Source: Desulfovibrio psychrotolerans (lineage in GTDB: Bacteria; Desulfobacterota; Desulfovibrionia; Desulfovibrionales; Desulfovibrionaceae). From it: DNA of 64,000 bases. The DNA lies in the NCBI RefSeq assembly GCF_013340305.1, contig NZ_BLVP01000008.1, positions 173,408-237,407 of the forward strand. The letters are read 5' to 3'. Below the pieces are notes generated by a model. The model saw only the letters and a list, made by a program, of their open reading frames with translations, was not told the origin of the DNA and searched no databases. Position numbers and translations under genes: made by a program. Position 1 is the first letter of the stretch. Every line of letters begins with the position of its first letter. Of the stretch, positions 1 to 64,000 are shown piece after piece.

Positions 1-8
1 TCCCGATT

Positions 9-37
9 TTGTTCCTCTTGACGTAGCGGTTCATAAT
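9..37 (+). promoter_or_regulatory. Candidate sigma70 promoter of the sigma54-activator gene
   Basis: A -35-like TTGTTC (9-14) and a -10-like CATAAT (32-37) are separated by 17 bp, which places a start site near 44, about 75 nt before the ATG at 121. The boxes are imperfect and the window edge hides anything further upstream, so this is a weak call. Confidence 0.35.
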
Positions 38-120
38 GGGTAGCGGAATACATTGTGCGCGAATTGCGACATGTATTCTGCGCGATAGAGTTCTGTTGCG
101 TGATTCTGCGGGAGAAAGGC

Positions 121-2832
121 ATGAATATCCTCAGCCGTCGGTTGGGACGTCAGGAAATGGCACCCGTTTTGGGCGATTTCCGGTATGCGTCACTCAGGAC
201 CAAGCTCATGCTTGTGCTCATCCCTTCCATTGCCCTTATTCTGGTGATTGCGGGCATCATAACCTACTTCATTACCTTTGATTACGTGACGATAGCCCTG
301 CGGCGCAACGCCATGGTGCATAACCTTGCCACGGCGGAAGCGGTGCGCGCGTTGCTTGAGGAAGGCAGGAAAGATATTTCGGTCATTGCGCAAGCCTCCG
401 GTTCTTCCACCGGGCTCAAGGAGTATTTTACCCGCAATGCGGCTGCGGGGGGTGTCGCCTACCTTGCCGCCGGGAGAATTGGCCCGGACGGCGAGGGATA
501 CATGGTTTCACTGGTGAACCAGAGTCCCCTGCAGGTAGCGGAGCAATTCTCCCTTAAGGATATGCGCCCGGCACCGCATGAACTCATGCTGCACCTTTCC
601 GCCGTGCCGACCGGGCATGTGTGGATATCTCCCGTAGAGACGGTATTCATTCCCCAGCCCAGGGGCATTCCCATCCGCAAGCTTGCCGAACTGCCTGCCA
701 TAACCTTTGCTACAGCCACAGAAACCCCGGCGGGGCGGACTATTCATTTCCTCATTCTCGATGCCCGCGATGTGCGGAACATCCTTTCCCTGTACGAGTC
801 GGAACAGTCCCCCATATGGGCTTTTGCCCGGACGCACGAGGTGCGTTACAGCTACATGTTCAATACGGCGGGGTGGATTCTCTTTCAATCCGAGTCGCCG
901 GAAACGCCGGAAGCGCCTCTATCCACCTATCTTGCGCGATCGGCAAAGAGCGGTACGCTCGGCACGCCGGAACTCGCCTGTGCCTTCCGCCCCGAGGCCA
1001 AAGATCGCTTCTGGCATATCGTGGGTGACGTGCGGCAGGGGAAAAAGGGGATAATGAAAGACCCGAGGGGAGCGTCCATTGACGATAACCTCAAAGAAAC
1101 CTCCATAGCCTATGCGCCCATCATGTTCCGCCCCGCCAAAGACGCACCGGCCTTTGTGTACGCCGGCGTTGCCTTCAGCGATGTGAGCAGGCTTACCGTT
1201 GCCGCCGGATACAAACATGTGGATGTGATGATAGCCGTGGTGCTTGTGGCCTGCGTTGTGGCGGGGGCGCTGATTTATCTCATCTGCCGGGTGCTCACGC
1301 GTTCCGTGGTACAGCTCGCGGAGGCCGTGGGAGAGATCAACCAATCCGGCTCGCTGGCACCCATTGCCATGGACCCGAGCGGGTACGAGGCGTTGCTGCT
1401 GAAAAGTTCCATCAACCGCATGCTGGAAACCATACGGAATCAGTTTGCAGAGATTCGCCGTAAAGACCGCACCATACGCGATGTAGGTCTCATGCAGCGC
1501 ATTTCGTCAGAGGAGCTTTCGCAGGAGCTGCATTCAACCGCGTGTGAAAGAATGCCCAGCATCATCGGGGGCGGAGCCGTGCTGGACGCATTGCGGCAGG
1601 AGATACTGAAAGCCGCTCAGGTAGATGCGGATGTGCTCATAGTGGGGGAAACAGGAACCGGTAAGCAATTGACCGCAGAAGCAATTCACTTGAACAGCAG
1701 GCGTGCGGAGTATCCTTTTATCTCCATAAACTGCGGCGAGCTGGATGAGAATCTGCTCATAGATACGCTTTTCGGCCATGTTAAGGGGGCCTTTACAGAG
1801 GCGCGTGCAGATCGGCAGGGAGCCTTCCGCGAAGCGGAAAACGGCACCCTGTTTCTGGACGAGATTCAGTTGGCATCTGCCCGTGTGCAGCAGGCATTGT
1901 TGCGCGCGCTGGCCATGCGGCTCATCAAGCCCCTGGGCAGCGACAGGGAGGTGCCCGTGAATGTGCGGGTTATTGCCGCCACCAACGTGGACCTGCGCAA
2001 GCTGCTTGCAGAGGGGCGTTTCCGTGAAGACCTCTTTTTCCGGCTGAACGTCATCACCGTAACCACGCCGCCACTGCGGCGGCATCCGGAAAATATCGTG
2101 CCCATCGCCTTCCATTATCTGGGCGAGGCGGCGGAAGAACTGGGCAAGCCCCACCTTGCTCTCAGCCGCGGGGCAGTGGAAAAACTCAAGGTGTATCAAT
2201 GGCCGGGGAATATCCGGGAGTTGAAAAACGCCATTATCCGCGCTGCCGTAATGAGTAATAATGATGTGATTCAGGCTTCGTGCCTCGTTTTGGGCAATGA
2301 GGTCGGTCATGCTGGCGGACAGGTGGCCGAAGGCCCGCCTGCGGGAGCGGAGCGGCCCGTATCATTGGAAGAAGCCGTGTGTATGGGCACGACAGGTATG
2401 GAAGAGCCGCTTTCTCCCGACGAGGTGCCGTGGGTTCCGGGCAATGTGTCCGGCGATGGTCAGGCCTCCTGGGCGGTGCGTCCGCAGGGCGGTCCGGCCG
2501 GAAACACCAAGGAACTTGCGTCCGGTGAGAATGCCGGAGGGCCGGAGCCACGTGCGGCGTTGCCGGAAAGCCCTGCGGAGGCAGCGCACGCAGAGGCGGT
2601 TGCGGTTGGAAACATGGAAGGGCTGAACAGCCGCCAGCGTGTGGCGTGGAACGTGCTTCAGGAGCGCGGAGAGATTACCCGCAGGGAGTACGAGGAGCAC
2701 ATCGGCGGCAGCGTTGCCCCCCGCACAGCGTTGTACGACCTGCAGGATATGGTGCGACGCGGGCTCGTGGAGCGGCGCGGAAGCGGGCCGGGAACGGTAT
2801 ACCGCCTTGTGACTGCCAAGCCTATTGCGTAG
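121..2832 (+). CDS. Membrane-anchored sigma54-dependent transcriptional activator
   Basis: The 903-residue protein has a first membrane segment at about residues 29-54, an extracytoplasmic region of about 320 residues (probably a sensor domain), a second segment at about 368-392 followed by a HAMP-like stretch, and then a complete AAA+ sigma54-interaction domain. That domain shows Walker A GETGTGKQ near 508, a loop-1 GAFTEA near 556 in place of the usual GAFTGA, Walker B GTLFLDEI near 575, and FREDLFFRLNVI. A roughly 110-residue low-complexity linker leads to a C-terminal winged-helix-like domain (about 832-903) rather than the usual Fis-type helix-turn-helix. The start at 121 was chosen because GGAGAAAGG precedes it. 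It faces the transporter cluster and is the obvious candidate regulator of it; that link is inferred. Direct periplasmic sensing would bypass a histidine kinase. Confidence 0.88.
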   Translation: MNILSRRLGRQEMAPVLGDFRYASLRTKLMLVLIPSIALILVIAGIITYFITFDYVTIALRRNAMVHNLATAEAVRALLEEGRKDISVIAQASGSSTGLKEYFTRNAAAGGVAYLAAGRIGPDGEGYMVSLVNQSPLQVAEQFSLKDMRPAPHELMLHLSAVPTGHVWISPVETVFIPQPRGIPIRKLAELPAITFATATETPAGRTIHFLILDARDVRNILSLYESEQSPIWAFARTHEVRYSYMFNTAGWILFQSESPETPEAPLSTYLARSAKSGTLGTPELACAFRPEAKDRFWHIVGDVRQGKKGIMKDPRGASIDDNLKETSIAYAPIMFRPAKDAPAFVYAGVAFSDVSRLTVAAGYKHVDVMIAVVLVACVVAGALIYLICRVLTRSVVQLAEAVGEINQSGSLAPIAMDPSGYEALLLKSSINRMLETIRNQFAEIRRKDRTIRDVGLMQRISSEELSQELHSTACERMPSIIGGGAVLDALRQEILKAAQVDADVLIVGETGTGKQLTAEAIHLNSRRAEYPFISINCGELDENLLIDTLFGHVKGAFTEARADRQGAFREAENGTLFLDEIQLASARVQQALLRALAMRLIKPLGSDREVPVNVRVIAATNVDLRKLLAEGRFREDLFFRLNVITVTTPPLRRHPENIVPIAFHYLGEAAEELGKPHLALSRGAVEKLKVYQWPGNIRELKNAIIRAAVMSNNDVIQASCLVLGNEVGHAGGQVAEGPPAGAERPVSLEEAVCMGTTGMEEPLSPDEVPWVPGNVSGDGQASWAVRPQGGPAGNTKELASGENAGGPEPRAALPESPAEAAHAEAVAVGNMEGLNSRQRVAWNVLQERGEITRREYEEHIGGSVAPRTALYDLQDMVRRGLVERRGSGPGTVYRLVTAKPIA

Positions 2833-2882
2833 CGTAGAAGCTATTCTGTTGCGGGCAGACACGCTGTTCTGCCAGCACAAAG

Positions 2883-2918
2883 AACCGCCCGCGCGAGATG
2901 TCGCGCGGGCGGTTTTGT
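2883..2918. terminator. Bidirectional terminator between convergent genes
   Basis: A perfect 14-bp stem (2883-2896 with 2901-2914, loop GATG) is flanked by TTTT on the right and an A-rich stretch on the left. It can therefore end transcription of both the sigma54-activator gene and the response-regulator cluster. Confidence 0.85.
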
Positions 2919-3029
2919 GTGTTATTCCGGCCTGACGCCCTGCGTAGGGGAACAGGGCGCAGGCCGGTGGGGTTCTCCTCTGCCTTTGTACCGTTACGAC
3001 GGCAGAGGAACCGGGTTTGCTGTGAAGAA

Positions 3030-3479
3030 TCAGAACCAACTGGTCTTCTGCACCTTATCCAGTTGTGCCCGCTCTTCCGCCTTGCGGATGCGCTCTTCGC
3101 GGTCACGCTTCACGGTGGTGGCTTCGTTGATCTTGCCCAGCAGTCCTTCGAATTCATACGGCTTCATCATGTAGTCAAAGGCGCCGAGCCGCATTCCTTC
3201 CACCGCGGAAGGCACGTCTGCATGGCCTGTGAGCAGCAGCACTTCCACGCCCAGATGCTTGGCGCGGATTTCGCCCAGCGTCTCTATGCCGCTCATGCCG
3301 GGCATTCTGATATCCAGCACCACCACATCCAGAGGAACAGTGTCCAGGATGGCCAGTGCCGCGCTGCCGCTTCCGGCTGTATGCACCTCGTATCCACGTT
3401 CCTTCAGGCGCTTGGAAAGCGTGTTGCGGAAGTCTTCCTCATCATCCACCAGCAGAACTCTTGTCTTGTCTTCGTTCAT
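3030..3479 (-). CDS. Single-domain response regulator (CheY-like receiver)
   Basis: This 149-residue protein consists of a receiver domain plus a short charged tail. The acidic pocket (VDDEED), the phospho-acceptor aspartate in VVLDIRMPG, the conserved Thr in LLTGHAD and the Lys in MKPYEF are all present, so it should be phosphorylatable. There is no output domain. AGAGGTG precedes the ATG. It is the last gene of the minus-strand set CBS protein - anion transporter - receiver, about 90 bp behind the transporter. No histidine kinase is adjacent, so its phosphodonor is unknown. Its position suggests control of transporter activity or of a signalling partner; this is inference. Confidence 0.85.
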   Translation of the reverse strand: MNEDKTRVLLVDDEEDFRNTLSKRLKERGYEVHTAGSGSAALAILDTVPLDVVVLDIRMPGMSGIETLGEIRAKHLGVEVLLLTGHADVPSAVEGMRLGAFDYMMKPYEFEGLLGKINEATTVKRDREERIRKAEERAQLDKVQKTSWF

Positions 3480-3572
3480 TATACACCTCTGTTATGCCCA
3501 TCCGGCCATGTGCCGTTTGGGGTGGTGAAACCATTTTCCAGTTCCGGGTTGTTGCGCGTTATGCTGCCCGGT

Positions 3573-5039
3573 CTAGTTGAAACCGATGAGGGGCCAGTAG
3601 GTCAGCGCGCTCAGAACGCATATTGCCAGCAGCACCAAGCACCACGGAATAGCGACCTTGGAGAACTCTATCTGATTGAAGTAGCCCGTGCTGTAAGCAA
3701 TGATGGTGGGCGGGCAGCCTATGACCAGCATGATGAAGGACGTGGTCATGGGAGAAAGCAGACCCACGGTTTCCACACTCATGTTCATCATTTCCGCCAT
3801 GGGCAGGGTAATGGGCAAACTCAGTGCCACGGCCGCGGAGTTGCTCATCATGCTGGAGAGCACGGAGCCGAAAAGGCCCATGCCGTAGTAGGTGATAAAG
3901 GCGTTATGACCTTCCAGCAGGGGAATGAGCGATTCAGCCAGAAACTTGCCAAGACCGGACTTGAGCATGGCTTCGCCCAGAGAGACGCCGGAGCCGAAGA
4001 CTATCCACGATTCCCACGGGAACTTGTCGCAGATGGTCTTGAAGGAAACCCAGCCGGGAGCGCAGAAGAAGGCGAGGGCAATGGCCGCGACCACGCTCAC
4101 GTGCCAGCCGGTAAGGTCACCGAGGAACCAGAGGATGAAGGCGGCGGAGAAGACCAGCGAAACACCCAGTTCCGCAGAACTCATCTTGGGCATGGATTCG
4201 ATCTTTACGGAGGCGGGCAGTTCCACTTCCTTGGGGCGGAATACCGCGTAGCAGATGACCCATGTGGCAAGAGCGGTGAGGATACATACCGGGAATTCAA
4301 TGATTGCGTACTTCAGGAAGCCTATCTTTACGGCAACACCGGTAGTTTCGAGAATGAACTTCTGGGTAATATCCACAGCAAGGGCGCAGCGACCGCCGCC
4401 GAGCAGCGTGCCGAAGCCCCCGGCAGATGCTGCCAGCGGGATGAGGATGATAAAGAACTTGCTCAGGTTATTGCTCTTCTTGGGGGTAATGCCCATGGCG
4501 TGGAAGATGGGCAGAATGGCAAAGAGCATGATGATGGTGATGGTGGCATCGTGGAATATGGAGGAAAGAATGGTGCTGCTCACGGCAATGAAAAAGCTCA
4601 GCTTCTTCACGTTGGTTCCCGCGAATCGCAGAATCCAAAAGAGCAGACGCTTGGCCAGCCCCACTTCGTTCAGCACCACGCCGAACATGATAATCATCAT
4701 GACGAACATGACCGCTTGGTTAGCGTATGGCGCCCAGGCGGCGGAACTCTTTGTCACCTTGAGCATGATCATCAGGGCCGTGGCGAGCAGGGCGGTTACG
4801 CCGATGGGAATGGCTTCAGAAACCCACAGGAATACTAAAGGGATAAGTATGGCTGCCAGCCTGTGAGCCTCTATCGGCAGGTTGTCCGGACGGGGCAGGA
4901 GCAGAATCAGCGCGCCGAGTCCTGCAGCGATAAGCAGCTTTATAATCATGGAACGGGTGGACTGGGTAGGACCCTGCGGCTCTTCCTCGTGGACAACAAG
5001 TTCATTGGGGGAATGGTCCCGTACGTCTTGTGCGCTCAT
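3573..5039 (-). CDS. SLC13/DASS-family anion permease
   Basis: This is a 488-residue polytopic membrane protein with a soluble N-terminal tail of about 30 residues and roughly a dozen hydrophobic segments. It resembles the divalent anion:Na+ symporter (SLC13, CitT/DASS) group, whose members move sulfate, dicarboxylates or related anions across the inner membrane. Two re-entrant-type regions are recognisable: SAGGFGTLLGGGRC near residue 205 and MMSNSAAVAL near 400, followed by GCPPTIIAYSTG. The first departs from the usual SNT/IGTPPN pattern, so the substrate cannot be named; sulfate is plausible in a sulfate reducer. AAAGGAG precedes the start. It sits 55 bp after the CBS gene and is probably co-transcribed with it. 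Confidence 0.82.
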   Translation of the reverse strand: MSAQDVRDHSPNELVVHEEEPQGPTQSTRSMIIKLLIAAGLGALILLLPRPDNLPIEAHRLAAILIPLVFLWVSEAIPIGVTALLATALMIMLKVTKSSAAWAPYANQAVMFVMMIIMFGVVLNEVGLAKRLLFWILRFAGTNVKKLSFFIAVSSTILSSIFHDATITIIMLFAILPIFHAMGITPKKSNNLSKFFIILIPLAASAGGFGTLLGGGRCALAVDITQKFILETTGVAVKIGFLKYAIIEFPVCILTALATWVICYAVFRPKEVELPASVKIESMPKMSSAELGVSLVFSAAFILWFLGDLTGWHVSVVAAIALAFFCAPGWVSFKTICDKFPWESWIVFGSGVSLGEAMLKSGLGKFLAESLIPLLEGHNAFITYYGMGLFGSVLSSMMSNSAAVALSLPITLPMAEMMNMSVETVGLLSPMTTSFIMLVIGCPPTIIAYSTGYFNQIEFSKVAIPWCLVLLAICVLSALTYWPLIGFN

Positions 5040-5094
5040 GATAATTCTCCTTTATGGTGCTCGTTCAGCAGTCTTGCGGTGAGTGTGCGCCGGG

Positions 5095-5649
5095 TTAAAG
5101 GCGGCAGGTTTCCTTAATTCTGCGCCCTATCTCCCGGTAGACATCGGAGAAGCGCAACATGCCCATAAGCTTGTTCCCGTCCATGACAAACAAAGAATCG
5201 TGCCTGAACATGACGAACATATGGAAGGCGTTGTTCAGGGATTCTTCCAGATCAATAATCTGCGAACTGTTGGGAGACTGAATGAAGTCGCGTACCAGCA
5301 CATCCTTGGCTGTGGTGCACAGATCATCCAGCGGCTTTGCCCATAGTACGGACTGGTTGCGCATGGACTGGATAACGTAGTCGAAGTTACCCACAAAGGT
5401 GCTTGTCTGTTCGTTGAGCAGCTTGTCGTAGTTAGGTTCCAGTCCGCGCACCACATCAATGGGTGACAGCTTGCCCACAACCTTGTTTTCGCTGTCTGTT
5501 ACAAGCAGAATGCGCTGTTCCCGCTTGCCCGAAACATAATCCTCCTGTGCCCGTTCCAGAGCGATAACAGCGCCTGCCAGGGTGGCTGTCTCTGATATGA
5601 GAGGAAACTTGGCTATGGGAACCATCAGATTTTTAACTTTTTCATACAT
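5095..5649 (-). CDS. CBS-domain protein
   Basis: The 184-residue soluble protein is built of two CBS-type motifs. The N-terminal half contains LMVPIAKFPLIS and VVGKLSPIDVVRGLE; the C-terminal half contains VLVRDFIQSPNSSQII and LFVMDGNKLMGMLRFSDV. CBS pairs usually bind adenine nucleotides or S-adenosyl ligands and regulate a partner. Here the partner may be the anion permease encoded immediately downstream. The ATG at 5649 follows AAAGGAG at a good distance. The frame stays open much further upstream, but that extension is low-quality sequence without a ribosome site. It is the first gene of the cluster, so the regulatory signals at 5753-6190 act on it. Confidence 0.8.
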   Translation of the reverse strand: MYEKVKNLMVPIAKFPLISETATLAGAVIALERAQEDYVSGKREQRILLVTDSENKVVGKLSPIDVVRGLEPNYDKLLNEQTSTFVGNFDYVIQSMRNQSVLWAKPLDDLCTTAKDVLVRDFIQSPNSSQIIDLEESLNNAFHMFVMFRHDSLFVMDGNKLMGMLRFSDVYREIGRRIKETCRL

Positions 5650-5752
5650 GGCTGGTGCTCCTTTCATGCTTCCGTCGACGGGGGAGGGCCGTCTTCGGTT
5701 CTGCTGGGGGAGGTTTCCCCTCTGCCTCCGACACGTTCCATGTCTGCCCTCT

Positions 5753-5768
5753 ATCAATGGTCGTGCCA
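5753..5768 (-). promoter_or_regulatory. Candidate sigma54 (-24/-12) promoter of the CBS-transporter cluster
   Basis: On the minus strand the sequence TGGCACGACCATTGAT matches the sigma54 consensus TGGCACG-N4-TTGCW in spacing and in every core base except the -12 GC, which is GA. The implied start is near 5742, about 93 nt before the CBS gene ATG. A sigma54 activator is encoded at the other end of the cluster. The -12 mismatch keeps this tentative. Confidence 0.4.
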
Positions 5769-5817
5769 GTTCAAGGGTGCACGATATGGCTCTATGTAGT
5801 ATTTGATTGTAATAAAT

Positions 5818-5846
5818 AGATAAAATTTTTGTTACACTTTTCACAA
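5818..5846 (-). promoter_or_regulatory. Candidate sigma70 promoter of the CBS-transporter cluster
   Basis: Minus-strand -35 TTGTGA (5841-5846) and -10 TTATCT (5818-5823) are 17 bp apart in an AT-rich island of an otherwise GC-rich region. A Rex-like palindrome covers the -35 box. Confidence 0.5.
5829..5846. promoter_or_regulatory. Rex-like operator
   Basis: The minus strand reads TTGTGAAAAGTGTAACAA, which fits the Rex format TTGTGAA-N4-TTCACAA at 12 of 14 positions. It overlaps the -35 of the cluster promoter, a repressing position. CRP/FNR-family regulators such as HcpR use similar arms, so the binding protein is inferred. Confidence 0.45.
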
Positions 5847-6230
5847 GAGGGTTTCGTGCAACCTCCGCCTGCCGTAAGGGCGGTGCCGTGGCACGGGCAG
5901 CCTGCCGCGCTGCACGATTGTACTGCAGGAAGTAAAGAGCAGTTGCACGATGCGCGAACTTTTCTTGCATGATGCGTGATGGTTTTCTGAAGGAAGACCA
6001 TATTCTGGCGCTTATTTGCCCGATGATGCCGATGTGGTTGCACGATATGGAGCCGTGCGGAGATGTTCTGCACGTTTTGTGCACGATGGGGAGGCGGGGA
6101 GCTTGTGGATTTGCACGGTGTGCAGGGTGATCTTCCCATTTTTTGGAGGCCTGAGAAGTGGAGGCTATGCAGCTATGTTCATTGCACGCTTTTGGGTTTT
6201 CATTTTGCGTGTGGGGCAGGGTGTGGGGAA

Positions 6231-6264
6231 AAGAAAAAGGACTTGAAGGCAAACCTTCAAGTCC
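6231..6264 (-). terminator. Intrinsic terminator of tRNA-Arg
   Basis: A perfect 11-bp stem (6239-6249 with 6254-6264, loop of 4) is followed on the minus strand by a T-rich run (6231-6238). It lies 10 nt past the tRNA 3' end. Confidence 0.9.
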
Positions 6265-6273
6265 TTGATGTTT

Positions 6274-6350
6274 TGGCGCGCCTGGGAGGATTCGAACCCA
6301 CGGCCGTCTGCTTAGAAGGCAGATGCTCTATCCGACTGAGCTACAGGCGC
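6274..6350 (-). tRNA. tRNA-Arg (anticodon UCU)
   Basis: A 77-nt cloverleaf reads on the minus strand. The acceptor arms GCGCCTG/CAGGCGC have discriminator G and an encoded CCA. The D arm is GTAGCTCAGTCGGATAGAGC, the anticodon loop is CTTCTAA with anticodon TCT, and the T loop is TTCGAAT. It decodes AGA and probably AGG. It has its own promoter and terminator and stands alone between the octamer array and folC. Confidence 0.95.
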
Positions 6351-6406
6351 GCATTGGCCGGGTTATGCATGGTGGCATAGCCGGTTCCCTTGCGGGAGGT
6401 CTGTTC

Positions 6407-6434
6407 TGTATACGAGGTCTGCGGGCAGGGTCAA
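6407..6434 (-). promoter_or_regulatory. Promoter of tRNA-Arg
   Basis: Minus-strand -35 TTGACC (6429-6434) and -10 TATACA (6407-6412) have a 16-bp spacer. This gives a leader of about 50 nt before the mature tRNA 5' end. Confidence 0.7.
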
Positions 6435-6533
6435 GGGTAAGGTGTATGCTTGTCCGGAAAAAGGTGGGGGAGTGGTGCAGGCCGTACCAATCTCCGCTTG
6501 ACGCGGTGCCCGCCATGACCTTACGCCAGAAAG

Positions 6534-7802
6534 ATGAGCGAAACAAACACCGTGCATTTTCAAGCATACGATGAGGTTGAGGCCTATCTTGCCAAGCTGG
6601 GCCTCTTTCATATGGATATGAGTCTGGACCGCATAACCGCCGTGCTGGACGAGGTGGAGCTGCGCAGACCGCCCTATGCCGTGGCGCAGGTGCTGGGCAC
6701 AAACGGCAAGGGGAGCACCAGCACGTTTCTGGCTGCGTTGGGACAGGCGGCGGGGCTGGATACGGGGTTGTTCACATCGCCCCATTTTGTGACGCCCCGT
6801 GAGCGGGTGCGGGTGAACGGGCACATGCTGGACGAGGACGAATGGTGCGACCTTGCCAACGATATCATGAACGCAGGGGGCGGCACGCTCACCTATTTTG
6901 AGTTCATCACCGTGCTGGCTGTGCTCGCCTTTCATGATTATGAAGTGCATCTTGCCGTGTTCGAGGCGGGACTGGGCGGCATGTACGACGCCACCACAGC
7001 CATTGCCAGCGATGTGACGGTGTATGCGCCCATTGCCATGGACCATGAGCAGGTGCTGGGCGAACGGCTTGAGGATATTGCCCGCGACAAGGCGGGAGCC
7101 ATCCGGCACAATGTGCCCGTAGTCACCCATGTGCAGGATGAGGCGGCCCTTGCCGTGCTGCGTGACGTGGCGGCGCAGAAGGGAGCGCGGCTGCATATGG
7201 CGGAAGAGATGGTGACCATGCCGCAGGATGCCCGGTTTGGGCTGACCGGCGCGCATCAGAGGGATAACGCCTGCCTTGCGCTGGGTGCGTTCAAGCTGCT
7301 GGCTGAGTCGCACGGCTGGAATCCGCCGCCGATAATGGATTGGGACGATGTGAAGGAACTGGCCTTTGCGGATGCGTGGATAGCCGGACGCATGCAGGAG
7401 GTTCCCGCACAGGCGGACCATCCTGCCCTGATTCTGGACGGTGCGCATAACGAGCACGCTATTGCCGCCTTGAAAGAGGCGTTGCGTCTGCGGGGTGACA
7501 AGCCCGCCGCTATCATTTTCGGCTGCATGGGCGACAAGGTGCTGGACGGCATTGTTCCGTTGCTGCTTTCCATGACCGATGGTCCTGTCTTTCTGCCGCC
7601 CATTGCCGAGAATGAACGGGCCATGAATCCCGAGGAACTCGCCAAGGTTTTGGGAGAGCGCGCCCGGGTGAGTGCTTCGCTGGGCGAGGCGCTGCGGCAG
7701 GCACGCAAGTTGGCCGGGGAGCGGGAGGTGCTGCTCTGCGGTTCCTTGTATTTGCTGGGTGAGTTCTTTACACTGCGGCCCGCATGTCTTGAGCGGGAAT
7801 AG
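6534..7802 (+). CDS. folC: Folylpolyglutamate synthase / dihydrofolate synthase
   Basis: The 422-residue protein matches the Mur-ligase-related FolC family. It has a P-loop GTNGKGST at residues 55-62, the conserved TSPHF, a YDATT segment and, in the C-terminal domain, LILDGAHNEHA. FolC adds glutamate to dihydropteroate and then further glutamates to reduced folates in the cytoplasm, at the cost of ATP. The ATG at 6534 has only a weak upstream ribosome site. It is monocistronic or reads towards selA after a gap of about 290 bp. The other folate gene in the window is folE2 at 15.7 kb. Confidence 0.93.
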   Translation: MSETNTVHFQAYDEVEAYLAKLGLFHMDMSLDRITAVLDEVELRRPPYAVAQVLGTNGKGSTSTFLAALGQAAGLDTGLFTSPHFVTPRERVRVNGHMLDEDEWCDLANDIMNAGGGTLTYFEFITVLAVLAFHDYEVHLAVFEAGLGGMYDATTAIASDVTVYAPIAMDHEQVLGERLEDIARDKAGAIRHNVPVVTHVQDEAALAVLRDVAAQKGARLHMAEEMVTMPQDARFGLTGAHQRDNACLALGAFKLLAESHGWNPPPIMDWDDVKELAFADAWIAGRMQEVPAQADHPALILDGAHNEHAIAALKEALRLRGDKPAAIIFGCMGDKVLDGIVPLLLSMTDGPVFLPPIAENERAMNPEELAKVLGERARVSASLGEALRQARKLAGEREVLLCGSLYLLGEFFTLRPACLERE

Positions 7803-8095
7803 GGCGTTTCCCCTGTATTGGTGAGCGGGAACCATTGATGCCGGGGCGCAGGTGTCCGGTGCCTGCGGGCCTGGCCTGCGGGTCTGACCGACGGTTCTGG
7901 CCGACTGTTCGGGCGCACCGTGCGCGGCGCATGCGCGGGCCGTGTTTCGGCTGCCGGAGTGAGGGTATTCTCCGGTCTTTTGCCGCCCCCGTTTCGGGTG
8001 GGGCGGCAGAGGCTGGCAGCAGCGGAGTTGGCCGCCCTGCCGTGCAGCAGGAAGAACCGGCGGGCCGCTCTTTACAGATGAAAAGGAGCTTCTCT
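7803..8095 (+). other. Intergenic region folC-selA
   Basis: This GC-rich stretch contains GC-rich inverted patches around 7855-7890 and 7975-8005 but no clear promoter, terminator or small gene. The selA frame stays open through it without a usable ribosome site, so I treat it as non-coding leader. Confidence 0.4.
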
Positions 8096-9520
8096 GTGTC
8101 ACAACTTTTTCGCGCGCTGCCTTCTGTGGACAGGGCGCTGGACGCCCTGCGGAGCTACGGCGGATCCTCTGTCCTCAAAGGGATGGACGACGTTCCCCGC
8201 GCCATGCTGCGCGACCATGTGAACGGTTTTCTGGATGTCTGCCGTGAGGAGATTCGCGCGGGCGTGCACAGCGTGCCGGAGCAATTGGCACTAGAGGTTC
8301 TGCTGCCCCGTATGGCGGCCTACGTGCGCGCCAAGTGCAGGCCGCATTTCCGGCGCGTGCTTAACGGTACGGGCGTGGTGGTGCATACCAATCTGGGCCG
8401 TTCCCTGCTGGCGGATGTGGCAGTGGAGGCGGTGCGCGAGGCCTGCGCCCATTATTCCAATCTGGAGTTTGATCTTGGCACGGGCGAGCGCGGCAGCCGC
8501 TACAGCCATGTGGAACGTATTCTCTGTCAGGTGACAGGAGCAGAGGCGGGGCTGGTGGTGAATAACAATGCCGCAGCCGTTATGCTGGTTTTGGATACCC
8601 TGTGCAAGGGGCGTGAGGTTGTTGTTTCACGCGGGCAGCTGGTGGAGATAGGCGGGAGCTTCCGCATTCCGGAGGTTATGGAAAAAAGCGGCGCCATTCT
8701 GCGTGAGGTGGGAGCCACCAACCGGACCCACCTGCGGGATTACGAAAACGCCATTACGGAACAGACTGCCGCGTTGCTGCGGGTGCATACCTCTAACTTC
8801 CGCGTGGTGGGGTTCCATAAGGAAGTGACGCTGGAAGAGATGGTGGCGTTGGGCAGAAAGTATGAGCTTCCCGTGCTGGAAGACCTTGGCAGCGGGAGTT
8901 TTCATGATTTTTCCGGCATGGGGCTGGGCGACGAGCCTACGGTGCAGCGGGTGGTGGCTGCCGGACCGGATGTGGTGACCTTTTCCGGCGACAAGGTGCT
9001 GGGGGGACCGCAGGCGGGAATTATTGTGGGCAGAAAGGAATGGATAGACCGCATCAAGCGCAACCCCATGAACCGTGCCCTGCGCATAGACAAGATGACC
9101 CTTGCCGCCCTTGAGGCAACCTTGCGCCTGTATGCAGACCCCGAAACCGCCCGCAGACGCATCCCCACTCTTGCCATGATTACCGCGCCTGCCGATGAAC
9201 TGAAGCGGCGCGCCCGCAGGCTGGCAGCCCGCATCAGGCGAGAGCTGGGCGACCTGTTCGGCGTTTCGCTGCTGGCGGACGCTTCACGCGTGGGCGGAGG
9301 CTCGTTTCCTGAACGGGATCTGCCTACCACGCTGGTGCGGCTGGTTCCCACCGGCTTTTCTGCCACGGAGCTGAAGCAGCGGCTGCTGGATACGGACCCG
9401 CCCCTTGTGGGACGGCTGGATGACGATGCTTTCTGCCTGGACCCGCGCACACTGGCGGATGCGGAATTTCCGTTGGTCTGTGACGCATTGCGGCAGGCGT
9501 GTGAAGGGGCATCATCTTAG
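8096..9520 (+). CDS. selA: L-seryl-tRNA(Sec) selenium transferase
   Basis: The 474-residue PLP enzyme converts seryl-tRNA(Sec) to selenocysteyl-tRNA(Sec) using selenophosphate. It shows the SelA hallmarks RRVLNGTGVVVHTNLGRS (from about residue 86), YSNLEFDLGTGERGSR and TFSGDKVLGGPQAG, with the PLP lysine at K300. The start is GTG at 8096, seven nt after AAAAGGAG. An in-frame ATG at 8078 overlaps that ribosome site and is less likely. SelA homologues begin much like this (MSQLFRALPSVD). Its presence implies that the organism makes selenoproteins, such as formate dehydrogenases or hydrogenases, elsewhere. selB and the tRNA(Sec) gene are not in the window. Confidence 0.95.
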   Translation: MSQLFRALPSVDRALDALRSYGGSSVLKGMDDVPRAMLRDHVNGFLDVCREEIRAGVHSVPEQLALEVLLPRMAAYVRAKCRPHFRRVLNGTGVVVHTNLGRSLLADVAVEAVREACAHYSNLEFDLGTGERGSRYSHVERILCQVTGAEAGLVVNNNAAAVMLVLDTLCKGREVVVSRGQLVEIGGSFRIPEVMEKSGAILREVGATNRTHLRDYENAITEQTAALLRVHTSNFRVVGFHKEVTLEEMVALGRKYELPVLEDLGSGSFHDFSGMGLGDEPTVQRVVAAGPDVVTFSGDKVLGGPQAGIIVGRKEWIDRIKRNPMNRALRIDKMTLAALEATLRLYADPETARRRIPTLAMITAPADELKRRARRLAARIRRELGDLFGVSLLADASRVGGGSFPERDLPTTLVRLVPTGFSATELKQRLLDTDPPLVGRLDDDAFCLDPRTLADAEFPLVCDALRQACEGASS

Positions 9521-9589
9521 TTGAGGGTGCCCCGGCGGATTTCTGAACCGGCTGCCTTCATGGTGTTTCCGCTGGAGAATACGGAATGG

Positions 9590-9641
9590 GCCACGGTGGG
9601 AGCCACGGTGGGCCAAGGTGGGCCAAGATGGGGCAAAGCAG
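9590..9641. repeat. Degenerate 10-bp tandem repeat
   Basis: Units GCCACGGTGG (9590), GCCACGGTGG (9602), GCCAAGGTGG (9612), GCCAAGATGG (9622) and GGCAAAGCAG (9632) follow one another with one 2-nt slip. The array lies just after selA and before the aminopeptidase gene. Confidence 0.7.
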
Positions 9642-9790
9642 GCAGAGCCGATGTGAATGGCGCAGGCAGGCTGCACCTGCACACGCCCGACAATATAAGC
9701 AAGCAAAGGATGCCGCAGTGACCGTGCTGACCATGATAAGGGCGTATGCCTAGTCAGCACCGGATATGCGGCACCATACGGAGCCATAGC

Positions 9791-11230
9791 ATGAGCGATT
9801 CTCTGGAGTTTTCTCCCAAAAGCTGCTGGGAGGTTTACGGCGGCGAGGCGGACCTTGCCGCCATGGACGCACTGGCAGCGCGGTATATTGACTTTATTTC
9901 CACCTGCAAGACCGAGCGGGAAACCATAGACTACGTGGTGGAACGGCTGCGCGCGGCGGGGTATACCACCAACTTTGGTCATGACGCCGTGTACCGCGTA
10001 TTCCGGGGCAAGACCATCTTCATAGCCCGCAAGGGCAGGCGCGCCCTGTCGCAGGGGATGCGGCTTCTCGGCGCGCATGCCGACACGCCGCGCATAGACC
10101 TGAAACAACGCCCGCTGTACGAATCCTGCGGAGTGGGGCAGGCAAAGACGCATTATTACGGCGGGATACGCAAGCATCAGTGGTTCTCGCGCCCGCTGGC
10201 CCTGCACGGTGTGATTGTGCGGCAGGACGGTTCGGTCGTGAAGGTGAACATAGGCGAAGACCCCGGTGATCCCGTGTTCGCCATTGCGGACCTGCTGCCC
10301 CATCTGGCGCAGAATCAGGCCAAGCAGGTGCTTGCCGAAGCCTTTGAGGCCGAGAAGATGAACATTATCCTCGGGCATCGCCCCGCGGATGCGCCGCAGG
10401 CGGAAGCTGCCGTGGAAGGCAAGGCAACGGAAGGAGGCAAGGCAGCCGGGGAAACCGCTGCCAAGGACAAGATTAAGCGCCGCGTGCTGGAACTTTTGCA
10501 CGCCAAGTACGGGGTATGCGAGGAAGACCTGTATTCTGCGGAATTGCAGGTTGTTCCCGCAGGTCCCGCCCGCACGGTGGGGTTGGACGGGGCGCTCATA
10601 GGCGGGTACGGGCAGGATGACCGCATATGCTGCTTTGCCGCGCTCGAGGCCATGCTGGACGCGGCGGATGCGGCGGATGCCGAGCCGGAATACACCCGGA
10701 CCCTGCTGCTGTGGGACAAGGAGGAGATAGGCTCCGAAGGTTCCACGGGGGCAAAGTCGCGCTTCTTTGAATACTGCGTGGAAGACCTCATTCAGGCGTG
10801 GTCGCCCGCAGCCCGGTTCAGCGATGTGATGCTGAACACCAAGGCCGTTTCTGCCGATGTGCACGGCGCGCTGGACCCGGACTATCAGGACCTGCATGAG
10901 AAGCTGAACGCCGCCACCATCGGCTATGGCCCCTGCTTCTGCAAGTTCACGGGACACCGCGGCAAGTATGAGGCCAACGATGCGCACCCCGAATACGTGG
11001 GGTGGCTGCGCGGCGTGCTGAACGCCGCAGGCGTGCCGTGGCAGATGGCGGAACTGGGCCGGGTGGACCTTGGCGGCGGAGGAACCGTTGCCATGTACCT
11101 TGCGGCATACGGCATGGATATCATCGACTTTGGTCCGGCCATTCTTGCCATGCACAGCCCCTTTGAGCTGTCCAGCAAGGCCGACCTGTACGCCACGGTC
11201 AAGGCCTACAGGGCGTTTCTTACCGCATAG
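9791..11230 (+). CDS. M18-family aminopeptidase
   Basis: This 479-residue zinc metallopeptidase is of the aspartyl aminopeptidase/M18 type. Metal-ligand and catalytic motifs are GAHADTPRID near residue 95, YGQDDRICC (family DD), LLWDKEEIGSEGSTGA (the catalytic Glu region) and a C-terminal AMHSPFELSS. HYYGGIRKHQW is also typical. M18 enzymes remove N-terminal residues from peptides in the cytoplasm, usually as dodecamers. An alanine/lysine-rich insertion at about 205-230 is weakly conserved and probably a surface loop. The ATG at 9791 has CGGAG eight nt upstream. It stands between selA and an alcohol dehydrogenase with no evident functional link. Confidence 0.88.
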   Translation: MSDSLEFSPKSCWEVYGGEADLAAMDALAARYIDFISTCKTERETIDYVVERLRAAGYTTNFGHDAVYRVFRGKTIFIARKGRRALSQGMRLLGAHADTPRIDLKQRPLYESCGVGQAKTHYYGGIRKHQWFSRPLALHGVIVRQDGSVVKVNIGEDPGDPVFAIADLLPHLAQNQAKQVLAEAFEAEKMNIILGHRPADAPQAEAAVEGKATEGGKAAGETAAKDKIKRRVLELLHAKYGVCEEDLYSAELQVVPAGPARTVGLDGALIGGYGQDDRICCFAALEAMLDAADAADAEPEYTRTLLLWDKEEIGSEGSTGAKSRFFEYCVEDLIQAWSPAARFSDVMLNTKAVSADVHGALDPDYQDLHEKLNAATIGYGPCFCKFTGHRGKYEANDAHPEYVGWLRGVLNAAGVPWQMAELGRVDLGGGGTVAMYLAAYGMDIIDFGPAILAMHSPFELSSKADLYATVKAYRAFLTA

Positions 11231-11349
11231 CCGGTTTGCGACTGTCCGTGCCGCAGGGCCGGACATGATTATCACGCGGCTACACGGGGCTATCATTCCG
11301 GTTGCGTTCGCGCCGGGGTACCGTTGCGCACAGACAAGGAGGCCATTCG

Positions 11350-12534
11350 ATGATCAATTTCCAGTTTCACATGCCCACGCGCATTATTTTCGGACCCGGC
11401 AAGCTGAACGAGCTTGGCACCACGCCGCATCTGCCGGGCAGAAAGGCGCTTATCGTCATCAGTGCGGGAGGCTCTATGGTCCGGCACGGGTACATGCAGC
11501 TTGTGCAGACGTTGCTGGCACAGAACGGTGCGGAATCTGTGGTGTTTGACCGCGTGCAGCCCAATCCGGTGCTGGAGCATGTGACCGAAGGAGCCGCCCT
11601 TGCCCGCGCGGAGGGGTGCGATTTTGTGCTCGGTCTGGGGGGCGGAAGCTCCATAGACTCCGCCAAGTCCATTGCCCTTATGGCCAATAATCCCGGCAAC
11701 TACTGGGACTACATGCCCGGCGGCACTGGCGGCAGGCAGGTGCCGCCCAACCCTGCGCTGCCCATCGTAGCCATTCCCACCACGGCGGGAACAGGTACCG
11801 AGGCGGACCCGTGGACGGTGATAACCCGTGAGCAGACAAGGGAGAAGATAGGCTGGGGCAACGATTCCACCTACCCTGCGCTTTCCATTGTGGACCCGCG
11901 TCTCATGCTGAGCGTGCCGCCGCGAGTGACCGCCATGACCGGCATGGATGCCTTTTTCCATGCGGTGGAGGCGTATGTCTCCCGTGCGCGGCAGCCTTCC
12001 AGCGACCTGCTGGCGCAGCAGGCGGTGAGCCTTATCACGTCCTTTCTGCCGCAGGTGGTCAAGGACGGGTCAGGCGTTGAGGCGCGCACCATGCTGGCGT
12101 GGGCTTCCACTGCGGCGGGGCTGTGCGAGTCGCTTTCGTCCTGCATTTCGCATCATTCCATGGAGCATGCGCTTTCTGCGTATTATCCGGATATTCCGCA
12201 CGGGGCGGGACTGGTTATGCTCTCCGTGCCGTATTTCCGCCATCTCACGCGGTATGTGCCGGACCGCATGGTGGACCTTGCCTATTTTATGGGGGCGGAT
12301 GTGGACGCCATGCCCGCCAAAGAGCAGCCGCTTGCCTTTGTTGCCGCGCTGGAGAAGCTTATAGCGGATATCGGGCTGGATGACCTGACCTTTTCCGCCT
12401 ACGGGGTAAAGCAGTCGGATATGCCCAAGCTGGCGAAGAACGCGCTGGAGACCATGGGCGGGCTGTTTAACCTTACGCCCACGCAGATGAACGAGCGGGT
12501 GGTGACGGAGATTTTTGAGGCGGCTTATCGGTAG
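11350..12534 (+). CDS. Iron-containing alcohol dehydrogenase
   Basis: The 394-residue protein belongs to the group III (Fe-ADH) dehydrogenases. The cofactor-binding GGGSSIDSAKSIAL is near residue 98, TTAGTGTEADPW near 145, and the metal ligands lie in DAFFHAVEAYVS and in ISHHSMEHALSAYYPDIPHGAG. Members reduce aldehydes or oxidise primary alcohols or diols with NAD(P)H. The substrate cannot be read from the sequence; ethanol or a related short alcohol is plausible in a Desulfovibrio-type metabolism. AAGGAGG is seven nt before the ATG. A hairpin follows the stop and the next gene is convergent. Confidence 0.9.
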   Translation: MINFQFHMPTRIIFGPGKLNELGTTPHLPGRKALIVISAGGSMVRHGYMQLVQTLLAQNGAESVVFDRVQPNPVLEHVTEGAALARAEGCDFVLGLGGGSSIDSAKSIALMANNPGNYWDYMPGGTGGRQVPPNPALPIVAIPTTAGTGTEADPWTVITREQTREKIGWGNDSTYPALSIVDPRLMLSVPPRVTAMTGMDAFFHAVEAYVSRARQPSSDLLAQQAVSLITSFLPQVVKDGSGVEARTMLAWASTAAGLCESLSSCISHHSMEHALSAYYPDIPHGAGLVMLSVPYFRHLTRYVPDRMVDLAYFMGADVDAMPAKEQPLAFVAALEKLIADIGLDDLTFSAYGVKQSDMPKLAKNALETMGGLFNLTPTQMNERVVTEIFEAAYR

Positions 12535-12569
12535 CTTGCCTGCGTTCTGACAATCTGTTTACGAATGCA

Positions 12570-12604
12570 TTCCCCCCGGAGCGGTACGCCGTTGCGGGGG
12601 GAAA
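12570..12604. terminator. Hairpin between convergent adh and bioM
   Basis: TTCCCCCCG pairs with CGGGGGGAA around a 16-nt middle that can itself pair in part. There is no U-run, so it may be a weak or factor-assisted terminator. Confidence 0.4.
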
Positions 12605-13339
12605 CTATTCCCACGGAACGATGCCCAGCCCCCGCTGCCACGAGCAGGGCTGGCGCACGCCGAAGGCGGGAATGGCATCCAGCACCTCTTGCGGGGTGCC
12701 GGCAAGAACCTGTTCGCCCTGATGTAGCACTACCATGCTGTCCGCAAGGTCAATGACCGGCTCAAGGTCGTGCACGGAAATGATCTGCGTAAGCCTGTGC
12801 TTGCGGTTATTGGCCAGAATTGCCCGCATTTCGCGTATGGCCGGGTAGTCCAGCCCGGAGAACGGTTCATCCAGAAGCAGCAGTGCCGGTGAGGCAAGCA
12901 GTGCTACGGCGAGGCAGAGTTTGCGCTTCTGCCCGTAGGAAAGGGTGTGCACGGGCGAGTGCCAGTGTTCCGCAAGGTCGAACCGCGCCGCCATGTCGCG
13001 CGCTGTTTCCTCCGCGTCCGTAAGGCCGGGGGGAAAGGCCAGCAGCATGTCTTCCGCCACGGTGGAGCCGATGATCTGAAGGTCTGCGTCTTGCAGAACC
13101 AGAGCGGAAAGGCCGCGCAGCTTATCTTCTTTGCCCGGCGAGGCAATGCCTGCCACTGTCAGTGTGCCCGATGCGGGAGCGTACAGTCCTGCAAGCAGGG
13201 AAAGAAGCGTGGATTTGCCGCTGCCGTTCACGCCGCACAGGCACAGCACCGTTCCTTCCGGCACGTCGAAGGTGACGTTCTTCAGCGAAGGACGGCCCGC
13301 GCCGGGATAGGCGAAGGTGAGCGAGCGCGCGTGTATCAC
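12605..13339 (-). CDS. bioM: ECF-type ABC transporter ATPase, probable biotin uptake
   Basis: The 244-residue ATPase is of the CbiO/EcfA/BioM group. It has Walker A GVNGSGKST near residue 37, signature LSYGQKRKL near 137 and Walker B ALLLLDEPFSGLD. It energises uptake of a vitamin captured by an S-component. The start is GTG at 13339, overlapping the bioY stop by four nt (GTGA), so the two are translationally coupled. BioY next door indicates biotin. No T-component (BioN) gene lies nearby; it may be elsewhere or shared with another ECF system. Confidence 0.85.
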   Translation of the reverse strand: MIHARSLTFAYPGAGRPSLKNVTFDVPEGTVLCLCGVNGSGKSTLLSLLAGLYAPASGTLTVAGIASPGKEDKLRGLSALVLQDADLQIIGSTVAEDMLLAFPPGLTDAEETARDMAARFDLAEHWHSPVHTLSYGQKRKLCLAVALLASPALLLLDEPFSGLDYPAIREMRAILANNRKHRLTQIISVHDLEPVIDLADSMVVLHQGEQVLAGTPQEVLDAIPAFGVRQPCSWQRGLGIVPWE

Positions 13340-13884
13340 GACGGCAGAAGCCTCCGGCTGTGCAGGAAACGATAGGCCACCACCGCTCCGGCAACCTTAA
13401 GCATGTCGGCGATGACGAACGGGACCATGCCGATGGAAAACGCCTTGGTGTAGGAAATATCCAGTACGAACTTGAGGCGCAGCACCCCGGCAAGGTAGAC
13501 CGCGCACAGGCCCGCCAGCGACCAGAGCAGGCTTTTCATGAACGAGGCGGTGCGGGGCGGCTGCGATGAACCCATACCCGCCAGAAACGCCGTGCCGATG
13601 TAGCCGATAAGGTAGCCGCCCGTGGGGCCGAGCAGGTGTGCAAAACCCGCCTTGCCGCCCGCAAAGACCGGCAGGCCGATGGCTCCGGCGAGGATGTAAA
13701 GCAGCATGGCTGCCGCGCCGTGCATGGGGCCGAGGGCGAGACCCGCCAGCACGATGAAGAAGGTTTGCAGCGTGACGGGGACAGGGCCGATGGGCAACTG
13801 CACCATGGCACCCACCACGATGAGTGCGGCAAGCATGGCAGTCCAGACTTGTTTGTGCAGGCCGGAGAGAGGAGAAGGGGTCAT
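13336..13884 (-). CDS. bioY: Biotin transporter S-component BioY
   Basis: The 182-residue membrane protein has about six helices and the BioY hallmarks LPIGPVPVTLQTFFIVLAGLALGP near the N-terminus and GPTGGYLIGYI in the middle. BioY binds biotin at the membrane and works alone or with BioM/BioN. The ATG at 13884 follows CAGGACC; an ATG 18 nt further upstream has no ribosome site. It is the first gene of bioY-bioM and is divergent from the small membrane-protein gene at 14095. I looked for a BirA-type operator in the 210-bp intergenic region and found only a weak resemblance. Confidence 0.92.
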   Translation of the reverse strand: MTPSPLSGLHKQVWTAMLAALIVVGAMVQLPIGPVPVTLQTFFIVLAGLALGPMHGAAAMLLYILAGAIGLPVFAGGKAGFAHLLGPTGGYLIGYIGTAFLAGMGSSQPPRTASFMKSLLWSLAGLCAVYLAGVLRLKFVLDISYTKAFSIGMVPFVIADMLKVAGAVVAYRFLHSRRLLPS

Positions 13885-13933
13885 TCTGGCGGTCCTGAAC
13901 ATGCCGCATCGCGCGAGCAACTGCGGGTGGTGG

Positions 13934-13961
13934 TTGTCAAAGTTGCGGATACTGTTACTAT
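13934..13961 (+). promoter_or_regulatory. Candidate promoter of the 14095 gene
   Basis: -35 TTGTCA (13934-13939) and -10 TACTAT (13956-13961) are 16 bp apart, in the divergent bioY/14095 spacer. Confidence 0.45.
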
Positions 13962-14094
13962 GGAGGCAGCATCCGCTGGCAGTTCGGTAGCAGGAGTATG
14001 CCGGGCTTGCAAGCGGGAATGCGGGGGCGGGATCCGCTCCCCTGTTGCGGGGCGTTTGCACGTAGTCTGTTCCGATCAGCCGCGAGGAGGTGGC

Positions 14095-14517
14095 ATGCTG
14101 TATCTGCATCCGGCCATCATGCCGTTCGTTATCCTGTTTCTGCTGTACGCGCTCCGGCTGGGACTGGACCGCACGTTATCCCGTTTTCCGGGGCGCAGGC
14201 GCACTTTCCGGTGGGGCAGCCACGTGCGCTACGGAAGGTATGCCCTGCTCATGCTGCTGGCAGGGGCTGTGGGCGGCGCGTTGGTTGCCCTGTGGCGCTG
14301 GGAAGAGGTGGGAAACACGGAGTTGCACTACACGCTTGCGCTTGTCATGCTGCCCATGATGGTTATTGCCTACGGTACCGGGCACATTATGGACGCCTAC
14401 CGGAGAAAGCGCACACTGCTGCCGCTGGTGCACATGATAAACAATATTCTCTTGTGTGCCCTTGCGGCGGCACAGGTGGTCACGGGCATTGCCGCGTTGC
14501 AGGAGTGGGTGCTGTAG
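14095..14517 (+). CDS. Small four-helix membrane protein (DUF4079-like)
   Basis: This 140-residue protein has four hydrophobic segments and several conserved-looking histidines at helix ends (LHPAIMPF, SHVRYGRYAL, GTGHIMDAY, LVHMINN). That pattern resembles small b-type-cytochrome-like proteins of the DUF4079 type; haem binding is inference. GAGGAGG is four nt before the ATG, a strong ribosome site. It stands before a methyltransferase gene on the same strand, with 100 bp between them. I cannot assign a reaction. Confidence 0.65.
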   Translation: MLYLHPAIMPFVILFLLYALRLGLDRTLSRFPGRRRTFRWGSHVRYGRYALLMLLAGAVGGALVALWRWEEVGNTELHYTLALVMLPMMVIAYGTGHIMDAYRRKRTLLPLVHMINNILLCALAAAQVVTGIAALQEWVL

Positions 14518-14617
14518 GTACGGAATTTTACTGTATGGACTCGCGCCGCAAGCTGCGCTATGCAGACACGCCGCATGCGTTGCGGATACATCCCGGAGTG
14601 TTCATACCTTCCTGCGC

Positions 14618-15295
14618 ATGAGGACCGCTGTGGCCGTATTGACGGAATATACCCCCTGCATCGAACTGGACCTTTGCGGCAGGCGGTGGCATCTTGAACG
14701 CGCAGCCAGCCTTGAAGCCCTGTGGGAAACCATGGGCGATGACGAGTTCGGCGAGGATGAGCGCCTGCCGTACTGGACGGAGTTGTGGCCTTCGAGCATT
14801 GTGCTTGCGCGCTGGCTGTTCGCCAACCGGGCAAGTATTGCCGGAAAACGCTGCCTGGACATGGGTTGCGGGCTGGGCCTGACCGCCCTTGTGGGATCAT
14901 GGCTGGGCGCACGCGTGGTGGCCATGGACTACGAGCCGCTGGCGCTGCGTTTTGCCAGCCGCAATGCCGCACACAACAACGTGCCCGAACCGCTGTGGGC
15001 TGTCATGGACTGGCGGTGCCCGGCCGTGCGTGCAGGAGCCTGCGAGGTGGTGTGGGGCGGTGACATCATGTACGAACGACGTTTCGTGGAGCCTGTGCTC
15101 ACCTTTCTGGAACACGCGTTGGCTCCGGGAGGTGTGGCTTGGGTGGCGGAGCCGGACAGGGCGGTATATGCCCATTTCCGTACGCAACTGGAGAGCAGGG
15201 GCTGGCAGTCGGCGCGCCTTGTCTCGGAGCAGACCGAGGCGCTGTATGAGCAGCCGGTTCCCGTTACCGTCAATCTGTGGGAGTTGCGCCGCTGA
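14618..15295 (+). CDS. Class I SAM-dependent methyltransferase
   Basis: This 225-residue protein has YWTELWPSS at about residue 50, a signature shared with lysine methyltransferases of the METTL21/ETFB-KMT group and nicotinamide N-methyltransferase-like enzymes. The SAM-binding motif I CLDMGCGLGLTAL is near 76 and the acidic VVAMDYEP follows. Protein lysine methylation is the likeliest activity, with the target unknown. The ribosome site before the ATG is weak. It is followed 45 bp later by nikR on the same strand. Confidence 0.75.
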   Translation: MRTAVAVLTEYTPCIELDLCGRRWHLERAASLEALWETMGDDEFGEDERLPYWTELWPSSIVLARWLFANRASIAGKRCLDMGCGLGLTALVGSWLGARVVAMDYEPLALRFASRNAAHNNVPEPLWAVMDWRCPAVRAGACEVVWGGDIMYERRFVEPVLTFLEHALAPGGVAWVAEPDRAVYAHFRTQLESRGWQSARLVSEQTEALYEQPVPVTVNLWELRR

Positions 15296-15340
15296 TGGCG
15301 CGGCTGCCCGTAAACCGGACGCCTTAAGGCAGGAGATGCT

Positions 15341-15760
15341 ATGGGTCAGACCATCCGTTTCGGCGTATCGCTGGATTCCGACCTGCTGGAAAAATTTGAC
15401 GCCCTGTGTGACGAACGCTGCTACCAGACCCGTTCAGAAGCCATCCGCGACCTCATCCGCAACGCGTTGGTGGAGCAGGAATGGAAGGACGAAGGCCGGG
15501 AACTGGCAGGCACGCTCACGCTGGTGTACGACCACCACAAGAGCGACCTTTCGCAGAAACTGGTGGAGATTCAGCACGACCACCACCATGTGATCATTAC
15601 CAGCCTGCATGTGCATCTGGACCACGACAACTGCCTTGAGGTGCTGCTGCTTAAAGGCAGCGGGGAAGAGGTGCGCACCCTCTCGCAGAAGCTTACCTCC
15701 ACCAAGGGGGTGAAGCATGGAAAACTTACCCTTGCGACAACAGGACAGGATATTGTCTAA
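15341..15760 (+). CDS. nikR: Nickel-responsive regulator NikR
   Basis: The 139-residue protein has an N-terminal ribbon-helix-helix DNA-binding domain ([16 protein letters not shown]) and a C-terminal ACT-like metal domain. The four high-affinity nickel ligands are present with exact family spacing: H79, H90, H92 and C98. NikR represses nickel uptake genes, or activates in some lineages, when Ni2+ is bound. AGGAG precedes the ATG. Its last 44 nt overlap the start of folE2, so the two are almost certainly co-transcribed. Nickel matters here because sulfate reducers rely on NiFe hydrogenases. Confidence 0.93.
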
Positions 15761-16535
15761 TATAATGGAAGACGTGCAGATGAGCCCCGCACAGGTGGCC
15801 ATGGCCATTGACCGCGTGGGCATACGCGACCTGCGCCTGCCCATTGTCATTCGCGACAGGGCCAAAGGCGCGCAGCATACGGTGGCGCGGGTGGACATAG
15901 GCGCAGACCTGCCTGCGGAATTCAAGGGCACGCACATGAGCCGCTTTGTGGAGGCGCTGGAAGGCTGGAGCGAGGAGCTGGATTACGACAGCATGCGCAA
16001 CCTGCTGCTGGATATCAAGCAGCGGCTGCATGCCTGCAAAGCCTATGCGCTGTTCCGGTTTCCCTATTTTTTGAATAAGAAGGCTCCGGCCACGGGCCGG
16101 GGCGGGCTGATGAACTACAAGTGCCAGCTCACGGGCGAAATGACGGGCGACCGCCCCGCCTTTCTGCTGGAGGTGGACGTGCCCGTGATGACGGTGTGCC
16201 CGTGCTCCAAGGCCATTTCTGACGAGGGCGCGCACAGTCAGCGTGCCGTTGTGCGCATGCAGGTGCGCATGCGCGGGTTTGCGTGGATTGAGGAATTTAT
16301 CGAGATGGCGGAGGCCTCGGCCTCTTCTCCTGTCTATTCGCTCCTTAAGCGTGAGGACGAGAAGTACGTGACGGAAGCCGCCTTTGCCGCCCCCACCTTT
16401 GTGGAAGACGTGGTGCGCGCCGTGGCCAGCAGGCTGGAGGCACACGCGCAGGTAAGCTGGTTCCGGGTGGAAGTGGAGAGCTACGAATCCATTCACAACC
16501 ACAGCGCTTTTGCCACCATAGAAAAGCATACTTGA
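15717..16535 (+). CDS. folE2: GTP cyclohydrolase FolE2 (type IB)
   Basis: The 272-residue enzyme makes 7,8-dihydroneopterin triphosphate from GTP, the first step of folate and queuosine precursor synthesis. The FolE2 signature [17 protein letters not shown] contains the catalytic metal-site cysteine; YKCQLTGEM and [11 protein letters not shown] are also typical. The start at 15717 is supported by AAGGGGGTGA at proper distance and makes a 44-nt overlap with nikR; an ATG at 15765 lacks a ribosome site. FolE2 tolerates several metals and often replaces Zn-dependent FolE under metal limitation, so pairing with nikR is notable. A terminator follows about 170 bp on. Confidence 0.92.
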
Positions 16536-16541
16536 AGAAGC

Positions 16542-16589
16542 GCGCCTGAAAAGACGTGCGCCTGAAAAGACGTACGCCTGACAAGAAGC
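16542..16589. repeat. Three 16-bp tandem units after folE2
   Basis: Two identical GCGCCTGAAAAGACGT units (16542, 16558) are followed by a diverged third (16574). They start seven nt after the folE2 stop. No coding role is seen. Confidence 0.7.
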
Positions 16590-16707
16590 ACATCTGACGA
16601 CAAGCTGCCTGAGAAAAATACTCCCGATGCTCAGGGCCGGCTGCATGGCACCCGCCTGTGCGGGGAATGTGTTCTTTGAATCCTATGTGGAGCAGACAAG
16701 ATGCCGC

Positions 16708-16741
16708 AGGCCCTCTTCCTTTTTCCAGGAGAGGGCCTTTT
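16708..16741 (+). terminator. Intrinsic terminator after folE2
   Basis: AGGCCCTC (16708) pairs with GAGGGCCT (16731), with extra pairs inside the loop, and is followed by TTTT. Confidence 0.75.
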
Positions 16742-16800
16742 CAGTGTCTGTAAGACAAGTTTGAGCGGTGTTCGGGCAGTGTTCGGGATGTGCAGGACGG

Positions 16801-16880
16801 GCCAAGACCCGGCCAAGACCCGAACAGACCCGAGCAGACCCGAGAATATCCCAACAGGTCCGAGCAGGCCCGAATAGGAC
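16801..16880. repeat. Degenerate 10-bp tandem repeat between folE2 and ogt
   Basis: Eight consecutive 10-bp units, for example CGAACAGACC, CGAGCAGACC, CGAGCAGGCC and CGAATAGGAC, fill the spacer between the convergent genes. The region just upstream (TTCGGGCAGTGTTCGGGATG) continues the pattern loosely. Confidence 0.75.
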
Positions 16881-16908
16881 GGCGCTAACGGTGGTCCGTA
16901 CCGCAGGC

Positions 16909-17427
16909 TCAGTCTTTGGCGGGCAGCGCGCCTTCCAGCCGCAGCAGATATTCCTTGAGGGGAATGCCCCCTGTTCCTGAAAAGCCAGTCATCTTGCCGT
17001 TGCCGCCCACCACGCGATGGCAGGGGACCAGCAGGGGCCAGCGGTTGCGCCGCATGATCTGTCCCACGCCGCGGGCGGCACCCGGCCGGCCTGCCATGGC
17101 GGCAAGCTGCCCGTAGGTGACGGTGCTTCCCGCAGGGACGGTGCGCAACAGTTCCAGCACCCGGCGGGTGAAGGGGGTGCAGTCTTCCAGCGCGAGAGGC
17201 AGGTCGGGCCAGTCTGCGTGGCGGCCCGCTGCATACTGCCGCAGTGCGTCTTGCACGGCATGGCCGTGGCTTGTGCGGGGGCCGGTTTTTTCGGATGCGG
17301 AGGGAGGCGGCGCATTGTCGTCTGCCCATGCTATTCCGGTTTCCGCCAGTTGCCCGTTTGCCCAGTTCAGGGTAAGACGCAGCCGCCCGGCACAGAGGTG
17401 CTCGGTGACAAAGGTGTCTGTGTTCAT
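16909..17427 (-). CDS. ogt: Methylated-DNA--protein-cysteine methyltransferase
   Basis: This 172-residue suicide repair protein transfers alkyl groups from O6-alkylguanine to its own cysteine. The active-site motif PCHRVVG has the acceptor at C136; the DNA-binding stretch GRPGAARGVGQIMRRN and the VPAGSTVTYGQLA helix entry precede it. The ATG overlaps the stop of the upstream radical SAM gene by four nt (ATGA), giving a two-gene operon. The N-terminal 80 residues are divergent, as usual in the Ogt/AdaB group. The choice between ogt and ada-type naming is conventional. Confidence 0.9.
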   Translation of the reverse strand: MNTDTFVTEHLCAGRLRLTLNWANGQLAETGIAWADDNAPPPSASEKTGPRTSHGHAVQDALRQYAAGRHADWPDLPLALEDCTPFTRRVLELLRTVPAGSTVTYGQLAAMAGRPGAARGVGQIMRRNRWPLLVPCHRVVGGNGKMTGFSGTGGIPLKEYLLRLEGALPAKD

Positions 17428-18596
17428 GGCAGAGGCTCCGTGATGTTGAAATGCAGTATGGGGGCCATGGCCCGGAATTCTTCTTCCCATTGCCGGTGCA
17501 GGTGCGCGGGAAGATTGCGCCGCAGCGAAAACCACAGAGGCGGCAAAGGGCCGGGCGATGTTTCCAGCTCTTTACCCTGCCATGTGTTCAGACGCTCCAA
17601 CCCGCGCGCGACAGAGGCGATGAACGCGGTTTTGCCGCTGTGCCAGTGCGGGGCCAGCAGTTCGTCTCCGGCGGCGTCTCCGGTGAGCCGCTGCACCACG
17701 ATTTCCGGGCGCAGGCGGGGCAGGGCGCGGACGAGGATGCGCAGGTATTCCTCCTCCGTCAGGGGCGTGTATCCGCCCTGTTCCCAGTGTCGCGCAAGTT
17801 CGGTGTCTTTGGCAACATACAGGTTGTGGAATTTTACGCCGTGCACGGGCAGGGAGTTTACGCGGTCCACGGTGAGCAGAAAATCCTCTTCTGTCTCGCC
17901 GGGCAGTCCGGCGATAAGGTGGGCGCACACGCGCAGGCCGCGTTCTGCCGCCATGCGTACGGCGGATTCCGATGCTGCGAAGTCGTGCCCTCGGTTTATG
18001 CGGACCAGTGTTTTGTCGTGGGCGGATTGCAGACCAAGTTCGAGCCACACCTCGCGGCCGGGAAGGATGCGGTGTTGCCCGTCGGGCGGCACAGTGTTTC
18101 TGTATTGTCCGGTGTGCCGTTCCGGCACGGACTGGTCGTGAGTCCCAGAGGTGGCGGCATGGACGTGCTGGGGGCAGGGAAGGTTGCCTGCGGCAAAACG
18201 GGCTATGCAGTCCAATTTTTCGGAATCAAGGCAGTCGGGCCTTGTTCCGATGGACAAACCGGCCAAATCAGGTAAGGCTTCGAGTGCTTCAAGCGTGCGA
18301 CGGAGTTTTTCCACCGGTCCATATGTGTTGGAAAATGATTGCAAGTACGCTATGAAGATTCCGGCTTCGTTGGAGCGACCATACCGGTTGCGCCAGAAAG
18401 CCCATTGGTCTTCCAGGCTTGCGCCCAGAAGGCCCATACCGGACCCCGAACCTTGGGGGTTGCAGAAGATGCAGCCTCTGGTAGAAAGGGTGCCGTCCCT
18501 GTTGGGACAGGTGAATCCGGCGTCGAGCGGTATCTTTTGTACCCGGCGCCGGAAGCGGTGTCGAAAATATGTCGAAAGTTGATGATGCCTGTTCAT
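17424..18596 (-). CDS. Radical SAM protein of the YhcC/TIGR01212 family, with an insertion
   Basis: The 390-residue protein has FTCPNRDGTLSTRGCIFCN near residue 28, holding the 4Fe-4S cysteines, and the family landmarks GLSIGTRPDCL, EVWLELGLQSAHD, LIAGLPGETEEDF and GVKFHNLYV. Relatives are about 310 residues. Here about 35 extra residues (roughly 157-192, with CPQHVHAATSGTHDQSV) lie between the GTRPDCL and EVWLELG blocks, in an unrelated-looking style. The frame is intact. The start at 18596 is the first Met matching the family N-terminus, although the ribosome site is weak; the frame stays open further upstream inside mreB and was ignored. Function is unknown in the family, possibly RNA modification. 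Confidence 0.82.
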   Translation of the reverse strand: MNRHHQLSTYFRHRFRRRVQKIPLDAGFTCPNRDGTLSTRGCIFCNPQGSGSGMGLLGASLEDQWAFWRNRYGRSNEAGIFIAYLQSFSNTYGPVEKLRRTLEALEALPDLAGLSIGTRPDCLDSEKLDCIARFAAGNLPCPQHVHAATSGTHDQSVPERHTGQYRNTVPPDGQHRILPGREVWLELGLQSAHDKTLVRINRGHDFAASESAVRMAAERGLRVCAHLIAGLPGETEEDFLLTVDRVNSLPVHGVKFHNLYVAKDTELARHWEQGGYTPLTEEEYLRILVRALPRLRPEIVVQRLTGDAAGDELLAPHWHSGKTAFIASVARGLERLNTWQGKELETSPGPLPPLWFSLRRNLPAHLHRQWEEEFRAMAPILHFNITEPLP

Positions 18597-18651
18597 AACC
18601 GGGCCTGACCTGTTGGGGGTGAGTGCGTCATATGATGCCCCTCCGACCTGA

Positions 18652-20659
<2,008 letters not shown>

Positions 20660-20702
20660 GATGGCTCCGGTGCGGAACATGGCGCGATAGCGGAAAGGAA
20701 TT

Positions 20703-21191
20703 ATGCAGAACGGTCAGCCTTCAGCTCTGCGGTCTTTTTTGTGGTGGACGGCCTACACCGTGTGCGGCGTGTGGGCCATGCACCTGCTTCCCGGAGTGGA
20801 TTTGCTTCTTCCCGGCGTGCTGTGCTCCATGCAGGAGAATAACCGTACACAGACCGTATGGCTGATGGTGCTGTTCACGTTCATTCATGAAGGCACCGGG
20901 CTGCTGGCCTTCGGCCCCGCCGTGCTGTGGTATGTTATGGCCTTTGTGCTGTTCCGCGGGGGCAGGTTCCTCTTTGAGGCGGAGAATATTGTGTTTGTGT
21001 TTCTGCTTTCCGCTGCCATGGGGGCGTGGCACATGGGCATTGGGTTTATGATGCACCATCTGCAGGATGTGCTTATTCCGCCTTCACGGCTTCTTAGCTC
21101 CGGCGTGCTGCACGCCGTGGTTATTCCGCCGGTCTGGTTCTTCGTTCATATGCTCCGGGAAAGGGAGCTGCGCCATGTCAATGCATCTTGA
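20703..21191 (+). CDS. mreD: Putative MreD-like membrane protein
   Basis: This 162-residue protein has five or six hydrophobic segments and lies exactly where mreD sits in rod-shape clusters, between mreC and the PBP2 gene. Sequence likeness to MreD is low, which is usual for this family, so the name rests mainly on size, topology and position. GGAAAGG precedes the ATG, and the gene overlaps mrdA by 17 nt. Confidence 0.7.
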   Translation: MQNGQPSALRSFLWWTAYTVCGVWAMHLLPGVDLLLPGVLCSMQENNRTQTVWLMVLFTFIHEGTGLLAFGPAVLWYVMAFVLFRGGRFLFEAENIVFVFLLSAAMGAWHMGIGFMMHHLQDVLIPPSRLLSSGVLHAVVIPPVWFFVHMLRERELRHVNAS

Positions 21192-22986
21192 CCCGGAAGG
21201 GTATCAGCCGCCCAAAATGGGGCTGCTTCTTTTGCAGGGCGTGGTGGCACTGCTGTTCCTGTGCTTTTCTTTGCGTTTCTGGTTTCTGCAGATTCACAAG
21301 GGAGAAGACTTTGCCCGGCTGGCGCGTGAGAACAGGCTGCGGCAGGAGCGGGTGTATGCTCCGCGCGGGCTGCTCAGGGCTGCTGACGGCGAACTGCTCG
21401 CGGAGAACCGTCCTGCCTACGCTCTTGGGCTGGTGCGGGAAGACTGCAAGGACATTGCCTCCACCATTGCGCAGATAAGCCATTGGACGAACATTCCGGT
21501 GGAAACACTGTGGGCAAAATATTTCAAGGACAAGCCCAAGGTCAAACCGTTCGAGCCTCTGGTGCTTGCCCCGGATATTCCCTTTGACCTGCTGGCGCAG
21601 ATAGAGTCCAATCTCATTCTGTGGCCGGGACTGGAGATTGTGGTGCGCCCCCGGCGGCACTATCTGCAGGGACCGCTTTTCGCCCATATTCTGGGATACG
21701 TGGCGGAAGCCAACGAAAAGGAACTGGAGGGAGACTCTGATCTGGATCTGGGCGATTCCGTGGGCAAGCAGGGGCTGGAACTCGTTCTGGATACTCGTTT
21801 GCGGGGCGAAAAGGGACTGCGGCAGCTTGAAGTGGATGTAATGGGCCGCAGGCTGAGCCGCAAAGAGGTACTGGAACCCAAGGCGGGAGAATCCGTCAAG
21901 CTTTCGCTGGATCTCGGGTTGCAGCAGATTGCCTATAAGCAGCTTGAGGGACAGGCCGGTGGTATTGTGGTCATGGACCCGGATTCCGGCAAGCTGCTGG
22001 CTTTGGTTACCAGCCCGAGTTACGATAACAATGCCTTTGCCTCTGGTCTTTCGGGCAAGCAGTGGGCCGAGTTGCGTGATGATCCGTATTTTCCGTTGCA
22101 GAACCGGGTTATTCAGTCGGTGTATCCGCCCGGTTCCGTCTGGAAGATTCTCATGGCCGGGTTGCTGCTCAAGGAAGGGGTGGACCCGCGTGAATCCGTG
22201 CATTGCAACGGAGAATTTTATCTGGGCAAAACCCTGTTCCGCTGCTGGAAAAAGCACGGGCACGGCAGGATGGACATGGCCCGTTCGCTCATTGAATCGT
22301 GCGACGTCTATTATTATGAAATGATAAACCGTGTGGGCATAGACAAGGTGGAAGCCTTTGCCCGGGCCAACGGTTTTGGCGAGCAGACCGGACTGGGGTT
22401 GCCGCACGAGCGTTCGGGACTTGTGCCTTCACGCGACTGGAAGCGCAAACGCTTCGGTGAATCGTGGCAGCGCGGCGAAACGGTCATTACCGCCATAGGG
22501 CAGGGATTTACCCTGACCACACCGGTGCAGATTGCCTGCTTTATCTCCTCGCTCATGAACGGCGGCAAGCTTATGCAGCCCAGCCTGCTGGCCGACGCGG
22601 AGCCGGTGGTGCGAAGGACAACGCCGCTAACCGAACCCCAACGGGCCTTTTTGCTCAAGGCCATGCAGGATACGGTGGAAGACCCGCGCGGCACGGCCAA
22701 ACGGCTGCTTACCAAGGGAGCGGACATAGGGGGCAAGACCGGCACCGCACAGGTGGTGAAGCTCAAGTTCAAGAACAATGACGAACGTGTGAAGAACGAG
22801 GACATGGAGTACTGGGAGCGTGACCACGCATGGATGGCCGCATGGGGTGCCAAGGACGGACAGCGGTATGTGGTGGTCTGCATGGTTGAGCACGGTGGCG
22901 GGGGAAGTTCCGTTGCCGGGCCGGTGGTGAAGAATATTTTTGACTATCTCTTCGACGGCAAGGATGGGGATGACGATGGCGTTTGA
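21175..22986 (+). CDS. mrdA: Penicillin-binding protein 2 (elongasome transpeptidase)
   Basis: This 603-residue class B PBP has an N-terminal membrane anchor (LLLLQGVVALLFLCFSLRFW), a pedestal domain (QERVYAPRGLL, VRPRRHYLQG) and a transpeptidase domain. The transpeptidase has the nucleophile in YPPGSVWK (near residue 321), SCD in ESCDVYYYE as the second motif and KTGTAQV near 521. It cross-links septum-independent side-wall peptidoglycan with RodA. AAAGGGAG lies six nt before the ATG at 21175. It overlaps mreD by 17 nt and rodA by 11 nt, so translation is coupled. Confidence 0.95.
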   Translation: MSMHLDPEGYQPPKMGLLLLQGVVALLFLCFSLRFWFLQIHKGEDFARLARENRLRQERVYAPRGLLRAADGELLAENRPAYALGLVREDCKDIASTIAQISHWTNIPVETLWAKYFKDKPKVKPFEPLVLAPDIPFDLLAQIESNLILWPGLEIVVRPRRHYLQGPLFAHILGYVAEANEKELEGDSDLDLGDSVGKQGLELVLDTRLRGEKGLRQLEVDVMGRRLSRKEVLEPKAGESVKLSLDLGLQQIAYKQLEGQAGGIVVMDPDSGKLLALVTSPSYDNNAFASGLSGKQWAELRDDPYFPLQNRVIQSVYPPGSVWKILMAGLLLKEGVDPRESVHCNGEFYLGKTLFRCWKKHGHGRMDMARSLIESCDVYYYEMINRVGIDKVEAFARANGFGEQTGLGLPHERSGLVPSRDWKRKRFGESWQRGETVITAIGQGFTLTTPVQIACFISSLMNGGKLMQPSLLADAEPVVRRTTPLTEPQRAFLLKAMQDTVEDPRGTAKRLLTKGADIGGKTGTAQVVKLKFKNNDERVKNEDMEYWERDHAWMAAWGAKDGQRYVVVCMVEHGGGGSSVAGPVVKNIFDYLFDGKDGDDDGV

Positions 22987-24088
22987 CAGACGGTTGCTCA
23001 CACACATGAACTGGGCGCTCATCCTGTCTGCCGTAACCATATTTCTGGTGGGGGTGATGAACCTGTATTCCGCCAGTTCCTCCATGTCCGAAGAGGGCAT
23101 TGCCCTTGGAACGTACTATCAGAAGCAGCTTGTGTGGGGCGGCATAGGGCTGCTGTGCATGATCGGGGTGATGCTGGTGGACTACCGGCACCTGCGCAGT
23201 CTGGCGTGGCCCATCTTTTTGCTGGCCATTATCCTGCTGGCCATGGTGCCCATTGCAGGAAAGACCATTTATGGGGCCAAGCGGTGGATATCGCTGGGAT
23301 TCATGAACCTGCAGCCCAGCGAAATTGCCAAGATAGCCACCATACTCATCGCAGCCAAGCTGCTGGCACGCAGCCCCAAGCCGCTTGAGTGGAAAGAGTT
23401 TTTTCAGGTGCTGATCATCTGCGCCATTCCGGCTGCGTTTATTCTCAAGCAGCCGGACCTTGGCACCACGCTGAATATGCTGCTGAACGTGGGCGGCATT
23501 ATCCTTTTCCGGGGACTGAGCAAGGGGGTGTTCCGCACCTGTATTGTGGCATTGCCCGCCTGCCTGCCGCTGGGATGGATGTTCATGAAGGACTATCAGA
23601 AACAGCGGGTGCTGACCTTTCTCAATCCGGGAGAAGATCCTCTGGGATCGGGCTATCATATTATTCAGTCCCAGATAGCGATAGGGTCCGGTCAGATGTG
23701 GGGCAAGGGTTTTCTTGAGGGGACGCAGTCTCAGTTGCGCTTTCTGCCGGAAAAGCACACCGACTTTGCCATTGCCGTGTTCGGGGAGGAATGGGGGTTT
23801 GTGGGCTGTATCATTTTATTGGCCCTTATCTGCCTTTTTCTGCTCTCCATATTCAACACGGCACGGGACGCGAAAGATCGCTTCGGCTCCTTTCTTTCTG
23901 CCGGGGTGTTCTTCTATTTCTTCTGGCAGTTTCTGATAAATATGGGCATGGTCATGGGGCTTATGCCGGTTGTGGGCATTCCCCTGCCTTTTATCAGTTA
24001 CGGGGGCAGTGCCATGCTGGTGAATTTTTGCCTCATTGGGCTTGTAGTCAATGTCTCCATGAGGCGTTTTGTATTTAAGACCAATTAA
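22976..24088 (+). CDS. rodA: Rod-shape SEDS glycosyltransferase RodA
   Basis: This 370-residue polytopic membrane protein is of the SEDS family (about ten helices). It polymerises glycan strands for cell elongation together with PBP2. Landmarks are GAKRWISLGFMNLQPSEIAKIA (from about residue 100), FLPEKHTDFAIAVFGEEWG, and GIPLPFISYGGSAML near the C-terminus, the SEDS signature. The ATG is within the end of mrdA, preceded by AAGGA. It is the last core gene of the cluster; a bactofilin follows 59 bp on. Confidence 0.95.
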   Translation: MAFDRRLLTHMNWALILSAVTIFLVGVMNLYSASSSMSEEGIALGTYYQKQLVWGGIGLLCMIGVMLVDYRHLRSLAWPIFLLAIILLAMVPIAGKTIYGAKRWISLGFMNLQPSEIAKIATILIAAKLLARSPKPLEWKEFFQVLIICAIPAAFILKQPDLGTTLNMLLNVGGIILFRGLSKGVFRTCIVALPACLPLGWMFMKDYQKQRVLTFLNPGEDPLGSGYHIIQSQIAIGSGQMWGKGFLEGTQSQLRFLPEKHTDFAIAVFGEEWGFVGCIILLALICLFLLSIFNTARDAKDRFGSFLSAGVFFYFFWQFLINMGMVMGLMPVVGIPLPFISYGGSAMLVNFCLIGLVVNVSMRRFVFKTN

Positions 24089-24147
24089 TCCGCAACGGTG
24101 CGGTAGCAGTATTGCTTGTACTCTCTGTCACAAAGAAGGAGCGATCA

Positions 24148-24519
24148 ATGGCCAGAGATGAGATAAATGCCTTTCTCGGTTCCGGTACCGTCTATCAGGG
24201 CAAGCTGAATTTTCAGGGATCGGTGCGCATAGACGGCGTATTCACCGGCGAGGTGCATTCCGAAGGCACGCTTATCATCGGCAAGGACGCTCGTGTGGAA
24301 GGGCAGGTGCGTGTGGGGCAGCTTATTCTTTCCGGCAATGTGCACGGTGAGGTGGTGGCTGCCAAGAAGGCCGTGCTGCATAAAACAGCAAACTTTGTCG
24401 GCAGTCTGTTCGCCCCGCTGCTCATGGTGGAAGAGGGCGCGAAGATGGAAGGGCAGATATGCATGCAGGCTTCTAAAGATTTGGCAAAGGGTGCTCCCGA
24501 AGCCGAACAGGAAATGTAG
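24148..24519 (+). CDS. Bactofilin
   Basis: The 123-residue protein is of the bactofilin (polymer-forming cytoskeletal, PF04519) family. A central right-handed beta-helix is recognisable from repeating turns (VRIDGVFTGEVHSEGTLIIG, ARVEGQVRVGQLILSGNVHGEV), flanked by short disordered ends. The N-terminal MARDEINAFLGSGTVYQG is typical. Bactofilins polymerise without nucleotide and scaffold wall or shape enzymes, which fits its place directly after rodA. AAGGAG precedes the start, and an intrinsic terminator follows, so it probably closes the mre transcript. Confidence 0.93.
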   Translation: MARDEINAFLGSGTVYQGKLNFQGSVRIDGVFTGEVHSEGTLIIGKDARVEGQVRVGQLILSGNVHGEVVAAKKAVLHKTANFVGSLFAPLLMVEEGAKMEGQICMQASKDLAKGAPEAEQEM

Positions 24520-24551
24520 GTGCAGGCCCGAAACTCCGTGTTCACAGTAAG

Positions 24552-24576
24552 CCGTCCCCAAGGGGCGGTTTTTTTG
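24552..24576 (+). terminator. Intrinsic terminator after the bactofilin gene
   Basis: A stem CCGTCCC/GGGGCGG (one G-U pair) is followed by seven T residues (24569-24575). Confidence 0.85.
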
Positions 24577-24648
24577 TTTCTGCGCGAAATCACATTGCTA
24601 TCTCAGGCTGTTTGATTGAACAGCAACCATGCATTTTTAAAAAAGGTT

Positions 24649-24677
24649 TTGACACAACACTGGTAATCAGCTAATTC
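24649..24677 (+). promoter_or_regulatory. Promoter of the atpF'FHAGDC operon
   Basis: A perfect -35 TTGACA (24649-24654), a 17-bp spacer and -10 TAATTC (24672-24677) give a start near 24685, 40 nt before the first ATG. The region is AT-rich. Confidence 0.7.
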
Positions 24678-24687
24678 GGGAACCACT

Positions 24688-24705
24688 TTGAGCTTAAATT
24701 CACAA
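24688..24705. promoter_or_regulatory. Rex-like site at the atpF' operon start
   Basis: TTGAGCTTAAATTCACAA fits TTGTGAA-N4-TTCACAA at 11 of 14 positions, with a perfect right half. It lies just downstream of the -10, where a repressor would block transcription. Binding is inferred. Confidence 0.4.
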
Positions 24706-24724
24706 CCTCACTAAGGGAGCAGGC

Positions 24725-25141
24725 ATGATCAATCTGGATATTACATTACTTATCCAATTGGTGAACTTCCTCATCGTGCTGGTTGGCTTGAATGCTTTTC
24801 TGATCCGTCCGGTTCGGGAGATCATCAAACAACGGCAGGATACGATGTCGGGTCTGCTGGGCGATGCTGAACAGTTTGTTGGTTCTGCGGAAGCGAAACT
24901 CAAGAACTATGAGGCTGCCCTTACCGAAGCACGCAAGAACGCCACCGCTGAGCGTGAAAAGGTAAAGGAAGCGGCACTTGCCCAGGAGGCGGATATCCTC
25001 GCCAAGGCCAACCAGGAGGCGCAGGCTGTCATTTCCGCTTCTCGGGAAAAGGTAGCCGCCGACGTCACCAAGGCTATGGAGACTCTCAAGGGCCAAGTGG
25101 GCGCCCTTGCCGGTAAAGCCACAGCCAAAGTGCTCGGATAA
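24725..25141 (+). CDS. atpF': ATP synthase F0 subunit b' (second b-type stalk subunit)
   Basis: This 138-residue protein has one N-terminal membrane helix (ITLLIQLVNFLIVLVGLNAFLI), a PVREIIKQR motif and then a long charged coiled coil. It forms, with AtpF, a heterodimeric peripheral stalk. AAGGGAG precedes the ATG. It is the first gene of atpF'FHAGDC; the c and a subunits are encoded 32 kb away at 57.4-58.5 kb, the split arrangement known from Desulfovibrio. Confidence 0.92.
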   Translation: MINLDITLLIQLVNFLIVLVGLNAFLIRPVREIIKQRQDTMSGLLGDAEQFVGSAEAKLKNYEAALTEARKNATAEREKVKEAALAQEADILAKANQEAQAVISASREKVAADVTKAMETLKGQVGALAGKATAKVLG

Positions 25142-25171
25142 CCACGCGCAAGCGTTGAAGGAGGGTTCGCT

Positions 25172-25735
25172 TTGAAAGGGCTTCGAATTCTAACCGGCGC
25201 AATGGCCATCACGCTGCTTACCGCAGCCGCCGCCTTTGCCGCTGAACCCGGCCACGAGTTGCCATGGGGCAACTTTGCCGCGCGTGTTGCAACCTTTGCC
25301 TCTGTCATCGGCATCATCTGGTATGCTGCAGGCAAAAAAATCGTGGGCTTCTTTTCGGGACGCCGCACGGGCATTGAGCAAGAGCTTGTGGACCTTGAAA
25401 CCCGCAAGACTAAGGCCCGCAAGGATCTGGCAGACGTGGAGCAGCGCATCGCCAATATAGAGGCGGAGCGTCAGTCCATTCTTGCCGAGTATCGTGCTCA
25501 GGGAGAGCGCATCAAGGACGCCATCATCGCGAAGGCTGAAACGACTGCGGCCCAGATCACTACGCAGGCGGCAAAGACTGCGGAAACGGAAGTAAAACAG
25601 GCCGTTGAGCAGATGCGTGCCGAAATGGCCGAACTTGTCGTCAGCGCCGCTGAGCAGATGCTGGCGGAAAAGTTGTCGAAAGACGACCATGAAAAGCTCA
25701 TCGACAAATACTTAACGAAGGTGGTGCTCAATTGA
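25172..25735 (+). CDS. atpF: ATP synthase F0 subunit b
   Basis: This 187-residue stalk subunit starts at TTG 25172, seven nt after AAGGAGG. Unusually it begins with a signal-peptide-like leader (LTGAMAITLLTAAAAFAAE) ahead of the true membrane helix (ARVATFASVIGIIWYAAGKKIVGFF); the rest is coiled coil. The same kind of leader occurs in AtpE of this window. Its stop overlaps the TTG start of atpH (TTGA), so the two are coupled. Confidence 0.92.
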   Translation: MKGLRILTGAMAITLLTAAAAFAAEPGHELPWGNFAARVATFASVIGIIWYAAGKKIVGFFSGRRTGIEQELVDLETRKTKARKDLADVEQRIANIEAERQSILAEYRAQGERIKDAIIAKAETTAAQITTQAAKTAETEVKQAVEQMRAEMAELVVSAAEQMLAEKLSKDDHEKLIDKYLTKVVLN

Positions 25736-26283
25736 TCGGCAACATTGTAGCACGCAGATACGCCAGGGCACTCTTCTCCATCGGCAAAAAGGCCGGAGCG
25801 AAGGAACTGGATTCCTTCGGACAGGAGCTTGCCAACCTGGCTAACGCCATTGAGGTTACGCCTGAGCTTGGAAAGGTATTCCGCAACCCCATCTTCTCTC
25901 TGGAAGAAAAGCGCGCGGTCATTTCCAAGGTGCTGGACGGTATAAAGGCCAGCCAGACTATCCGCAATTTCTGTTTCCTGCTTGCGGAAAAAGACAGACT
26001 TGCGCTTATTCCCGATATTCAGGCGTTCTACAACATTCTGCTCGACGCCGAGCAGGGAGTGGTCCGTGGTGAGCTTATCACTGCAATCGAACTCCCCAAG
26101 GCAAAGCGCGACGAGGTTAAATCCCAGCTGGAAAAACAAGCCAACCAGAAGCTCATCCTGGACTTCAGCGTCAACAAGGGCATCCTTGGCGGCGTTCTGC
26201 TGAAGATCGGCGACCAGGTGCTTGACGCGAGCCTCCGCGCTCAGCTGGGAATCTTGAAAGAAAACATCAAGAGGGGTGAGTAG
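25732..26283 (+). CDS. atpH: ATP synthase F1 subunit delta
   Basis: This 183-residue subunit has the OSCP/delta family start ([17 protein letters not shown]), [14 protein letters not shown] in the middle and [18 protein letters not shown] near the C-terminus, which contacts the b stalk. It joins the stalk to the F1 head. The start is TTG at 25732, overlapping the atpF stop. Confidence 0.93.
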
Positions 26284-26287
26284 GGCC

Positions 26288-27796
26288 ATGCAGATCAAAG
26301 CAGAAGAAATCTCCAAAATCATTGAGAGCCAAATCGAGAATTACGAACAGCGCGTTGAGATGAGCGAAACCGGCACCGTTCTTTCCGTTGGTGACGGTAT
26401 TGCTCGTGTCTACGGTGTGCGTAATGCCATGGCCATGGAACTTCTTGAGTTCCCCGGTGGCCTGAAGGGCATGGTTCTTAACCTCGAAGAAGACAACGTG
26501 GGCGTTGCGCTTCTCGGCTCCGACACCGGCATCAAGGAAGGCGACCCGGTCAAGCGTACCGGCCAGATCTTCTCCGTTCCGGTCGGCGATGCGGTTATCG
26601 GCCGCGTGCTTGACCCTCTGGGGCAGCCGCTGGACGGTATGGGACCCGTTGAATCCAAGGACATCCGTCCCGTGGAACTCAAGGCTCCCGGCATCATCGC
26701 CCGTAAGTCCGTTCACCAGCCCATGCCCACCGGCATCAAGGCTATTGACGCCATGACGCCCATCGGTCGCGGCCAGCGTGAACTGATCATCGGCGACCGT
26801 CAGGTCGGCAAGACCGCCGTCTGCATAGACGCCATTCTTGCCCAGAAGGAAACCGGCATCAAGTGCTTCTACGTGGCCATCGGCCAGAAGAAGTCCACCG
26901 TTGCTCTGGTTGCCGACACGCTGAAGAAGTACGGCGCGATGGAGTACACCACCATCATCTCCGCTACCGCTTCCGAGCCCGCCCCCCTTCAGTTCATCGC
27001 CGCCTACTCCGGCTGCACCATGGCTGAATTCTACCGCGACAACGGCCAGCATGCCCTGATCATCTACGATGACCTTTCCAAGCAGGCTACCGCTTATCGC
27101 CAGATGTCTCTGTTGCTCCGCCGTCCTCCCGGTCGCGAAGCATTCCCCGGCGACGTTTTCTACCTGCACTCCCGCCTGCTGGAACGTTCCGCCAAGGTGA
27201 ACGACAGCCTGGGTGCCGGCTCTCTGACCGCACTGCCTATCATCGAAACGCAGGCCGGTGACGTTTCCGCATACATTCCGACCAACGTTATCTCCATTAC
27301 CGACGGTCAGGTGTATCTGGAGCCCAACCTGTTTAACGCAGGTGTGCGTCCCGCCATTAACGTTGGTCTGTCCGTTTCCCGAGTGGGTGGCGCAGCACAG
27401 ATCAAGGCGATGAAGCAGGTTGCGGGTACCATGCGTCTGGATCTTGCCCAGTACCGCGAACTGGCTGCCTTTGCGCAGTTCGGTTCCGACCTTGACAAGG
27501 CAACTCAGGCCAAACTGAACCGTGGTGCGCGTCTGGTGGAACTGCTCAAGCAGCCCCAGTATCAGCCCATGCCCTTCAACGAGCAGGTTGCTTCCATGTA
27601 CGCTGCTACCCGTGGGTATATGGACGATGTGCCGGTGAACAAGGTTCGCGCTTTTGAAACCGCTTACATTGAATTCCTGCGCAACGCCAAGGCCGACATT
27701 CTTGCCGACCTGAAAGCACGTGAAGTGATTGATGCAGACATCGAAGGCCGTCTGAAAGCAGCTCTCGACGAGTTCAAAAAAACCTTCTCGGCTTAA
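26288..27796 (+). CDS. atpA: ATP synthase F1 subunit alpha
   Basis: The 502-residue non-catalytic nucleotide-binding subunit has Walker [10 protein letters not shown] near residue 170, [11 protein letters not shown], and the family signature around [17 protein letters not shown]. The ATG at 26288 was chosen over a GTG at 26276, which would leave no space after the purine-rich GAGGGGTGAG. It is full length for the family and in the standard order delta-alpha-gamma-beta-epsilon. Confidence 0.98.
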
Positions 27797-27811
27797 GGAC
27801 GGGGGTATCAC

Positions 27812-28693
27812 ATGGCCTCGTTGAAAGACGTCCAACTACAGATTGCTGGGGTCAAGAAGACCAAGCAGATAACCAAAGCCATGAACATGGTGGCTTCGGC
27901 AAAGCTGCGTGGTGCTCAGGGCCGAATAGAGCGATTCCGCCCCTATGCGGATAAGTTCTATGAGATGCTGGGTGACCTTGCCAGTAAGGCTGACGAGAAT
28001 GCACATCCGCTGCTTGAGGTCCGTGAGGAAATTAAGAGTTGCGGTGTTATTCTTGCCACCTCGGACCGCGGTCTTTGTGGCAGCTACAATGTGAACCTCA
28101 TCAATGAGGCTCTGAGAGTTGCTAGGGAAAAGACCGCTGAAGGAAAGACTGTTAAATTCTATTGTGTAGGGAAAAAGGGCCGCGATGCCATTCGCAAATC
28201 TCCGTATGAGATGGTGAAGGGAATCGGGGACGTGATGGGAACTTTTGACTTCTCGCTCGCCAATGAGCTGGGCATGGAAGTCATTCACTCCTACCTTACC
28301 GGTGAGTTTGACGAAGTCGTTCTGGTGTACGGCGAGTTTGTAAGTGTTGCAAAGCAGATTCCGGTTCGCCTGCCTCTGCTGCCTATTGCTCCGGCTGCCG
28401 CGGAAGAGGAAATTCCCGCTTCCGGTGTGCAGAAGGAATACATCTACGAACCCGCTGTAGAAGGTCTGCTGGCAGAACTCCTGCCCCGCTTTATCAAGGT
28501 TCAGGTGTATCGTGGGCTGCTTGACACCTCTGCCAGCGAACATGCGGCACGTATGGCAGCCATGGACAATGCGACCAAGAACTGCGACGAAATGGTACAA
28601 AGTCTGACGCTTATCTTCAACAAGACGCGTCAGGCAGCCATTACCAGTGACCTCATGGATATCGTCGGCGGCGCGGAAGCGCTGAAAGGATAA
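27812..28693 (+). CDS. atpG: ATP synthase F1 subunit gamma
   Basis: This 293-residue rotor shaft has the N-terminal helix (VKKTKQITKAMNMVASAKL), TSDRGLCGSYN near 86, and the C-terminal helix with EMVQSLTLIFNKTRQAAIT. It couples c-ring rotation to catalysis in the beta subunits. It is 15 bp behind atpA and 19 bp before atpD. Confidence 0.97.
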   Translation: MASLKDVQLQIAGVKKTKQITKAMNMVASAKLRGAQGRIERFRPYADKFYEMLGDLASKADENAHPLLEVREEIKSCGVILATSDRGLCGSYNVNLINEALRVAREKTAEGKTVKFYCVGKKGRDAIRKSPYEMVKGIGDVMGTFDFSLANELGMEVIHSYLTGEFDEVVLVYGEFVSVAKQIPVRLPLLPIAPAAAEEEIPASGVQKEYIYEPAVEGLLAELLPRFIKVQVYRGLLDTSASEHAARMAAMDNATKNCDEMVQSLTLIFNKTRQAAITSDLMDIVGGAEALKG

Positions 28694-28697
28694 GTAA

Positions 28698-30119
<1,422 letters not shown>

Positions 30120-30137
30120 CTCAAGGGAGGTGACCTT

Positions 30138-30539
30138 ATGGAAAAGTCTCTCCATCTTGAGATTGTGACGCCGGACAAGGTTGTCCTGAGCGAAACAGTG
30201 GACTACGTGGGGGCACCCGGCTTTGAGGGTGAGTTCGGAATTCTGCCGAACCACATACCCTTTCTGGCGGCCCTGCGTATCGGAACCCTGCACTACAAGG
30301 TTGGCGGCAAGACCAGTGATGTGTTTGTCTCCGGCGGATTTGCAGAGATTTCCGACAACAAGGTGTCCATTCTGGCCGAATCAGCCGAGCGCGTGGAGGA
30401 CATTGATGTCGAACGCGCCCGTAAGGCCAAGGAGCGCGCAGAAATGCGCCTTGCACAGGAGCGTGACAGAATTGACGCTGCCCGTGCTCAGGCTGCGCTG
30501 CAGCGTGCAATAGCACGCATCAATGCACGCAACCACTAG
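30138..30539 (+). CDS. atpC: ATP synthase F1 subunit epsilon
   Basis: The 133-residue subunit has the N-terminal beta barrel ([36 protein letters not shown]) and the C-terminal two-helix part ([20 protein letters not shown]) that can restrain ATP hydrolysis. GGGAGGTGA lies before the start. It is the last gene of the operon, followed by a strong terminator. Confidence 0.96.
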
Positions 30540-30565
30540 TCTCTCCTTGCCCTGAACGACTCCAT

Positions 30566-30599
30566 GCGGGCCGTCCTTTACCGGACGGCCCGCTTTTTT
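30566..30599 (+). terminator. Intrinsic terminator of the atpF'FHAGDC operon
   Basis: A perfect 11-bp stem (30566-30576 with 30583-30593) with a six-nt loop is followed by six T. Confidence 0.93.
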
Positions 30600-30663
30600 G
30601 CGTGTGGATTGTGCAGCGAGTAAGGCTGGAGCCTCGCATAGACGAATGACCCTTTCTTACCGC

Positions 30664-30693
30664 TGGACAACGGCAGGGGAATACACGTATTTT
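30664..30693 (+). promoter_or_regulatory. Candidate promoter of glmU
   Basis: TGGACA (30664-30669) and TATTTT (30688-30693) with an 18-bp spacer place a start near 30700, about 57 nt before the glmU ATG. Confidence 0.4.
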
Positions 30694-30756
30694 TCATTCG
30701 TTTGCGCGTCGGGCAATCGTGCCGTGCGCAGAAGTCTGATGATATCCGGAGACTGT

Positions 30757-32130
30757 ATGGCCTCTATGAATACGATTGGCGCGCTGGTGCTGGCCGCAGG
30801 CAAGGGCACGCGCATGCATTCCGACAGCCCCAAGGTGCTTCAGCAACTGCTGGGCGAACCTATGCTCAGGTATGTCTATACCGCGCTGGATCCCATTTTT
30901 GGTGAAGGGATATGGACTGTTATCGGCCACGGGGCCGATCAGGTGCAAAAAGCGTTTGCGGACGAGGAGCGGCGGTTTGTGCTGCAAGAGGAACAACTGG
31001 GCACAGGGCATGCCGTGCAGGTGGCATGGGCGGATATTGAGCGCGCCGGTGTGCATCGCGTGCTTGTGGTGAACGGCGACACCCCGTTGTTGCCCCAGCC
31101 CCGCCTGATGGCCTTTATGAAAGAGGTTGTGGATGCCGATGCGGATATCGGTTTTATGACCCTTACCCTTGCGGACCCTTCGTCCTTTGGCAGGGTGGTG
31201 CGTCACAACGGTGATGTGGCCGCCATTGTGGAAGCCAAGGATTTTGACGAGAACCTGCACGGGCAGGAGCCGAATGAGATCAACGCGGGCATTTATCTGC
31301 TCAAGGTGCCCACCATAGCTCCTCTGCTGACCATGCTGCGCAACACCAACCGCAGTGGCGAGTATTATATTACTGATCTTGTGGAACTGGCCGTTGCCAG
31401 AAGGATGCGGGTGCGCGGGGTGGACTGCGGGCAGGACCCGCATTTGCTCGGCATTAACACGCCGGCAGAGCTGGTGCGCTCGGAATCGCTGCTGCGGACC
31501 AACCTTGTGCTGGAATGGCTGGAACAGGGTGTGATGATTCACGCCCCGGAAACTGTGCGCATAGGGCCTATGGTGGCACTGGAGCCGGGGGCGGTGCTGC
31601 ATGGGCCGTGCGAGTTGTACGGGCGCAGCGAGGTGCGCCGGGGAGCGGAAGTGCATTCCCATACATGGCTGCGCGATACGGTGGTTTCCGCCGGGGCGCA
31701 TATCCGCCATTTCAGCCATCTGGAAGACGCCGTTGTGGGCGAGGGGTGCGTTGTGGGACCCTATGCCCGCCTGCGACCCGGTGCCGTGATGGAAGAAGGA
31801 GCCCGTGTGGGTAACTTTGTGGAGATGAAGAAATCCGTTCTGGGCAGAAATTCCAAGGCCAACCATTTTACGTATCTGGGTGATGCACAGGTTGGTCAGG
31901 GGGTGAACATAGGTGCAGGCACCATCACCTGCAATTATGATGGGGTGAATAAGCATAAAACCGTCATTGCGGACGGGGCATTCATCGGTTCAAACACTGC
32001 GCTGGTGGCTCCTGTGACCGTGGGGGCGCATAGCCTGGTCGGTGCCGGTTCCGTTATTACCAAGGATGTCCCGGACAATACGCTGGCTGTTGCGCGTGGT
32101 GTGCAGAAAAATCTGCCCCGTAAACGCTAG
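30757..32130 (+). CDS. glmU: Bifunctional GlmU (UDP-GlcNAc synthesis)
   Basis: The 457-residue enzyme acetylates glucosamine-1-phosphate and then uridylylates it, supplying UDP-GlcNAc for peptidoglycan and lipopolysaccharide. The N-terminal uridyltransferase domain has LVLAAGKGTRMHS and EQLGTGHAV. The C-terminal left-handed beta-helix has GVNIGAGTITCNYDGVNKHKT (catalytic His/Tyr region). The ATG at 30757 has CCGGAG five nt upstream; a second ATG three codons on is less well placed. It is followed by the zapB-like and zapA genes. Confidence 0.95.
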   Translation: MASMNTIGALVLAAGKGTRMHSDSPKVLQQLLGEPMLRYVYTALDPIFGEGIWTVIGHGADQVQKAFADEERRFVLQEEQLGTGHAVQVAWADIERAGVHRVLVVNGDTPLLPQPRLMAFMKEVVDADADIGFMTLTLADPSSFGRVVRHNGDVAAIVEAKDFDENLHGQEPNEINAGIYLLKVPTIAPLLTMLRNTNRSGEYYITDLVELAVARRMRVRGVDCGQDPHLLGINTPAELVRSESLLRTNLVLEWLEQGVMIHAPETVRIGPMVALEPGAVLHGPCELYGRSEVRRGAEVHSHTWLRDTVVSAGAHIRHFSHLEDAVVGEGCVVGPYARLRPGAVMEEGARVGNFVEMKKSVLGRNSKANHFTYLGDAQVGQGVNIGAGTITCNYDGVNKHKTVIADGAFIGSNTALVAPVTVGAHSLVGAGSVITKDVPDNTLAVARGVQKNLPRKR

Positions 32131-32167
32131 TCTTGATTTTGGATGACAAAAAGGATATGTGCTTGCA

Positions 32168-32404
32168 ATGGAGCTTATAGACCAGTTGGAACAACGCATT
32201 GAATCACTTCTCGCAGCAATGGCAGTGCTGCGGGAGGAGAACAGACGCCTCAAGGAAGAGGTGGATCTGGGGTTGGCGTCGCTTGCTGACGAAAATCGTG
32301 CCCTCAAGGACGAGCTTGAGCAGCAGCGGTCCACCCAGGATGCAGTCCGGGAAAGGATTGACGTCCTTTTGCGTAAGCTTAAAGACCAAACCGGCGGGTC
32401 GTAG
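32168..32404 (+). CDS. Small coiled-coil protein, ZapB-like
   Basis: The 78-residue protein is almost entirely heptad-patterned (MELIDQLEQRIESLLAAMAVLREENRRLKEE), like ZapB/DUF904 division-associated coiled coils. It lies six nt before zapA, which supports a role at the Z-ring. The ATG at 32168 is 12 nt after AAGGA; a GTG at 32159 is an alternative that adds three residues. The ZapB name is inferred from form and position only. Confidence 0.7.
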   Translation: MELIDQLEQRIESLLAAMAVLREENRRLKEEVDLGLASLADENRALKDELEQQRSTQDAVRERIDVLLRKLKDQTGGS

Positions 32405-32410
32405 TGCGCA

Positions 32411-32677
32411 ATGCGCAGGTATAACCTGAATGTATTGGATCTAGAGGTCTCCTTTAAGGCGGAAGCCGACCCTTTGCGGGTGGAAAACGCCAAAAAATTG
32501 GTTGAAGAACGTTTCGAAAAGCTCAACTTTCCAGGAAGGCAGATAAGCAAGGAGAAGCTCCTGACTTTTCTGGTACTAGGACTGGCTGACGATCTCTTGC
32601 AATCCGACCATAAGCTGAAGCAACTGAATAAACGGGTGCAGCGGATTATGGACAAGATAGATAGCGGGACAACCTGA
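32411..32677 (+). CDS. zapA: Cell-division protein ZapA
   Basis: The 88-residue protein has the ZapA layout: a short N-terminal beta-alpha domain (YNLNVLDLEVSFKAEADPLRVENAKKLVEERF) and a C-terminal helix for tetramer formation. ZapA bundles FtsZ filaments. Position directly before a 6S RNA gene matches the zapA-ssrS order known from many proteobacteria. Confidence 0.82.
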   Translation: MRRYNLNVLDLEVSFKAEADPLRVENAKKLVEERFEKLNFPGRQISKEKLLTFLVLGLADDLLQSDHKLKQLNKRVQRIMDKIDSGTT

Positions 32678-32681
32678 CCCG

Positions 32682-32888
32682 CACACCCCGCAGGGTGCCC
32701 GATTTTCCCTGGGGTGAGCGTGATGATGAGCCGATGCTGGCCTCACAACCACTCAATAGGGAGCCTTGCCGATACTCCGGTGTGCATGCCCGGAATAGCT
32801 TCCGGGAAGCCTGAAAGAGTGTGCTAGGCGCCCACCATAAGGATCGCATGGTCCTGCATCTGTGAGTCACACGGCACTCCGGGGTTGA
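32682..32888 (+). ncRNA. ssrS: 6S RNA
   Basis: The segment starts five nt after zapA. Its ends close a long stem: ACCCCG (32685-32690) with CGGGGT (32880-32885), and GGGTGCC (32693-32699) with GGCACTC (32873-32879). Internally, GGTGTGCATGCCCGG (from 32779) and TCCGGGAAGCCTGAAA correspond closely to the E. coli 6S segment GGTGAGCATGCTCGG...TCCGAGAAGCCTTAAA, and TGAGCCGATG matches TGAGCCGATA. 6S RNA mimics an open promoter and sequesters sigma70-RNA polymerase in stationary phase. The ends are estimated to a few nt. Confidence 0.85.
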
Positions 32889-33057
32889 ACCTAATCAGCC
32901 TCCGCCGCCTGTCCGCGTTTATGTATGACGCGCGGAAGGCCCGGTACAGTCCGGTATCAGATTCCTCCTTACCGCCTCCCTTGTAGCGGCGCACTGTCGC
33001 GTCATAACAATGCACCACCCGGCAAGGGGCTTTCCGGGTGCCAATGGGAGTAACAGC
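32889..33057 (+). other. Leader between 6S RNA and rny
   Basis: No gene is seen. A hairpin (ACCCGG/CCGGGT, 33016-33039) without a U-run lies just before the rny ribosome site and could shape its translation. No clear promoter was found. Confidence 0.35.
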
Positions 33058-34617
33058 ATGAGTCTGATGTATGTCGGGCTCGTCCTGCTGGGCGCCATAA
33101 TCGGCGCTGCAACCGGATACGCGCTGCACAAGGTTGTCTCTTCCAAGCGTCTGAACGACGCGCAGGAACTGGCAAACCGCATCATAGAAGAGGCGCGCAA
33201 GGAAGCACAGGCCCAGAAGAAGGAGATAATCCTTCAGGGTCAGGACGAGATATACAGCCAAAAACGCCAGCTTGAACAGGATTTCAAAGAACGCGAAACC
33301 GAAATAAAGAGCCGCGACAACAAGTTGCAGGAACAGACCGAGCGTCTGGAACGCAAGCGCGAGCAGGCTACGCAGAAAGAACAGGAACTGCTGGTTCAGG
33401 AAAAGGATTTTACCCGCAGAGAGCGCAAGCTTGAAGAGCAGGCCGCTCTGCTGGAAGAGAAGATGCGCGAGCAGGAACTTCGCCTTCAGGAGGTTTCCGG
33501 ACTGACCCGTGAGGAGGCCAAGGACCGGCTCTTTGAAGAGATTGAGTCCCGCACCAAGCATGAAGCCGCCAAGATGATGCGCCAGATAGAGGCGGAGGCA
33601 AAGGAAACCGCAAGCCGCAAGGCCAAGGAAATTCTTGCCACCGCCATACAGCGCTATGCCGGCGACTATGTGGGCGAACAGACCGTTACTGCGGTTACTC
33701 TGCCCAGCGAAGACATGAAGGGCCGCATCATCGGCAGAGAAGGGCGCAATATCCGGGCGCTGGAAGCGGCCACCGGGGTGGACCTTATTATCGATGACAC
33801 GCCGGAAACCGTTATCCTTTCCGCGTACAGCCCCCTGCGCAGGCAGATAGCCAAAATGGCGCTGGAGAGGCTTATCAGCGACGGGCGTATTCATCCTGCG
33901 CGCATTGAAGATGTTGTTCGCAAGGTGCAGCAGGAGCTGGAAGTGCAGCTGCGTGAAGTGGGCGAACAGGCCACATTTGATGCGGGCGTGCATGGTATTC
34001 ATGCGGATATCATCAAGCTGCTGGGACAGCTCAAGTACCGTACCAGCTTCTCGCAGAACGTGCTGCAGCACTCGCTGGAAGTGGCCTCGCTGTGCGGCAT
34101 GATGGCGGCGGAGCTGGGGCTTGATGTCAAGCGCGCAAAACGTGCGGGGCTGCTGCACGACATAGGCAAGGCCGTGGACCATGAGGTGGAAGGCCCCCAT
34201 GCCCTTATCGGCGCGGACATTGCCAAGAAGTACGGCGAAAGCAAGGAAATAATCCACGCCATTGCCGCCCACCACGAAGATCAGCCGCCCAAGTCTGCTC
34301 TGGCAGTGCTGGTGCAGGCAGCGGATTCCCTTTCCGGTGCACGCCCCGGTGCGCGCAAGGAACTGCTGGAAAACTATGTGAAGCGCTTGGAAGATCTGGA
34401 AGGCATTGCCACCGCGTTTGAAGGTGTTTCCAAGGCCTACGCCATTCAGGCGGGCCGCGAAATCCGCGTGATGGTTAACTCCGAGAGCGTGGACGACGAC
34501 AACACCTATCTGCTGTGTAAGGATATTGCCGAGCAGATTGAGAAGAATCTGACCTACCCCGGCCAGATACGGGTTACGGTTATTCGCGAACGCCGGGCTG
34601 TGGGCTACGCCAAGTAG
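33058..34617 (+). CDS. rny: Ribonuclease Y
   Basis: The 519-residue endoribonuclease is anchored by an N-terminal helix ([21 protein letters not shown]). A long coiled coil (about 30-180) is followed by a KH RNA-binding domain ([21 protein letters not shown] near 222) and an HD phosphohydrolase domain ([15 protein letters not shown] near 366). It starts mRNA decay at the membrane in organisms without or alongside RNase E. GGGAG precedes the ATG. A terminator follows. Confidence 0.96.
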
Positions 34618-34646
34618 TTCCGCCGCCGGTATAGGTTGAAATGACG

Positions 34647-34674
34647 GGCCGCTCCTCAGGGGGCGGCCTTTTTT
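34647..34674 (+). terminator. Intrinsic terminator after rny
   Basis: GGCCGC (34647-34652) pairs with GCGGCC (34663-34668), with further pairs inside, followed by six T. Confidence 0.85.
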
Positions 34675-34730
34675 CGCGTGTGTCTTGCTGCGTTTTCGGG
34701 GATGTGGCAGAGTGCGTGGATGGGGGGCTC

Positions 34731-35231
34731 ATGAGGAATGATGACCATATTATCGGCATTGGGGACGTGGCGGCTTCTGCCCGACCCGAGGCCGTGCTGA
34801 AGACGTTCGGGCTTGGATCCTGCGTGGCGGTTATTCTGTACGACCCGCTGCGCACGGCAGGCGGCATGGCGCATATAGCCCTGCCTGAGGCGGCGGCCGG
34901 GCACACGTCTTCCCGCGCACAGCCGCTTGCACCTGCCTACTATGCGGACAAGGGGATGGAGCTGCTGCTGCGCCACATGGACCGTATCCGCAGGGGGGCG
35001 GGAACGGGAGGATTGCAGGCCCGCCTTGTGGGGGGCGCGAGCATGATGCCCAATAGCCGGTATCTTATAGGCAAGCGGAATGTGGATGTGCTGCGTCAGC
35101 TTCTGGCACACTACGCCATTCCGCTGGTGGCTGAGGATGTGGGCGGTGAACTGAGCCGCACGGTGTTTTTTGAGATCGCAAACGGCAAGGTGACAGTGGC
35201 ATCGCCGGGACGCAAACATATTGTTCTGTAA
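34731..35231 (+). CDS. cheD: Chemoreceptor glutamine deamidase CheD
   Basis: The 166-residue protein matures chemoreceptors by deamidating Gln to Glu. The catalytic Cys is in FGLGSCVAV (C31) and the His in GGMAHIALP (H48); the LVGGASMM segment is also conserved. A G-rich ribosome site lies before the ATG. The next gene begins inside its stop codon (TAATG), so the two are coupled. No other che gene is adjacent. Confidence 0.92.
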   Translation: MRNDDHIIGIGDVAASARPEAVLKTFGLGSCVAVILYDPLRTAGGMAHIALPEAAAGHTSSRAQPLAPAYYADKGMELLLRHMDRIRRGAGTGGLQARLVGGASMMPNSRYLIGKRNVDVLRQLLAHYAIPLVAEDVGGELSRTVFFEIANGKVTVASPGRKHIVL

Positions 35232-35566
35232 TGATAGACAAGACAACACTCATTGCCACGGTGCTGCAACGGGCGGAGCGGCTTGAAGCAGGGCACTGTC
35301 TGGATATCCGTACCTATAAGCGTAACAGGTCGGTTGCCATAGTGCGGAGGGGGGAGGATGCCTTTCGGGTCATTGAGGCGGGGTTTGATTCCGGGCAGTG
35401 GGAGGATGTTTCTTCCGAAAGGCTCAAACGCCTGCTCAAGACGCTGCTGAAAAAGGAGTTTCCCCGCAGCCACAAGGTGCGGCTGTATACGCTGCCGTCA
35501 TATGAAGACGCCAACGTGAACCGCATGGCGCACGGAGCCGGGAGGTTCGGCGGGCAGGAGGAATGA
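35231..35566 (+). CDS. Small basic protein of unknown function, coupled to cheD
   Basis: This 111-residue soluble protein is rich in Arg and Lys (LDIRTYKRNRSVAIVRRGEDAF, RLKRLLKTLLKKEFPRSHKVRLYTL). I recognise no family. The start overlaps the cheD stop, which supports both the start and an operon. The basic C-terminal half could bind nucleic acid or a protein partner; that is speculation. Confidence 0.65.
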   Translation: MIDKTTLIATVLQRAERLEAGHCLDIRTYKRNRSVAIVRRGEDAFRVIEAGFDSGQWEDVSSERLKRLLKTLLKKEFPRSHKVRLYTLPSYEDANVNRMAHGAGRFGGQEE

Positions 35567-35587
35567 TGCGGGGCAGCGGGCTGCCGG

Positions 35588-35914
35588 CTAGTGACCGGAA
35601 TGATCCATGACGTGGTTGAGTCCGGCGGTGCTGTGGGTGATGATGCCGTCGCGTATCCAGTAGCGGGTCAGCGTCCATTCGTCCACGTCGATGTAGTCGA
35701 TGCGGCCTTCGCAGCCCGCCCGCAGGCAGGGTTTGATGGCGGCGAGAAAGTCTTCCATCATGAAGTATATGCCCTCGTGGCTGACGAGAAGCATGTCTCC
35801 CGACAGCGACACGGCCTCTTCCGCAACGGATTGCGCGGCGCGCAGCAACGCGTCGTCTGCCGGGGTGATGCTGCCGTATACCTTGACGAGTACCTGTTCC
35901 ATGGCGGCATTCAT
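35588..35914 (-). CDS. Hypothetical protein
   Basis: A 108-residue protein starting MNAAMEQVLVKVYG, with no recognised motif. Met codons at 35914 and 35902 are both possible and neither has a good ribosome site. It follows the M29 aminopeptidase by about 35 bp on the same strand and is probably co-transcribed. The sequence (SLSGDMLLVSHEGIYFMMEDFL, IDYIDVDEWTLTRYW) looks like a folded alpha/beta domain with one pair of cysteines. Confidence 0.55.
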   Translation of the reverse strand: MNAAMEQVLVKVYGSITPADDALLRAAQSVAEEAVSLSGDMLLVSHEGIYFMMEDFLAAIKPCLRAGCEGRIDYIDVDEWTLTRYWIRDGIITHSTAGLNHVMDHSGH

Positions 35915-35948
35915 GCCTGTTTTTAAGGCCGCTGGCAAGGCGGTCGTG

Positions 35949-37148
35949 TTACAGCGTGAACTCGCCGTCTTCGTATATGGTGGTGCGCGTGCCGTGGGCC
36001 GTTATGGCCGTTACCTTTTTGCGGTCCGTGTTTACAAGGTCCCAGTGCAGCATGGAGCTGTTGAACCCAAGCGCGCGCCGTGTTTCTTCTGAGAAAGCAG
36101 CCGCATCGCCTGCAAAGGTGTTCGCATAGGCGTTGCCCAGGGCAATGTGCATGGAACCCCATTTTCCGCCGTGGTTTTCATCATACAGCGTGTTGGCCAT
36201 GAACAGGGAAATGGGTGAAAACCGTCTGTCCACTAAAGCGAATTCACCCACGCGTGAGGCCCCGGGGTCCAGATTCAACTGTCCGGTCACAAATTCCTGA
36301 CTGTACTCGGCCTGCACGCTGACCACGTTGCCGGAACGGAATTCCAGCCGCACGTCCCGGATGATGTTTCCGGAGCGGAAGGAGGGCAGGTCCGCGTGGT
36401 AGAATCCTTCCACCGTTCTTGCATCCGGCGAGACGTAGAGTTCAAAGCTGGGCAGGTTGCGCCCGGTAAGGCCCGCCCACACACGTTGTTCCCCCACCTT
36501 GAGCAGCAGGTCCGCTGTTTCCGATTCCACACGCAGGGTACAGTTACCGAAGCTGTTCAGCCACGCCCGCAATTCGTCAATGCGTTTGCCGAGGAGCCGC
36601 CATTTCCGCACCGGGGTGCCGTCATCCAGATAACAGGCCTTTTCCACCTGCCGCGCGTATTCCTGTGCGGAGAGTCCCGCCTGTGCCGCCAGAGCCTGCG
36701 TGGGGTATATGCACAGGGTCCAGCCGAAGCTGCCCATGTTTTCCCGCGTGGACATGATGGAACGCAGCGGCTGACGCGCCTTTTGCGCCATACCCACAAC
36801 CTCCGGGTCCACCCCCGCAAGGTGTGTCAGCGATGACGGAGCGATGATGGAGATGGAGCCGTTCAGGTGGTTATAGAGGTCGCGCTCACCGGGAATAAGC
36901 GTGGTTAGCCGCTTGTTGTTGGCCTTGGTGAGCTTGTCGTACTCCATTCTGGGGGTCGCCAGCGCGCGGGGAACGGGGATGAGTCCCCGGTCGTGCAACT
37001 GGGCGCATAGTTCCTCCGCCAGCGGCAACCCTTCATGGTCATAGGCCACCAGCACGAAATCGCTTTTGCGGAAAGGCTCCCGCCGTCCCCGGTATAGTCC
37101 CCAGAGCATGACCTCGGCATATTTTTCCAGCGTCAGGGTGTCGAACAT
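35949..37148 (-). CDS. M29-family metallo-aminopeptidase
   Basis: This 399-residue protein resembles the thermophilic aminopeptidase T/AmpS (M29) group. The two-metal site residues are recognisable in order: E in LPSFELYVSPD, E in VGEFALVD, H in GSMHIALG, Y in TLYDENHGG and HWD in SMLHWDLV. It releases N-terminal residues from peptides in the cytoplasm. AGGAGG precedes the ATG. It is divergent from the MBL-fold gene. Confidence 0.85.
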   Translation of the reverse strand: MFDTLTLEKYAEVMLWGLYRGRREPFRKSDFVLVAYDHEGLPLAEELCAQLHDRGLIPVPRALATPRMEYDKLTKANNKRLTTLIPGERDLYNHLNGSISIIAPSSLTHLAGVDPEVVGMAQKARQPLRSIMSTRENMGSFGWTLCIYPTQALAAQAGLSAQEYARQVEKACYLDDGTPVRKWRLLGKRIDELRAWLNSFGNCTLRVESETADLLLKVGEQRVWAGLTGRNLPSFELYVSPDARTVEGFYHADLPSFRSGNIIRDVRLEFRSGNVVSVQAEYSQEFVTGQLNLDPGASRVGEFALVDRRFSPISLFMANTLYDENHGGKWGSMHIALGNAYANTFAGDAAAFSEETRRALGFNSSMLHWDLVNTDRKKVTAITAHGTRTTIYEDGEFTL

Positions 37149-37322
37149 GCTGCCTCCTGAAGCAATTCTCGTCTATTCCCCGCCAAGATACAAGGGCAAG
37201 CTGCCGGAATGGTGCAAGTGACTGCATGAAGGGCAGGGAGTGTTGCCTTATTTGTTGGCGCGGTCTATCGTACGTAATGTGCCCCCGTTCAGGAGGCTGC
37301 TGGCTATTACCCGGAGAGGCTC

Positions 37323-38171
37323 ATGTTCATACGGTGCTGGGGGGCGCGCGGCTCCATTCCCGTTTCAGGCCCTGAATACAAGCGGTACGGCGGGGCGACC
37401 ACCTGCGTGGAAATACGCACGGTGGAGGGAGCTGTTCTCATTGTGGATGCGGGGACGGGCATACGGCGTCTCGGCAATCTTCTGCTTGAAGAAGGCAGAA
37501 AGCAGTGCACGCTGCTGTTCACCCACGCCCATTGGGATCATCTTATGGGTTTTCCTTTCTTCAAGCCTATCTACCGGCGCGACTTTTCTCTGGATGTCTA
37601 CGGTTGCCCGCTGGAGAGTGGGTCCATGCAGCATGTGCTGGGCGGGCTAATGTCGCCGCCCTATTTTCCCGTGCCGCTGGCGCAGATATGCGCGGACGTG
37701 ACATGGCGCCAGATATGTATGCAGGGATCGCCCCAGCGGATAGGCGGGCTGGAGGTGCATGCCATTGCACTGGACCATCCCAATCAGGGACTGGGATACA
37801 AGTTTGTGGAACAGGGGAGAAGCTTTGTTTTTCTGACCGACAATGAGCTGAGGGGCGGGCATCCCGGCGGCAGAAGCTTTGACGGGTACGTGGATTTTTG
37901 CCGGGGGGCGGAACTGCTGATGCATGATGCCGAATTTACGGATGCGGAATACGCACATACCCGGGGTTGGGGGCATTCCACATGGCGTGCGGCTCTGGAA
38001 CTGGCGCTGGCGGCGCAGGTCAGGCAGTTCGGACTGTTCCATCACAATCAGGACCGCACCGACGATGCGCTTGACGATATTGTTGTGCAATGCAGGCAGG
38101 TTGTGGCATCGGCGGGACGCGATATGCACTGCTTTGCCGTGCGGCAGGGCGGTGAGATGGATTTGCTGTGA
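37323..38171 (+). CDS. MBL-fold metallohydrolase
   Basis: The 282-residue metallo-beta-lactamase-fold protein has the metal motif THAHWDHLMGFPFF near residue 62, LTDNE and a late histidine (RQFGLFHHNQDRTD). It begins MFIRCWGARGSIPVSG, typical of a group often encoded with or fused to signalling proteins. It could be a phosphodiesterase or nuclease; the substrate is unknown. GGAGAGG precedes the ATG. A sensor kinase gene follows 144 bp downstream on the same strand. Confidence 0.8.
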   Translation: MFIRCWGARGSIPVSGPEYKRYGGATTCVEIRTVEGAVLIVDAGTGIRRLGNLLLEEGRKQCTLLFTHAHWDHLMGFPFFKPIYRRDFSLDVYGCPLESGSMQHVLGGLMSPPYFPVPLAQICADVTWRQICMQGSPQRIGGLEVHAIALDHPNQGLGYKFVEQGRSFVFLTDNELRGGHPGGRSFDGYVDFCRGAELLMHDAEFTDAEYAHTRGWGHSTWRAALELALAAQVRQFGLFHHNQDRTDDALDDIVVQCRQVVASAGRDMHCFAVRQGGEMDLL

Positions 38172-38315
38172 TGTGGGGAGCAGCAACAGAAGGGGGGAGT
38201 CGTGCAGGGCGCATTGGAGGATGCGTTACGCTGTATGCCGCGATGGTCAGGGGGTGGCTTGGGACACATTCAGGGGCCTATTCGGGGGGACTAAGGGGAA
38301 AGGGAGGGCACATCC

Positions 38316-40565
38316 ATGCGACGTCTGTTCATAAATAATCGCACAAGGTTATGGGCTCTTTCCGTGTGCACGGGCATTTTGCTGGCGGCCGGGGGCGGAT
38401 TGTTCTGGTGGTCGGCGCGCGTTTTGGAAGTGCATGCCCCGCTTGTGGATGCGGCCATGGAAGTGAGGCTGGAAGCGGCCCGGGCCGAGATAGCCTTCTC
38501 CCGCGCCATGGTGGAGCATCCTGCTGAGGCACTGGACGAAGCCCGGAAGTTTCTGGACGATTCCGCGTGGTACGTGGATGCCATGCGCCATGGGGGCAGC
38601 AACGAAGAGGGGCGGTTCATCCCTGCGGACATCCGTGGTCTGTCTGACGTGCTTGATGCCGTGCAGGGAGAGCTGGAAAACTACAGGCTGGCCCTTACAT
38701 GCGAGTGGGGCAACGCCATAGCGGGGACCGGTGACGATTCCGGGGCACACGCGGCGTATCTGGAGAACTGCGACCGCCTGCCCACTGCGGCAGGAGACAT
38801 TTTGCCGTTGCGGACGGAGTTTTTTGACAGGCTTATGCTTCATGCGGATGCGGCGGAATCGCTTGTGCAAGGGAGTATTGCCGCACAGGTACGGCAGATG
38901 AGGCTGCTGCGCTGGGGGCTTGTTGCGTATGCCCTTGTCGTGGGGCTGGGGTTTACGTTGTTGCTGCAGCGCGAACTGGGAGCGCGGGAGGAGGAAAGCC
39001 GCCGGTTATCTGAAAGGGAGTCGCAGCTTTCCAGCGTGTTGCAGGCGGTGCCCGTGGGGATAGGCCTTGTGCGCGGCCGGCGCGTGCTTCAGGTGAACGA
39101 GCCGTTTTTGCGCATGACGGGGTATACCCGTGAAGAAGTGGAGGGGCAATCCACGAGGATGTTCTACTTTTCGGACGAAGATTTTCTGAATGTGGGCAGG
39201 AGTCTTTATAAAACAGGCGGGGGGATGTTTGCCACGCAGATGCGCAGGCGGGACGGGACGGGCATAGACGTGCTGCTCGGAGCGTCGATACTGAAACCTT
39301 CTGCTGTGGTCGACGGGCAGTCGCTTGCGGGCGAGGCGTTTTCCTTTGCTGTGCTGGATATTTCGCAGGCAAAGGCTGCGGAGCGGGAGCGGGAGCTTTT
39401 GGGCACGCTGCTTGCGGACATAATGGATTCCATGCCCTGCGCGCTGGTGGGCGTGAACGGACAGGGGGTGATAACGCTGTGGAACAGAGCTGCCGAGCGG
39501 TTTGCGCCCGGAGCGGCAACGCATGGCCCGTCTGTGGCGGGAAAGGTGTTGCGGAATGTTATACCCGAACTGGCCTTTCTGAACGTGGGAAGCATGGTGA
39601 ACTCCGGGCAGCAGGTGCCGGATATTCACCGCAAGATAGAGTGGCATTCCAGCCCGGAAATCCGCCATGCGGACGTGATCATGTTCCCCCTGCATTCCGG
39701 CGGCGAGAGCAAGGCGGTTGTGCTTATTGACGATGTGACCGAGCGGACGCGGCTTGAGGAAATGCTGGTGCAGTCCGAGAAGATGATGTCCGTGGGCGGG
39801 CTGGCGGCGGGAGTGGCGCACGAGATTAACAATCCGCTGGGGATTATTTTGCAGTCGGTTCAGAATGTGGTGCGCCGGTTCTCTACAGATATTGAAGCCA
39901 ACCGCGAGGTGGCGGAGCGTTGTAATGTGGACCTTGCGGCAGTGAACAGCTACATGGCCGAGCGGAAGATATTTGATTATCTGGGAGCCATACGCACGGC
40001 GGGCACGCGGGCGGGCGATATTGTGAGCAGTATGCTGGACTTCAGCCGTAAGAGCGATACCAGCTTTGCGCCGCATCATCTGGGGGAGATGCTGGATGCG
40101 GTGATTGAGCTTGCCGCAAACGATTATGACCTTTCGCTGCGTTATGATTTCCGCAAGGTGGACGTTGTGCGCGAGTATGACCCGGATGTTCCGGCAGTGC
40201 GCTGCAACAGGCTGGAAATTGAACAGGTCTTTCTGAATCTGGTGAAGAACGCGGCGCACGCCATGCTGCATGTGGAGTTTCCGCGTCTTGTGCTGCGGGT
40301 CACGCGGGATGGGGGAGATGCGGTGGTGATGGTGGAGGATAACGGTCACGGTGTGGAGGAGCATGTGCGCAGGCGGTTTTTTGAACCGTTCTTCACGACC
40401 AAGCCGGTCGGGGCGGGAACGGGACTGGGGCTTTCCGTTTCCTACTTCATTATCGCGCAGCACCATGGCGGCGAGATGTTTGTGGAGTCTGCACCGGGCA
40501 GAGGCACCCGCTTTACCATCCGTCTGCCTGTATACGGTGTTATGCCGGGTGGGCAGCCTCTGTAG
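38316..40565 (+). CDS. PAS-domain sensor histidine kinase
   Basis: This 749-residue membrane sensor has a helix at about 15-35, a periplasmic four-helix-like segment to about 190, a second helix (LLRWGLVAYALVVGLGFTLLL), a PAS domain (VPVGIGLVRGRRVLQVNEPFLRMTGYTREEV), a second PAS-like domain, HisKA with the phospho-accepting His in GLAAGVAHEINNPLG (near 502), and a HATPase with VFLNLVKNAAHAM, DNGHGV and GTGLGLSVSY. It should autophosphorylate; no response regulator lies beside it, so it is an orphan. GGGAGG precedes the ATG. Confidence 0.92.
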   Translation: MRRLFINNRTRLWALSVCTGILLAAGGGLFWWSARVLEVHAPLVDAAMEVRLEAARAEIAFSRAMVEHPAEALDEARKFLDDSAWYVDAMRHGGSNEEGRFIPADIRGLSDVLDAVQGELENYRLALTCEWGNAIAGTGDDSGAHAAYLENCDRLPTAAGDILPLRTEFFDRLMLHADAAESLVQGSIAAQVRQMRLLRWGLVAYALVVGLGFTLLLQRELGAREEESRRLSERESQLSSVLQAVPVGIGLVRGRRVLQVNEPFLRMTGYTREEVEGQSTRMFYFSDEDFLNVGRSLYKTGGGMFATQMRRRDGTGIDVLLGASILKPSAVVDGQSLAGEAFSFAVLDISQAKAAERERELLGTLLADIMDSMPCALVGVNGQGVITLWNRAAERFAPGAATHGPSVAGKVLRNVIPELAFLNVGSMVNSGQQVPDIHRKIEWHSSPEIRHADVIMFPLHSGGESKAVVLIDDVTERTRLEEMLVQSEKMMSVGGLAAGVAHEINNPLGIILQSVQNVVRRFSTDIEANREVAERCNVDLAAVNSYMAERKIFDYLGAIRTAGTRAGDIVSSMLDFSRKSDTSFAPHHLGEMLDAVIELAANDYDLSLRYDFRKVDVVREYDPDVPAVRCNRLEIEQVFLNLVKNAAHAMLHVEFPRLVLRVTRDGGDAVVMVEDNGHGVEEHVRRRFFEPFFTTKPVGAGTGLGLSVSYFIIAQHHGGEMFVESAPGRGTRFTIRLPVYGVMPGGQPL

Positions 40566-40760
40566 AACGTATTTTTTTGTAGCGGAGAGCGAAGAATATA
40601 ATAGCCGACCCTCTGCTCCATGGTATCGTGAGGATAAGGATGTTTGTTGTCGACGCTTTTCGATGACAGCTGAGAATGAGGGAAACGGTTTGCAGCACCC
40701 GGTTCCCGAACGGCTTGGCAGCGAAGCCGTACCATTCGTCATCCTCCTCCCTTGCAGCAT
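40566..40760 (+). other. Untranslated region after the sensor kinase
   Basis: About 195 bp lie between the kinase stop and its terminator. I see no gene or RNA structure that I can name. Confidence 0.3.
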
Positions 40761-40800
40761 CGGCCACGCCTACACCCCCGGGCGTGGCCGAACTTTTTTT
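40761..40800 (+). terminator. Intrinsic terminator downstream of the sensor kinase
   Basis: A perfect 10-bp stem CGGCCACGCC/GGCGTGGCCG (40761-40770 with 40781-40790) is followed by AAC and a T run. Confidence 0.88.
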
Positions 40801-40840
40801 CTGCCCCCGTGCGGTATGCCACGGAAGAGGGGGCCACGTT

Positions 40841-40960
40841 GTATCCGTATGTACCCGTTTGTGCCAGCGTGCACCTGTTTACACCGGCGTATACCGGCGT
40901 ATAATGGCGTGCGGTAACGTGGGGTAGCGTGCGGCGACGTGTGGCGACGTGTGGTGCTTT
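40841..40960. repeat. Twelve-unit degenerate 10-bp tandem repeat
   Basis: Consecutive 10-mers from 40841 read GTATCCGTAT, GTACCCGTTT, GTGCCAGCGT, GCACCTGTTT, ACACCGGCGT, ATACCGGCGT, ATAATGGCGT, GCGGTAACGT, GGGGTAGCGT, GCGGCGACGT, GTGGCGACGT, GTGGTGCTTT. The last three or four bases (GCGT) are best kept. It lies between the kinase terminator and the end of the TPR gene and shows no coding sense. Confidence 0.8.
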
Positions 40961-40971
40961 GGGGGGCAGCT

Positions 40972-41019
40972 TGCAGCAGGGAGCAGGGAGCAGGGGGCAG
41001 GCAGGGAGCAGGGATCAGG
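40972..41019. repeat. AGCAGGG-type short repeat
   Basis: A run of 7-bp GAGCAGG/AGCAGGG units (about six copies) directly follows the 10-bp array and reaches the stop codon of the TPR gene. A similar GCAGGGAGCAGGG occurs at 61692. Confidence 0.65.
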
Positions 41020-42550
41020 GCGTGCCGGAGGCTGCGCTGCCTGCCGGACCGGGGCAGTGGCCGCGGCTGGTTGCCCAGTGCAGATTTTCGCAGTGTCCCA
41101 ATCCGCACGCCTCGCGGAAATCGCTGCACATGGCCTCGAAATCCTTACGCAGCAGGTGTGCGGAACCTCTGGATTGCAGAAAAGACGGGTTGGTTGGATG
41201 CAGGGCAAGGGCGGCATTGTAATCAGCCACGGCAAGGTCGGTAAGGTGGATGCGGACGTAGGTTGTGCCCCTGTCGTGCAGGGCCTGCGCGAAATCCGGC
41301 GCAAGATCTATGCAGCGGGAAAACGTGTCCAGCGCGGGCTGGGTTTTGCCGTTCTGGTACAGGATGGTGCCTTTGGCATGCAGCAGCAGAGGGCTGTTTG
41401 GTGCCAGTTCCAGCGCCTGTTCAATGGCAGTTGCCGTTGTTTCCGGGTTCTGCCACAGACCGTTTTCGTGATTGCGCAGGATGTCGCGGTACAGGTTTAC
41501 GGCCTGAAGCTCATTGAGCAGGGCGGCGAAACGCGGCTCGAACTCCTTGCGCAGTGCCCCGGCCATTTGGCCAGAGGGTTGCGCAGACGGTTGCAGGGAC
41601 GATTGGGGCATGGTGGCGGCAAGGCTGACGAATCGGTCCAGAATTGCCTGTTCCTCGTCCATGGCCCTGCGCAGCAGCATAAGGCGGACAGGCTGCCTGA
41701 ACTGCGCCGTGAGTGCCTCCCGCAGGGCAGCGGATGAGGCGTGTGAGACCGCAGCGGCTACCGTGGTACGCACGCCGGGTGAGGCCGGGGTGCCGATGCG
41801 TTCCTGCTCTGTGGTGGTGGAGGAGAACAATGCCCATGCAAGGGGGCCGGAGTCCCGGAGGGTGTGCGGATCTGTTTTTTCAAAGCCGGTTCTGCCCATC
41901 TGCACACCGGGCAGGGTATCAAGCCAGAGTCCGGCCTTTTGCATTGCGCCTGCCCGGGCCATGGCCTCTGAAAACCGTGCCGCCGCGTGCATGCCCAGTT
42001 CGCCGCCGAAGGCCACGGCCACACTGTGCGTAAACCTGACAGGCGGGGGAGGAGCCGTTTTTGCGAAGGCAGGAGCTCCCCATGCTGACCATTGCACGCA
42101 GGTGCATGCCAGCAAGGCGAGCAGCAGGGCGGCGCATGGCGGAAAGGCGGGCAGCAGGGGGGAACGCAGGCGATGGAAAAAACCGGCGATCCGGTGAGTT
42201 ATCCGGTGAGCTATCCGGTGAGCGACCTTGCGGGCGATCTGGCGGGCAACCCGGTGAGCGATCTGGTGGGCGACCCGGCAGGCAACTTGACAGGGCGCTT
42301 GGCAGCCAACCCGGCAGGTGACCTGACAGGCTGCTTGGCAGGCAGCGGGATAATTGGCAGGACGGCCCCTGTTCTTCTGCCCTAAGAGGGCGGACGGAAC
42401 AGGGGCCGTTTGTGAAGTGGCGCGGGAACAGGCGGAAGGAGACGGGTGACAGGATGCAGCGCCGGTCTGTATGCCAGCAGGGTCGCGGAGCTCCGCGAAA
42501 CAGGTAGCCCCGGCAGTTGCCATGTGCGCTGCTGTTGCCTGTTCGTTCAT
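41015..42550 (-). CDS. TPR protein with repeat-derived N-terminal segment
   Basis: A 511-residue frame. The C-terminal third has tetratricopeptide helices (TAIEQALELAPNSPLLLHAKGTILYQNGKTQPALDTFSRCIDLAPDF and following). A hydrophobic stretch (ALLLALLACTCVQWSAWGAPAFA, near residue 140) looks like a signal peptide or anchor. Before it, residues about 68-120 are a tetrapeptide-like repeat (CQVACRVAHQIAHRVARQIA) produced by the 12-bp array. The ATG at 42550 overlaps the stop of the upstream lipoprotein gene (TAATG), which supports it. The protein may act at the cell envelope with that lipoprotein; function is unknown. The N-terminal 115 residues are unusual and may not be native in all relatives. 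Confidence 0.65.
   Translation of the reverse strand: MNEQATAAHMATAGATCFAELRDPAGIQTGAASCHPSPSACSRATSQTAPVPSALLGQKNRGRPANYPAACQAACQVTCRVGCQAPCQVACRVAHQIAHRVARQIARKVAHRIAHRITHRIAGFFHRLRSPLLPAFPPCAALLLALLACTCVQWSAWGAPAFAKTAPPPPVRFTHSVAVAFGGELGMHAAARFSEAMARAGAMQKAGLWLDTLPGVQMGRTGFEKTDPHTLRDSGPLAWALFSSTTTEQERIGTPASPGVRTTVAAAVSHASSAALREALTAQFRQPVRLMLLRRAMDEEQAILDRFVSLAATMPQSSLQPSAQPSGQMAGALRKEFEPRFAALLNELQAVNLYRDILRNHENGLWQNPETTATAIEQALELAPNSPLLLHAKGTILYQNGKTQPALDTFSRCIDLAPDFAQALHDRGTTYVRIHLTDLAVADYNAALALHPTNPSFLQSRGSAHLLRKDFEAMCSDFREACGLGHCENLHWATSRGHCPGPAGSAASGTP
42191..42346. repeat. Thirteen-unit degenerate 12-bp repeat inside the TPR gene
   Basis: Plus-strand units include CCGGTGAGTTAT, CCGGTGAGCTAT, CCGGTGAGCGAC, CTGGTGGGCGAC, CCGGCAGGCAAC, CCGGCAGGTGAC and TTGGCAGGCAGC. 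Because the period is a multiple of three, the array keeps frame, and no stop occurs in the minus-strand coding frame. It encodes a Cys/His-Arg/Gln-Val/Ile-Ala pattern. Confidence 0.8.
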
Positions 42551-43134
42551 TATTCCGCTGTGTTATATATCTTTGCCGTAATGTCCTGCACGGCTCCGGC
42601 AAGCAGTGAGCGCAGGGCCTCTGTAAGCTGCTTTTCGGTGGTGTCGCTGGTGGGAATGACCTGACGTTCTTCCTCGGCGCGGTAGGTCGTGGGCAGGTTG
42701 CCGTTCAGCGAGATGGCCGTTTCAATGGAAACGGTGTAGTCTGTGAGGGTTTTCTGGCGCAGCCAGACCTTGAGGACGGTACCCGTGACCACATGTTCGC
42801 CGGGTTCGGCGTCCATGGCGTTCTTTACATACCGGGTCTGCAGGCCCTTGCGGCTCAGTTCCTGTTCAAGGGCCTCGCTCACCCATGCGGAGACGCTGGA
42901 AACCGGGATGAAGGGGGTTTCATCGCGGCGAAGGCCCACATCTTTTATGGTGCGTCCGTCGGCAAATTCCACAACGGTTACCGCCGGGGCGCTGGGCTGT
43001 ACGCGGGCAGGCTCCACCGTGGAGGCGTAGCGCAGGCGCACGTAGTTATTGGGACCGCACGCAGTCAGTGTGAGCAGCATGAGGGCCAGAAGAAAAAGCC
43101 ATACGGACCGGGAAGCGAAAGGCATCTTTTTCAT
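42550..43134 (-). CDS. Lipoprotein, YajG-like
   Basis: This 194-residue protein has a signal peptide and lipobox LTAC with the lipidated cysteine at residue 26. The mature part (VTVVEFADGRTIKDVGLRRD, VSAWVSEALEQELSRKGLQ) resembles YajG-type lipoproteins, which have no firm function. GGAG precedes the ATG. It is the gene before the TPR protein, with a one-base stop/start overlap, so both are likely in one transcript. Confidence 0.75.
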   Translation of the reverse strand: MKKMPFASRSVWLFLLALMLLTLTACGPNNYVRLRYASTVEPARVQPSAPAVTVVEFADGRTIKDVGLRRDETPFIPVSSVSAWVSEALEQELSRKGLQTRYVKNAMDAEPGEHVVTGTVLKVWLRQKTLTDYTVSIETAISLNGNLPTTYRAEEERQVIPTSDTTEKQLTEALRSLLAGAVQDITAKIYNTAE

Positions 43135-43167
43135 GCGGTTTCTCCAGATGGCAGCGCGTGCTGCGGT

Positions 43168-43638
43168 CTACAACGTGATAAGCGGGAGATACAGACGGGT
43201 GACCAGATCCTCGTCGTTATCCAGATAGGGGTCGCTGAGATACTGCTCCATGAGCGGCGCGGCAGCCGGACGGCGGCTGCTTGCGGGGAGCCAGTCCCAG
43301 AACAGGGTCGCCCATACATGGGTCAGGGTGGGGTACGGCCCCTTGTGAACGGTAACGGCGTATTCCTGGCCGGGTACCTCCCGGACAAAAACAAAATCAT
43401 CGGGGACGAATTCTTCCGGCAGAGAGACTCCGGCATCATACCGGATGCGCGAGCTTTCCGTGGTATTGGGGTCGTCATGACAAAAGCCCAGAAACATGGT
43501 CTTGCCCGTGAGGATGCTGTGCCGGGCGATCCACGGGGTGAGCATCTGCCATGCCTCCGGCCCTGATTTTTCGTAAGGGCCGTAAGCGCGGACAGTGGCC
43601 ACGCGGAAAGAGGGCAGGCGTTCAATCTTCACGTTCAT
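43168..43638 (-). CDS. GyrI-like effector-binding-domain protein
   Basis: This 156-residue protein has the GyrI/SbmC-like fold pattern: an N-terminal strand VKIERLPSFRVATVRAYGPY, DAGVSLPEEF in the middle, and GQEYAVTVHKGPYPTLTHVWATLFWDWLP. Members bind small hydrophobic or cationic ligands, and some protect gyrase. No helix-turn-helix is attached. CGGAG precedes the ATG. It is the first gene of the minus-strand set GyrI-like - lipoprotein - TPR. Confidence 0.8.
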   Translation of the reverse strand: MNVKIERLPSFRVATVRAYGPYEKSGPEAWQMLTPWIARHSILTGKTMFLGFCHDDPNTTESSRIRYDAGVSLPEEFVPDDFVFVREVPGQEYAVTVHKGPYPTLTHVWATLFWDWLPASSRRPAAAPLMEQYLSDPYLDNDEDLVTRLYLPLITL

Positions 43639-44016
43639 CCGACATTACTCCGGGGATAGCTGCGGGACACCGTTTTCATATACAGGAGAGAGGGAACGAT
43701 TGTCCATGCGTGGAGGGCATGGGAAGGGCCAGAAAAATATGGATTTTCGGCAGAACAGGTTGTTTTGCGGCGTATCCGACTTTGCAGGTGGGAATGGCGA
43801 TTCATTCCGGTGGTTTGGCGGGCAGGGAGACGGTGCGGGCGGTGCTGTCTGCATGGGAAAAAGGGCGGGAAGCCACGCCAGCAGCCAATTTTTAACAAAG
43901 CGGTGGTTGACAAAGCACCCAAGCTTTGCCATTTGTCGAGCCTCGCTTGCAGTGGTAACAAGAGGCTCTTTCCTGCGGGCCTTTCCAAACTATGTCAGTG
44001 TCACGGAGAAATGTGA
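43639..44016 (+). other. Divergent intergenic region upstream of HU
   Basis: About 380 bp with no gene that I can support. A perfect -35 box TTGACA lies at 43907-43912, but the matching -10 (CATTTG at 43930) is poor, so the HU promoter is only half visible. Confidence 0.35.
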
Positions 44017-44292
44017 ATGACCAAAGCAGAATTTGTTGAGAAGATTTTTTCCAAGGCCAATCTTTCTTCCAAGGCTCAGGCAGAAGCTGCCCTTGACGCC
44101 ACCATTGCCACCATCGCCGATGCGCTGAAGAGCGGCGATTCCGTAGTGTTCACCGGTTTCGGCAGCTTTAAGGTTGCTGAGCGCGCAGCACGCAAGGGCC
44201 GCAATCCCCGCTCCGGTGAAGAACTTGTCATTCCCGCAACCAAGGTTGTGAAGTTCACCCCCGGCAAGATGCTGAAGGATGCTGTGAAGTAA
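44017..44292 (+). CDS. HU-family DNA-binding protein
   Basis: This 91-residue histone-like protein has the family signature GFGSFKVAERAARKGRNPRSGEEL, including the flexible DNA-binding arm with its Pro at the tip (RNPRSGE), and FTPGKMLKDAV at the end. It bends and compacts DNA. It is monocistronic, ended by a strong hairpin. Confidence 0.94.
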   Translation: MTKAEFVEKIFSKANLSSKAQAEAALDATIATIADALKSGDSVVFTGFGSFKVAERAARKGRNPRSGEELVIPATKVVKFTPGKMLKDAVK

Positions 44293-44318
44293 GAAGCCTT
44301 TTGGCTCTCTTTGTGAGG

Positions 44319-44356
44319 AAAAGTCCCCGGCAACCATCTGGCTGCCGGGGACTTTT
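44319..44356. terminator. Bidirectional terminator between HU and glycerate kinase
   Basis: A perfect 14-bp stem (44319-44332 with 44343-44356) begins AAAA and ends TTTT, so it works for both convergent genes. Confidence 0.92.
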
Positions 44357-44386
44357 GCTTTGGAACAGGGATTGGCGGAGCGGGAG

Positions 44387-45724
44387 TTAACTGCGCGGGC
44401 ATTCCACCAGCACAAGGGCGATGTCCATCACGTTGGTGAGGGTGGGGCCTGTTTTAAGCAGGTCGCCCGTTTTATCCAGCAGGCAGTACGCATCGTTGTT
44501 CGCCAGATGCTGGTGCGGGTCCAGCGAGCAGCACAGTGCCCGTTCCATGGTTCCCGAACAGGCGAAGCCGCCTGCCGCATCGGTGGGGCCGTCTGTACCG
44601 TCTGTTCCCGCACAGAGCATGGTGATGTGGTCGCAGTCGCGCAGGTGCAGGGCGGCGGCGAGGGCCATTTCCTGATTGCGTCCTCCGAGGCCGCTGCCGG
44701 TGACGGTAACCGTGGTTTCTCCGCCTGCCAGCAGGCACACGGGGCCGGAAACGGTTTTGCCGTCCATGCACAGGTTCATGGCAGTATCCACAAGGTCGCG
44801 CGCAGCCTCGCGTGCCTCGCCCGTCATGGTGGAGGTGAGGATACGGGGGAAATAGCCGTGCCGGACGGCTTCCTGCGCTGCCGCTTCCAGTGCCTGCGTG
44901 TTTGTGGCCACCAGCACGTTCTGCACGGTGGTGAACACAGGATCGCCGGGTTTGGGTGTTTCCGATATGGTGCCTTGCGCGCCCGCCTCCAGCCGTGCAA
45001 GGACGGAGGGCGGCATGCGGTGGCGTAAGTTGTAGCGTTCCACGATTTCCATGCACTGGACGAAGGTGGAGAGGTCCGGGGATGTGGGGCCGGAGGCAAT
45101 GACATCCAGATTATCGCCCACTACATCGGAGATGATGAGCGCGGCCAGACGGGCCGGATAGGCGGCGCGGGCAAGGTTGCCGCTGCCGAAGACGGACAGG
45201 TGCTTGCGTACGGCGTTTACCTCGTGGATGGTGGCTCCGCATTCCAGAAGCAGGGAGGTGGCAGTCTTGCCGTCTTCCAGCGGAATGCCGTCCGCAAGGG
45301 CGGGGGTGAGCGCGCTGGCACCGCCCGTGATGACGCACAGCACAAGGTCGCGCTCTGTGGCAGCCCCGGCGATGCACAGGATGGCCCGTGCGGCGCGTTC
45401 GCCGTTCGCATCGGGCACGGGGTGTGCCGCTTCGACCAGTTCCACTGTTGCCGTGGGGACGGTGTGTCCGTACTTCACGCAGACAAGGCCGCCGCTGACC
45501 CGTTTGCCGAGCAATTTTTCGAGCGTTGCCGCCATGGGGGCCGCTCCCTTGCCTGCTCCGACGACATAGATGTTTTCGTAGGCATTCAGGTCATAGTCCA
45601 CGTCATCTATGCGCAGGACGCTGCCCTGCAACGCCACATGCCGCAACACGGCCTTGTCCGGGGCCACGGCATCCAGTGCGGCGTTTAAAATGGCGCGCAG
45701 TGTGTCTCTGTGCTTTGCGCTCAT
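44387..45724 (-). CDS. Glycerate 2-kinase (MOFRL family)
   Basis: The 445-residue enzyme phosphorylates D-glycerate to 2-phosphoglycerate. N-terminal landmarks are YVVGAGKGAAPMA and CVITGGASAL; the C-terminal MOFRL domain shows LLAGGETTVTVTGSGLGGRNQEMAL and CAGTDGTDGPTDAAGG. AAGGAG precedes the ATG at 45724. The frame continues upstream without a ribosome site. It stands alone and would feed glycerate into lower glycolysis. Confidence 0.92.
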   Translation of the reverse strand: MSAKHRDTLRAILNAALDAVAPDKAVLRHVALQGSVLRIDDVDYDLNAYENIYVVGAGKGAAPMAATLEKLLGKRVSGGLVCVKYGHTVPTATVELVEAAHPVPDANGERAARAILCIAGAATERDLVLCVITGGASALTPALADGIPLEDGKTATSLLLECGATIHEVNAVRKHLSVFGSGNLARAAYPARLAALIISDVVGDNLDVIASGPTSPDLSTFVQCMEIVERYNLRHRMPPSVLARLEAGAQGTISETPKPGDPVFTTVQNVLVATNTQALEAAAQEAVRHGYFPRILTSTMTGEAREAARDLVDTAMNLCMDGKTVSGPVCLLAGGETTVTVTGSGLGGRNQEMALAAALHLRDCDHITMLCAGTDGTDGPTDAAGGFACSGTMERALCCSLDPHQHLANNDAYCLLDKTGDLLKTGPTLTNVMDIALVLVECPRS

Positions 45725-45805
45725 GCGGTGCTCCTTGTGTGGTCTTTCCTTCTCCGTGCTCTCCGGGGGGTGGTGGCGCGGGCGACGGGAGGGGAACGTT
45801 AGGGC

Positions 45806-45834
45806 ATGGTATGGGCAGGCGGGGTGCGGGTCAA
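45806..45834 (-). promoter_or_regulatory. Candidate promoter of glycerate 2-kinase
   Basis: Minus-strand -35 TTGACC (45829-45834), a 17-bp spacer and -10 TACCAT (45806-45811) give a leader of about 75 nt. Confidence 0.55.
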
Positions 45835-46337
45835 GCCCGGTGGCGGAGCAGAAGAGGACAAGGGACTGCGGGGTGTGCGATTTGTTTCTGCACTGCAGCG
45901 GCAGCGTTGCGGGCCTTGCAGCAACTGTTGCTCCGGAAAATGGAATGATGCCGCAACTGATGAATAGGCCCGGCACCGAGCGGAAAAGCAAGCGGCACGG
46001 ATCCGTCAATCCGCGCCGCTGGTGCCTGCTGACTGTCTGGGAGAAATCACGTGTGTATCAGACTGTCAACGTGGCATACTATAGCTTGCCGGGGCAGTTG
46101 TGCATAGTAGGGTTTTCCCCCATTTTTACTCCATGCAACAGCCTTGCACGCCAAGCATGCTCTTTTGTAAGATGGAACTGCTGTAAAGTGTTGTGGTACA
46201 GTATTGTCAGTATGTGCTTACTGTACTCGCGGAGGCATCCGCCATGTTGTAAGGCTGCACCCATCGGGTAAGACGGTGCATTGTGCCCCCTTGCAGAGCC
46301 TGACAGGGAGAGTGGCCGGGTTTGCCACATTGTGCTG
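45835..46337. other. Intergenic region without recognised features
   Basis: About 500 bp lie between the glycerate kinase promoter and the end of lipA. Several short frames exist, but none has a good ribosome site or a recognisable product. No terminator with a U-run was found after lipA. Confidence 0.4.
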
Positions 46338-47201
46338 TCAGGCAAACATGGCGGCGTTGTAGGAGGAGCGCACCAGCGGAGCCGAGAACATGTGCGCAAT
46401 GCCCTTTTGCCTGCCGTATTCTGCGTATTCTTCAAATATATCGGGGTGCACGTAACGCTGCACGGGCGGGTGGCTGCGCGAGGGGCGCATGTACTGGCCT
46501 ATGGTGACGATATCGCAGCGGATGGCGGCGAGGTCGTCCAGCACGCCCCGGACCTCTTCGTCCGTTTCGCCCAGACCCACCATGAGTCCGGATTTGGAGC
46601 GGAAGCCCGCCGCCTTGACCCGTTCCAGCAGGTGCAGGCTCTGTGCGTAGTCTGCCTGCGGACGGATGCGGGTGTAGTGCGCGGGCGAGGTTTCCACGTT
46701 GTGGTTGATGATGTCCGGCGCGGCGCGCATGACGGCTTGCAGGGCAGGAAGGGAGCCTTGAAAGTCCGGAATGAGCACTTCGATGGTGCACTGCGGTAAT
46801 GCTGTGCGCACGGCTTCTATGGTGCGTGCGAAGTGGGCTGCTCCGCCGTCTTCCAGATCGTCTCGCGTGACGGAGGTGATGACCGCGTGGCGCAGTTCCA
46901 GCTGCCGTGCTGCGTCAGCCACGCGGGCAGGTTCGTCCGGGTCCGGGGGGACGGTGGCGGCGCGGCCGATGTTGCAGAAGGCGCAGTTGCGCGTGCAGGC
47001 ATTGCCCAGAATAAGGAAGGTGGCCGTGCGCGAGGAGAAGCATTCGAACATGTTCGGACACTTGGCACTTTGGCACACGGTATTCAGCTTAAGGTCGCCC
47101 ACCAGATTGCGGGTGGCCGTATAGGTGGTGTTGCAGGGAATCTTAACCCTGAGCCAGGGCGGAATCCGCAAAGACGGTTCGGAATTGTCGTGCAAGCTCA
47201 T
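46338..47201 (-). CDS. lipA: Lipoyl synthase
   Basis: The 287-residue radical SAM enzyme inserts two sulfurs into protein-bound octanoyl groups. The auxiliary-cluster cysteines are in [12 protein letters not shown], the SAM-cluster cysteines in [12 protein letters not shown], and the C-terminal RSSY motif gives the serine ligand. The start lies 59 nt inside the end of lipB with AGGA upstream, so the two are coupled. Together they make lipoate de novo for glycine cleavage or 2-oxoacid dehydrogenases. Confidence 0.96.
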
Positions 47202-47787
47202 TCTTCACATCCTGAATGGTGATATCGTCGCGGTCCAGTTCCTGCGCCAGCGAAGAGGGCTCCGCATCGGCCAGTCCGCACAGGGTGATCAGGCGGAAGA
47301 GGTCCACGTTGCGCAGTACGTTCAGCGCCAGCCCGTGATAGCTGGTCCATCTGCGCATGGCAATGCCGATGGAGCAGATTTTCCTGTTCTCCACCCATAC
47401 GCCGGGGCGTCCTTCCTGCCGGGAGGCGGCAAGGCCATACTGGGCCGCCGTGCGGATGACCACCTCTTCAAGGTGATGGAACAGGACCCGCATGCCGCCG
47501 GGACGGCTGGCGATTTTGATCACGGGATAGGCCACAAGCTGGCCGGGAAAATGGCAGGTGATGTTGCCCCCCCGCGAGGAGTGGACAAGCTCTATGCCCT
47601 GTTCTGCAAGAAAGGCATCGCTGACGTGCAGGTTTTCTCTGCCGCCGTTGCGCCCCAGCGTGATGACCGGGGGGTGCTCCAGCAGGTAGAGGGTAGGTTC
47701 CGCACCGGCGGCCACCTCTTCCACCCGTGCCTGCTGAATGGCGTCTGCCTCCGCGTAGGGGATGAGCCCGAGATCTATGATGCGCAT
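47143..47787 (-). CDS. lipB: Octanoyl-ACP:protein N-octanoyltransferase
   Basis: The 214-residue enzyme transfers octanoate from ACP to lipoyl domains. Family motifs are [32 protein letters not shown], the catalytic Lys in RKICSIGIA and the catalytic Cys in ITLCGLADA. It is 27 bp behind the Rsm22-like gene and overlaps lipA. Confidence 0.95.
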
Positions 47788-47814
47788 AGTGAATCCTGCA
47801 GGCAGAGGGCACGC

Positions 47815-48951
47815 TCAGCGTGCGAGAGGGTGAGCCACCTGCGCCCCGGATTTGGCATCCGTTACCGGCGGGTCGGGCCATGAGACGGTGACGAGCGAGC
47901 CGCTTTCCAGCCGTGCAGCCCTGTGGACCAGAGCCATGCCGCGCATGGAGCAGGCATAGCGGGCCGGAGCCGGGGTATCCGGCAGGCGGATGGGGTCTGA
48001 GAGAATGCGCACGGCATCTGCGGAGCAGGCGGGCTTGTTCCGGGCGGCGTGCAGGAAGCTGAGGCTTATGTTGCGTCTTTCCATGCGCGCGCGGTTGGTC
48101 AGCGTCATCAGCCATTTGGGGGCGCTGTCTGCCGGGGCGTTGAAGTGGCACCAGCCGCCGGAGGCGGCATCCAGCATGGGGCAGTCGCCATCATGCGGGC
48201 AGGGGGACTGCGGGAACAGGTTGTATTCCATGAGGCCGAGACGCAGCAGAGAGATCATCTTGCCGCCGAGGCGGGTGCCCGGTTCTGCAAAAAGAACCGC
48301 GCCGTCTTCGGTGCAGGCGTCTGACATGGCAAGGGCGAGTTCGTTCAGGCGTTCTTCCAGCGATTGGCCCTTGCCTGCCCGAAGTTCGTTCAGCACGTTG
48401 GCCCCGCAGACCAGCTTGGCCTTGCCGAAGTGGCTGCGCAGGGTTTTTTCCAGCGGTGCGCGTTCCAGCACGATACGCCACGGGCTTTGCGGGCTGTTGG
48501 CTGCCATGCCGGTAAGGGTTTCGAACAGCGCGCGGCCTGTTTCCATGGGTTTGGGGGCGATGTCGGAACAGATGAAAGTGAGCTTGCGTTCGCGCAGGTC
48601 AGGCCGTGCCAGCCACAGGGCCTGCACAAGCGTGAGCGGGCCGGCGCCGAGATCGAGCACGGTGTCGCCGTCGTTCAGGTTCAGCGCGAGGTTGGGCAGG
48701 AGCCACGCGAGCCGGTACAGGTTCCACGGCAGATAAAAATGCAGGTAGGCCGAGGCCGCGCGGGGCGTGGTCCAGTAGTTTATCTTCATGCCGCCACGCT
48801 CAGTGGTCAGGGCGCGGGAAAGATCGGCCACGGCGTAGTGCAGTTCCTTGCGGTGCGCCTGCTTGAGCGGCAGCACTTTGCGCAGGGAGTCTTCATAGGC
48901 TGCGAGAGCCTCGCGCAGGGGCGCGGGGGGAAGGGTGAGGCAGTTGTTCAT
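47815..48951 (-). CDS. Rsm22/METTL17-like ribosome-associated methyltransferase-fold protein
   Basis: The 378-residue protein has a SAM-type fold (VLDLGAGPLTLVQAL near 100, FICSDIAP) and a downstream cysteine set CPHDGDCPMLD...GGWCHF (near 248-270) like the one that holds a 4Fe-4S cluster in the mitochondrial small-subunit factor METTL17/Rsm22. It probably assists small-subunit ribosome assembly. The ATG overlaps the activase gene stop by four nt. A C-terminal domain of about 80 residues is less conserved. Confidence 0.8.
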   Translation of the reverse strand: MNNCLTLPPAPLREALAAYEDSLRKVLPLKQAHRKELHYAVADLSRALTTERGGMKINYWTTPRAASAYLHFYLPWNLYRLAWLLPNLALNLNDGDTVLDLGAGPLTLVQALWLARPDLRERKLTFICSDIAPKPMETGRALFETLTGMAANSPQSPWRIVLERAPLEKTLRSHFGKAKLVCGANVLNELRAGKGQSLEERLNELALAMSDACTEDGAVLFAEPGTRLGGKMISLLRLGLMEYNLFPQSPCPHDGDCPMLDAASGGWCHFNAPADSAPKWLMTLTNRARMERRNISLSFLHAARNKPACSADAVRILSDPIRLPDTPAPARYACSMRGMALVHRAARLESGSLVTVSWPDPPVTDAKSGAQVAHPLAR

Positions 48952-50570
48952 ATGTGGGCAAAGCGCATGTGGCGCATGAAGGTTTGGGTGAAGGCGGGGT
49001 CGGCGGTCAGGTCCACATGGGTTGTAGCCGCGGACCAGACTTCTGCCACGGCACGCAGGTCGGGGTCAACAAGGAATCGTTCAGCACCGCGCAGCGAGGC
49101 ATTGCCCACGCCGACGACTTTGCCGGATTGTGCGGGGTGTGCTGCGCCCATGCCGGACGGCAGAAAGCCCAGTTCTTCAAGGTCTGCAAGGTCGACGTGT
49201 TCGCCCAGTGCGCCCGCAAGGTAGATGCAGCGCAGGTCTTGCGGGGCAAGGCCCGCTTCTTTCAGCAGACGGGCAAAGGCAAGGGTGAAGGCAGCCTTGA
49301 CCTTGAGGATTTCTTCGATATCGCCTGCGGAAATGTGCAGGCCGCTGCCGAGGACGAGGCACTGTTCGCCGCCGTTATCCTTCATGGAGGCGGCAAGCCG
49401 GGCACCCAGCGGCGTGCGCGGGGGAAGGATGAAGCGGCCGTCGCGGCCTGCGAGCCCCGCCCTGAGCAGGCAGCGGACAAGCGAAAGATAGCCGGTGCCG
49501 CTTATGCCGGGGGGCGGGGACGGGGGTGTTGCGGAATCGGGAGCAAAGGGCATGACGACCGGTTCAAGGCCACGTGGCGAGAGAATGAAGCGGGTGATGA
49601 CGCCGGGGCGGGCAACGGAACCGAAAGTGAGGCCGATGCCTTCCAGCGCGGGACCGAGCGCCACGCTGGTGACCAGTGCGTGTTGCGGCGTGAGGGCGAG
49701 CACGAATTCGCCGTTGGTGCCGAGGTCTGCAAGCAGGTAGGGGTATTGCGGTGCATGTTCCGCCACGGCCATGATACCCGCAGAGAGGTCGCCGCCCACA
49801 AAGGGGGCCGGTTGCGGGGGGATGTATACGGGGGGCAGGCTGTGCAGGGTTTCTGCCGTGCCGCCTGCATAGTCCAGCCTGTAGGGGGCTGCGGAAAGGC
49901 CGGAGAGGTCTTTGCCCAGCAGCAGGGCTGTCATGGCCGGATTGCCGGCGATGCAGCATTCCTGAACAGGGCTGCCGAATGTTGTCTCTGCCTCGTGCAC
50001 CAGCGCCTGCAGGGCTTTAAGAACAAGCCGCTGCAGAACGGCTGCGCCTTCGGGCCGGGCGGCAAAGGCCAGCCGGGACATTATTTCGCTGCCGGCACCC
50101 ATCTGCGGGTTCAGTTCACTGCCTGAGGCCAGCCGGGTTGTTCCCGCCAGCAGGGACCAGTGCAGCGAGGTGGTGCCAAGGTCCACAGCCAGTCGCAGAG
50201 GCGGAAGAGGGGAGGACTGTGCGGAAAGAGCAGGCGGCGGGAGGAGGCGGCGCGGTTGTGCGGCGGATTCCGGCAGCAGCACGTGCATGCCGGGCAGGGG
50301 GGAGTGCCCGCAGGCCAGCCGCCAGCCGTCGCGGAGTTCTTCTTCGGTGAAATACAGGGCGTCTGGGCCGTTGGGAAGTGGCGCGTTGTGGGTGATGCGC
50401 ATGCGGCAGCGGCCACATGCTCCCAGTCCCGAACAGAGTGCCGGGGCGCTGAAAAAGCCGGAGGTGTAGACGCATTGGGCCAGAGTGAGCGGTACGGGGT
50501 GGTTTTGGATGAAGATGGTTTCCGTATGGCCTTCCGGCGTGGTGACGAGTATGTGGCTGTGGTTTTGCAT
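48948..50570 (-). CDS. 2Fe-2S/ASKHA protein (corrinoid-activation type, DUF4445)
   Basis: This 540-residue protein has an N-terminal plant-type ferredoxin domain (CSGLGACGRC and a later LACGHS cysteine) fused to an ASKHA ATPase-like domain (LAVDLGTTSLHWSLLAG near 128, ADLGTNGEFVL near 278, VLGSGLHISAGDIEEILKVKAA near 420). This layout is that of reductive activators of corrinoid methyltransferases, which use ATP to re-reduce inactive Co(II). The partner corrinoid protein is not in the window. The start ATG at 50570 lacks a clear ribosome site. It heads the operon with the Rsm22-like gene, lipB and lipA. Confidence 0.85.
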   Translation of the reverse strand: MQNHSHILVTTPEGHTETIFIQNHPVPLTLAQCVYTSGFFSAPALCSGLGACGRCRMRITHNAPLPNGPDALYFTEEELRDGWRLACGHSPLPGMHVLLPESAAQPRRLLPPPALSAQSSPLPPLRLAVDLGTTSLHWSLLAGTTRLASGSELNPQMGAGSEIMSRLAFAARPEGAAVLQRLVLKALQALVHEAETTFGSPVQECCIAGNPAMTALLLGKDLSGLSAAPYRLDYAGGTAETLHSLPPVYIPPQPAPFVGGDLSAGIMAVAEHAPQYPYLLADLGTNGEFVLALTPQHALVTSVALGPALEGIGLTFGSVARPGVITRFILSPRGLEPVVMPFAPDSATPPSPPPGISGTGYLSLVRCLLRAGLAGRDGRFILPPRTPLGARLAASMKDNGGEQCLVLGSGLHISAGDIEEILKVKAAFTLAFARLLKEAGLAPQDLRCIYLAGALGEHVDLADLEELGFLPSGMGAAHPAQSGKVVGVGNASLRGAERFLVDPDLRAVAEVWSAATTHVDLTADPAFTQTFMRHMRFAHI

Positions 50571-50848
50571 GGCAGAGGAAGTGTGCCATAAATCGCCGCA
50601 AAGGGATAGCGGGGTTGTAACGCGGGTGTTGTGTTCGTGAGGACTGCGGCGGTTCCCTTTTCTGCGCGGGTGGCAGAGGTGGGGCACAGGCAGGTGATTC
50701 TCCTAATGCGCAGCGGGGTTGCGTGAATATTCGCTTGCGCACTAATGATATTGTCTGGTAATTCTTTAGAGTGTATATCCGATGTGTTGACGGCAGGTTG
50801 CGTGACCGGTTCCGAAACCGATTGCGTGACAGGATCGTGGCGGATTTC

Positions 50849-51349
50849 ATGGCCGGGGTGGGGTGGGGTGTTATGGGCTATGTGATAGCGGTCTTTATTA
50901 TTTTCCTCGTCATCATCGGGATGGTTGTGGTGGGGCACCAGACAACCACCGGGTACCTGGAAAAAATTCAGTTCCAGCGCGGCCGCAAGCAAAAGCTGAC
51001 GCAGGCGTTGCGCGATGCCAAGCAGGGGCTGGCCGATCTGCGTGAGACGCAGATGTTTATTACCCGCCAGTTGGAAGGCGTAGCGGATTACAGCCTTGGT
51101 GCTGCGGGGGGCGACCTGATTACGGGCACGGGCAAACCCGCTGCACGCAGGGCTGCCATGGCCCACCACACGGTGGTGGATGTGCTGCTGGCGGAGAAGC
51201 TGCTTTCTTCCGAAGACCTGATGAAGGCGGAAAACTATAAGCTGCAATCCAAGTCGCCCTACGCCATAGACGAAATCCTTTCCCTGCTCGGCTACGTAAG
51301 CCCGGATGTCATTCAGCGCATAAAGCGGCGCTATCCCAATCTTTCCTGA
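50849..51349 (+). CDS. Membrane protein of unknown function, upstream of fliM
   Basis: From the ATG at 50849 the protein has 166 residues: one N-terminal membrane helix (VIAVFIIFLVIIGMVVVG), a cytoplasmic helix-rich stretch, and a C-terminal domain (VVDVLLAEKLLSSEDLMKAENYKLQSKSPYAIDEILSLLGYVSPDVI) that reminds me of T2SSE/MshE N-terminal repeats. The start is uncertain; the frame is open back to a GTG at 50771, and an ATG at 50873 is also possible. A motility or pilus role is suggested only by proximity to fliM. Confidence 0.6.
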   Translation: MAGVGWGVMGYVIAVFIIFLVIIGMVVVGHQTTTGYLEKIQFQRGRKQKLTQALRDAKQGLADLRETQMFITRQLEGVADYSLGAAGGDLITGTGKPAARRAAMAHHTVVDVLLAEKLLSSEDLMKAENYKLQSKSPYAIDEILSLLGYVSPDVIQRIKRRYPNLS

Positions 51350-51522
51350 TCAGTCTGGCCCGCCCGGAAGCCTGCGCAGCGGCCATGTGAGATGGCACTG
51401 TTTGTGCATTGTTTTACGGTGACGGGAAATTTCTTCAATACCTCCGCGTTGGCACAAGCTTGACCCGCAGGGCAGGCGGGCATAAGTGTATGGATAAGCC
51501 AGTAATGGGAGTGCAGTAGCGT

Positions 51523-52503
51523 ATGAACAAGATCCTTGCCCAGGATGAGGTGGATGCCCTGCTCAGGGGGCTTTCCGGCGGAGAGATCGAAAGCGAATCC
51601 GATATTCCGGAGGACGATTCCGGTATTGTGCCCTTTGACCTGGCCAATCAGGACCGCATTATCCGGGGGCGCATGCCTGTTCTGGAAATCGTGAACGACA
51701 GGTTTGCCCGCCTGTGCACCAATGCGTTGTCCAACAGCATCCGCAAACGTGTGGAATTGAACCCCATTTCCATAGACATGACCAAGTTCGGCGACTTTAT
51801 GCGCTCGCTGCCCGTGCCCACCAGCATTAATATCTTCAAGATGGAGCCGCTGAGGGGCAATGCCATCATTGTGGTGGATTCGCGTCTGGTGTTCGCCCTT
51901 GTGGAGAATTTTTTCGGCGGAGCCGGTTCACAACCCAAGATCGAGGGAAGAGAATTTACCCGCATTGAACAGGCTATTGTGGACCGCGTGATCAAGATTA
52001 CCCTGGACAACATGGAAGAATCCTGGCGTCCGGTACACGAGGTGAACCTTGAACTGGTGCGCTCTGAAATAAACCCCCAGTTTGCGGCCATTGTGCCGCC
52101 CAGCGACGTGGTGGTGGTCATTACCTTTGAGGTGGAACTGGAAACCGCCATCGGCTCGCTTATCATCTGCCTGCCTTACGCCACCATAGAACCCATACGC
52201 TCCAAGCTGCATGCCAGCTTCCAGACCGAACGGCTGGAAGTGGACCATGCGTGGGTGGCACGCCTGAAGGAGCGCCTGATGGAAACGCCTGTGGAGATGA
52301 AGATACGCTTCGGGGAAACCAAGATTACCGGCAACCAGCTGCTGCGCCTGAAGGTGGGCGACGTGCTGCTGCTGGATACCGACACGGACGATCTGCTGGA
52401 ATGCACCGTGGCCGGAGTGCGTAAATTCATGGGCATAAGCGGGACGGTGAAGTCCAACAAAGCCTTCCAGATCATCAAGGAAGAAGAACCCAACTATACC
52501 TAG
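51523..52503 (+). CDS. fliM: Flagellar switch protein FliM
   Basis: This 326-residue protein of the C-ring has the N-terminal CheY-P-binding segment (ILAQDEVDALLRGLS), the CheC-like middle domain (SIRKRVELNPISIDMTKFGDFMRSLP, ENFFGGAG) and the C-terminal SpoA/FliN-like domain (GNQLLRLKVGDVLLLD). It sets rotation sense. It is single here, convergent with truA; fliN is not adjacent. Confidence 0.96.
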   Translation: MNKILAQDEVDALLRGLSGGEIESESDIPEDDSGIVPFDLANQDRIIRGRMPVLEIVNDRFARLCTNALSNSIRKRVELNPISIDMTKFGDFMRSLPVPTSINIFKMEPLRGNAIIVVDSRLVFALVENFFGGAGSQPKIEGREFTRIEQAIVDRVIKITLDNMEESWRPVHEVNLELVRSEINPQFAAIVPPSDVVVVITFEVELETAIGSLIICLPYATIEPIRSKLHASFQTERLEVDHAWVARLKERLMETPVEMKIRFGETKITGNQLLRLKVGDVLLLDTDTDDLLECTVAGVRKFMGISGTVKSNKAFQIIKEEEPNYT

Positions 52504-52587
52504 CGCGGGAGCGGCGGGAGTGTGTGGCGGCCTTGCGGGGGATAAACCTCTTGCGGGATGGGCCGGGTTCCCATGGCAGTGCTTCAG

Positions 52588-52635
52588 GCAACGCATGCCG
52601 CAACGCGTTCAGCAGAGCGTTCCGCAAAGCATTCT
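52588..52635. repeat. Four 12-bp degenerate tandem units
   Basis: GCAACGCATGCC, GCAACGCGTTCA, GCAGAGCGTTCC and GCAAAGCATTCT lie end to end between fliM and truA, just before the truA stop on the opposite strand. Confidence 0.7.
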
Positions 52636-52656
52636 GCAAAACCCCCGGGAAATCAC

Positions 52657-53451
52657 TCAGTAGAGCACGCGGGCAAGGCTAAGCCCCTGCGCCGGGGCTG
52701 TGGCCGGAGCCTGCGCCCTGTCGCACGCCGCAAGAAGGGAAGGCACGGCATCCGGTGACAGTTTGCCCGTGCCGCAGGCCACCAGCGTGCCCATGAGGTT
52801 GCGCACCATCTGCTTGAGAAATCCGTCTGCCTCGAAATACCATGTCAGTTGCAGCGGAATGCCCACACGGGCGTAGTCCGGTGTATCGGCACCCGGCAAC
52901 GGGCCGTGCGGACTGCGGCTGATGCTCCGCAGGGTACGCACGCAGGTTTCCACCTCTGTACCCACATTGCGGAAGGTGGAAAAATCGTGGGTGCCTTCCA
53001 GATGCCGTGCGGCTGCGTCCATGGCTGCCACATCCACAGGGCCGGTGGCCCAGACGAAGGGAAAAAGGCGTGGCGGGGTGTACCGGCGTGTGAGCCACAG
53101 GGAGTAGGCATAGATTTTTCCTGTGGCATTGATGCGGGCGTGAAAGTCGCTTGCCACGCGCTCCACGTCCAGCACGGCAATGTCATCGGGGAGCATGGCG
53201 TTGAAGGTGCGCTGCCAGTCCCTGTCCGCCTTGTCTTCCGGCACATCGAAGTGGGCCACCTGACCCTCTGCATGGACGCCGGAATCCGTGCGCCCGCTGC
53301 CGAAAATGCGCACAGGCGTGCCGAGCACCCGTTCCGCAACACGTTCCAGTTCTTCCTGCACGGTGGGCTGGGGACGCCGCGAGAATGCCTGAATCTGCCA
53401 GCCGCAATAGTTGGTGCCCACGTAGGCGATGGTAAGCTTCAGTCTGGGCAT
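52657..53451 (-). CDS. truA: tRNA pseudouridine synthase A
   Basis: The 264-residue enzyme modifies U38-U40 of the anticodon arm. The catalytic aspartate is D56 in GSGRTDSGVHA; the N-terminal TIAYVGTNYCGWQ and late GFLKQMVRNLMGTL are family landmarks. It follows motE by three nt on the same strand. Confidence 0.95.
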   Translation of the reverse strand: MPRLKLTIAYVGTNYCGWQIQAFSRRPQPTVQEELERVAERVLGTPVRIFGSGRTDSGVHAEGQVAHFDVPEDKADRDWQRTFNAMLPDDIAVLDVERVASDFHARINATGKIYAYSLWLTRRYTPPRLFPFVWATGPVDVAAMDAAARHLEGTHDFSTFRNVGTEVETCVRTLRSISRSPHGPLPGADTPDYARVGIPLQLTWYFEADGFLKQMVRNLMGTLVACGTGKLSPDAVPSLLAACDRAQAPATAPAQGLSLARVLY

Positions 53452-53454
53452 GGA

Positions 53455-54159
53455 CTATTCGAAGGGGAGCTGCATTCTTGTCAGGGCTTCCGAAAGACGT
53501 GCGGCCTTTTCCGCGTTGACGAAGGTGAGGATTTCACCGGCCTGACGACCGCGCATGCCTGCCAGAATCTTGACGGCGATGCCTTCATCCAGCGTGCTGA
53601 GCACGTCCGCTGCCTGTTTGGCCTTCATGTTGGAATAGACGTCCACGAGGTGGCGCATCTTTTTGTCCTTGGTCTCTTCCGCCTGTTCCAGCATGACCTG
53701 CAGACGCTGCTCAAGCTGCTGCAGATTCTGAATCTTCTGATTGATTTCCTGCTGCAGCCTGTTCAGGTCGGCCTCTCGCCGGTTCAGTTCTTCCTGCTTC
53801 TGCTGCAGGGATTCACGGGTAAGAGCATCCTGCGGGAATCCGTTGCCCTGCTGGACGGGGGCCTGTTGGGCGGGATCGGCAGGTTGTTGTCCGTCCGGCG
53901 GAGCGGCATGCGCGCCGGAAACCGCGAGCAGTGCGCCGGGAGCCGGGGCTGCGGCCTGCTGCACAGTGGCGGGAAGGGTGGGTTCCGCCGGGGCGGTGGT
54001 GCTGCTCACAATGGTAGTTTCTCCCAGAAACGGGATATACCAGCCACCCGTATCCACGGCCAGCGTGGTGATGACCACCAGCTTGAAGACCACGGCAAGC
54101 GCGAGGAGCTTGCAGAGCTTAAACAGCTTGAGGCTTGTGGCGAATGGTGGCTGTTTCAT
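53455..54159 (-). CDS. MotE-like flagellar motor chaperone protein
   Basis: The 234-residue protein has an N-terminal membrane helix (LLALAVVFKLVVITTLAV), a Pro/Ala/Gln-rich periplasmic linker, a coiled coil (about 120-170) and a C-terminal MgtE-N-like domain (VYSNMKAKQAADVLSTLDEGIAVKILAGM). This is the layout of MotE, the stator-associated chaperone of MotC. The start lies 41 nt inside fliJ. Confidence 0.82.
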   Translation of the reverse strand: MKQPPFATSLKLFKLCKLLALAVVFKLVVITTLAVDTGGWYIPFLGETTIVSSTTAPAEPTLPATVQQAAAPAPGALLAVSGAHAAPPDGQQPADPAQQAPVQQGNGFPQDALTRESLQQKQEELNRREADLNRLQQEINQKIQNLQQLEQRLQVMLEQAEETKDKKMRHLVDVYSNMKAKQAADVLSTLDEGIAVKILAGMRGRQAGEILTFVNAEKAARLSEALTRMQLPFE

Positions 54160-54553
54160 CGAATTGCTGCCGTTCTTTGAAGAGTTCTTCCTGAGCATGT
54201 CGTTTGGCCTGATTTTCTTTGAGTTTGTCGATGAGCTGGCGCTCCTGCGAGCGTTTGACAAGATGCTGCCGCGCCTTGTTGAGCCGCTGGGCCTGTTCCA
54301 GCAGGGCGGATTCTGCCCGCGCGATATCTGCGGAAAGGCCCTGTATGAAGTTGCGCAGCAGCCAGATTTCGGCCTGATTATTGGTCTGATACAGTTTGGG
54401 TTCGTGTTCGGCAAGGGTTTTGCGGAGCACCGTCACCCGCTGGGCCTGCGCTTGGTACTGCAGTTGTTCCTGCGCGAACGCCATTTTGGCCTGCTCCTCC
54501 AGCTGTGCGCGGTATTTTAAGACCTGTTGGAGGCGGAACCGGAACTGTGCCAT
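54119..54553 (-). CDS. fliJ: Flagellar export protein FliJ
   Basis: The 144-residue, almost fully helical, charged protein starts FRFRLQQVLKYRAQLEEQAK, the usual FliJ N-terminus. FliJ forms the antiparallel coiled coil at the centre of the FliI export ATPase. AGGA precedes the ATG. It heads fliJ-motE-truA. Confidence 0.85.
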   Translation of the reverse strand: MAQFRFRLQQVLKYRAQLEEQAKMAFAQEQLQYQAQAQRVTVLRKTLAEHEPKLYQTNNQAEIWLLRNFIQGLSADIARAESALLEQAQRLNKARQHLVKRSQERQLIDKLKENQAKRHAQEELFKERQQFDETATIRHKPQAV

Positions 54554-54748
54554 GTATTTCCTGTATTGCCGGAGGGGCGTTGTGCCGCCCTGCTGTTATG
54601 GAGAAAGGGGATTGCCGCCGGGTTATCTTTTCATGTTTCTGCCCGTACTGCCTGCTATTTGTCGGCGTTCTGCCTGTCGGATAGCCGACACCGGGGAGAC
54701 CTGTACACGGTGATAGCACGGACCGTGCCGAAATGTGCTGCGGGGAAT

Positions 54749-54797
54749 CCTGAACGGCTGATTTTTGTTTTCTGTCCGCAGGGCATGGCCGTTCAGG
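54749..54797. repeat. 10-bp inverted repeat with 29-nt spacer
   Basis: CCTGAACGGC (54749-54758) and GCCGTTCAGG (54788-54797) flank a T-rich spacer, between fliJ and cobS. There is no U-run at the stem end on either strand, so I do not call it a terminator. Confidence 0.5.
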
Positions 54798-54811
54798 AGG
54801 CAGTATTCCTG

Positions 54812-55564
54812 TCAGGCGATGAACAGGGCGGCTGCGAACATGGCCGCAAGTTCGCCCCATATGACGGCGGCTCCCAGAAAGTCGCCGTTCATGCCGCCCG
54901 CCCGCCGGGAAAGCCTGACCATGGCAAACAGCCCCGCCCCGGCAACGACGCAGGCCACAAGGACGGTCCGGGGGCCGCACAGCGCAAACCCTGCAAGAAC
55001 GGCCAGCAGACACTGCACGGTGACAACGGCTGGCGTGGCACCTGCCAGAAAGAGCCTGCCCAGCGTGGAGGCGGGCGGTGCGGTGCCGAGACCGGCGGCA
55101 AGGGCGGCGGCCGCACGGCCCAATGCCGGTGCCCATACAAGGGCGGGCCACAAGCCGCTTGCGAGCAGTTCACGGGACAACAGCACCTGACCCCCGAGGC
55201 CAGCCGCAAGACCGATGACGCCGAACGCGCCTATATGGCTGTCTTTCAGAATGGCCCAGAAGCGTTCTCCTTCCGCGCAGCTCCCCCATGCATCCCACAG
55301 GTCGGCCCAGCCATCCCAGTGCAGCGCGCGGGTGAGCCAGACAGAGGCCCCGACCCAGAACAGCGCGCCGAGGGTGGCGCGCGCCCCGCCGGGAATAAAC
55401 AGTGCGGGAACTGTGACCAGAATGCCGAGCACAAGCCCTACAAGCGTGAAATGGCGGACGGAGCGGCCCATATCCTCCTGGGCGCAGAGGCAGCCCCGCC
55501 CCAGTCTGGTCAGAAATCCGAAGGCAACGTGCAGGTCGGACAACATGTTAGGACTCATAGACAT
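54812..55564 (-). CDS. cobS: Adenosylcobinamide-GDP ribazoletransferase (cobalamin synthase)
   Basis: The 250-residue polytopic protein joins adenosylcobinamide-GDP with alpha-ribazole in the last steps of B12 assembly. Signatures are FLTRLG near the start, ALHWDGWADLWDAWG near 80, and GGMNGDFLGAAVIWGEL near the end. The start is ambiguous (ATG at 55564, 55558 or 55546), and all overlap or abut the stop of the upstream gene. Cobalamin fits a corrinoid-activating protein being encoded in the same window. Confidence 0.93.
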   Translation of the reverse strand: MSMSPNMLSDLHVAFGFLTRLGRGCLCAQEDMGRSVRHFTLVGLVLGILVTVPALFIPGGARATLGALFWVGASVWLTRALHWDGWADLWDAWGSCAEGERFWAILKDSHIGAFGVIGLAAGLGGQVLLSRELLASGLWPALVWAPALGRAAAALAAGLGTAPPASTLGRLFLAGATPAVVTVQCLLAVLAGFALCGPRTVLVACVVAGAGLFAMVRLSRRAGGMNGDFLGAAVIWGELAAMFAAALFIA

Positions 55565-56357
55565 CCAGATGCCCGTGCAGGAAGATGCTGTCGCCGATAT
55601 CCAGTTTCAGGAAGTGGGCGGCGGAGGCTGAATGCAGCACAAGTTCCAGAAATCCCTGACTCCCGGCTATGCACCCCAGCGTGTTGCGGGGCAGCTGCCC
55701 AAAGGTGGTGGTGCGCAGTACCCTTTGGGGGGGCGTCTGCCTGATGTACAGGTCCGGCCACAGGGCGATGCGTTCCAGCCACGGAATGGCGCTGAGATTG
55801 AGCACCACGTTGCCGAAATGGTCTATGTGCTGCACATGGCAGGCAATGTGGTCGGCAAACCCCACGGGAACCATCCATTCCGGGGTGTACATCTGCGAGA
55901 CAGGATACGGTTCGCCCAGTGTGTTCAGCGGTTCGCCGCATGCCAGCCGCGCGGCGAGAGGGCAGAAAATGTCGCGCCCGTGAAAGGTGGGGGCGGCATC
56001 CTCGAAAATGTCGGTATCCATGCGGTAGCAGGCGGCGGCCGGGTAATCGGAAAGCAGTGGTACCAGCAGTCCGTTGTCCGGAGCCAGCACAAGGCGCTCT
56101 GCCACCTCCATGCACAGAATGCCCCGGTCCGTGCCTACGCCGGGGTCCACCACGCACACGAAGACGCTTCCCTCCGGAAAATGGCTGAAGCTGGAGGCCA
56201 GAAAGTAGGCTCCCTGAGCCACAGCCTGCGGGCGCACGCCGTGGCAGAGGTCTATGACGGGGACATGCGGCGCAAGCGTGGCGAGGACCCCTTTCATCTG
56301 TCCGACATAGGGGTCTGTGTGGCCGAAATCGGAAAGCAGAACGATGGGGGCGGGCAT
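55548..56357 (-). CDS. SAM hydrolase / SAM hydroxide adenosyltransferase (DUF62)
   Basis: This 269-residue protein belongs to the fluorinase/chlorinase-like family. Landmarks are LLSDFGHTDPYVGQMKG near the N-terminus, VDLCHGV-like IDLCHGVRPQAV, VVDPGVGTDRG, LAPDNGLL and HIDHFGNVVLNL. Most members cleave SAM to adenosine and methionine with water. AGGAGG precedes the ATG. It overlaps cobS and shares its promoter region. Confidence 0.88.
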   Translation of the reverse strand: MPAPIVLLSDFGHTDPYVGQMKGVLATLAPHVPVIDLCHGVRPQAVAQGAYFLASSFSHFPEGSVFVCVVDPGVGTDRGILCMEVAERLVLAPDNGLLVPLLSDYPAAACYRMDTDIFEDAAPTFHGRDIFCPLAARLACGEPLNTLGEPYPVSQMYTPEWMVPVGFADHIACHVQHIDHFGNVVLNLSAIPWLERIALWPDLYIRQTPPQRVLRTTTFGQLPRNTLGCIAGSQGFLELVLHSASAAHFLKLDIGDSIFLHGHLDVYES

Positions 56358-56370
56358 GGAACGAACCTCC

Positions 56371-56476
56371 TGCAGGTCTGCCGGACATGACACGCGATGG
56401 GGATAGCGTGCCTGCCGGGCAGTTGGAAAGCAATCTGCTGCGTTGCTGCGAAATACTCAGGTCTTCCCGATGGCTC
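56371..56476 (-). promoter_or_regulatory. Possible cobalamin-responsive leader (B12-box-like elements)
   Basis: On the minus strand, GTCCGGCAGACCTGC (56371-56386) resembles the cobalamin-riboswitch B12 box (GCCAGGAGACCTGCC) and abuts the ribosome site of the SAM hydrolase-cobS pair. A second similar stretch, GCCATCGGGAAGACCTG, lies at 56458-56475. The rest of the riboswitch core could not be aligned convincingly, so this is tentative. Confidence 0.3.
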
Positions 56477-56479
56477 TCT

Positions 56480-56710
56480 GTGCATGTGGCTCAGGAAACA
56501 GGCCGGACATTTCCTCTGCCCGGCGTTGTGCCGTTACGGGCGGTCCGCAGCACAAGATTTCCATGGTCTGCCAAGCTGCAAAACAGCAAAAAGCACGATG
56601 GCGCAGTATAGCGCGTTCGTGCCGTATCCGTCAAAGGCAAGGGGCCGGAATCAGAGCCGTAATCAAAGATGGAAATATCTTTGGGGGAGCCTGTAGCGCA
56701 GACGGGGCTG
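56480..56710 (-). other. Intergenic region rex - SAM hydrolase
   Basis: It holds the rest of the leader discussed for the B12-like element. I see no gene and no clear terminator for rex. Confidence 0.3.
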
Positions 56711-57352
56711 CTAGTCTGAACTGCCGAAAGTGATGTTGAAGGACAGCGCGTACAGGTGATGGAAAATATCCACATACTCCACATGTACTTCCGCAGGTAC
56801 ACTGATACGGGCAGGGGCGAAGTTCAGTATGCCCCGGATGCCTGCTTCCACCAGATGGTTGGCGGCGCGCTGGGCGCGTTCCGGGGGCGTGGTGATGATG
56901 CCGATTTCTGCACCGTTTTCGCCGATCTTTTCTTTAAGCCGTTTGGTGCACACCACCTCAAGGCCGGAAATTTCTTCGCCTATCTTGAAAGGGTCGCAGT
57001 CGAATGCGCCCACAATGTTGAACCCGCGCAGGCGGAATTCCTTGTGGTTGAGCAGGGCGCGGCCAAGGTTGCCCACACCGATGAGCACGGTGCGCCATTC
57101 TCTGTCTACGCCAAGGGCGCGGGTGATGGATTCGATGAGGCTTTTTACATAGTAGCCCACACCCCGAACCCCGAATTCACCGAAGTAGGCGAGATCCTTG
57201 CGTATCTGAGAGGCGTTTACGTTGCATGCCTTGGCGAGCGGTTCGGAGGATATGACCTCCGTACCTTCGCGCAGCAGGTTTTCCAGCACCTGCACATAGA
57301 CGGCAAGACGCTGGATGGTGGCTCTCGGGATGTGTTCGCTTTTTTGTGACAT
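56711..57352 (-). CDS. rex: Redox-sensing repressor Rex
   Basis: The 213-residue protein has an N-terminal winged helix (ISSEPLAKACNVNASQIRKDLAYFGEFGVRGVGY) and a Rossmann domain with GVGNLGRALL near 88 that binds NADH/NAD+. NADH releases it from operators. It lies directly behind atpE with a terminator between, the same neighbourhood as rex in Desulfovibrio vulgaris, where it represses sulfate-reduction genes. Its own promoter region holds a Rex-like site. The ATG at 57352 fits the family N-terminus. Confidence 0.95.
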   Translation of the reverse strand: MSQKSEHIPRATIQRLAVYVQVLENLLREGTEVISSEPLAKACNVNASQIRKDLAYFGEFGVRGVGYYVKSLIESITRALGVDREWRTVLIGVGNLGRALLNHKEFRLRGFNIVGAFDCDPFKIGEEISGLEVVCTKRLKEKIGENGAEIGIITTPPERAQRAANHLVEAGIRGILNFAPARISVPAEVHVEYVDIFHHLYALSFNITFGSSD

Positions 57353-57370
57353 GTTCTGAGTGTATCCTGA

Positions 57371-57392
57371 TTGTGAAAACTTTCCCATTATA
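57371..57392 (-). promoter_or_regulatory. rex -10 box with overlapping Rex-like site
   Basis: A minus-strand TATAAT lies at 57387-57392, without a clear -35. Overlapping it, plus-strand TTGTGAAAACTTTCCCAT (57371-57388) fits TTGTGAA-N4-TTCACAA at 12 of 14 positions with a perfect left half. This suggests autorepression. Confidence 0.45.
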
Positions 57393-57396
57393 AACC

Positions 57397-57426
57397 GGAA
57401 AAAGGAGGCCGCATAGCGGCCTCCTT
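57397..57426 (-). terminator. Intrinsic terminator of the atpZIBE operon
   Basis: A perfect 11-bp stem AAGGAGGCCGC/GCGGCCTCCTT (57402-57412 with 57416-57426) is followed on the minus strand by a T run. It separates atpE from rex. Confidence 0.9.
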
Positions 57427-57448
57427 AAAAAAGGCGCTATCCGTATGC

Positions 57449-57754
57449 TTATTTGGTCAGAAGCATAAGGTTAACAACCAGAGCGTAAATGGCAAGGGAT
57501 TCAACGAATGCCAGGCCAAGAATGAGAGCCACGGTGATCTTGTTGGAAGCTTCGGGGTTACGGGCGGTGCCTTCGCAGGCAGCCTTCAGGCCCATGCCCT
57601 GACCGATACCGCAGCCGGCAGCGGCGATTGCCATACCGATAGCGGCACCAAAGTACACCAGGTCGCCGTAGGGAGCGCCTTCGGCAGCAAAAGCCATGGC
57701 GGCAACGGACAGGATGGCAACAGTGTTCAGGGCGATCATCATGAACTTACGCAT
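57449..57754 (-). CDS. atpE: ATP synthase F0 subunit c
   Basis: This 101-residue ring subunit has a signal-peptide-like leader ([18 protein letters not shown], to about 25) before the two helices. Helix 1 has [11 protein letters not shown] with Q52, the polar loop is ARNPEA, and helix 2 has the ion carboxylate E85 in FVESLAIY with S86 and Y90. The Q, E-S and Y set is that of Na+-binding c subunits. Last gene of atpZIBE. Confidence 0.96.
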
Positions 57755-57810
57755 TGTACTACACTCCTAGAACGTTAGTATGTTAGTTGGTCTAAGACCA
57801 TTTCCCCCGA

Positions 57811-58512
57811 TTAATGGGCGTGTTCCAGCGAACCCTTCAGGTAGATCATGCCGAGCATGAACCAGATGAAAGCCTGAAGGCACTTTGCCAGCAGGAACAG
57901 GAAGTAAATCGGAATAGTGCCGAAGATCGGCGCGAGCAGGAAGAACAGGATCAGCACGATTTCCTCACCCCGGATGTTCCCGAAGAGACGGAGCGTAAGG
58001 GAGAGGGGACGTGCAGCGTGGGAGATGAGTTCCAGCGGCAGCATAAGAGGAATGAGCCACCAGAAGGGACCGCAGAAATGCTTGATGTAGCCTGCGCCCC
58101 AGCGCTGAATACCGATCCAGTTGTAATAGAGGAACGTGAAGAGAGCCAACGCGGCGTTGGTGTTCACGTTCGCCGTGGGTGCGTCGCAGCCGGGCACCAG
58201 ACCAAGAAGGTTGTTGGTGAGAATGAAGAGGAACAGTGCGATGAGGACGTGAAAAATCTTGCGCCCGTCCTCGCCGATGTTACTGACAACAAAGTTCTCA
58301 AGCCCACCGATGATTACTTCAAAAACATTTTGGATCTTTCCGGGCACCATCTTCAGCTGGCCGCGAACGAGAAATGCCAGACTGAAGAGGATTGCCATGG
58401 CAATCCATGTATAGAACACATGCTTGAACTCGGTTTGAGTTCCATTGATGGTGATATAGTCCATTCCCGCGAGGGAGGACCATAGCACCGGATGCGGCAA
58501 TCCACCTGCCAT
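57811..58512 (-). CDS. atpB: ATP synthase F0 subunit a
   Basis: This 233-residue membrane stator has the essential Arg in [16 protein letters not shown] and the C-terminal [22 protein letters not shown]. It provides the ion half-channels against the c-ring. The ATG at 58512 follows a GAGG-rich stretch, four nt behind atpI. Confidence 0.95.
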
Positions 58513-58516
58513 ATCC

Positions 58517-58951
58517 TCATGCCTCCTTGATTTTCCGCTCTGCCCGCCTGAACAGAATTCCGACGAGCATGGTTGCCATACAAGTGGCAAAACCAGCCAC
58601 GAGTGCCGAACTTGGAACCCTGAGCTTGATAATCAGTCCGAACAGGATAAGTCCGGTAAGCATAAGCCGTACATAGAACCTGAACAGCAATCCCAACAGC
58701 ATTTGCCGGGTGTAGGTTCGCAGGATGACCTGCTGAATGAACCGTGCCAGCGAATAGAAGCTGAACGTGGCCAGTATCACGCCCACCGCGAAACTGAGCG
58801 GCCACAGGGTCAGCCAGACCGTTGAGACTCCAACCAGGACAGAGGTTCCGCAGAGCAGGAGCTGCGCCTTGAGTATGGCCCGGATTTCCGGCAACCTGAA
58901 GCCTTTGGCGTACAGGTGCTTTTCAATCCTTTCGCCCATTCCGTTCGGCAT
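58517..58951 (-). CDS. atpI: ATP synthase-associated protein AtpI
   Basis: The 144-residue protein has four hydrophobic helices and lies between atpZ and atpB, the usual place of subunit I, which helps c-ring assembly. It overlaps atpZ by 29 nt. Sequence conservation is low; the name rests on topology and order. Confidence 0.8.
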
Positions 58952-59198
58952 CTTGCTTTTCCTGATTCCTTAGGATCTTCTGCGTGTCCACGAACACCGC
59001 CTTGAAACCGGCAATGACGCCCAGAATCAAGAAGGTTATGAACAGCCAAGGCTTAGTCCCCAACCAATCATCTAGAAAGTAGCCTACAACCGCCCCCACA
59101 GCGGGATGTGTGACCATATGCATGCCCATCGTTCCGACGGTTCCCATAAGGTCGACATACTTTTTAGTGTTGATTTCCTTGTTCTTTTTAATGATCAT
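58923..59198 (-). CDS. atpZ: AtpZ-like protein of the ATP synthase operon
   Basis: This 91-residue protein has two membrane helices (MGMHMVTHPAVGAVVGYFLDDWLG and LFITFLILGVIAGFKAVF), the pattern of AtpZ/PF09527, which can form a Ca2+/Mg2+ channel with AtpI or aid assembly. First gene of the operon, with a Rex-like site in front. Confidence 0.82.
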   Translation of the reverse strand: MIIKKNKEINTKKYVDLMGTVGTMGMHMVTHPAVGAVVGYFLDDWLGTKPWLFITFLILGVIAGFKAVFVDTQKILRNQEKQDAERNGRKD

Positions 59199-59245
59199 TC
59201 TCCGCACCCCCGTATGAAACGACAACGTTGTTCGTGAGGGGCACT

Positions 59246-59263
59246 TCGTGCAATCGTTCACAA
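59246..59263. promoter_or_regulatory. Rex-like operator upstream of atpZIBE
   Basis: TCGTGCAATCGTTCACAA fits TTGTGAA-N4-TTCACAA at 12 of 14 positions with a perfect right half. It lies about where the start site of the promoter at 59272-59300 would be. Confidence 0.45.
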
Positions 59264-59271
59264 GTTGGTTC

Positions 59272-59300
59272 GGTCTATCACGCGATGGTATCCCCGTCAA
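59272..59300 (-). promoter_or_regulatory. Candidate promoter of atpZIBE
   Basis: Minus-strand -35 TTGACG (59295-59300) and a weak -10 TAGACC (59272-59277) are 17 bp apart. Confidence 0.35.
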
Positions 59301-59384
59301 CGGGTGAGGCGGATTGCCTGTGGTTTTTTTCATAAATTTCATGAGGCTCGTAAACTGTTTAGTCAATCAGAGCCGGGAGGCATT

Positions 59385-59849
59385 GTGCGGCGTGCAGACA
59401 GGATGGTCACAGACCCGCAGTGGCTTTGCAGGGTGCTGGATGCGGCACCGTATATTGTTCTGGGGCTTTCCGGCGAGGACGGGCCGTATGCGGTGCCGCT
59501 GAATTTTGCCCATGCGGACGGCTGCATCTATTTTCACAGTGCGCGGCAGGGGCGCAAGCTGGATTGCCTGCGCCGTGACCCGCGCGTAAGCGTGACTGCG
59601 GTGGCCACAGCACGGCTGGTGGGACAGGGCGGCCGGGCATGTGACATGGGCATGGCGTATGAGAGCGTTTGCGCCAGCGGCACAGCGGAGATTCTGACTG
59701 ACGGGAAGGAGCGTGGCGAGGCTTTGCGCGCCATAATCCTGCGCTATGGCGGCGACCCTGCCACGGTATCTGAAGCCGAGGCCAGGGGCGTGGCCTTGGT
59801 GCGCGTGCGTCTTACCTGCGTGAGCGGCAAGCGGGCCAATATGTCGTGA
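59385..59849 (+). CDS. Pyridoxamine 5'-phosphate oxidase-family flavin protein
   Basis: A 154-residue split-barrel protein. The GTG at 59385 lies four nt after GGGAGG and gives MRRADRMVTDPQWL, the N-terminus typical of this small FMN-binding group; an ATG six codons on is the alternative. PYAVPLNFAHADGCIYFHSARQGRKLD carries the flavin-contact region. It is divergent from atpZ. The reaction is unknown; some relatives confer resistance to nitroimidazoles. Confidence 0.85.
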   Translation: MRRADRMVTDPQWLCRVLDAAPYIVLGLSGEDGPYAVPLNFAHADGCIYFHSARQGRKLDCLRRDPRVSVTAVATARLVGQGGRACDMGMAYESVCASGTAEILTDGKERGEALRAIILRYGGDPATVSEAEARGVALVRVRLTCVSGKRANMS

Positions 59850-59978
59850 ACATGACGCGATGCCCTGCTGCCGGGGCGTTTTCCGGACAGCCCCGGAGGG
59901 TAGACCTTGTCCTCATCCGGGTATATAGGGGATTTGGGGGCGCGGAGAAACGAATCACGCAGTGCGGGGTGTGGGTGC

Positions 59979-61637
59979 ATGGACGGACAGCGCATTCTGA
60001 AGATCCTTGTTATTGAAGAAAGGCCGGAATATCAGGATATTTTCCGGGCCGGACTTTCCGGAATGGGGCAGGTACGGCTGCTTTTTGCGCCATCGCTTAA
60101 AGTGGGCATTGTGGCACTGAAGAAGACCCCTTTTGACCTGCTCCTGCTGCGGGGCGAAATTTCCGCTGCCAACAACCATGCCCTGATCAGAGCCATTCGG
60201 GCCGATGCCAAGTATGACAAACTGGCGGTCATTGTGGTGTATCCCCGATGTGGTACCGATGAGGCGCGCGCGGCGCTGAATGCCGGTGCCACATCGTGCC
60301 TGACGGCGCAGTTTGACCCGCAGGCTGTGCGTGCCGCTGTGCTGGAGGCACTGCGGGCAGAGGGGCAGGTGCAGCCCAGACTTGTCCGGGCGGCAGGGAC
60401 AGCGGAACGGGATGCCGGTTCCGCCCGTCCGCAGGGGAGCAAAGAATCGCCCGGTGCTGCCGCGCCCGCTCCGGATGCGGCCCGTAGCAATGCAGATCCG
60501 CGCAAACCGGCGGGCTCTGCGCAGGGGAGTGATGTTCGTCCGGCAGGCCCGCACGGCCCATCTGGTCCCGCTACTCCCCCGGCTTCTCCAACGACTGCGG
60601 GCACTCCCGATCCCATTGACGATGACGAGGATGCCAGGCGGCTCGTGCGTTCCGGCGAAGATTTGCTTGCGCGCAGGCTATTTACCAAGGCAGCGCAGGT
60701 GTTTTTGGCCGTGCTTAAGCGCAAGCCGCTCTCTGCGGATGCATTTTCCGGCCTTGCGGAGAGTTTTTCCGGACTTGGTGACGCTGTGCAGACCTTTACG
60801 TTCCGGCATAAGGCTGTTTCTGCTCTTGCCGTTGAAGGGCGCATGGCGGAAGCAGGCAAGGCGGCGCGCCGCATGGGCGAGGCACCTGCCGGAATGTCTG
60901 CGCCCCTTGAAGACCCTTTTCTCATCGCAGGGCGGCAGTTGCAGGAGAGCGGGCAGCTTGACCGGGCCGTAAGCGCGTATGAGACGGGGCTGGAGCGAAG
61001 TGCAGGCACCGGGGAACTACGCAAGGAGCTTGCTGTTGCCTATCTGCGACAGGGAAAAGAGAAGAAAGCCGTGCGTACACTTACGGACGGCGGGCTGGAT
61101 GCCTCGTTGCTGGAGCCGGCACGAAAGGCCATGCGGGCACAGTCCGGGCATTCCTCTGCCGGGGCTGCACAGCAGGGGGGAGGTGGCGGGACAGCCCGGC
61201 ATACATCCGGCGTTCAGCAGGAGGCATCTGCCGCAGACTGGAAGGAAAAGCGGCAGTATCCGCGTATTCCGCTGGTGGATTTTTCCGTTTCGCTGGGGCG
61301 GCAGGATGAGGTGTATATTGTGGTGGATATCAGCATGGGTGGCATCTGTTTCAAGATGGAGCCCGGCATGCTGGAGCCGGGGCAGGTGTTCCGGTTCAAC
61401 CTGCTGGATTCGCAGGATGTGCGCCTGAAAAAGGTGCAGGCCGTTGTCCGTTTTGTCGGTGCGGACAGGGTGGGCTGCCAGTTTTTGGAGTTGAGCGACA
61501 CGCAGAAGGCGGCGCTTGAGGAGCTTATTTCTCAGGAACAGAACAAGGCTGCGGAGTCTGATGATGTGGTGCTGGAGGACGTGGCGGGTATTCGCCGTGA
61601 TCCTTCAGGCAAGATCATCATAGAGGTGGACTGGTAG
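59979..61637 (+). CDS. Pseudo-receiver/TPR/PilZ protein
   Basis: The 552-residue protein has an N-terminal receiver-like fold (LKILVIEERPEYQDIF ... FDLLLLRGEIS) in which the phospho-acceptor Asp is replaced by Arg. A Pro/Ala-rich linker (about 125-210) leads to helical TPR-like repeats (about 220-390) and a C-terminal PilZ domain. The PilZ domain has the c-di-GMP residues RQYPR and DISMGG (near 430-460). It should bind c-di-GMP but not be phosphorylated. The start ATG follows a G-rich stretch. It may link c-di-GMP to motility or secretion; the target is unknown. Confidence 0.82.
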   Translation: MDGQRILKILVIEERPEYQDIFRAGLSGMGQVRLLFAPSLKVGIVALKKTPFDLLLLRGEISAANNHALIRAIRADAKYDKLAVIVVYPRCGTDEARAALNAGATSCLTAQFDPQAVRAAVLEALRAEGQVQPRLVRAAGTAERDAGSARPQGSKESPGAAAPAPDAARSNADPRKPAGSAQGSDVRPAGPHGPSGPATPPASPTTAGTPDPIDDDEDARRLVRSGEDLLARRLFTKAAQVFLAVLKRKPLSADAFSGLAESFSGLGDAVQTFTFRHKAVSALAVEGRMAEAGKAARRMGEAPAGMSAPLEDPFLIAGRQLQESGQLDRAVSAYETGLERSAGTGELRKELAVAYLRQGKEKKAVRTLTDGGLDASLLEPARKAMRAQSGHSSAGAAQQGGGGGTARHTSGVQQEASAADWKEKRQYPRIPLVDFSVSLGRQDEVYIVVDISMGGICFKMEPGMLEPGQVFRFNLLDSQDVRLKKVQAVVRFVGADRVGCQFLELSDTQKAALEELISQEQNKAAESDDVVLEDVAGIRRDPSGKIIIEVDW

Positions 61638-61707
61638 GCGGCAGCTTGGTCCGGCTCTCCTGAAACTATTAAAAGACAGGTACTCCCCGATGCAGGGAGC
61701 AGGGCGG

Positions 61708-62196
61708 CTAGTGCGCGCCGCCGTAGAGCAGGGGGCGGAAGCCGAAGTTTGCCACGCGTTCCTCGTTGTGACAGACCAGACATTCTTCCATGGTGGGGTT
61801 GCTGATAAGGGACGGGTCGCCGCCGGAATCCACATGTTCCGAGCCGGGGCCGTGGCACACCTCGCAGCCCGCGTCACCCAGATGCGGGGTTTTCTCGAAG
61901 CTTTCAAACCCGCCCGGTTTTCCGTAGCCCGTGGTGTGACACCCGTAGCAGCCCTGCAGTTCGGCAGCGGTGAGCTTGGGAGCCATGACCTTTATGCTTT
62001 TGTCGGACTTGGCTTTTTTCGCAAACTTTTTGAAGTTGGAGTACTGCTCTTCATGACAGTCTGCGCAGGCATCTGTGCCCACATAGGTGGCGGTTGCCGG
62101 GGCGGCGGCGGTGTGCCGGGGGGCACTGCAGAACCACAGGGCAAGGGCGACGAGACACAGGAGTAGTGCTTTCTGCTCTGAGAACGTGCGATGCAT
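61708..62196 (-). CDS. Tetrahaem c-type cytochrome
   Basis: This 162-residue exported protein has a signal peptide ending near ARHT/AAAP and four CxxCH haem sites: CADCH, CYGCH, CEVCH and CLVCH. The spacing and GPGSEHV segment resemble the cytochrome c554/multihaem group. It acts in the periplasm as an electron carrier. The ATG at 62196 follows GGAGG; a TTG nine nt upstream is less likely. Confidence 0.9.
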   Translation of the reverse strand: MHRTFSEQKALLLCLVALALWFCSAPRHTAAAPATATYVGTDACADCHEEQYSNFKKFAKKAKSDKSIKVMAPKLTAAELQGCYGCHTTGYGKPGGFESFEKTPHLGDAGCEVCHGPGSEHVDSGGDPSLISNPTMEECLVCHNEERVANFGFRPLLYGGAH

Positions 62197-62205
62197 GGCG
62201 GGCAA

Positions 62206-62361
62206 CCTCCTTCCTCTGGGGAATTACGGGTGAGCCGATGAAGGGCCGGGGCAACCGCGGATTACGGTGCCCCGGTGGTTTGCATCTCTGTAGCCCAGAA
62301 AAGAGGATTCGTCCATAGTCTGCGAAAATCTCTGGCGAATCGGGGTAGGGGCTGGCTGTTT
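62206..62361. other. Intergenic region cytochrome-rlmD
   Basis: A GC-rich imperfect hairpin (GCCGGGGCA/TGCCCCGGT, 62244-62274) lies here without a U-run. No gene is seen. Confidence 0.3.
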
Positions 62362-63768
62362 TTACGATTCCTGTCTGTCTGTCAGACGGTGCAGCAGGAC
62401 GATATTTTCTATATGCGGAGTGTGCGGGAACAGGTCTACGGGCTGCACCTGCACAATGCGGTAGGCGTGCAGCAGCAGACCTATGTCGCGTGCCTGTGTT
62501 GCCGGGTCGCAGGAGATGTGGACAATGCGCTCCGGAGCGCGGGCGGCGATGGCGGCGACCACTTCCGGGTGCATGCCGCTGCGGGGCGGGTCTGTGATGA
62601 TGACCTGCGGGTTGCTCTGCTCCTCGCGCATGGTGTGGCGCACGTCGCCAGCTATGAATCGGACGTTGCCCGCGCCGCGGTCTGTTGCGTTTTTGCCGGC
62701 GGTGTCCACGGCATCTGCCGTTATCTCGAAACCGGTGACGGCTGCGGAGTGCGCGGCGGCACCCAGAGAGAGGGCTCCCACGCCGCAGTACAGATCCCAC
62801 ACCGTTTCCGTGCCGGTGAGCGCAGCCATTTCCAGCGCCTTGGTATACAGGATTTCTGCCGCGCCGGTGTTGGTCTGGAAAAAGGAAGCTGCGCCGCCGA
62901 TGCACAGGGTGTGGTCTGTATCGCCGATGTGCAGGGTTTCGTGGAGTTCTGTGGCGCCCTGTACCGTGAGGTCGCGTTCGCCGTAGGCTATCTGCGCTTT
63001 GTCCGCGCGCTCGGAATGTATGAAGGAAGTAAGGCCCGAAAATGCTTGGGCAAGTTCAGTGCCTAGTGCGGCTACTGCGGCATTGCGCCTGTTGCCGGAA
63101 GACCAGTCCGGCGCGGTGATGATCTGCACCATAAGCTGGTTGGTGCGGCGGGTTTCGCGCACCACAAGGAAGCGCAGGTAGCCCTTGCCCTTTTGCGGGT
63201 CGTAGGCGGGCATGGCTTCCTGACGGTTGGCCCATTGGCGGACATGCTGGACAATGGCGGTGGCGCGCTGCGATTGCAGATGGCATTCTTCAATATTGAC
63301 GATGGAATGCGATGCGTAGCGGCGCAGGCCGAGGTGGATGGTGCCGCGGCCTTGCAGGAAGGCGAATTCCATTTTGTTGCGGTAGTGCCGTTCCTGCGGG
63401 GAGGCGATGACCGGGGCAACGGGCACATCTTCCGCCCCGGCGATGCGGCGGATGGAGTCTTCCACAAACCGGCGTTTCCATTCAAGCTGGCCTGAGTAGG
63501 GCAGGTTCTGCCACAGGCAGCCGCCGCACAGCCCGAAATGCTTGCAGAAGGGGGGAATCTCGTCCGGGGCGGGGGTGACGGTGTGCTGGAATGTTGCTTC
63601 GGCAAACCGTTTTTTCACACGGCTGATAGTGGCGCGAACGGTCTGGCCGGGGATGCCGCGGTCTGTGAAGATGACCATGCCTTCGTGGCGGGTGATGGCT
63701 TTGCCGCCTGTGGCAAGGGCGTGGATGGGAAGGTCTAGGGTGTCGCCGGGGGCGATGGGGCTGGACAT
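62362..63768 (-). CDS. rlmD: 23S rRNA (uracil-C5)-methyltransferase RlmD/RumA-type
   Basis: This 468-residue protein has a TRAM domain (about 1-60), a 4Fe-4S motif CKHFGLCGGC near 75, a SAM fold (VWDLYCGVGALSLGAA near 315) and the catalytic Cys in VHISCDPATQARDIG near 425. It methylates a uracil of 23S rRNA (U1939 in the E. coli enzyme). CGGAG precedes the ATG. The exact target base among RumA/RumB/TrmA relatives is inferred. Confidence 0.9.
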   Translation of the reverse strand: MSSPIAPGDTLDLPIHALATGGKAITRHEGMVIFTDRGIPGQTVRATISRVKKRFAEATFQHTVTPAPDEIPPFCKHFGLCGGCLWQNLPYSGQLEWKRRFVEDSIRRIAGAEDVPVAPVIASPQERHYRNKMEFAFLQGRGTIHLGLRRYASHSIVNIEECHLQSQRATAIVQHVRQWANRQEAMPAYDPQKGKGYLRFLVVRETRRTNQLMVQIITAPDWSSGNRRNAAVAALGTELAQAFSGLTSFIHSERADKAQIAYGERDLTVQGATELHETLHIGDTDHTLCIGGAASFFQTNTGAAEILYTKALEMAALTGTETVWDLYCGVGALSLGAAAHSAAVTGFEITADAVDTAGKNATDRGAGNVRFIAGDVRHTMREEQSNPQVIITDPPRSGMHPEVVAAIAARAPERIVHISCDPATQARDIGLLLHAYRIVQVQPVDLFPHTPHIENIVLLHRLTDRQES

Positions 63769-63860
63769 AGGGGCTCCGTATGTATGGTTGCGCGCAAAAC
63801 TGGTTGCGCGGTCAGTTTGGTTGGGTGAAGGATGCTGGTATTGTTACAGAATTTTTATAT

Positions 63861-63878
63861 TTGTGCGCAAAATCACAA
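63861..63878. promoter_or_regulatory. Rex-like palindrome upstream of the last gene
   Basis: TTGTGCGCAAAATCACAA has perfect TTGTG/CACAA arms with an 8-bp spacer, inside an AT-rich stretch. A TTGACT at 63887 may be a -35, but no good -10 follows. Confidence 0.4.
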
Positions 63879-63963
63879 AATGATTCTTGACTTTTCGTGG
63901 TTTTGAGGCAACTACTTTTCCTGTGCCTGACCTAGGAAATGTTTGAGAAAAAGGAGCAGAACC

Positions 63964-64000
63964 ATGCTGGCGGAACTTTTTGACAACATGATGCACTCCA
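63964..64000 (+). CDS. Start of an unidentified gene (cut by the window end)
   Basis: ATG at 63964 follows AAGGAG and reads MLAELFDNMMHS before the window ends. Too short to identify. Confidence 0.6.
   Translation, partial: MLAELFDNMMHS

Follow-up and report, generated by a model that had tools for sequence, protein, structure and literature searches.

Gene content of the locus

The window analyzed here, a 64,000-nucleotide stretch of the Desulfovibrio psychrotolerans genome, contains an operon whose first gene encodes a CBS-domain protein and that further comprises genes for a DASS-family anion transporter and a stand-alone receiver domain (Table 1). Based on the transporter family and on similar clusters in sulfate reducers, this CBS-DASS-receiver operon probably takes up sulfate or a similar anion. 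Pfam detected no DNA-binding domain in the receiver, and it was ruled out as a DNA-binding regulator because Response_reg was its only match. Upstream of the operon is a non-coding intergenic region (5650-6273) that is flanked by the start of the CBS gene (5649, minus strand) and a tRNA-Arg gene.

The wider locus (L040:1318-17267 together with window positions 121-5649) holds two paralogous CBS-DASS-receiver operons that share approximately 62, 64 and 72% identity, as well as EBP1 and EBP2, the two winged-helix sigma-54 activators detected in this genome. Two large PEP synthase-like proteins, a histidine kinase and a TSUP permease, all named from their translations, are also encoded there. A poly-C run followed by approximately 105 N was noted just before window base 1 (G000:C8 ~173285-173407, corresponding to L040:17286-17408), and because of this scaffold gap the known EBP1 leader begins at window base 1. 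A CBS homologue was detected in none of the nine other searched genomes of the genus, two of which contain a match to a winged-helix activator. The CBS-DASS operons may have been acquired or lost.

Table 1. Features of the octamer array, its promoter and the associated genes (window positions unless stated otherwise)
Feature	Position	Strand	Evidence and remarks
C-type family words upstream of EBP1: ATCGCGCA (79-86), ATCACGCA (97-104)	55..104	minus	
EBP1, sigma-54 activator with C-terminal winged helix	121..2832	+	Pfam Sigma54_activat, winged-helix model, tree; second-choice reader
Stand-alone receiver domain	3030..3479	minus	Pfam Response_reg only
DASS-family anion (probably sulfate) transporter	3573..5039	minus	Pfam Na_sulph_symp, E 2.2e-40
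CBS-domain protein, first operon gene	5098..5649	minus	Pfam CBS
Sigma-54 promoter (-24/-12), TGGCACGACCATTGAT, also given as TGGCACGaccaTTGAt	5768-5753	minus	11/12 consensus positions; similar ones in orthologous leaders
Octamer array, 5 exact and 6 one-mismatch TGCACGAT	5778..6190	+	Proposed UAS; shuffle counts, helical phase, close-pair search of genome
Proximal octamer	5778..5785	+	9 bp upstream of -24 element
IHF-like site TATCTATTTATTA, one mismatch	5810..5822	minus	AT-rich stretch between array and promoter
tRNA-Arg	6274-6350	minus	
EBP2, sigma-54 activator	L040:7019-9472, outside window		~13 kb from array; likelier reader

A helically phased octamer array

The intergenic region harbors a cluster of the octamer TGCACGAT, which reads ATCGTGCA on the minus strand, that is, toward the CBS gene. 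Exact copies are located at positions 5778, 5911, 5944, 6039 and 6080, each on the plus strand, and copies with one mismatch at 5966, 6017, 6069, 6112 and 6183 on this strand and at 5853 on the opposite one, with the same orientation in 10 of the 11 copies. The original prediction had reported five exact copies and five one-base variants in approximately 410 bp of non-coding DNA; the exact copies and the non-coding nature of the region were reproduced, whereas the variants were found to number six. In 2000 dinucleotide shuffles of region 5650-6273, the exact octamer was present on average 0.0185 times (maximum 1), and octamers with at most one mismatch 0.52 times (maximum 4). Apart from this octamer, no 8-mer of the 64-kb window reached five copies within 410 bp. 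At the level of the 3.79-Mb genome, clustering was judged by a pattern search for exact same-strand pairs 10-40 bp apart, of which there are two, both in the array leader. The repeated octamer cluster is thus confirmed. The chance frequency initially given for the octamer, once per 65 kb on one strand, was about right, since the genome contains 186 copies on both strands together (100 of them listed by position), or approximately 1 per 41 kb per strand.

Eight core sites share a helical face, with a resultant length R of 0.90 at a period of 10.5 bp (p = 0.0014, with periods of 10-11.2 scanned and a null that ignores shared ancestry). For the same eight sites, the resultant length at 11.0 bp was 0.13. 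The spacings of 33, 22, 11 and 32 bp that had been read as multiples of 11 bp do exist, but the 11-bp period itself was dropped in favor of 10.5 bp. Helically phased direct repeats occur in iterons too, and a tRNA gene adjoins the array, so that a non-regulatory origin was considered, whether as a replication iteron, as a dispersed repeat or as some other repeat near the tRNA. This origin appears highly improbable: no replication gene was recognized among the neighboring ORFs read, the copies are alike only over a core of 8-10 bp, exact same-strand pairs 10-40 bp apart exist at no other site of the genome, and the motif recurs before orthologous operons.

Sigma-54 promoter and its surroundings

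The window promoter was evaluated against TGGCAC-N5-TTGC-like -24/-12 elements and misses a single position of this consensus. One RpoN gene is present in the genome (Sigma54_DBD match, E 5.9e-62). Four other leaders of the non-redundant set have a site related to the proximal octamer, likewise upstream of the -24 element and at a distance of 8-9 bp from it. An IHF-like site is located 43-45 bp upstream of the -24 element in 6 of 9 leaders, a frequency reached in 0 of 2000 block shuffles under a null that ignores shared ancestry; in the window this site starts 54 bp from the -24 element, its position being less conserved here.

Further targets were searched for in this genome. The pattern ATCGYGCA-N5-14-TGGCAY had four genome matches, and it yielded no further target since a -12 element follows only the match in the window. 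Other copies of TTGCACGAT (L001-L006) were inspected, and none was taken forward as a second target. The palindrome ATCGTGCACGAT was considered as an operator; it has no exact copy in this genome, and among the printed leaders only that of G089 contains one. In addition, the CBS leaders of G064, G034, G061, G058 and others share a word similar to ATGGTGCACAAT in their untranslated part, between the sigma-54 promoter and the CBS start and approximately 40-60 bp from the latter. Its form in G089 is the palindrome ATCGTGCACGAT, and the word could be a second operator.

Conservation of the octamer in related leaders

The CBS protein was searched for in 297 genomes of the order, the loci were fetched, and their leaders were extracted. 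ATCGYGCA was present within 500 bp in 9 of 11 CBS leaders from loci with a winged-helix sigma-54 activator (window included), as opposed to 0 of 26 CBS leaders that have no such activator in their vicinity (Fisher p = 4e-7, where both sets contain near relatives that are not independent). The two leaders with an adjacent activator that lacked the word were L052 and L087. Where the activator was in the same locus or genome but not adjacent, 2 of 8 further leaders carried the motif, one of them being L043:19690, which has a good promoter. A sigma-54 promoter was found at a similar place in most leaders of the winged-helix activator loci.

Among all 8-mers in nine non-redundant CBS leaders, window included, ATCGTGCA ranked first, and an EM model of the leaders excluding the window converged on aTaTCGtGCAAAat. 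The refuting condition set with the original prediction, missing conservation before orthologous operons, was checked, and the idea survived; motif discovery recovered the same word. With one to four sites in most orthologous leaders, an array of this length is a particularity of the present genome.

For the wider activator family, 40 leaders were fetched by means of the winged-helix domain, mostly without CBS genes, and thinned to 35, of which approximately 28 gave the motif TATCGCGCAAAA. When a model was trained without any sequence of this genome, 6 of its top 20 matches in the 64-kb window were in the 624-bp array leader, and its best match in L040 was the paralogous CBS leader. Given that family leaders mostly devoid of CBS genes provide a related motif, and given the matches of the trained model, the octamer belongs to the winged-helix activator family and not to the transporter genes alone. 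The 8-mer GTGGCCGA was enriched as well, in the leaders of 12 of 40 activator-family loci versus 0.75 expected, and may stem from the coding region of a divergent gene that is conserved.

These data bear on the function of the array, which had been proposed to be an enhancer or multi-site operator. The enhancer reading holds in that the motif is kept before orthologous CBS-DASS operons beside a sigma-54 promoter and also coincides with the occurrence of winged-helix sigma-54 activators. The proximal site, only 9 bp from the -24 element, is near for a classical enhancer, which would suit octamers that are operators of another, unlinked regulator of the same promoter, such as a repressor. We regard this as improbable, because, from genome to genome, the motif goes along with winged-helix activators, even beside genes other than CBS-DASS, and because no DNA-binding domain was found in the receiver of the operon.

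EBP1 and EBP2 as candidate readers

The C-terminal 74 residues of EBP1 were modeled as a winged helix with a mean pLDDT of 89, comprising helices 8-20, 25-32 and 38-50 and wing strands 54-57 and 64-67. Structural comparison ranked the C-terminal part of DIP2311 first (Z 10.3 over 63 residues), in a tie with several other winged helices, and weak Pfam matches agree with this fold.

The gene for EBP2, a paralogue of EBP1, is divergent from the paralogous CBS-DASS-receiver operon, the leader of which has two exact octamers. In a tree of 53 activators, EBP2 is in a clade with all CBS-linked activators (support 100/100), and EBP1 pairs with an activator of G142, a genome of the same genus (support 100/100). 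This relative of EBP1 is divergent from a TSUP permease operon, and no CBS gene was detected in G142. In the genome studied here, the TSUP leader lacks ATCGTGCA; it contains C-type words, among them TTGCGCAA and TTCACGCAA, and a sigma-54 promoter of its own, TGGCCCGAAGATTGCT. G089, in which the motif precedes two CBS operons, has a single detected winged-helix activator, which is of the EBP2 type. The CBS-linked clade, the location of the EBP1 kin beside TSUP in a genome with no CBS gene detected, and the detection of the EBP2 type alone in G089 suggest that EBP2 is most likely the reader of the array, with EBP1 possibly reading it alone or in addition. This order of preference is not firm since T-type and C-type words overlap between the branches; C-type sites were found in several EBP2-linked leaders, and neither type of word is exclusive to a branch.

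The activator at 121-2832, EBP1, had been named as the likely reader. It adjoins the operon, and it retains the residues that are invariant in this winged helix. Family-type words in the EBP1 leader are possible autoregulatory sites. That EBP1 is the main reader within an otherwise identical enhancer mechanism is nevertheless rather unlikely, in view of the CBS-linked type of EBP2, the TSUP association of the nearest EBP1 relative and the C-type words of the TSUP leader. The original assignment is thus doubtful as to the preferred protein, although EBP1 may still take part.

Proposed mechanism

Judging from the sites, their phasing, the promoter, the conservation, the co-occurrence with the activator family and the predicted winged-helix fold, the array is probably an upstream activating sequence (UAS) of the sigma-54 promoter of the CBS-DASS-receiver operon, bound by a winged-helix activator, most likely EBP2. 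This activator, apparently membrane-anchored, would bind the ATCGTGCA octamers, and several protomers would line up on a single DNA face, approximately 140-350 bp upstream of the promoter, to nucleate the AAA+ ring. A bend at the AT-rich IHF-like stretch would then loop the DNA and bring the ring to the sigma-54 polymerase poised at 5768-5753, where ATP hydrolysis would open the promoter in answer to a signal. This signal may be extracytoplasmic, since hydrophobic stretches were noted around the N-terminal region on reading the EBP1 sequence.

A joint reading of these data can be put forward tentatively. Winged-helix sigma-54 activators may bind short same-orientation octamers as monomers, a phased array may template the AAA+ ring, and the number of sites may set the response; after a duplication, the two activators of one locus may have diverged in specificity, EBP1 toward the C-type word and the TSUP operon, EBP2 toward the T-type word and both CBS-DASS operons.

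Relation to known systems

The regulon type itself was already predicted in 2015 (Kazakov et al.). The present analysis adds a word that characterizes the CBS-linked branch, relates it to the word of the whole family, and describes a many-site, single-face array, which is the unusual part of the system. A concrete site is thereby proposed for a little-studied class of sigma-54 activators that have a winged helix and not a Fis-type domain, and this class is linked, in a sulfate reducer, to an operon that probably takes up sulfate. As orthologues naturally range from one site to 11 phased sites, their comparison could reveal the number of activator sites required and the way in which such sites nucleate the ring.

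Three known systems can be compared. Classical sigma-54 UAS consist of few inverted repeats, whereas many short same-orientation octamers on one face are found here. Similar to the present case, their sites are at least 100 bp upstream of the -24/-12 elements. Their looping is likely aided by IHF (PMC4641369), which may apply here too. Classical sites are bound by Fis-type activators, and a winged helix would take this role here.

The DASS-CBS-two-component clusters of sulfate reducers, like the operon studied here, combine DASS genes with CBS proteins and receivers and are taken as sulfate uptake systems in the available excerpts of two papers (PMC11887813, PMC5840216), which do not mention a sigma-54 enhancer. 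In the present analysis, DASS-CBS loci without a winged-helix activator lack the array motif.

The present system is in line with the regulon of the DVU0151 type that Kazakov et al. predicted in 2015. Among 37 activators of D. vulgaris, DVU0151 alone had no annotated Fis-type domain; some of its orthologues, such as Dbac_2039, match a winged helix (PMC4641369). Dbac_2041 is listed as a DASS transporter (PMC5840216), and the closeness of the two gene numbers suggests the same activator-DASS arrangement in Desulfomicrobium baculatum. The genome scan returned no Desulfovibrio vulgaris locus. The comparison with the DVU0151 regulon concerns features other than the motif letters. Both systems have a single-component sigma-54 activator in which a Fis-type domain is missing and a winged helix is probably present, along with a GAFSEA/GAFTEA-type loop. 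The DVU0151 activator is divergent from a sigma-54-driven transport operon, where a motif was inferred (PMC4641369). In contrast, the EBP1 gene and the operon in the window are not divergently arranged, and a long phased array is present in the operon leader.
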